Source: a virus. Taken from it: a stretch of DNA of 23,281 nt. The stretch spans positions 1-23,281 of the IMG/VR virus record IMGVR_UViG_3300008267_000804, one strand, 5' to 3'. The notes beneath the pieces are model-generated. The model ran no database searches. It was not told the DNA's origin and saw only the letters and a program-made list of their open reading frames with translations. The stretch's first letter is position 1. Each line of letters starts with the position of its first letter. This document shows, piece after piece, positions 1 to 23,281 of this stretch. A program made the position numbers and the translations under genes.

Positions 1-1
1 T

Positions 2-2005
2 TTTAATTACGGAGAGGGCAACAAAATAGATTTTGAAAAATTAAATGGTATTGTTGGTATTTTTGGTAAAAATTATAGCGGTAAAAGCTCAGTAATTGAT
101 TCACTTCTATACACGGTTTATAACACAACATCAAAAAATAACCGTAAAAATCTTAATGTAATTAATCAAAATCGTGAAAAAGCCAAAGGTAAGGTTGATA
201 TTGAAATTAGTGATGAACTCTATACAATTCAACGTTCTTCTGAAAAATACGTTAAAAAACTTAAGGGCGTGACTACAACAGAGGCAAAAACGGACGTTGA
301 ATTTATTACAAGCGGTGAATCGCTAAATGGTCTTGCCCGTAATGATACGGACAAGAATATTCGTCGTTTCTTTGGTACAATTGATGATTTTTTCTTGACT
401 TCTATGGCGAGCCAATTTGGTTATTTGTCTTTTATTGGTGAAGGTTCAACAAACCGTAAGCAAATTCTTGCTAAGTTCCTTGACCTTGAAAATTTTGAGA
501 AGAAATATAAGATGGCAAAGGAAGAATCTGCTGAAGTTAAGAGTCTATTGAAACGTCTAGAAGTAAATGATTACGATAGAGAAATTGCAACAGCAGAATT
601 GGAAGTTATTGCTGCCGATAATCTTTTAAAGGAGCGTTCAGAGGCTCTTGAAGCCTTCAAAAAAGGCTTAGAAGATGCTAATGAAAGACTTTGCACCCTT
701 AATAAAGCCCTTACAAGCGTCCCAGCAGAGATTATCGATTACAACTCGACAGTTTCTACTGTTAAGAACCTAAAAGGCTCTGTAACCCTAATGCAGAGCG
801 AGAATGAGGTTTTGAAAACCGACAATGAAAGACTGGAAGGAATCATTAAGAAGGCTGACGAACTACTGGGTATGATTGATGTTAAGGCTATTTCTGACGG
901 CGATGCCGAAATGGAACAGCTTAATGGTAAGATTTTACCTTTAGAGAAGGAGATTTCTACACTATCCGCTCAATTAAGCACTGCAAAACACAAATTAGAA
1001 CTACTAGAAAGTGTTCCATGTGGTGATTCATTCCCAAGTTGTAAATTTATTAAGGATGCGTTTGGTGTTAAAACGCAATACCCAGTATTAAACCAAAAAA
1101 TTGACGAGAAGAATGGTGAATTAAATGGTTTAAACGCTCGTTATGATGAATTAGACCAAAAAATTACAGAACTTTCTAATAAACAAAGCAAAATTTCTCA
1201 AAAAAAGATTGAAAGTGAGAAACAATTAAACTTAAACGAATTAAAAATTGAAAAAAATAATGTCTCAATTGAAAAAACAACTAAACAAATTGGTGAATAT
1301 GAACAAAAAGCTCAAAACTATCTCGACAACCGAGAAGCTATTGAAAACTACGAAGTATTATTTAGCGAACGCGAAACTTGCCGCTTTCAATTTAATTCTA
1401 CAACAAAAGATATCAAACGATGTGAAGCAGAAATCATTGAAGCTCATAGAAAACATGGATCGGCCACTGAAAAGGTAGAAAATTTTAAAAAACAGAAGAT
1501 TGATCTTGATAATTTACGTAAAGAATACGCTGCATATGACCTTTATCAGTCATGTATGCATCCAAGTGGTATTTCTTATGAAATTATTAAGCAGAAACTT
1601 CCAGAAATTAATAGCGAAATCGCTAAAATTCTTACAAACATCGTAGAATTTGGTGTTTATCTTGAAAATGATGACGATAAGTTAGATATTATGATTAAGC
1701 ATCCTAAGTATGATGCTCGTCCTCTTGAAATGGGTAGTGGTGCAGAAAAAACTATCGCTTCTACTGCTATCAGATTAGCACTTTTAAATGTAACTACTCT
1801 TCCAAAAGGCGATATCTTCATACTTGATGAACCAGGAACCGCGCTTGACGAAGAAAATATGTCTGGCTTTGTTCGTATTTTAGAACTAATTAAGTCATAC
1901 TTTAAGACTGTTATTCTTATTTCGCACTTAGATAGTCTTAAAGATTGTGTTGATATGCAAATTTCAATTGAAAAAATTAATGGTTATGCATACATCAATC
2001 AATAA
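2..2005 (+). CDS. 46: Recombination endonuclease ATPase subunit, gp46/SbcC/Rad50-like (5' partial)
   Basis: The frame is open from base 2, so the start codon lies upstream and the first residues are missing; the GTG at 269 is internal. The Walker A loop (GKNYSGKSS) is at nt 65-91. A long Lys/Glu-rich coiled coil follows, interrupted at nt 1019-1042 by a Cys pair (CGDSFPSC) where Rad50/SbcC proteins carry the zinc hook. A second coiled-coil arm leads to the C-terminal ATPase half: an ABC signature-like stretch (MGSGAEKT, about nt 1730-1755), Walker B with D-loop (IFILDEPGTALD, about nt 1815-1850) and an H-loop His (LISHLD). In T4, gp46 pairs with the gp47 nuclease to resect DNA ends for recombination-dependent replication. 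A gp47 gene would be expected just upstream, outside the window. The hook spacing is C-x6-C instead of the usual C-x2-C. Family assignment is secure; the phage gene number is by analogy. Confidence 0.9.
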   Translation, partial: FNYGEGNKIDFEKLNGIVGIFGKNYSGKSSVIDSLLYTVYNTTSKNNRKNLNVINQNREKAKGKVDIEISDELYTIQRSSEKYVKKLKGVTTTEAKTDVEFITSGESLNGLARNDTDKNIRRFFGTIDDFFLTSMASQFGYLSFIGEGSTNRKQILAKFLDLENFEKKYKMAKEESAEVKSLLKRLEVNDYDREIATAELEVIAADNLLKERSEALEAFKKGLEDANERLCTLNKALTSVPAEIIDYNSTVSTVKNLKGSVTLMQSENEVLKTDNERLEGIIKKADELLGMIDVKAISDGDAEMEQLNGKILPLEKEISTLSAQLSTAKHKLELLESVPCGDSFPSCKFIKDAFGVKTQYPVLNQKIDEKNGELNGLNARYDELDQKITELSNKQSKISQKKIESEKQLNLNELKIEKNNVSIEKTTKQIGEYEQKAQNYLDNREAIENYEVLFSERETCRFQFNSTTKDIKRCEAEIIEAHRKHGSATEKVENFKKQKIDLDNLRKEYAAYDLYQSCMHPSGISYEIIKQKLPEINSEIAKILTNIVEFGVYLENDDDKLDIMIKHPKYDARPLEMGSGAEKTIASTAIRLALLNVTTLPKGDIFILDEPGTALDEENMSGFVRILELIKSYFKTVILISHLDSLKDCVDMQISIEKINGYAYINQ

Positions 2006-2013
2006 GGGGTTCT

Positions 2014-2265
2014 ATGGGTATAATTGAAAATGTAAAAAAAGAAGTAAAAGAAGAACTTAAACAAGCAGAAAAAAAGGGTGTAGGATTGCTTGATGTTGTA
2101 TCTGAAAAAATTATTTCAAGAAAATTTATGGTCTGGATTGTTGCAACTATTTTTGTAGGGTTTGGCAAGATCGATGCAGAAAACTGGGCGACAATTACGG
2201 AAGTATATATTGGAGCGCAAGGTATAACTGATTTAGCCACTAGATGGAAAGGAATAGGAAAATAA
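2014..2265 (+). CDS. Small membrane protein, possible holin
   Basis: This is an 83-residue protein. Residues 1-35 form a charged, probably helical N-terminus. A short hydrophobic segment (about 38-52, MVWIVATIFVGFG) follows, then a less hydrophobic helix (about 58-76) and a basic tail. The start is supported by AAGGGG 5-10 nt upstream. It begins 8 nt after the gp46-like gene and ends 1 nt before the next gene, so it is probably co-transcribed with both. Small phage proteins with one or two weak membrane helices are often holins, and two other membrane proteins follow directly. No endolysin is visible nearby and no holin family was recognised, so the holin role is only an inference. Confidence 0.6.
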   Translation: MGIIENVKKEVKEELKQAEKKGVGLLDVVSEKIISRKFMVWIVATIFVGFGKIDAENWATITEVYIGAQGITDLATRWKGIGK

Positions 2266-2266
2266 A

Positions 2267-2656
2267 ATGGATGAATTAAAAAAGCTCTTAGGAGAAACTG
2301 TCGTGAAAATAAAATTACTTGTTGGTGTTGTAATTGCTGGGTTGTTAGTTGGTGTTGCCGCTTGGCGTAAACATGTGCAAGACGAATGGGCAAAACAAGA
2401 GCAAGCAGTCAAAGAAGAAAATTTAAAGACAGAATCTGCTGCTAAATTAGCCTTTGAAACCGCCAAACTTGAGGCTGAAAAAAAAGCCGCTGAAGCCAAA
2501 CTAGAAGAAGAAAAGAGGGCAGCGGAAGCAAAATTAGAAGCAGACACAAAAGCAAAGACAGAAAAACTTAAGAAGGCTCCTACAAAAGAAGTCAAGAAAG
2601 AAGCCGCTGAAGTTCTTGGATTAAAGGAAAAAAAGAAGAAGGGACCATCTAAATAA
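2267..2656 (+). CDS. Membrane-anchored Lys/Glu/Ala-rich coiled-coil protein
   Basis: The protein has 129 residues. A short N-terminal segment is followed by one strong transmembrane helix (about 16-33, LLVGVVIAGLLVGVAAW). Residues 35-105 form a highly charged Ala/Glu/Lys-rich coiled coil with near-repeats around AEAKLEEEKRAAEAKLEA, and the C-terminus is strongly basic (KEKKKKGPSK). The start is supported by AGGAAA upstream. Its stop shares one base with the next start (TAATG), implying translational coupling. One N-terminal helix followed by a long coiled coil is the general layout of inner-membrane spanins, but many other phage membrane proteins look the same. I did not recognise a family. 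Confidence 0.65.
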   Translation: MDELKKLLGETVVKIKLLVGVVIAGLLVGVAAWRKHVQDEWAKQEQAVKEENLKTESAAKLAFETAKLEAEKKAAEAKLEEEKRAAEAKLEADTKAKTEKLKKAPTKEVKKEAAEVLGLKEKKKKGPSK

Positions 2657-3117
2657 TGGTTAGCCTTAAAAAAATATTAGCATTGATTGTGCTGTCATCT
2701 TATTTGACGGCACTACCAGCCTTTGCTGAAGAAACCGACGTTGATGACGATGGTGAAGGTGATTATGTTGAGTTAAAAGAGCAAGAAACTGCTCCTTTTG
2801 ATGGTTTTTTATTGCATAAAAATGCTATGGTAAAGTTAATAACAGACAGAGAACGAGAATTAGGTAGAATAAAATTGCACTTTGATGCAGAACTAAAGAA
2901 AAAAGACTTAGAAGTAGAAACACTAGCTAAAAAGAAAGAAATAGAACTTAATATTAATAAAGAAATGTATGAAGGCTTATTAAAAATTAGGCAAGATAGA
3001 GTTGACCAACTAGTTTCAGAACAAAGATGGGGTGATGCAAAATTAATTGGAAGTTTTGTCTTGGGTTTTGCAGCTTCAATTGCAATATTTTATGCAGCAG
3101 TACAGGTTGCCAAATGA
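2656..3117 (+). CDS. Signal-peptide protein with coiled coil and C-terminal membrane helix
   Basis: This 153-residue protein has a classical signal peptide at residues 1-24 (basic start, hydrophobic core, AFA before EE) without a lipobox Cys. An acidic stretch (about 25-45) leads into the motif APFDGFLL and a charged coiled coil (about 58-125). A C-terminal transmembrane helix spans about 130-150. If the signal is cleaved, the coiled coil lies in the periplasm, anchored at its C-terminus. From memory, an AP(F/W)xGxLL motif before a coiled coil recurs in uncharacterised proteins of many phages near lysis or packaging genes. The layout is reminiscent of a unimolecular spanin, but the lipid-attachment Cys such proteins need is absent. 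The start overlaps the upstream stop by one base and the end overlaps the next ATG by 4 nt (ATGA). Confidence 0.65.
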   Translation: MVSLKKILALIVLSSYLTALPAFAEETDVDDDGEGDYVELKEQETAPFDGFLLHKNAMVKLITDRERELGRIKLHFDAELKKKDLEVETLAKKKEIELNINKEMYEGLLKIRQDRVDQLVSEQRWGDAKLIGSFVLGFAASIAIFYAAVQVAK

Positions 3118-3461
3118 GAGATTTAAACTTTGTTCAAGCTTTAGAAAAAGCTGTAAAAGAAAAATATGGCGAAGAAGCTACTTATAATCCCAAACAGTTT
3201 TGGGATGAAAACCGTGAAAAACAGTATATTGAAGAAGTAAAACAAGCGTATAAAAAAGAATATTCTAATTTTGATTCTCAGGAAAAGGTAGAGTTTGATG
3301 GTATATTAATACCAAAGAAACTAATTAATAAGAATAATAATAAACAATGTTCTTTATGCAACAATTATTCTTTTAATAAAAAAGATGATTTATATTTAAA
3401 CAAATTTAAAGCTTGCTATAAGTGTTATTTATGTAAGCTAGAGGATAAAAAAAATGGCTAG
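3114..3461 (+). CDS. Small zinc-ribbon-like protein
   Basis: The protein has 115 residues. The N-terminal two thirds are charged and probably helical. The C-terminal 37 residues contain C79-x2-C82 and then C101-x2-C104-x2-C107, separated by a Lys/Asn-rich spacer, a pattern fitting one structural zinc site. Homologues elsewhere might act in nucleic-acid or protein binding, but nothing identifies a partner. The start overlaps the upstream stop as ATGA, and the 3' end overlaps the next gene by 8 nt, so it is embedded in the operon leading to the terminase. No family was recognised. Confidence 0.65.
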   Translation: MRDLNFVQALEKAVKEKYGEEATYNPKQFWDENREKQYIEEVKQAYKKEYSNFDSQEKVEFDGILIPKKLINKNNNKQCSLCNNYSFNKKDDLYLNKFKACYKCYLCKLEDKKNG

Positions 3462-3963
3462 TGTCATTGAAGTAATAAATGGAATCTCGCAAGCTATTCA
3501 TGCAAAACATGAAGGAGGCGCAGAATTTGGCCTTAAAAGAGAAACTGAATCTCTTCTGCAAGGCGTTTCAATTTATGATCCAAGAGTTATGGACGGGTTT
3601 GGCGTACAATTTCAAGGAGATATGTTAATTTTAAAATATCACAGCGAAATGCCATTAAAAGCAGTTCATGATAAAAATTTTGAAACAGAGACTAGAAGAA
3701 TTGTAAAAGCAGTTGCAGATCATATTAAATCAGAGTATAAGTCACTTACAAAATCTACTCTTTCTTTAACAGAAATTGGAGATATTCAAATTATGGTTCA
3801 ATCAGCAAATCGTAGAACTTGTTATGTAAATGCTGTACAAACTTATAAAATTGGAAATATGGAAATTGACAGTGACACTGGCAAAGCTAAAAAAGTTTAC
3901 GATTCAGAACAAGAAAATTTTTCTAATATTGCAAAACGTTGGCTAATGAACGTTAAGTCATAA
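3454..3963 (+). CDS. Conserved-type hypothetical protein preceding the terminase
   Basis: This 169-residue soluble protein has mixed alpha/beta character. It contains the stretch RVMDGFGVQFQGDMLILKYHSE (about 44-65; the whole motif spans a few residues more) and a Tyr/Val-rich second half. The ATG at 3454 has GAGG about 10 nt upstream. The gene sits 11 nt before the terminase large-subunit gene, where T4 places the small terminase gp16, and its size is close to gp16 (164 aa). I see no gp16-like pattern, so I do not call it a small terminase. From memory, proteins of this type (xMDGFxVxFxGxMLxLxYxSE) recur at this position in marine T4-like phages without a known function. Confidence 0.75.
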   Translation: MASVIEVINGISQAIHAKHEGGAEFGLKRETESLLQGVSIYDPRVMDGFGVQFQGDMLILKYHSEMPLKAVHDKNFETETRRIVKAVADHIKSEYKSLTKSTLSLTEIGDIQIMVQSANRRTCYVNAVQTYKIGNMEIDSDTGKAKKVYDSEQENFSNIAKRWLMNVKS

Positions 3964-3974
3964 TAGGTCATGAA

Positions 3975-5552
3975 ATGTCTTATAAATTATCTAAAGAAGA
4001 AATTAGACAAGAAATATTAAAATGCGGAAAAAATCCTGCATACTTTTTAGATAATTATGCAAAAATTACTCATCAAGAAAAAGGTATTATTCCTTTTAGA
4101 ACATTTAAATTTCAAAAAGAATTATTAAATGATTTTCATGATCATAGATTTAATGTTATTTTAAAAGGCCGTCAGCTTGGTATTTCTACAATTGTTTCTG
4201 GTTATGTTGCTTGGATGATGTTGTTTTTTAAAGAAAAAAACATACTTGTAATGGCTACAAAGCAAAATACTGCAATTGAAATTGTTGATAAAGTAAGAGA
4301 TATGGTTGAGTCTGTGCCAGATTTCTTAAAAATTGCAACAGTTACCACAAATAACCGTACAAAATTTGAATTAAGTAATGGCTCAAAGATCCAAGGCACT
4401 CCAACATCAAAAGATGCTGGTCGTGGTCAGGCTTTGAGTCTTCTTATTATTGACGAAGCTGCGTTCGTTGATGATATGGACGATCTTTGGACTGGTTTAT
4501 TGCCAACTATTTCAACAGGTGGTCGCTGTATTGCTTTATCGACTCCAAATGGTGTTGGAAATTGGTTTCATAAAACATATATAGAAGCAGAATCTGGCGG
4601 TAATAACTTCAAGCCAACAAAATTACCTTGGACAGTTCACCCAGAATATACGCAAGAATGGTTTGCGAATATGACCAAGAACATGAACAAGAGAGAAATT
4701 GCACAAGAATTTGAGTGTAATTTTAACGCATCTGGCGAGACTGTTATTAATGGTGATGACATTATAAAAATTAAAGAATCAATAACTGAACCAAAATATA
4801 AAACTTGGGTTGACAGAAATTATTATGTATGGAAACCATACGAAACTGGTGGTAGTTATCTATTAACCGCCGACGTTGCCCGTGGCGATGGTAAAGACTT
4901 CTCAGTTTTTCATGTTATAGACGTTAAAAACATGGAACAAGTTGCAGAATATCAAGGAAAAATAGATCCAGATACTTTTGCAAAATTAATTTATGATGTT
5001 GGTCTTGAGTACGGTGGTTGTATGGCTGTTGTTGAAAACAATAACATCGGGTATTCAGTAATTACAAAATTAGTTGATTTACGCTATCCAAATATTTATT
5101 ATTCTAGCAAAGCAAACCATGATTTTATGGACTCAACATCTGCACAATATAGCAGTAATAGCGTACCAGGGTTTACAACAACTATGAAAACTAGACCACT
5201 TATTGTTGCTAAATTAGACGAATTTGTTAGAAATAAAGTTTTAAAAATTAATTCTCAAAGAACTGTAAATGAATTAGATACTTTTCTTTGGATAAATGGC
5301 AGACCAGAAGCACAAAAAGGGTATAATGATGATCTTGTAATGTCTCTTGCAATAGCTTGTTGGGTAAGAGATACTGCTATTATTAATAATGAACGCTCAT
5401 TAGAATATTCTAAAGCATTTTTGTCTTCAATTGGTAAAACAAGTAATTATCTTAACACTTCAATTGATGGTATGAGACAATACGAGCATAATCAAAAATT
5501 AGAACAAAATAAAAACGCTTTCAAAGAATTTCTTTGGGTATTAAAAGGATAA
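3975..5552 (+). CDS. 17: Terminase large subunit, gp17-like
   Basis: This 525-residue packaging motor ATPase/nuclease drives DNA into the prohead through the portal and cuts the concatemer. In the ATPase domain the Walker A-like loop is KGRQLGIST (64-72). Ile occupies the position that is Lys in T4 (SRQLGKTT); such deviant loops are known among terminases and an upstream Lys/Arg may substitute. Walker B is LLIIDEAAF (156-164, Asp160 and Glu161) and the coupling motif is ALSTPNG (187-193). In the RNase H-like nuclease domain the acidic triad is plausibly Asp300 (LTADVARGDG), Glu354 (VVENNN) and Asp452/453 (NDDLVMSLA). The length is somewhat shorter than T4 gp17 (610 aa). The portal gene follows after 3 nt. 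No intein or frameshift is seen. Confidence 0.95.
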   Translation: MSYKLSKEEIRQEILKCGKNPAYFLDNYAKITHQEKGIIPFRTFKFQKELLNDFHDHRFNVILKGRQLGISTIVSGYVAWMMLFFKEKNILVMATKQNTAIEIVDKVRDMVESVPDFLKIATVTTNNRTKFELSNGSKIQGTPTSKDAGRGQALSLLIIDEAAFVDDMDDLWTGLLPTISTGGRCIALSTPNGVGNWFHKTYIEAESGGNNFKPTKLPWTVHPEYTQEWFANMTKNMNKREIAQEFECNFNASGETVINGDDIIKIKESITEPKYKTWVDRNYYVWKPYETGGSYLLTADVARGDGKDFSVFHVIDVKNMEQVAEYQGKIDPDTFAKLIYDVGLEYGGCMAVVENNNIGYSVITKLVDLRYPNIYYSSKANHDFMDSTSAQYSSNSVPGFTTTMKTRPLIVAKLDEFVRNKVLKINSQRTVNELDTFLWINGRPEAQKGYNDDLVMSLAIACWVRDTAIINNERSLEYSKAFLSSIGKTSNYLNTSIDGMRQYEHNQKLEQNKNAFKEFLWVLKG

Positions 5553-5555
5553 GAA

Positions 5556-7520
5556 ATGGCCGATAATAGTATGAAAAATAGAAATACGTTTTCTCAAGAA
5601 AGAGATCTTTCCGAGAAAAATCCAAGAAATAGCGATTCTCCTCTTTATGTTGCATTAACTAGATTATTTTCTGGTCCATTATCAAGTTATAGAGAACAAT
5701 CTCAGATTAGATACAAAAGAAGAGACTTAGATCGTTTTAAATTTACTTCTGCTGGTGGTCAAACTTTTAAAAAGAAAAGCTATAATCCATTTGAAGCCAT
5801 TCAAAGTAATATCATGGCTAATCAAAGCCGCGCTGAACGCTATAGCGATTTTGATCAAATGGAATTTATGCCAGAAATTGCATCTGCTATGGATATTTAT
5901 GCAGATGAAATGACAACCAGCAATCAACTTAAGGCTCTTTTAGTTATTGAATGTAAAAATGAAGAAATTAAAACATTACTTCAAAATCTTTTTTATAAAA
6001 CTCTTAATGTAGAACAAAATTTATACGGCTGGTGCCGTACAATGGTAAAATTTGGTGATTTTTTCCTGTATTTAGACATAGATGAAAAACTTGGTGTCAA
6101 AAGCGTGCTTGGATTACCTTCGCCTGAAGTGGAAAGACTTGAAGGCCAAGATGAAACAAACCCAAATTATGTTCAATTTCAATGGAATAGCGCTGGTTTA
6201 ACTTTTGAAAATTGGCAAATTGCTCATTTTCGTGTATTAGGTCAAGATAAATATAGTCCATATGGTACTTCTATTTTAGAACCAGCCCGTCGTATCTGGC
6301 GTCAGCTTAATTTGATGGAAGATGCGATGATGGCTTACCGCATTGTAAGATCTCCAGAGCGCAGAGTATTTTATATTGATACTGGTAACATTGCTCCACA
6401 AGATGTTGAACAATATATGCAAAAAATTATTACGCAAATGAAGCGTAATCAAATTGTCGATCCAACAACTGGTCGCGTTGATCTTCGTTATAATCCTATG
6501 AGTATTGACGAAGATTTTTATATTCCCGTTCGTGGAGCAGGAAGCGGTACAAAGATTGAAAATTTGCCTGGTGGTCAATTTACCAGCGCCATTGAAGACG
6601 TTAAATATTTAAGAGATAAACTATTCTCTGCTCTGAAAATTCCACAAGCATATTTGGCTAGAGGTGAAGGCGCTGCGGAAGATAAAACTATGTTAGCTCA
6701 AAAGGACATACGTTTTGCTCGCACAATTCAACGTTTACAAAGAGTAGTAATTGAAGAATTAAGAAAAATTGGTATGATTCATCTTTATACTCTTGGATAT
6801 CGTAATGATGATTTGTTAAAATTTAACTTAAAACTACATAATCCTTCAAAACTTGCTGAAATGCAAGAATTAGAGCATTTTAAGGCGCAATTAGAAATTG
6901 CAGGGTCTGCTAAGGAGCAAGGATTTAGCAAGAGATGGATTTATGAAAATCTTCTAAAAATTAATGACGTTGAATTCCAAAGAATTCAAAGAGATCTTTA
7001 TTATGATGCTTCTTTCACAAAATCTCTTGAAGCAGCAGGCACAGAAGGCGGCGAAGAAAGTGGCGGCGGTGCAGGAGGGTCTTCATTTGGTGGAGAAAAC
7101 ACAGAAACACCTTCACCAACCCCAGAAGCGGGTGCAGAAACTCCTGCTGCTGGCGGAGAAGAAGCTGGTGGAGAAGAGTCGCCTCTATTAGCAGCTCCTG
7201 CCCGTAGAGAGGATGGAAGTGTTGTTCCATATGTAACTCCAGACTCAAAAGGAAAAGCTTATAAGCCAGTCGCAGCTCCAAATTATAGTGGCGGCGCAAG
7301 AAGTCATAGTATTCGTTCTAGAAGTATGGCAAGACCAAATACTGGATTTATGAAAAATCCTCCAATAGCTATAGGAATTGCAGAACAACAAAATGATCTC
7401 TTTGAAGGAGATGAACAACTACTTATAGAAACACAAAATAAAATTGAATCCATGAAACAAAGTTTTCTTAAGAAAAAAGTTATAAAACAAAATGAGGATG
7501 AAAAAGATGGCGCACAATAA
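5556..7520 (+). CDS. 20: Portal vertex protein, gp20-like
   Basis: This 654-residue protein should form the dodecameric ring at the unique vertex, which nucleates prohead assembly, docks the terminase and carries the neck. The core (about 80-490) shows typical T4-type portal sequence: MEFMPEIASAMDIYADE near 107-123, FRVLGQDKYSPYGTSILEPA near 225-245, and the stem/crown segment IPQAYLARGEGAAEDKTMLA near 365-384. It is about 130 residues longer than T4 gp20 (524 aa). The excess is mostly a C-terminal tail (about 490-654) rich in Gly, Ala, Glu, Pro and Thr that looks disordered. The start has AAAAGGA upstream and lies 3 nt after the terminase stop. Its 3' end overlaps the next gene by 14 nt. Confidence 0.93.
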   Translation: MADNSMKNRNTFSQERDLSEKNPRNSDSPLYVALTRLFSGPLSSYREQSQIRYKRRDLDRFKFTSAGGQTFKKKSYNPFEAIQSNIMANQSRAERYSDFDQMEFMPEIASAMDIYADEMTTSNQLKALLVIECKNEEIKTLLQNLFYKTLNVEQNLYGWCRTMVKFGDFFLYLDIDEKLGVKSVLGLPSPEVERLEGQDETNPNYVQFQWNSAGLTFENWQIAHFRVLGQDKYSPYGTSILEPARRIWRQLNLMEDAMMAYRIVRSPERRVFYIDTGNIAPQDVEQYMQKIITQMKRNQIVDPTTGRVDLRYNPMSIDEDFYIPVRGAGSGTKIENLPGGQFTSAIEDVKYLRDKLFSALKIPQAYLARGEGAAEDKTMLAQKDIRFARTIQRLQRVVIEELRKIGMIHLYTLGYRNDDLLKFNLKLHNPSKLAEMQELEHFKAQLEIAGSAKEQGFSKRWIYENLLKINDVEFQRIQRDLYYDASFTKSLEAAGTEGGEESGGGAGGSSFGGENTETPSPTPEAGAETPAAGGEEAGGEESPLLAAPARREDGSVVPYVTPDSKGKAYKPVAAPNYSGGARSHSIRSRSMARPNTGFMKNPPIAIGIAEQQNDLFEGDEQLLIETQNKIESMKQSFLKKKVIKQNEDEKDGAQ

Positions 7521-8319
7521 GAAAAGAAATACCGCTTTTCTTTATGAAGCTCTGCTAAGAGAAGGTACAAGAGCTGCTTTAGATAGAGATGTTGAAAGAA
7601 TAAAATTAGTAAGGGATATAATTTTAGAAAATTTTAATACTTCTTGCGAATTAAATAAAGAATTAAGCCTTTATCAAGAACTTTTAGAGACAAAGATTGA
7701 AGAAACATACGCTGAAAAATTTGTAAAAGAAGTTGAATCAAGATATGAAAGACTTGATAAAAGAAAAATTTTTAATGAGCAAACTGCCTTAATTAATAAA
7801 ATTAATAAAACTCTTGGAGTTAAAGTTTATAATTCATTTGTTCCAAATTATAAAGATTTAGCTACTATTTCACAAATTTTTAGTCAAAATACTCCAATTA
7901 AAGAAAAAATCCTTTTAGAACAAACAATTATTGATCGCGTTAAATTAAAAGAGCAGAAGAAAGATTCTTCTATGCAACCAATTGATAATATTGTATATAA
8001 AACTTTTAGTAAAAAATTTAATGAAAAATATAGTTCTTTATTAAGCGAACAAAAAGATTTATTAACAAAATACGTTGGATCTTTTCAAAACGATGGAATT
8101 GAATTAAAAATTTATTTAAACGAAGAGCTTGAGAGATTAAAAAAAGGTATGCAAGAGGCTCTTAAAAAAGAAGAAATTAATAGCGATTTAAATATTTATG
8201 AAAAAACTAAAAAAACATATGATTATTTAAATACTTTTAAAGATATTAAAGAAATAACTCAAGATAATTTACAAAAAATATTAAAAATTCAACAATTTGT
8301 CCATGAGGTAAATAAATAA
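7507..8319 (+). CDS. Coiled-coil hypothetical in prohead region
   Basis: The ATG at 7507 is preferred over the in-frame ATG at 7492 because GAGG lies about 9 nt upstream of it and the protein then begins MAHNKKRNTAFLYEALLRE. The product has 270 residues, is almost wholly helical by composition (Lys, Glu, Leu, Ile, Asn), and has no Cys-rich or membrane segment. The opening motif (NTAFLYEALLRE), from memory, resembles uncharacterised proteins encoded between portal and protease in marine T4-like phages. T4 keeps its prohead core proteins gp67 and gp68 at this position, so a core or assembly role is plausible but unproven. The stop shares one base with the next start. Confidence 0.75.
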   Translation: MAHNKKRNTAFLYEALLREGTRAALDRDVERIKLVRDIILENFNTSCELNKELSLYQELLETKIEETYAEKFVKEVESRYERLDKRKIFNEQTALINKINKTLGVKVYNSFVPNYKDLATISQIFSQNTPIKEKILLEQTIIDRVKLKEQKKDSSMQPIDNIVYKTFSKKFNEKYSSLLSEQKDLLTKYVGSFQNDGIELKIYLNEELERLKKGMQEALKKEEINSDLNIYEKTKKTYDYLNTFKDIKEITQDNLQKILKIQQFVHEVNK

Positions 8320-8843
8320 TGATTCGCGTTACTATTAAGGACAAAAAAACTGGCCTACAAAAAGAAGTTCAAATTTCTAAAACTCTTAGTGGTGATTTTT
8401 TAATGCGTCAACATCCAGAAATTGATGTAATTGTAATGCCACAAAAATTTAAACTCTTAGTTCTTCCAAAAGAACAACAAACAGATCACGTTTATAATAT
8501 ACAAGAAAAATTATTTAATTATTTAGTTAAAAAAGGCGTTGTTTTACCAGAATCTGTTACTTCTGGTAATGTTTTTGGCTCTTTACAAGGTAATTATCCT
8601 CAACAATCTGCTGGCGGCGAAGATGTAACCCAGGTTGTTGTCTATAATTTAGCAAATTTTATAGAAGATGAGCTTCCTATTGTAGATTTAGAAAAAGAAT
8701 TTGAAGATAAAATGGAAAAAGCTCTATTACAACCAAATGTAAAAGATTCTACGGAGCTTGGCGAAATTCCTCAAGAGCCATTTAAGGGATCAATTCCAAA
8801 ATATGGCTTTCCAACTCGCGGTATTTATCGTTACAACTATTAA
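8319..8843 (+). CDS. Hypothetical protein of the prohead gene cluster
   Basis: This 174-residue protein starts with a beta-rich region (MIRVTIKDKKTGLQKEVQIS). It then has a segment about reading a low-charge strand (IDVIVMPQKFKLLVLPKEQ), a helix (VYNIQEKLFNYLVKKGVVLPE), an NVFGSLQGNY motif near 86-95 and a C-terminus ending in aromatic residues (RGIYRYNY). From memory the helix followed by VFGS(L/M) is shared by uncharacterised proteins at this position in environmental T4-like phages. It is translationally coupled to the upstream gene (TAATG overlap), with GAGG about 12 nt before the start. The function is unknown; a structural or assembly role is inferred from context only. Confidence 0.72.
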   Translation: MIRVTIKDKKTGLQKEVQISKTLSGDFLMRQHPEIDVIVMPQKFKLLVLPKEQQTDHVYNIQEKLFNYLVKKGVVLPESVTSGNVFGSLQGNYPQQSAGGEDVTQVVVYNLANFIEDELPIVDLEKEFEDKMEKALLQPNVKDSTELGEIPQEPFKGSIPKYGFPTRGIYRYNY

Positions 8844-8860
8844 TAGTTTGGAGAAAATTT

Positions 8861-9175
8861 ATGAAAATTACAAAAGAATACTTAAAAAAGATGATTTTAC
8901 AAGAAATTAGAGCAACAGAGCCAGAAGCTACATCTTCTAGTAGACATATTACTCAAATAGAACCAGATTCAGTTGACAGTTTAAGAATGAGATCAAACGA
9001 TCCTTTCAAAGTAGCAGCCCAAGGAGCTTCTCAGTCTGAAATAAAAAACTTTATGAATAAAATTCTTATTTTTGCCAAGCATCATGAAAAAAATGGAGTT
9101 AATTACAGTAAAGTTAAAGAATTAACAAACTATTTAGTAGATGAAATTTCAAAAGCTGGCAACGTACCAGAATAA
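8861..9175 (+). CDS. Small protein with KITK-type N-terminal helix (candidate internal head protein)
   Basis: The protein has 104 residues. It opens with MKITKEYLKKMILQE, an amphipathic helix ending in L-x-E, closely matching the next gene's MKVTKQYLQQVIKEE. The remainder is polar, with a Ser/Glu-rich linker (about 17-55) and a C-terminal helical part. T4 internal proteins carry a short N-terminal capsid-targeting helix that the gp21 protease removes after (I/L)-x-E. The sequence here fits that scheme, and a gp21-like protease lies about 1 kb downstream. I infer an internal or prohead-core protein. The start has GGAG 8-11 nt upstream. No enzymatic motif was recognised. Confidence 0.68.
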   Translation: MKITKEYLKKMILQEIRATEPEATSSSRHITQIEPDSVDSLRMRSNDPFKVAAQGASQSEIKNFMNKILIFAKHHEKNGVNYSKVKELTNYLVDEISKAGNVPE

Positions 9176-9187
9176 TGGGAGAATACT

Positions 9188-9679
9188 ATGAAAGTAACCA
9201 AACAATATTTACAACAAGTAATTAAAGAAGAAGTTGATTTAATGATTCAAGAGGGAGAGCTTGATGAGGCTCTTTCTGATATTTTTAAAAACGCTGGCAG
9301 AAAATTAGCTGGTAAAGCTGCTCAAATGACTGGACTTAGTTCTGATGAATTAGCCAATCAAGAAAAAGATGCAGCAGCTGCAAAAGTAACAAAACAGAAA
9401 GAGATCGCTAAGAAACAAGTTCTTCAAAAAGTTCAACAAGCTTCTCAAATGGTTTTAAAAATTCATGATGAAGTTGAACAAATTGGAAAATTGGCTGCCC
9501 CATTAAGCTACTCATCTGGAGAAAAATTAGATGTAAAAGCTCTAGGTAATGCCGCCGAAGCTTTAATGCAGGCATTGGATAAAGTTGAGCAAGATGTTAC
9601 TGGCGAAAGAGGCCACGTAAAGGGTGCATCGTTAGGAATTCGTCCATCATTAAAAGAAAAGAAAGTAGTTAAAAAATAA
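9188..9679 (+). CDS. Ala/Lys-rich helical protein with KVTK-type N-terminal helix (candidate prohead core protein)
   Basis: The protein has 163 residues. The N-terminal helix MKVTKQYLQQVIKEE ends in I-x-E and is followed by an acidic stretch, then Ala/Lys/Gln-rich coiled coil (about 55-150) and a basic tail. The composition resembles prohead core and internal proteins more than an enzyme. The first 15 residues match the previous gene at most positions, whereas the rest does not, so the shared part looks like a modular signal rather than a duplicated gene. The start has GGGAG about 8 nt upstream. The stop overlaps the next start by one base. Confidence 0.7.
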   Translation: MKVTKQYLQQVIKEEVDLMIQEGELDEALSDIFKNAGRKLAGKAAQMTGLSSDELANQEKDAAAAKVTKQKEIAKKQVLQKVQQASQMVLKIHDEVEQIGKLAAPLSYSSGEKLDVKALGNAAEALMQALDKVEQDVTGERGHVKGASLGIRPSLKEKKVVKK

Positions 9680-9975
9680 TGCAATTAATAACTTTTATTC
9701 TTGCTTGCTATGGAATGACGATGATTCTTGTTTATAGCAAATTTTTTGAATCATTGAGGTTAAAAATTTCTTCATATAATATAGAATTATTAAATTATAT
9801 GATAAAATGTACAATGTGCGTAGGGTTTTGGGTTGGTATATTTAACTGGTTTATGTTAAATTTATCTTTTAATTTTTTTATTGCAGGATGTATTTCGTCT
9901 GGAACATCCTATTTACTAAGTCGTGTAGTGGACGATGACGGAGTAATAATTAAGGTTAAAAATAGCCTTAGTTAA
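9679..9975 (+). CDS. Small membrane protein with CxxCxGFWVG motif (DUF1360-like)
   Basis: The 98-residue protein has hydrophobic segments at about 1-20, 48-62 and 64-80. Between them lies KCTMCVGFWVG (about 43-53), with a C-x2-C pair right before a Gly-Phe-Trp-Val-Gly turn. From memory this arrangement resembles DUF1360 membrane proteins found in phages and Bacillus, whose function is not established. The start overlaps the upstream stop (TAATG) and no SD of its own is obvious, so translation probably depends on coupling. The Cys pair lies at the membrane edge and could bind metal or form a disulfide. It is the last gene before the structured intergenic unit. Confidence 0.65.
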   Translation: MQLITFILACYGMTMILVYSKFFESLRLKISSYNIELLNYMIKCTMCVGFWVGIFNWFMLNLSFNFFIAGCISSGTSYLLSRVVDDDGVIIKVKNSLS

Positions 9976-9976
9976 A

Positions 9977-9985
9977 CTATATAAT
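9977..9985 (+). promoter_or_regulatory. Candidate promoter element before the mini-gene
   Basis: The sequence CTATATAAT contains a perfect TATAAT at 9980-9985, but no convincing -35 box is seen 17 nt upstream. Similar CTAT(T/A)TATA elements occur in the gaps before gp22 and gp18. If transcription starts about 7 nt downstream, the RNA would begin at the SD of the 25-codon ORF. Confidence 0.4.
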
Positions 9986-9991
9986 ATGATC

Positions 9992-10001
9992 GGAGGTGAT
10001 C
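9992..10001 (+). promoter_or_regulatory. Ten-base perfect Shine-Dalgarno in a possible hairpin loop
   Basis: GGAGGTGATC is complementary to ten consecutive bases of the bacterial 16S rRNA 3' end and lies 4 nt before the ATG at 10006. It is much longer than the other SD sites in the window. The flanking TGATC (9987-9991) and GATCA (9998-10002) could pair and leave GGAGGT in a six-base loop, provided the RNA starts upstream of 9987. Confidence 0.6.
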
Positions 10002-10005
10002 AAAC

Positions 10006-10083
10006 ATGCGTAACCAAGTTACATACATCCGTCGCTATATGCTACAACCAGTAAGACGTTGTTGCAACGGTAGCTGTATTTAG
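10006..10083 (+). CDS. 25-residue Arg/Cys-rich mini-protein or leader peptide
   Basis: This short ORF translates as MRNQVTYIRRYM followed by LQPVRRCCNGSCI and a TAG stop. It carries five Arg and ends in a C-C-x3-C cluster. Support for translation comes from the exceptionally strong SD 4 nt upstream, codons of the kind favoured in highly expressed genes (CGT, AAC, ATC, GGT) and isolation between a TATAAT element and a hairpin. The ORF also contains two small inverted repeats, GTAAC/GTTAC at 10010-10022 and CGTTG/CAACG at 10057-10069. It could be a tiny virion or regulatory protein, a leader peptide for the downstream protease operon, or incidental to a structured RNA. No homologue was recognised. 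Confidence 0.5.
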   Translation: MRNQVTYIRRYMLQPVRRCCNGSCI

Positions 10084-10110
10084 CCCTCTGGTACAAAAAA
10101 CCAGAGGGCT
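10082..10110 (+). terminator. Strong hairpin after the mini-gene
   Basis: AGCCCTCTGG (10082-10091) pairs perfectly with CCAGAGGGCT (10101-10110) around a nine-base A-rich loop. The stem starts in the stop codon of the 25-codon ORF. The downstream sequence is TAAATCAATT, not a proper T-run, so it may be a weak terminator, an attenuator, or a stability or processing hairpin. Confidence 0.55.
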
Positions 10111-10134
10111 TAAATCAATTTAGGATCAAAATTA

Positions 10135-10740
10135 ATGACAAAAGAATTATTAAGAGAATTTTACGAATTATGTGATGGTGGAGTCTGCCAAGATCTTTTG
10201 ACAGAAGAAGAAAAAATTTATGTTAAAAGCGGCGGTCTAATGTTGACTGGTATTATGCAAAAATGTGACCAAGAAAATGGAAATGGTCGTATTTATTCAA
10301 GAAAAATTCTTCAAAGAGAAATTGATAACTATCAAAATATTATAAACGATCACAGAGCTTTGGGAGAATTAGACCACCCAGATGATTCTGTTGTAAATTT
10401 AAAAAATGTCTCACATATGGTGACAAAAATGTGGTGGGACGGCAATAATGTAATGGGAAAAGTTAAAGTCTTAGAAACTCCCTCTGGAAATATTTTAAGA
10501 TCATTGGTAAAAAGCGGTGTTAAATTAGGTATCTCTTCAAGAGGACTTGGCTCTACTAGAAAAGAAGGTGGTAAAACAATCGTTGAAGAAGACTTTCAAT
10601 TAATTTGTTTTGATTTCGTTCAAGAACCTTCAACTCCAGGCGCGTTTATGATGAGCGAGGGTAAAAGAAGAGATATGAATAAAGTTTTTAGTAAAGCGGA
10701 TAAACTAAACCGCTTATTAAATGATATTATAGGAAAATAA
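10135..10740 (+). CDS. 21: Prohead core protease, gp21-like
   Basis: This 201-residue serine protease should cleave scaffold, capsid and core proteins at (I/L)-x-E sites during head maturation; T4 gp21 has 212 residues. Visible hallmarks are GRIYSRKIL (51-59), LGELDHP with catalytic His81 (76-82), GISSRGLGS with the nucleophile at Ser134 or Ser135 (132-140), and FDFVQEPSTPGAFM (159-172), typical of T4-type prohead proteases. These belong to the assemblin-like fold (clan SH). The start is supported by AGGA about 9 nt upstream. It follows the structured mini-gene region and sits 2 nt before the decoration-like gene. Its likely substrates in the window are gp22, gp23 and the three proteins with L/I-x-E-ending N-terminal helices. 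Confidence 0.92.
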   Translation: MTKELLREFYELCDGGVCQDLLTEEEKIYVKSGGLMLTGIMQKCDQENGNGRIYSRKILQREIDNYQNIINDHRALGELDHPDDSVVNLKNVSHMVTKMWWDGNNVMGKVKVLETPSGNILRSLVKSGVKLGISSRGLGSTRKEGGKTIVEEDFQLICFDFVQEPSTPGAFMMSEGKRRDMNKVFSKADKLNRLLNDIIGK

Positions 10741-10742
10741 TC

Positions 10743-11171
10743 ATGTCAATCAAAGGTTTTGAATATCCATTAGCAGGCTTAGGAAGTGTTGGAAATTATC
10801 AAGTAAGCGGCGTACCATATGTTACAGGAAACTTAACTGTTGCGGCTAATACAAATACGCCACTTGAAATAACATTTCCAAGTGTTACACAAAGAATTCA
10901 TATACACAATAATGATGCTTCGAATGGCTTAAGAGTTGGATTTAGCGCAAATGGCGTAAAAACTACAAATAATTATTGGCTTGTTGAAGCACACACCAAT
11001 AATGGTAAAAATAATGATTATATTGAATTGCGTGTAAAAACAGATAAAATATATTTGCTAAGTCATACAACAAGTGCTGTTTCTGGCGTATATGTTGCGG
11101 CAGAATTGACAGGAATACGCCTTGGTTTTGATCTAGCGGCTTCATATAGTTCGTCTACGGGTATTGGATAA
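10743..11171 (+). CDS. Putative capsid decoration / head surface protein
   Basis: This 142-residue beta-rich protein has few charged residues and no Cys. It opens with a GLGSVGNYQVSGVPYVTG pattern and includes ITFPSVTQRIHIHNND and LRVGFSANGV, then ends in a Ser/Gly tail. From memory, proteins with GLGxxxxYQVSGxP and LRVGFSxxGV recur in the head module of marine T4-like phages and are taken as structural, probably decorating the capsid; this has not been verified here. It lies between the protease and a fibre-like gene, separated from the latter by a single base, which suggests surface components made together. Confidence 0.7.
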   Translation: MSIKGFEYPLAGLGSVGNYQVSGVPYVTGNLTVAANTNTPLEITFPSVTQRIHIHNNDASNGLRVGFSANGVKTTNNYWLVEAHTNNGKNNDYIELRVKTDKIYLLSHTTSAVSGVYVAAELTGIRLGFDLAASYSSSTGIG

Positions 11172-11172
11172 A

Positions 11173-12264
11173 ATGAAAGTATTAACTACATTAACAGTAT
11201 CTGGTGGTCTTAATATGGCTTCCGCTGCTCAAGATACTTTTACTATCGGTACTCCTTTAGAAAATAATCATGGGAATGTAGATATTTTAAATGTACATGC
11301 TAATGCTTATTTTAAAAACAATATTGAATTAGGAAGTAGTTCTGCGGATACAGTAGTCTCTAATGCACCAATAACTGCCAGCTCTGGTATATTTTTACAA
11401 AATTCTAACCTATTTTTAACTGGAAATTCTACTATTTTTGTAAATGGGCAAGATATATTAAGCGGCGGCGGTAATAATGAAGGTGGCGGTAATGATTTTG
11501 CCAATCAAGCTGTATTTGAAGAATTTACTTCATATGAACCATACGGCGGCGGCACTGGTAGTTATTTTTCTGGCACCGTTATAAGAGATGCCAGTAATTC
11601 TTCACAGGGTAGAATTGAAATAGGACACATATCAGCTAGTGATTATCAAACAGACAGCGATGTTATTCGTTTACAAACTGATCAATCACGTATAATTGTT
11701 TATAATGATAACATAAAGTTTGAATATGGCAACAATGGTATCACTGTAAGCGAAATATATGATTCGGTCTATGGACAAGGTGGCGGTTCTAATGTTTCTT
11801 CTGTTGAATCGACTGGCTCTGGCATTTCTTTATTAAATAATTATCAAAATGACATAGTTACTTTAAAATCTATTTCTGGAGATCAAGATAGAATTACTGT
11901 TCAAAATTATAACAATAATACAGAAATTAAAATTTTTCTTGATCCACAAAAATATGATTATAGCGTAGTAATACCAGAAACTTCTTCAATTGGCGCTAAT
12001 ACAAATTTTACTTCTGAAGTGTTTTATTTACAGAACCAAGGAAATAGTAGCCAAAATTATCACCTAATAAGCGCTCAGTCTTTTTTAAAGAGAGTTATAA
12101 CTATTAAAAATATCTCCTCTCAGTATAACGTAATAGTGAATGCAAGCGGTTCTGAAACTATCGATGGAAATTCTTCATTGACTATAGCGGTGAATCATTG
12201 CTATGTTTTACATGCGGCAGATAACAACGGATATAAATGGTATATAATAGGACATTACGCTTAA
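11173..12264 (+). CDS. Fibre-like structural protein (possible head fibre)
   Basis: The ATG at 11173 is preferred to an in-frame TTG at 11164, which would overlap the upstream stop. The product has 363 residues, rich in Ser, Asn, Gly and Thr and poor in Lys/Arg, with repeating short beta segments such as LTVSGGLNM, ITASSGIFLQ and FLTGNSTIFVNG. Gly-rich hinges occur at about 97-107 and near 195-200. The C-terminal region (about 300-363) resembles a phage fibre tip domain: VITIKNIS, ASGSETIDGNSSLTI, then YKWYIIGHY. Such proteins usually trimerise and bind host surfaces. Lying in the head cluster next to a decoration-like protein rather than with tail-fibre genes, it may be a capsid fibre. A tail-fibre role cannot be excluded. 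Confidence 0.72.
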   Translation: MKVLTTLTVSGGLNMASAAQDTFTIGTPLENNHGNVDILNVHANAYFKNNIELGSSSADTVVSNAPITASSGIFLQNSNLFLTGNSTIFVNGQDILSGGGNNEGGGNDFANQAVFEEFTSYEPYGGGTGSYFSGTVIRDASNSSQGRIEIGHISASDYQTDSDVIRLQTDQSRIIVYNDNIKFEYGNNGITVSEIYDSVYGQGGGSNVSSVESTGSGISLLNNYQNDIVTLKSISGDQDRITVQNYNNNTEIKIFLDPQKYDYSVVIPETSSIGANTNFTSEVFYLQNQGNSSQNYHLISAQSFLKRVITIKNISSQYNVIVNASGSETIDGNSSLTIAVNHCYVLHAADNNGYKWYIIGHYA

Positions 12265-12277
12265 AAATGGAGTTAGT

Positions 12278-12742
12278 ATGGATAAAAACAGTCTTAAAAA
12301 AGTAATTAAACCGCTGATTAAAGAATGTTTAACTGAAATTCTTTATGAACAAGGTTTAAATAAACTTATTGAAGAATCTATTAAAGTTAAACAAAAAGAA
12401 GCTATCAGAGAAAATATTGAAGAAAAGCAAGAAGAGGATATTAAAACAGCAAGACAAAAATTTATGGGTCTTGTTCCTCAAGAACAAAAAAAAATCAATT
12501 TAAAAGAAGCCAAAAGACAACTTTTAGAAAAAATTGGAAAAAATGGCTTTGATCCTTTTGAGGGTTCAATTCCGTCAACAGACGATGATTCCGAGCAAGT
12601 TTCGGAATCTTTAAACCCACAAGCAACAGTTGTCCCAGGAATACAAGGCCGTGGTGTTGATATTTCGAGTTTATTGGGACAAAATAAAGAAGTTTGGAAG
12701 ACTTTTACAACTGCCTTAAATGGAAAAGGCAAGAAAGAATAG
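12278..12742 (+). CDS. Coiled-coil protein with N-terminal helix ending in L/I-x-E (candidate prohead core)
   Basis: The protein has 154 residues. The opening MDKNSLKKVIKPLIKECLTE is an amphipathic helix with several (I/L)-x-E sites. A Glu/Lys-rich coiled coil (about 25-90) follows, then NGFDPFEGSIPS near 89-100, a disordered acidic stretch, and GRGVDISSLLGQNKEVWKTF near the C-terminus. From memory a GVDISxxLG motif near the end is shared by uncharacterised proteins in the prohead cluster of environmental T4-like phages. A core role is inferred from that, from the N-terminus and from neighbours gp21 and gp22. The start has TGGAGT about 7 nt upstream. Confidence 0.7.
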   Translation: MDKNSLKKVIKPLIKECLTEILYEQGLNKLIEESIKVKQKEAIRENIEEKQEEDIKTARQKFMGLVPQEQKKINLKEAKRQLLEKIGKNGFDPFEGSIPSTDDDSEQVSESLNPQATVVPGIQGRGVDISSLLGQNKEVWKTFTTALNGKGKKE

Positions 12743-12749
12743 GTATATC

Positions 12750-13058
12750 ATGGCTCGCGCAGTAAATTTAGAGGTAAAATTACCTTCACACGTAAGACCA
12801 ACTGATGAAACAACAGAACAGTTGATTAAAAAATTCTTGAGAGAGTGCAGCAAAGAATCTATTGTACAATACATGTATGAAAATAGTGCTTGGACAAGAA
12901 GATTTTCTAAGAAAAGTGTTAAAGATAGGCAAAAGAGATTAAAATATAAGAGAAATGCTCAAAAAAATCAACAAGAATTAAACAATGAAATTACAGATGT
13001 TGCTAAAAAGAAGAAAAAAAAATTCACTCCAAAGCAAACGCCTGTAAATAAACAATAA
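12750..13058 (+). CDS. rpsU-like: Ribosomal protein bS21-like
   Basis: The ATG at 12750 is chosen because AGG lies 7 nt upstream; an in-frame ATG at 12720 would overlap the previous gene by 23 nt. The product has 102 residues. The segment EQLIKKFLRECSKESIV (about 24-40) matches the bS21 pattern L-x-(K/R)-(K/R)-F-x-R-x-C-x-K-x-x-(I/V), and is followed by a basic helical region with FSKKSVKDRQKRLKYKR (about 50-66) where bS21 has its Pro-Ser/Thr and Arg/Lys-rich helix. The tail is extra basic. bS21 sits on the small subunit near the anti-Shine-Dalgarno and is the ribosomal protein most often reported in phage genomes. If the call is right, it may adapt ribosomes to phage mRNAs. A different basic nucleic-acid-binding protein is the main alternative. 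Confidence 0.6.
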   Translation: MARAVNLEVKLPSHVRPTDETTEQLIKKFLRECSKESIVQYMYENSAWTRRFSKKSVKDRQKRLKYKRNAQKNQQELNNEITDVAKKKKKKFTPKQTPVNKQ

Positions 13059-13081
13059 TTTGTCGCTTTAATATATAAAAC

Positions 13082-13095
13082 ACTATTTATATAAA
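13082..13095 (+). promoter_or_regulatory. Candidate phage promoter before gp22
   Basis: ACTATTTATATAAA lies in the 74-bp gap before the scaffold gene, about 50 nt from its ATG, with TTGTCG (13060-13065) as a possible upstream element. The ten bases ACTATTTATA recur exactly before gp18 (18155-18164). Confidence 0.45.
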
Positions 13096-13109
13096 AAAGT
13101 GTCACTTTG

Positions 13110-13123
13110 TCCTGTTGACAGGA
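13110..13123 (+). promoter_or_regulatory. Small hairpin overlapping the gp22 SD
   Basis: TCCTG (13110-13114) can pair with CAGGA (13119-13123) around TTGA, covering part of the AGGAG Shine-Dalgarno (13120-13124) of the scaffold gene. A five-base-pair stem is weak but could modulate initiation. Confidence 0.35.
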
Positions 13124-13132
13124 GATTAATTA

Positions 13133-14572
13133 ATGTCTAATTTGTTAGAAGAAGCAATTATTGATGCAACCGCTCTTAGAGAAACAGCTTTAAAGAGTGC
13201 AGAAGCCGCATTAATTGAAAAATACTCAAAAGAATTTAAAGAATCAGTTAAAAAACTACTAGAGCAAGAAGAGGCAACCGCAGTTCCGCCAGAAATGCCA
13301 GGAGTAGCAGACCCTGCTGCAATTCCTATGACAGATCCAATGACAGCTGGTGGCATTTCGCAAACACAAGCTGGTGGTAAGGCTTTTGATAATGTCCCAT
13401 CCTCTTTTTTAGATGGCGATGACGATGAATTAATAACAATCGACTTTGATCAATTAAAAAAACAACTTTCTTCAATGCCAGAAGAACCATCGGTAGAACA
13501 ACCAGCAGAATTAGAAGCCAGCGAAGAAGAGCAAGAACAAATTCCATCTCAAATTGACTTACAGGAAGATTTAGAATTAGATGAAGATTTATTAGAGATG
13601 TATGATGCAGGCGGTCAGGACAAATCTTCTCCAAAAGATGATGCCTTGCATGAAGAAGGCTGGTCAGAAGAAGAAGAAGAAGAAGAAGAAGAAGAATTGG
13701 AAGAAATGGCAACAAATTTTGTTGATGAAGTTGCAGCTGACGCTCAATCTTTAGAAGAAGAAGATGCTGCGCCTACTAGTTCTGCCGTAATGTCTGCACA
13801 GAGCCAATTGGCTGTTGCACAAGCCGCAAAAGCAAAAGCTGATGGTAATATGGCTAAGGCACAAGCTGATTTAACAAAAGCACAAGCAGAAGATGCCAAG
13901 AAAAAAGAAGCTGGCGAAAAAGCAGCAGCAGCAGTAACTCGTCAAACTGAATTAGAAGAAGATTTTTCAATCACTGAAGAAGAATTGGCCGAATTAGCAG
14001 AAGAATTAAAAGTTGATCTTAAACCACAACATCAATTACGTGGCTACATGGGAACAACTAATACAGAACGTCAATTAGCTGATAATGTTGAAAAAGCAGC
14101 TGCCCGTGATGAAAAAGAGGAAAAAGAAAGAAAAGAGCAACAAGAGGCGATGTCTGATTTAAAAGAAAAATTAGCAGAATCAGACAATAGAAACGAAAAA
14201 TTAGTAGGTTTAATCGAAGAATTAAAAGATAACTTAATTTCTTTGAAAGAACAAACAGAAAAATTGAGCATTTCGAACGCCAAGCTACTATATACTAACA
14301 AAGTTCTTGCAGATGTCTCGTTGAATGAGCGACAAAAACAACAAATTGTCGAAAACATCTCAAAAGCTTCATCTGTTTTGGAAGCAAAGACCATCTTTGG
14401 AACACTTCAAAGCGCGGTGCAGAGCGTTTCTGAAAAGAAACCAAGAGAATCACTAAGCGAAGCCTTGATCCGTGGATCTTCACCTTTCTTAAATAGACAA
14501 AAAGCAACTCAATTAGAGGATAGCTTGTCAGATCGTATGAAAATTTTAGCAGGTATTAAATCAAAAACTTAA
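13133..14572 (+). CDS. 22: Prohead core scaffold protein, gp22-like
   Basis: This 479-residue, very acidic, helical protein should form the internal scaffold around which gp23 assembles and which gp21 then degrades. The N-terminus (LLEEAIIDATALRETALKSA) is typical of gp22 in environmental T4-like phages. The C-terminal region (about 385-445), with ISNAKLLYTNKVLAD, LNERQKQQIVENISKA and EAKTIFGTLQS, matches the conserved gp22 end in T4. The middle is expanded with acidic low-complexity sequence, including ten consecutive Glu encoded by (GAA)10, and an Ala/Lys/Gln-rich helix, making it about 200 residues longer than T4 gp22 (269 aa). The strong SD AGGAG lies 8 nt upstream, and a candidate promoter and hairpin precede it. 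The gp23 gene follows after 23 nt. Confidence 0.9.
   Translation: MSNLLEEAIIDATALRETALKSAEAALIEKYSKEFKESVKKLLEQEEATAVPPEMPGVADPAAIPMTDPMTAGGISQTQAGGKAFDNVPSSFLDGDDDELITIDFDQLKKQLSSMPEEPSVEQPAELEASEEEQEQIPSQIDLQEDLELDEDLLEMYDAGGQDKSSPKDDALHEEGWSEEEEEEEEEELEEMATNFVDEVAADAQSLEEEDAAPTSSAVMSAQSQLAVAQAAKAKADGNMAKAQADLTKAQAEDAKKKEAGEKAAAAVTRQTELEEDFSITEEELAELAEELKVDLKPQHQLRGYMGTTNTERQLADNVEKAAARDEKEEKERKEQQEAMSDLKEKLAESDNRNEKLVGLIEELKDNLISLKEQTEKLSISNAKLLYTNKVLADVSLNERQKQQIVENISKASSVLEAKTIFGTLQSAVQSVSEKKPRESLSEALIRGSSPFLNRQKATQLEDSLSDRMKILAGIKSKT
13667..13696 (+). repeat. (GAA)10 trinucleotide microsatellite in gp22
   Basis: Ten uninterrupted GAA codons encode a poly-Glu run inside the scaffold gene. 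The repeat is in frame, so slippage would change the Glu count without breaking the gene. Confidence 0.95.
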
Positions 14573-14595
14573 AAATTATTCACAGGAGAATAAAA

Positions 14596-16374
14596 ATGTC
14601 AAACGTATTAGAAAGATTAACAGAAGGCGTCGTTGAACGCAACATGTTAAAGGAAACCGAAGCTGTCGTTTCCAAATGGGAAAAGTCAGGTCTTCTAGAA
14701 GGTCTAAAAACTGCTCGCCAAAAGAGCACAATGGCTGTTCTATTAGAGAACCAAGCTAAAGAATTACTAAAAGAATCAACCACTATGGCTGGTGGCGACG
14801 TACAAGGCTTTGCTGCTGTTGCGTTCCCAATCGTCCGTCGTGTATTCGCTGGTCTAATCGCTAACGATTTAGTATCAGTACAACCAATGTCACTTCCATC
14901 AGGTCTAGTATTCTTCATGGACTTTAAACGTGGAACAAACGTTGGTAACGTTGGAGATAGAGTTTTCTCAAAGAATGAATCATTCTTCGGTGACAAACTA
15001 GGTGTTCAAATCACTGGCGGTGTCCAAGTTGATGGTGTAGATTACGCTGAAAAAGGTTTTTATAACTTAGCTAATGGTTATAACACTTCACGTTATAATA
15101 CACTTGTACCAACTGGTAGCGTAAGCGATTCAGTTCTATCAAACGTCACAATTGCTTCAGCAACAGACGCACAAAAGAAATTATTACGTTGGGATCCAGA
15201 CGTTCTTAATGATACGACCTATACAAAGGCATCAGTATTGCGTGTTGCCTTGTCGGCTCTTTCACAAAGCGCTCTATTAGCTGTTCAAGACGTATTTGCT
15301 ACTTCATTAGCTCAAGCTGCTTCATATGCTGCTGGAGCGGTTGGAGATGTAACAGGTTCAGCACTAGAAAATAGCGCTAAAGTTGTTCGTCGTTTAACAA
15401 AAGTAGTAGATGTTGCAGGAACCAAATATCTAGAATTAGTTGTTGTTGCTAACACATCAGCAGCTCTTTCAGCAATCGTAACTGGTTCACACGTTGCTCT
15501 ATCATATCCAATCAAGGACAACCTACAATCAGTAGGTGATAGCGCTCTTGGTGCAGTAGTCGGTGCAACTCCTTGGACCTTTGAAGGATCATCAGCAATT
15601 CCAGAAATTGAATTGAAAGTTGATTCATTCTCAATCACTGCTCGTACCCGCAAGCTAAAGGCTGCATGGACTCCAGAATTAGGTCAAGACCTAAATGCAT
15701 ACCACAATTTGGACGCTGAAGTTGAGTTGACCTCAATGTTATCGGAACAAATTGGTCTAGAAATCGATCAAGAAATCATGAACGATCTAGTCAAGGGTGC
15801 AACCGCTGGTGTCAAATACTGGTCACGCCGTCCAGGTAAGTTCGTAAACCGCGATACAGGCGTTGATATTGGTGGTCCATCATTAGTTAATAACTATGCT
15901 GCGCCTCCAGACTTCACTGGTAACGTTTCAATGTGGTATGAAACCCTAGTTGAAACCATCAATGATGCTTCAGCCCTAATCCACCGTAAGACACTACGTG
16001 GTGGTGCTAACTTCCTAGTTTGCGGACCAGAAGTTGCAAACATCCTAGAGTTCACAAGCGGATTCCGTGCTTCAGTAACTGCTGATGCAGAAAAAGGTAC
16101 AATCGGCGCTGTCAAGACTGGCGACCTAAACAAGAAGTGGGACATCATTGTTCACCCATACTTCCTACGTAACGTAATTCTAGTTGGTCGTAAGGGTGGA
16201 AGCTTCCTAGAAAGCGGCTACGTTTATGCTCCATATGTACCACTACAAAGCACACCAACCATCTTCGATCCAGAAACCTTCGTACCACGTAAGGCTGTTA
16301 TGACTCGTTATGGCAAAGCAATGGTTCGTCCAGATATGTACGCTCTAGTTATCGTACAAGATCTATTAGGCTAA
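14596..16374 (+). CDS. 23: Major capsid protein, gp23-like
   Basis: This 592-residue HK97-fold capsid protein is longer than T4 gp23 (521 aa). Residues 1-60 form a helical propeptide containing VVSKWEKSGLLEGL (24-37) and ending LLKE (57-60). LKE then Ser61 fits the T4 protease consensus (I/L)-x-E, so mature protein would start at about Ser61, just before DVQGFAAVAFPIVRRVFAG (68-86), a T4-type gp23 hallmark. The C-terminal half holds LEIDQEIMNDL and FVCGPEVANIL-like capsid-floor sequence and ends VRPDMYALVIVQDLLG. The strong SD AGGAG lies 8 nt upstream. Codons are more GC-rich and richer in CTA, AAC, ATC and CGT than in neighbouring minor genes, consistent with very high expression. Confidence 0.95.
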   Translation: MSNVLERLTEGVVERNMLKETEAVVSKWEKSGLLEGLKTARQKSTMAVLLENQAKELLKESTTMAGGDVQGFAAVAFPIVRRVFAGLIANDLVSVQPMSLPSGLVFFMDFKRGTNVGNVGDRVFSKNESFFGDKLGVQITGGVQVDGVDYAEKGFYNLANGYNTSRYNTLVPTGSVSDSVLSNVTIASATDAQKKLLRWDPDVLNDTTYTKASVLRVALSALSQSALLAVQDVFATSLAQAASYAAGAVGDVTGSALENSAKVVRRLTKVVDVAGTKYLELVVVANTSAALSAIVTGSHVALSYPIKDNLQSVGDSALGAVVGATPWTFEGSSAIPEIELKVDSFSITARTRKLKAAWTPELGQDLNAYHNLDAEVELTSMLSEQIGLEIDQEIMNDLVKGATAGVKYWSRRPGKFVNRDTGVDIGGPSLVNNYAAPPDFTGNVSMWYETLVETINDASALIHRKTLRGGANFLVCGPEVANILEFTSGFRASVTADAEKGTIGAVKTGDLNKKWDIIVHPYFLRNVILVGRKGGSFLESGYVYAPYVPLQSTPTIFDPETFVPRKAVMTRYGKAMVRPDMYALVIVQDLLG

Positions 16375-16391
16375 TCTTAGCTATTTCTCAA

Positions 16392-17618
16392 ATGAGTAAA
16401 GTAATATTACCAATAACTGGTAATGTAGATAATGTGTCACCAGCGACTCTGCCTTTTGGTGTATATGTAAATGAAAATTATTGGACACAAGAACAAATAG
16501 CGGAATATAAAACAGGCTCAATAGAACAAGTAGCTTTTGTTTATAAAAAAATTGGTGGTGATGTATTAGATATTGAATTAGTTGAGACACAGGTTCATGC
16601 TGCTTACGAAGAAGCTTGTTTAGAATATTCTTATTTAATTAATTTACATCAAGCTAAAAACGCTTTACCATTTGTACTTGGGCAAAGTACAAGCTCTTTT
16701 AACAGCGATGGACAAATTAGTGGGAGCGATCCAAATTTAAACGCAAATCTAGCTTTTCCTAAGATGTCTTTCACTTATGCTAAAAACATAGCAATGTCGG
16801 TAAACAATGAAGTTGGATTAAATGGCACAGAACCAGTTTATTCTGCCTCAATAAATACAATCCCAGGAGTTCAAGATTATGATCTTCAACAAGCGGTTTC
16901 AGCTTCTGGAGTCAATCTCGCTAATAAAAGAGTGGCTATAAGAAAGGTGTTCTATAAAACACCAGCTGCGTCATGGAATTTTTATGGTTATTTTGGTGGC
17001 CTTAATGTTGTTGGCAATTTAAGTACATATGGTCAATATGCAGACGACAGTACTTTTGAAATTATTCCAGTGTGGCAGAATAAATTACAAGCTATGGCAT
17101 ATGAAGACGCGATTGCCACAAGAGTTTCAAATTGGTCATTTCAGATACGAGATAATAAATTAAGATTATTCCCAACACCAAATGCTGCAAGCCCATTAAG
17201 TTTTTGGTTTGAATTTACTATCCCAAGTGATGCATGGGTAGAAACAAACACAAATTTACAATCAGGCGTAAATGGAATTAATAACATGAATTCTCTTCCA
17301 TTTCAAAATATTCCTTATGATAAAATAAATTCAATAGGAAAACAGTGGATTCGTAGATTTTGTCTAGCTCTTTGCAAGGAAATGTTGGGACAAATTAGAA
17401 GTAAGTTTAGTGACGTACCAATTCCAGGCGATAAAGTAACTTTAAATGGTAAAGATTTAATTTCAGAAGCAAAAGAACAGCAAAAAGAATTAAGAGAAGA
17501 ACTTAAAACACAATTAGCTGAAATGACATACGCCAAGATAGGCGAAGATGGCGCGAAGATGATGGAAGATAACAACAAGACTCAAGCATTTATACCAAAT
17601 TTAATATTTGTAGGATAA
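16392..17618 (+). CDS. Putative neck / head-completion adaptor protein (gp13 position)
   Basis: The protein has 408 residues. An early helical segment, ELVETQVHAAYEEACLEYSY (about 61-80), resembles head-tail adaptor helices. The middle is beta-rich with aromatic residues and includes IPGVQDYDLQ and FEIIPVWQNKLQAMAYEDA. The C-terminal helical region contains GKQWIRRFCLALCKEMLGQI (about 316-335) and a long Lys/Glu-rich helix. From memory, this W-I-R-R-x-x-L-A-L-x-K-E-x-L-G-Q-x-R pattern marks a structural protein placed between major capsid and sheath genes in environmental T4-like phages. T4 has neck proteins gp13, gp14 and gp15 here, so a neck role is likely by position; equivalence with gp13 (309 aa) is not established. 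No clear SD precedes the start. Confidence 0.7.
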   Translation: MSKVILPITGNVDNVSPATLPFGVYVNENYWTQEQIAEYKTGSIEQVAFVYKKIGGDVLDIELVETQVHAAYEEACLEYSYLINLHQAKNALPFVLGQSTSSFNSDGQISGSDPNLNANLAFPKMSFTYAKNIAMSVNNEVGLNGTEPVYSASINTIPGVQDYDLQQAVSASGVNLANKRVAIRKVFYKTPAASWNFYGYFGGLNVVGNLSTYGQYADDSTFEIIPVWQNKLQAMAYEDAIATRVSNWSFQIRDNKLRLFPTPNAASPLSFWFEFTIPSDAWVETNTNLQSGVNGINNMNSLPFQNIPYDKINSIGKQWIRRFCLALCKEMLGQIRSKFSDVPIPGDKVTLNGKDLISEAKEQQKELREELKTQLAEMTYAKIGEDGAKMMEDNNKTQAFIPNLIFVG

Positions 17619-17624
17619 TAATTT

Positions 17625-18131
17625 ATGGCTAGAAAGAAAAAAGATCAAAATATAGCGGAAATACCGCCAGAGTCTCCTCCACCGCCATTATTTCTTGGGG
17701 AAAAAGAAAGAAATTTAGTCAAACAAGTAAATGATGAGATTATTGAGCGAATCATAGGGCAGACTATTGTTTATTATCCAATAAGCAGAGAGCACACAAA
17801 TTACCATTCAGTGTATGGCGAGGCTGTTCAAAAAACATTCCTAGCTCCAATTAAAATAAATGCGCTTGTTGAGTGGGAAGGCTCAAAAACAACAACAGAA
17901 ATTTATGGTATTGATCGCTTAACATCAATAACTATAAAATTTCATCGCAGAAGATTAATAGAAGATCAAGAGTTGTATGTACGTGAAGGTGATTTTGTTC
18001 TTTTTGGTGATACATTCTATGAAATCGTTACATTAAATGAAGCTAAGATTTTATTTGGTCAAATAGGCCATAAATTTGAAATTTTAGCTAAATGCATTAA
18101 GGCCAGAGAAAGCATGTTTAATGCAAAGTAA
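17625..18131 (+). CDS. Putative neck / head-closure protein (gp14 position)
   Basis: This 168-residue protein has a basic, Pro-rich N-terminus (KKKDQ, then PPESPPPPLF), the motif NLVKQVNDEIIERIIGQTIVYYPI (centred near residue 42; the motif spans slightly more than these anchors), HSVYGEAVQKTF (about 61-72), and a beta-rich remainder with FVLFGDTFYEIV. The pattern of paired Glu/Ile helix, YYPI and LYGEA/VYGEA is one I associate with neck or tail-completion proteins of environmental T4-like phages. It lies 6 nt after the preceding neck candidate and ahead of the sheath gene, the position of T4 gp14/gp15. It is shorter than T4 gp14 (256 aa), and which T4 protein it replaces is unclear. Confidence 0.65.
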   Translation: MARKKKDQNIAEIPPESPPPPLFLGEKERNLVKQVNDEIIERIIGQTIVYYPISREHTNYHSVYGEAVQKTFLAPIKINALVEWEGSKTTTEIYGIDRLTSITIKFHRRRLIEDQELYVREGDFVLFGDTFYEIVTLNEAKILFGQIGHKFEILAKCIKARESMFNAK

Positions 18132-18154
18132 AATGACATTTCAGAAAAAGTTTA

Positions 18155-18169
18155 ACTATTTATAATAAA
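18155..18169 (+). promoter_or_regulatory. Candidate phage promoter before gp18
   Basis: ACTATTTATAATAAA includes a perfect TATAAT (18161-18166) and shares the ten bases ACTATTTATA with the gap before gp22. It lies about 60 nt before the sheath ATG in an 86-bp gap. No strong -35 box is seen. Confidence 0.45.
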
Positions 18170-18217
18170 TAAAAGCAATAACACATCTTCTCGTTTTATT
18201 CTAAGGAGACATAAATA

Positions 18218-21010
18218 ATGTCAGTTGATAAATTTAAATTTGTAAGCCCAGGTGTACAAGTACAAGAAATTGATAATTCACAACTTCCAAGAACTGGTGA
18301 TACTATTGGACCAGTTGTTATTGGTCGTTCATTGCGTGGACCAATTATGCGTCCAGTAAAAGTTGAATCATTCTCAGACTTCGTTGAAGTATTCGGTGAA
18401 CCACATCCAGGTGGTGTAGGTGGAGATGTTTGGAGAGAAGGTAATAAAACTGCTCCAACATATGGTTCATATGCAGCACAAGCATATCTAAAAAATTCGT
18501 CTCCTTTAACATTCGTTCGCTTGGCTGGATATGAAAATCCTAGCAAAGTAACTGGTCTAGGAGAAGCTGGCTGGGAAACTGATAATGCTTATGGTCTTTT
18601 CGTGGCCCCAATCGTTGGTTCAAACGAAACTTGGTCTATGCCAGCTACTACTGCTTCATTAGCCGCTGTAATTTATGCAGGAGGTGGCAGCTATGGTTTA
18701 GTCGGTAAGCAATTAACTGGTTCTACAAGTGCCGACCAAGGATTAGGTGTTTGGACCCGTGCAACAGGAACAAATTTAAAGTTTAAGATTAAAGTTGATG
18801 GTGTCGAGAAGACAATTAGTTTTGATAAAGATTCGAAAAATTATATCCGTTCAGTTTTGAATACAAATCCAATTTTAACTAACACTTCTATCACAAATGA
18901 TGAAGAAGATTACTTCTTGGGTGAAACATTTAAAACTTGGGTGGAAGAAGTACACGGCGAAGCTGCGCTAGCTTCGCAAAACTGGGCCGCTGTTTTAGTA
19001 AGACTAGCTTCAGCAAATGTTGATTTTGCTGATCATAAGACTGGAGCCAAAGATGCTGAAACTGGCTGGATCGTTTCACAACATTTGGGCGCAACTGGTT
19101 CATTCGCTTCAGTTGATGCGGACAATAATTACCCAGTAACAAATTTATTTAAGTTTGTTGGACTAACAGAAGGCGAATGGAATAGCACAAATTTAAAAAT
19201 TACAATCGAAGATATCAAAGAGTCAACAAATCAATTCTATAAATATGGAACATTTACAGTATCAGTTAGAAAACTATCTGATAATGATTTAACTCCACAA
19301 TATCTTGAAAGATTTACATTAGTTACACTAGACCCAGGTTCACCAAACTATATTGCCAAGGTAATTGGTGATAAATATACAGAATGGGATTATGATAAAA
19401 AATCATTTGTTGAATTTGGCACATATGATAATAAATCAAAATTTATTCGCGTACAAACAAATGCAGACTTAGATGCTGGTTTATTGGAGCCAACATTAAT
19501 TCCATTCGGCTTCTATGGACCAACAATTTATAAAGCAAACACGGCTGCAACAGGAACTTTAAATTCATCAGTTCCAGCATTTGCATTCGTTAATACCGCA
19601 ATTTCTGGAAATGCTGCGTTTACTGCAAGCTTTGCGTTACCAGAAATCCCAACATTATCATCAGCTTCTCTTAGCCCAGCTCCTTCATTTGGTTCAGTAT
19701 TCTTTGGATTTAAGACAAACGTTTCTTCTTCAAAGAAAAATAATGAAGATATGGTTGATTATGTTAAAGAGTTGCCAGCTGGAGCAAAAATTTCTGCTTA
19801 TGCAGCAACCTATAACTCTTTCTTATTCTCGCTCGATGATATTAGCGGTTCAGTTACATCTGGATCAATTGATAAAAATCAACCAGTTGCTTGGAGAGAG
19901 GGATTTAGAAAAGATGGCCTTTCATTAACAGCTAGAGAATTGACTTCTTCAAATGGATCACCAATTGTTTTATCGCAATTTAATCGTTTCACATTACCAT
20001 TATTGGGAGGAAGCGACGGACTGAATATTACAGAAAAAGATCCATTCAATAGAAGAGTATTGGAGACAAATTCTGGAGAATTATCAAATTATGCTTATAA
20101 CAGCGTTAAGGTAGCTATTGAATCAGTATCAGACCCAGAAGTTGTTGAAATGAATGCAGTAGTAATCCCAGGCGTTGAAAATGAAGGCTTAACTGGATTG
20201 TTGATTGATAAGTGTGAAGCCCGTGGTGATGCACTAGCAATCATTGATCTAAAGGGCGATTACGTACCAGAAGAAGGTAAAACAGACGGTGATGAAACCT
20301 CTGCACAACGTAAGCCAGATGTTGATAAAGTCATTGCAAATCTAAAATCACGCGCTATTAATAGCAGCTATGGTTGTGCATTCTTCCCTTGGGTTCTAGC
20401 TAAGGACAACTTAAACAATAATGTTGTTTGGTTACCACCTTCTATTGCCGCTCTTGGAACATTCTCAAGCTCACAAAAGAAGACAGAGCTTTGGTTTGCG
20501 CCAGCAGGATTTAATCGCGGCGGACTAACAGAAGGTTCAGCTGGAATTCCAGTTGTTCAAACCGCTCTAAGATTATCATCAAAAAATCGTGATGATCTTT
20601 ACTCAGTAAATGTTAACCCAATTGCTACATTCCCATCAGAAGGAATCGTAATCTTTGGTCAAAAGACACTACAAGTAACTCCAAGCGCACTAGATCGCAT
20701 CAACGTTCGCCGCTTAATGATTTACTTGAAAAAAGAAATCAGCCGTATGGCAACAACTGTTCTATTTGATCCAAATATTCAAGTAACTTGGAAACGCTTC
20801 ACTAACCAAGCTGTTCCATTCCTTGAAAGTGTTAAATCAAGATTTGGATTAAGTGAATTCCGTGTAGTATTAGACGAAACAACAACAACTCCAGAGCTTG
20901 TAGATCGTAACATCGTTTATGCCAAGATCCTATTGAAACCAACCCGCGCTATTGAATTTATCGCGCTAGACTTCGTAATTGCAAATACTGGAGCTTCATT
21001 TAACGATTAA
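18218..21010 (+). CDS. 18: Contractile tail sheath protein, gp18-like
   Basis: The protein has 930 residues. The N-terminus, KFVSPGVQVQEIDNS (6-20) followed by IGPVVIGRSLRGP and FVEVFGEP, is typical of T4-type sheath proteins. The C-terminal domain, with INVRRLMIYLKKEISRMA, VPFLESVKSRFGL and a final beta strand (RAIEFIALDFVIA), forms the conserved inner layer that polymerises around the tube and contracts. T4 gp18 has 659 residues. The extra 270 or so probably lie in the surface-exposed domains between about residues 110 and 560, where Ser/Thr/Gly-rich segments are frequent. The strong SD AAGGAG lies 9 nt upstream. Codon choice resembles gp23, fitting high expression. A terminator-like hairpin follows. 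Confidence 0.95.
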   Translation: MSVDKFKFVSPGVQVQEIDNSQLPRTGDTIGPVVIGRSLRGPIMRPVKVESFSDFVEVFGEPHPGGVGGDVWREGNKTAPTYGSYAAQAYLKNSSPLTFVRLAGYENPSKVTGLGEAGWETDNAYGLFVAPIVGSNETWSMPATTASLAAVIYAGGGSYGLVGKQLTGSTSADQGLGVWTRATGTNLKFKIKVDGVEKTISFDKDSKNYIRSVLNTNPILTNTSITNDEEDYFLGETFKTWVEEVHGEAALASQNWAAVLVRLASANVDFADHKTGAKDAETGWIVSQHLGATGSFASVDADNNYPVTNLFKFVGLTEGEWNSTNLKITIEDIKESTNQFYKYGTFTVSVRKLSDNDLTPQYLERFTLVTLDPGSPNYIAKVIGDKYTEWDYDKKSFVEFGTYDNKSKFIRVQTNADLDAGLLEPTLIPFGFYGPTIYKANTAATGTLNSSVPAFAFVNTAISGNAAFTASFALPEIPTLSSASLSPAPSFGSVFFGFKTNVSSSKKNNEDMVDYVKELPAGAKISAYAATYNSFLFSLDDISGSVTSGSIDKNQPVAWREGFRKDGLSLTARELTSSNGSPIVLSQFNRFTLPLLGGSDGLNITEKDPFNRRVLETNSGELSNYAYNSVKVAIESVSDPEVVEMNAVVIPGVENEGLTGLLIDKCEARGDALAIIDLKGDYVPEEGKTDGDETSAQRKPDVDKVIANLKSRAINSSYGCAFFPWVLAKDNLNNNVVWLPPSIAALGTFSSSQKKTELWFAPAGFNRGGLTEGSAGIPVVQTALRLSSKNRDDLYSVNVNPIATFPSEGIVIFGQKTLQVTPSALDRINVRRLMIYLKKEISRMATTVLFDPNIQVTWKRFTNQAVPFLESVKSRFGLSEFRVVLDETTTTPELVDRNIVYAKILLKPTRAIEFIALDFVIANTGASFND

Positions 21011-21023
21011 TAAATAAAAATTT

Positions 21024-21061
21024 AAAGCTGTGTACTATATAAAAGTAGTACACAGCTTTTT
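21024..21061 (+). terminator. Terminator hairpin between sheath and tube genes
   Basis: AAAGCTGTGTACT (21024-21036) pairs perfectly with AGTACACAGCTTT (21047-21059) around a ten-base loop, followed by T's (21057-21061). It has the form of a rho-independent terminator with a short T-run. The loop contains TATAAA and the SD of the tube gene follows at once, so it may instead shape tube mRNA processing. Confidence 0.7.
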
Positions 21062-21075
21062 AGGAGAATAAAAAC

Positions 21076-21663
21076 ATGGCATTTTGGAGTACACAAACCT
21101 CTGAACCTTTAAGACAATACAGATGGGTAGTAAATTTTGGAGCGTCTGAATTAACAGCTGGGACTTTAGATGATTTAGTATATGCATTGAAAAAAGTAGA
21201 TAAACCAAAAGCAAAAGTTGGTGAAATTACTCACAAATATTTAAATCATTTTTTCTATTATCCAGGTCGTCTAGAGTGGGAAACAATTAATATGACATTT
21301 GCTGCTATGACACAGCCTAGTGCTACTGAACTAGTGAATAATGTATTAATAGGCGCTGGTTATGGCGTTCCAACTGGGCCAATTGGCACTGCCAATTTAG
21401 CAAGTATTGGCAAGAGAAAATTTAGTAATATGATCGGCGGTAAAGTTGATATTTCACAAATTAATCCAGATGGTGATATTGTTGAAACTTGGAGAATAAA
21501 TAATCCTTTCTTCACGTCAGTTCAATTTGGCTCTCTCGATTATGGAAGCGAAGAGATCGTAGAAATTACTTGCACCGTTCGTTATGACTGGGCGCAGTTA
21601 ATTACAATTAATCCAATAGAAGATGGAGCGGCCCCAGTTGGTCCTGATTTCCCTACAAGATAA
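21076..21663 (+). CDS. 19: Tail tube protein, gp19-like (copy 1)
   Basis: The protein has 195 residues; T4 gp19 has 163. It opens MAFWSTQTSEPLRQYRWVV, contains YYPGRLEWETINMTF (about 56-70) and ends with the tube-protein pattern ETWRINNPFFTSVQFGSLDYGSEEIVEITCTVRYDWA (two anchors, EIVEIT and RYDWA, near 158-175). Gp19-type proteins stack as hexamers to form the inner tube inside the sheath. SD AGGAG lies about 9 nt upstream, directly after the hairpin downstream of gp18, so its mRNA may be produced by read-through or processing. It is clearly paralogous to the next gene. Confidence 0.92.
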   Translation: MAFWSTQTSEPLRQYRWVVNFGASELTAGTLDDLVYALKKVDKPKAKVGEITHKYLNHFFYYPGRLEWETINMTFAAMTQPSATELVNNVLIGAGYGVPTGPIGTANLASIGKRKFSNMIGGKVDISQINPDGDIVETWRINNPFFTSVQFGSLDYGSEEIVEITCTVRYDWAQLITINPIEDGAAPVGPDFPTR

Positions 21664-21674
21664 TTAATATAAAT

Positions 21675-22184
21675 ATGGCATTTTGGACAGATATTTCTCT
21701 AGTAACACCTCTACGTCAATATACATGGTATATTGATTTTTCAGAAGAATTATCTGATTTTAAATTTGCCTTAAAGGAATGCAAGAAGCCAGAATTTGAA
21801 ATTGGGGTAACGGAACACCGTCTCTTGACACACACGTTCCGTTACCCTGGTTTGCTTAAATGGAAGCCAGTAACTATTAAATTTGCTTCAGTGTTTAGCC
21901 AAGGTAAAAATTTAACAGATGCAATTAATTTAATTAATAAAAATTCTGGCTATAATACACCAATAAGTGGACATCAACAAATAAATAAATCTTCTATGAT
22001 ATTAGACCAAAGTTTTATCACAATTACACAAGTAGAAGAAGAAGGTGCAGATATTGAAAAATGGAGATTATATAATCCATTTATCAGTAACGCCGATTTT
22101 GGTTCTTTATCTTATTCAAGCGAAGAAATCGTTGATGTTACATTAACAATACAATATGATCATGCTACATTAGTTGACGTATGA
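21675..22184 (+). CDS. Tail tube protein paralogue, gp19-like (copy 2)
   Basis: The protein has 169 residues and is plainly homologous to the preceding tube protein along its whole length: MAFW start, PLRQYTWYIDF versus PLRQYRWVVNF, YPGLLKWKPVTIKF versus YPGRLEWETINMTF, and SLSYSSEEIVDVTLTIQYDHA versus SLDYGSEEIVEITCTVRYDWA (short anchors quoted; the homology continues between them). It lacks an inserted loop present in copy 1. T4 has one tube protein plus the related initiator gp54, so copy 2 may be a tube initiator or terminator, or a second tube component. The start lacks a clear SD, unlike copy 1, suggesting lower expression. Confidence 0.88.
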   Translation: MAFWTDISLVTPLRQYTWYIDFSEELSDFKFALKECKKPEFEIGVTEHRLLTHTFRYPGLLKWKPVTIKFASVFSQGKNLTDAINLINKNSGYNTPISGHQQINKSSMILDQSFITITQVEEEGADIEKWRLYNPFISNADFGSLSYSSEEIVDVTLTIQYDHATLVDV

Positions 22185-22208
22185 TAAAAAAAGAAAGCGT
22201 AGGCTTAC

Positions 22209-23045
22209 ATGAGAAATAATGAAGAACGTTTTGGAGCGCCACAACAAATTCAAGATGTCGTTCCACCAGCAATCCAACCAAGTTTATCACTAGATTTTAT
22301 AGTTCCAACAGAATTTGTTGATTTACCATCCAAAGGTAAATTATATCCTGATGGTCATCCCTTAAAAGACAAAGAAACAATTGAAATTAAGCAAATGACT
22401 GCAAAAGAAGAAGATATTCTTACTTCTAAAAGTTTGCTTAAAAAAGGTGTGGCTTTAGATAAATTGATTCAGTCGTTAATTGTTGATAAAAATATTAATG
22501 CTGATTCTATGACAGTAGAAGATCGTAATGCGGTTATTATAGCTGCCCGTATTTCTGCGTATGGTGCAGATTATAATACCTCTGTTTCATGCCCTTCTTG
22601 TAGCCAAAAAGTTAAATATTCATTTAATCTATTAGAAAGATTAGTTGTAGAAGAGCAAGAAGAATCCTCTCTTCAAGTTGATGCAAGTGGTTTATTTACG
22701 GTTACCCTTCCATCTACAAAATGGCAAATTGTTTGCAGAGCTTTAAATGGTAATGATGAAAAAACAATCTTAAGGATGTCAGAAGCCAAGAAAAAAAGTG
22801 CAAATGATTCAATTTTGTTAGATCAGCTAGCTTTAATGGTTGTTTCAATTCAAAATGTGACAGATCGCCCTACAATTCTGAAAGCATTATCAGCACTTCC
22901 AGCTGGTGATTCAAGATTCTTAAGGAAAGAATATCAAAAATTAATTAAAGGCATTGATTTAACACAAAAATTTGTCTGCTCATCCTGTGATTATGAAACA
23001 GAGATGGAGGTTCCGCTTTCAGCAGACTTTTTTTGGGTTAAGTGA
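22209..23045 (+). CDS. 26-like: gp26 / T4_baseplate-type tail assembly protein with zinc-ribbon Cys pairs
   Basis: The protein has 278 residues. EFVDLPSKGKLYP (35-47) and IEIKQMTAKEEDILTSKSLL (58-77) are hallmarks of the T4 gp26-type family (Pfam T4_baseplate). Two Cys pairs, CPSC at 128-131 and CSSC at 257-260, probably make one zinc site bridging the central and C-terminal parts. T4 gp26 (208 aa) is required for baseplate hub formation. Its position after the tube genes also matches the tail assembly chaperones of other phages. The 3' end overlaps a second ORF in the +1 frame, with a run of seven T's 9 nt before the stop, so part of the product may be extended by frameshifting. Confidence 0.82.
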   Translation: MRNNEERFGAPQQIQDVVPPAIQPSLSLDFIVPTEFVDLPSKGKLYPDGHPLKDKETIEIKQMTAKEEDILTSKSLLKKGVALDKLIQSLIVDKNINADSMTVEDRNAVIIAARISAYGADYNTSVSCPSCSQKVKYSFNLLERLVVEEQEESSLQVDASGLFTVTLPSTKWQIVCRALNGNDEKTILRMSEAKKKSANDSILLDQLALMVVSIQNVTDRPTILKALSALPAGDSRFLRKEYQKLIKGIDLTQKFVCSSCDYETEMEVPLSADFFWVK

Positions 23046-23217
23046 TGAATATCAGCAAAACGTATACGAACAATTTTTTTATTTAAAGTATTATGGTGGA
23101 TTTTCACTTTTTGAAAGCTATAATCTACCAGTTGCTCTAAGAAAATGGTTTGTTGAGAAGCTAGTAGAGCAGCTAAAAGAGGAAAGTGACGCTGCCAAGA
23201 AAGCATCTAGGAAATAA
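22993..23217 (+). CDS. Downstream tail assembly chaperone ORF (gp51-like position), probably expressed by frameshift
   Basis: The convincing coding part begins at about 23032 and encodes roughly 60 residues: GLSDEYQQNVYEQFFYLKYY followed by GGFSLFESYNLPVALRKWFV and a charged helix. From memory, a short protein with YxGGFSxxExYNLPVxxRxWF follows gp26-like genes in many T4-like phages. The only in-frame starts, TTG 22972 and ATG 22993, lie deep in the gp26-like gene, have no Shine-Dalgarno, and would add an unnatural Arg-rich N-terminus. The T7 run at 23028-23034 is a likely site for +1 or -2 frameshifting, giving a fusion of about 337 residues. The ATG start coordinate given here is therefore only nominal. 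Independent translation or a homopolymer sequencing error are the alternatives. Confidence 0.65.
   Translation: MKQRWRFRFQQTFFGLSDEYQQNVYEQFFYLKYYGGFSLFESYNLPVALRKWFVEKLVEQLKEESDAAKKASRK
23028..23034 (+). other. Candidate programmed frameshift site (T7 run)
   Basis: Seven consecutive T's occur three codons before the UGA stop of the gp26-like gene (codons TTT TTT TGG GTT AAG TGA). Moving to the overlapping frame needs +1 or -2. A second T7 run lies at 23074-23080. Confidence 0.5.
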
Positions 23218-23222
23218 GATTG

Positions 23223-23251
23223 GAGCGGGTTGCAAAACCCGCTCTTTTTTT
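23223..23251 (+). terminator. Rho-independent terminator after the tail assembly genes
   Basis: GAGCGGGTT (23223-23231) pairs perfectly with AACCCGCTC (23236-23244) around a GCAA tetraloop, followed by seven T's (23245-23251). It lies 6 nt after the last stop codon and is the clearest terminator in the window. Confidence 0.93.
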
Positions 23252-23260
23252 ATTTTATTT

Positions 23261-23268
23261 CTATTTAT
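23261..23268 (+). promoter_or_regulatory. Third copy of CTATTTAT element at window end
   Basis: CTATTTAT directly after the terminator matches the elements before gp22 and gp18. It could be the promoter of the next transcription unit, probably baseplate or tape-measure genes, outside the window. Confidence 0.3.
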
Positions 23269-23281
23269 CTGTATATATTTG

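Follow-up and report, generated by a model that had tools for sequence, protein, structure and literature searches.

What does a 25-codon open reading frame (ORF) do in the head-gene module of a T4-like virus, where an earlier note on this DNA had seen three options: a very highly translated tiny protein, a leader peptide controlling the prohead protease operon, or a structured RNA presenting its Shine-Dalgarno (SD) sequence to ribosomes? The window analysed here is the entire virus record of 23,281 bases. All the elements which that note had described within 9977-10110 are present, namely a TATAAT (9980-9985), the SD, the ORF (10006-10083) and a hairpin, and they belong to a T4-type head module in which the portal gene is followed by several unknown genes, a DUF1360-like gene, the micro-ORF, gp21, further genes and the major capsid protein gene (Table 1). 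The prohead protease gene gp21 is the next gene after the micro-ORF in the window, but not in all relatives.

Table 1. Features of the micro-ORF locus and of the neighbouring head genes in the window.
Feature	Position	Strand	Remarks
Portal gene (gp20), T4-type	5556..7520	+	Pfam Portal_T4, E 3e-78
DUF1360-like small membrane protein (predicted), CxxC in CTMCVGFWVG	9679..9975	+	
Late-promoter-like motif ACTATATAAT	9976..9985	+	CTATTTATA in relatives
Extended Shine-Dalgarno GGAGGTGATC	9992..10001	+	
Microprotein gene, 25 aa, MRNQVTYIRRYMLQPVRRCCNGSCI	10006..10083	+	Homologues in >300 viral loci
Conserved core RYMLQPVRRCCNGS with cysteine pair	10033..10074	+	159 distinct cores
Intercistronic hairpin, 11-bp stem, start inside stop codon	10082..10110	+	Covariation and fixed offset in relatives
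Prohead protease gp21	10135..10740	+	Pfam Peptidase_S77, E 3e-32

Comparison with relatives shows that the ORF at 10006-10083 codes for protein and that its product belongs to a conserved microprotein family under selection at the protein level. Many of 80 relatives collected via gp21 alone, without use of the peptide, encode the same short peptide upstream of gp21, including distant ones with ~50-60% gp21 identity. A scan of viral contigs with the peptide alignment returned at least 600 pattern matches, 304 of which were confirmed among the matches listed. The N-terminal part of the microprotein varies in sequence and length; the typical core across 159 distinct sequences is K/R-W/Y-M-L-Q-P-V-R-R-C-C-x-G-S, and the residue pattern over the distinct cores reads [KR][WY]x[LI]QPVRRC[C/K]xG[S/C]. 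Conservation covers the whole 13-residue block and not a codon run alone. Synonymous codons are free, nearly every one of them being used at the fixed residues (157 distinct 42-nt cores), and pN/pS is 0.064 in close pairs of cores; across all pairs it is 0.27, with saturation at synonymous sites. The relatives share descent, and some records may represent repeat sampling of one virus; where stated, counts refer to distinct sequences.

Each of eight long records contains a single copy of the gene, and the one further pattern match in these records is out of frame inside other sequence. A bacterial genome collection gave five matches, three of which (L165-L167) have a DUF1360-like gene as well as the peptide and resemble phage contigs that ended up in bins. 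No relative was detected in isolated phages by tblastn of 21-29 aa peptides, a search in which such short queries are weak; the microprotein locus had no Pfam, PHROG or Rfam match, and a literature search found no paper on the peptide, all of which fits the earlier statement that no T4-like equivalent has been described. The family is undescribed and extends over hundreds of uncultured T4-like viruses that infect water bacteria; with a length of about 16-37 aa, it escapes standard annotation.

The core contains a pair of cysteines, placed among the final residues of the microprotein. The first, C7, is present in 159/159 distinct cores, a count to be read with the search motif, which demanded C7, and the core glycine is invariant among the same cores. 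The second cysteine is either C8 (C-C-x-G-S, 138 cores) or C11 (C-[KRT]-x-G-C, 21 cores), never both and never neither. The peptide search motif allowed C, K or R at the C8 position and left the C11 position unconstrained, and the gp21-anchored and DUF1360-anchored sets were selected on neither. On the gp21 tree the C8/C11 state switches ~7 times, at least three of these switches being forced by well-supported branches. The additional cysteine of the window peptide, C24, lies outside the core.

The microprotein is tied to the upstream DUF1360-like gene and not to gp21; both lie in the stretch of head genes that runs from portal to prohead protease. Among gp21-anchored loci with enough upstream sequence, 56 have both the DUF1360-like gene and the microprotein, 18 have neither and none is mixed (Fisher 1e-17, a p-value that overstates the case because the sequences are related). 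In 80 loci collected via DUF1360 alone, the microprotein was found by motif in 68 and as variants by eye in seven; four loci end shortly after the gene, and the remaining one (L220) has no microprotein in its 633 nt. Extra genes, up to 1.4 kb, lie between the microprotein and gp21 in some loci, and genes also intervene between DUF1360 and the microprotein in some lineages, over as much as 1.3 kb in L031-L043. One locus (L158) contains two DUF1360-like ORFs (717-1022 and 1823-2017), the second without the CxxC part as called.

The DUF1360-like protein has several hydrophobic helices and a CxxC that is invariant in all full-length distinct homologues, as expected of the family. Its AF2 model is all-helical (pLDDT 77), and the top Foldseek matches include viral DUF1360 proteins; this moderate-confidence model together with hydropathy predicts a membrane protein. 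Profile comparison by hhalign with the actinophage DUF1360 set gave a probability of 97.5 (E 7e-12). Both groups have a CxxC-G-F/W protein, presumably of the membrane, encoded in the portal region, and the T4-like branch differs from DUF1360 proper (PF07098) in being paired with the microprotein and in falling below or at the Pfam cut-off: the window protein has E 0.12, below cut-off, and the best T4-like member scores 21.4 bits against a cut-off of 21. The PDB held nothing for this protein by sequence or fold, and the literature search met the term 'DUF1360' in one unrelated paper. In a 595 kb phage (LR756511.1; L170:4001-4600), a DUF1360-like gene is followed directly by a small zinc-ribbon-like protein with two CxxC motifs, possibly another cysteine partner of DUF1360.

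A second constant neighbour is the portal gene, which lies upstream of the DUF1360-like gene in 110/110 T4-like loci with a portal within reach, usually ~1.35 kb away. A search with one actinophage DUF1360 protein returned 380 records, and the DUF1360 gene stands directly before the portal gene in all 14 actinophages inspected (L252-L265: Pumpernickel, Sedona, Lephleur, Verity, Prince, Dori, TurkishDelight, Mimi, SynergyX, Clawz, Boopy, ReqiPine5, MellowYellow and Geonosis). ReqiPine5 has one small ORF between the two, and its portal is annotated merely as similar to Rosebush gp12. We found no paper on this association in actinophages. DUF1360 is a family of unknown function, and its association with the portal gene in phages that are not related to each other offers a first clue to what it does. 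The actinophage DUF1360 genes have no two-cysteine micro-ORF alongside; the microprotein is therefore not required by all DUF1360 proteins. From gene position alone, we infer a role of the DUF1360-like protein and the microprotein in head assembly. T4 prohead assembly starts on a membrane-bound portal and needs gp40 (PMC9958956), and given this precedent and the portal neighbourhood, the membrane step of portal and prohead initiation would be the most economical role.

The SD of the micro-ORF has ten matches to the 16S tail and lies 4 nt before the ATG, with a predicted duplex of -20.3 kcal/mol; the window's other genes range from -1.3 to -9.1. GGAGGT is retained in most freshwater relatives, and many marine members have ordinary SDs. 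For the remaining signals, we compared 21 distinct freshwater sequences that share this hairpin type, among them the window's own. Full pairing of the SD-flanking repeat TGATC/GATCA is limited to the window and a single relative, while CGTTG/CAACG pairs fully in 11/21 and tracks conserved codons. Of the inverted repeats that had been read as structures, the final hairpin is conserved and these two are not. With its flanking repeat not conserved, neither an SD-sequestering hairpin nor the structured RNA proposed to present the SD to ribosomes is sustained. The TATAAT is indeed perfect but not conserved: 18/21 sequences have CTA[TA]TTATA at that place, and its sigma-70 reading is better replaced by a variant of a phage late-promoter-like motif. 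The window has just two exact copies of CTATTTATA, at 13083 and 18156, each within a long intergenic gap that precedes a late gene (13133 and 18218), a placement that makes it a likely phage late promoter there; genome-wide counts of ACTATTTATA are weakly above control. Coding conservation, the strong SD and, in the freshwater clade, the promoter-like motif speak for the 'tiny protein' part of the first option.

The region 9977-10120 has a fold of -42.6 (vs -27.4; beaten by 1/200 dinucleotide shuffles, z -4.3), and the final hairpin covaries. In marine-type sequences, the core is followed by the element C-R-N-[GCGGGT NRY GCCCGC], whose stem starts at an identical offset from the core Ser/Cys codon in 86 sequences. 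The three outermost pairs are preserved in 75/75 distinct cases and show double changes, for instance GC/AT/CG. Over one third of the 86 no longer have a stop after the serine, and translation continues through the stem (C-terminal RVAPA), yet both stem and offset are retained; on the tree, the stop position has shifted ~20 times. The freshwater stem is different, longer and unrelated in sequence, yet also at a fixed offset, with double changes in 4/7 consensus pairs. It is thus the last core codon, and not the stop, to which the hairpin register is locked. For a ribosome with the Ser codon in its P site, the stem would begin ~4-5 nt past the A-site codon, and pause and frameshift hairpins have a spacing of ~5 nt (PMC5009743).

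About 41 of the 159 sequences have no hairpin by the stem finder used, which missed a few stems (e.g., that of L055, visible by eye), and since they keep the peptide the two elements are separable; gp21 starts within ~10 nt of the core in most of these sequences and further off in some. The hairpin motif is nearly unique to the microprotein locus in the genomes scanned. No U-run follows the window hairpin, which the intrinsic terminator scan did not list, and U-runs are absent from most relatives' hairpin tails. The window fold holds no competing stem, and Rfam covariance models gave no match for the hairpin locus as a known RNA family. Consequently, the behaviour of the hairpin is that of a mechanical element in translation register and not that of a classic terminator. 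Binding of the peptide to its own hairpin is disfavoured because the freshwater and marine hairpins are wholly different while the peptide is the same.

We tentatively favour, at a little short of an even chance, a model in which the microprotein acts in trans with the portal-linked DUF1360-like membrane protein in prohead initiation. The microprotein would be a small subunit of its partner, and its thiols would complete with the partner CxxC a shared 2Cys+2Cys site, holding zinc or another metal or forming a disulfide, at the inner membrane. The pair may then aid membrane assembly of the portal and prohead initiator, as gp40 and host factors do in T4; the likeness to the gp40-dependent, membrane-bound gp20 initiator (PMC9958956) is proposed here from gene position. 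The strong SD, the late-promoter-like motif and the hairpin would provide high, gene-specific output, the hairpin's part being to pause or insulate ribosomes where the ORF ends. The alternating cysteine pair is a clean natural system in which to test metal-site sharing between proteins. Three observations run against this model: the register between hairpin and core codons exceeds the needs of a trans-acting protein, the two genes can be as far apart as in L031-L043, and DUF1360 genes of actinophages do without the micro-ORF.

The codon register would suit a cis-acting pause, a reading that we consider rather unlikely. Nascent WMLQPVRRCCxGS and the hairpin would together stall the ribosome with the core Ser/Cys codon in the P site, and the stall would set the translation or stability of neighbouring head genes; the thiols might act as a sensor of metal or redox conditions, by analogy with CruR-type uORFs. 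It draws on the constant offset in the 86 marine-type sequences despite displaced stops, on the same constancy in unrelated freshwater hairpins, on a spacing from the A-site codon that fits known pause and frameshift hairpins, and on the near confinement of the motif to this locus. Moreover, conservation lies at the C-terminal end, and the exit tunnel would accommodate the shortest forms (16 aa). A hairpin locked to codons and not to the stop is likewise a clean natural system in which to test mRNA-structure pausing. But the peptide persists in the sequences without a detected hairpin, the downstream gene varies (gp21 or others) while the upstream gene is constant, the alternating cysteines suit finished-peptide chemistry better than fixed tunnel contacts, and slippery codons are absent. 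Unlike an arrest-peptide uORF, the locus has no constant regulated downstream gene; its core is conserved and its hairpin stands in fixed register, at what may be a stall site.

Known systems resemble the locus in part. CruR, a 145-aa protein with CXXC and RAPP motifs, heads a copper operon (PMC9426467); the likeness to such CruR/DUF2946 ORFs lies in the Cys motif and a possible stall near the C terminus, whereas the microprotein is far shorter, at 16-37 aa, has no RAPP and sits in a head-gene module. The T4 gene 60 bypass signal likewise combines a nascent peptide with a hairpin overlapping the stop codon, but here no take-off and landing codons are conserved. A micropeptide-gp21 fusion by bypass or frameshift was rejected, as frame and distance to gp21 vary. 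Unlike frameshift hairpins, which share the ~5 nt spacing (PMC5009743), the locus has no slippery site, and since the core codons also vary synonymously, no programmed frameshift is indicated.

The trans-acting partner and the cis pause can both be true together, a cis effect of the hairpin being possible because its register is fixed to the last core codon. Their union would be a two-part portal-docking device, in which a CxxC membrane protein and a two-cysteine microprotein share a metal or disulfide site and a built-in pause times the making of the latter; as a complete scheme, we hold this to be unlikely. If true, it would reveal a new membrane start of phage head assembly in many aquatic T4-like phages and make DUF1360 a portal-linked family across unrelated phages.

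The microprotein may instead be a stand-alone small component of the virion or core present in many copies, such as an internal or cement-like peptide of the head, and DUF1360 would then be inherited along with it through gene order only. Its location among head genes and the strong SD and promoter-like motif of the freshwater clade would agree with this, but the full co-occurrence with the DUF1360-like gene, even where the surrounding gene order changes, and the ordinary SDs of many marine members make it improbable. Slightly more improbable still is that the hairpin serves as intrinsic terminator, or stabilises an mRNA end, behind an ordinary short gene without special partner: the GC-rich stem right behind the ORF is stable, but most stems have no U-run, the SD of the next gene is close behind, and the stem is retained in the reading frame after stop loss at an offset fixed to codons. 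Attenuation of the prohead protease operon by an amino-acid leader peptide, suggested by Cys/Arg codons followed by a hairpin, is barely credible, as an entire residue block is conserved and no mere codon run, neither a competing stem nor a U-run was found, the peptide can be >1 kb from gp21, head genes follow instead of biosynthetic genes for the amino acid, and the ORF, far from being gp21-specific, co-occurs fully with the upstream DUF1360-like gene, which weakens the corresponding claim of the earlier note.

A few further observations were made along the way. Between the sheath and tube genes, at 21020-21065, the window has a long inverted repeat, AAAGCTGTGTACT...AGTACACAGCTTTTT, with a T-run, which is terminator-like and unlike the micro-ORF hairpin. 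The protein encoded at 12720-13058 gave a weak Ribosomal_S21 match (E 0.0055, below cut-off); the head module of Microcystis phage Mel-JY01 includes an annotated RpsU that is unlike it (E 1.3). In L051 (2240-3003), the 5' part of gp21 (MSKQLLREY...) continues into an ORF resembling a GIY-YIG endonuclease, and the gp21 gene seems to be interrupted by a homing element. Finally, the gp21 match of L055 (2750-3000) begins at residue 80 and the preceding sequence reads like the C-terminal end of an intein, making an intein in this prohead protease possible.
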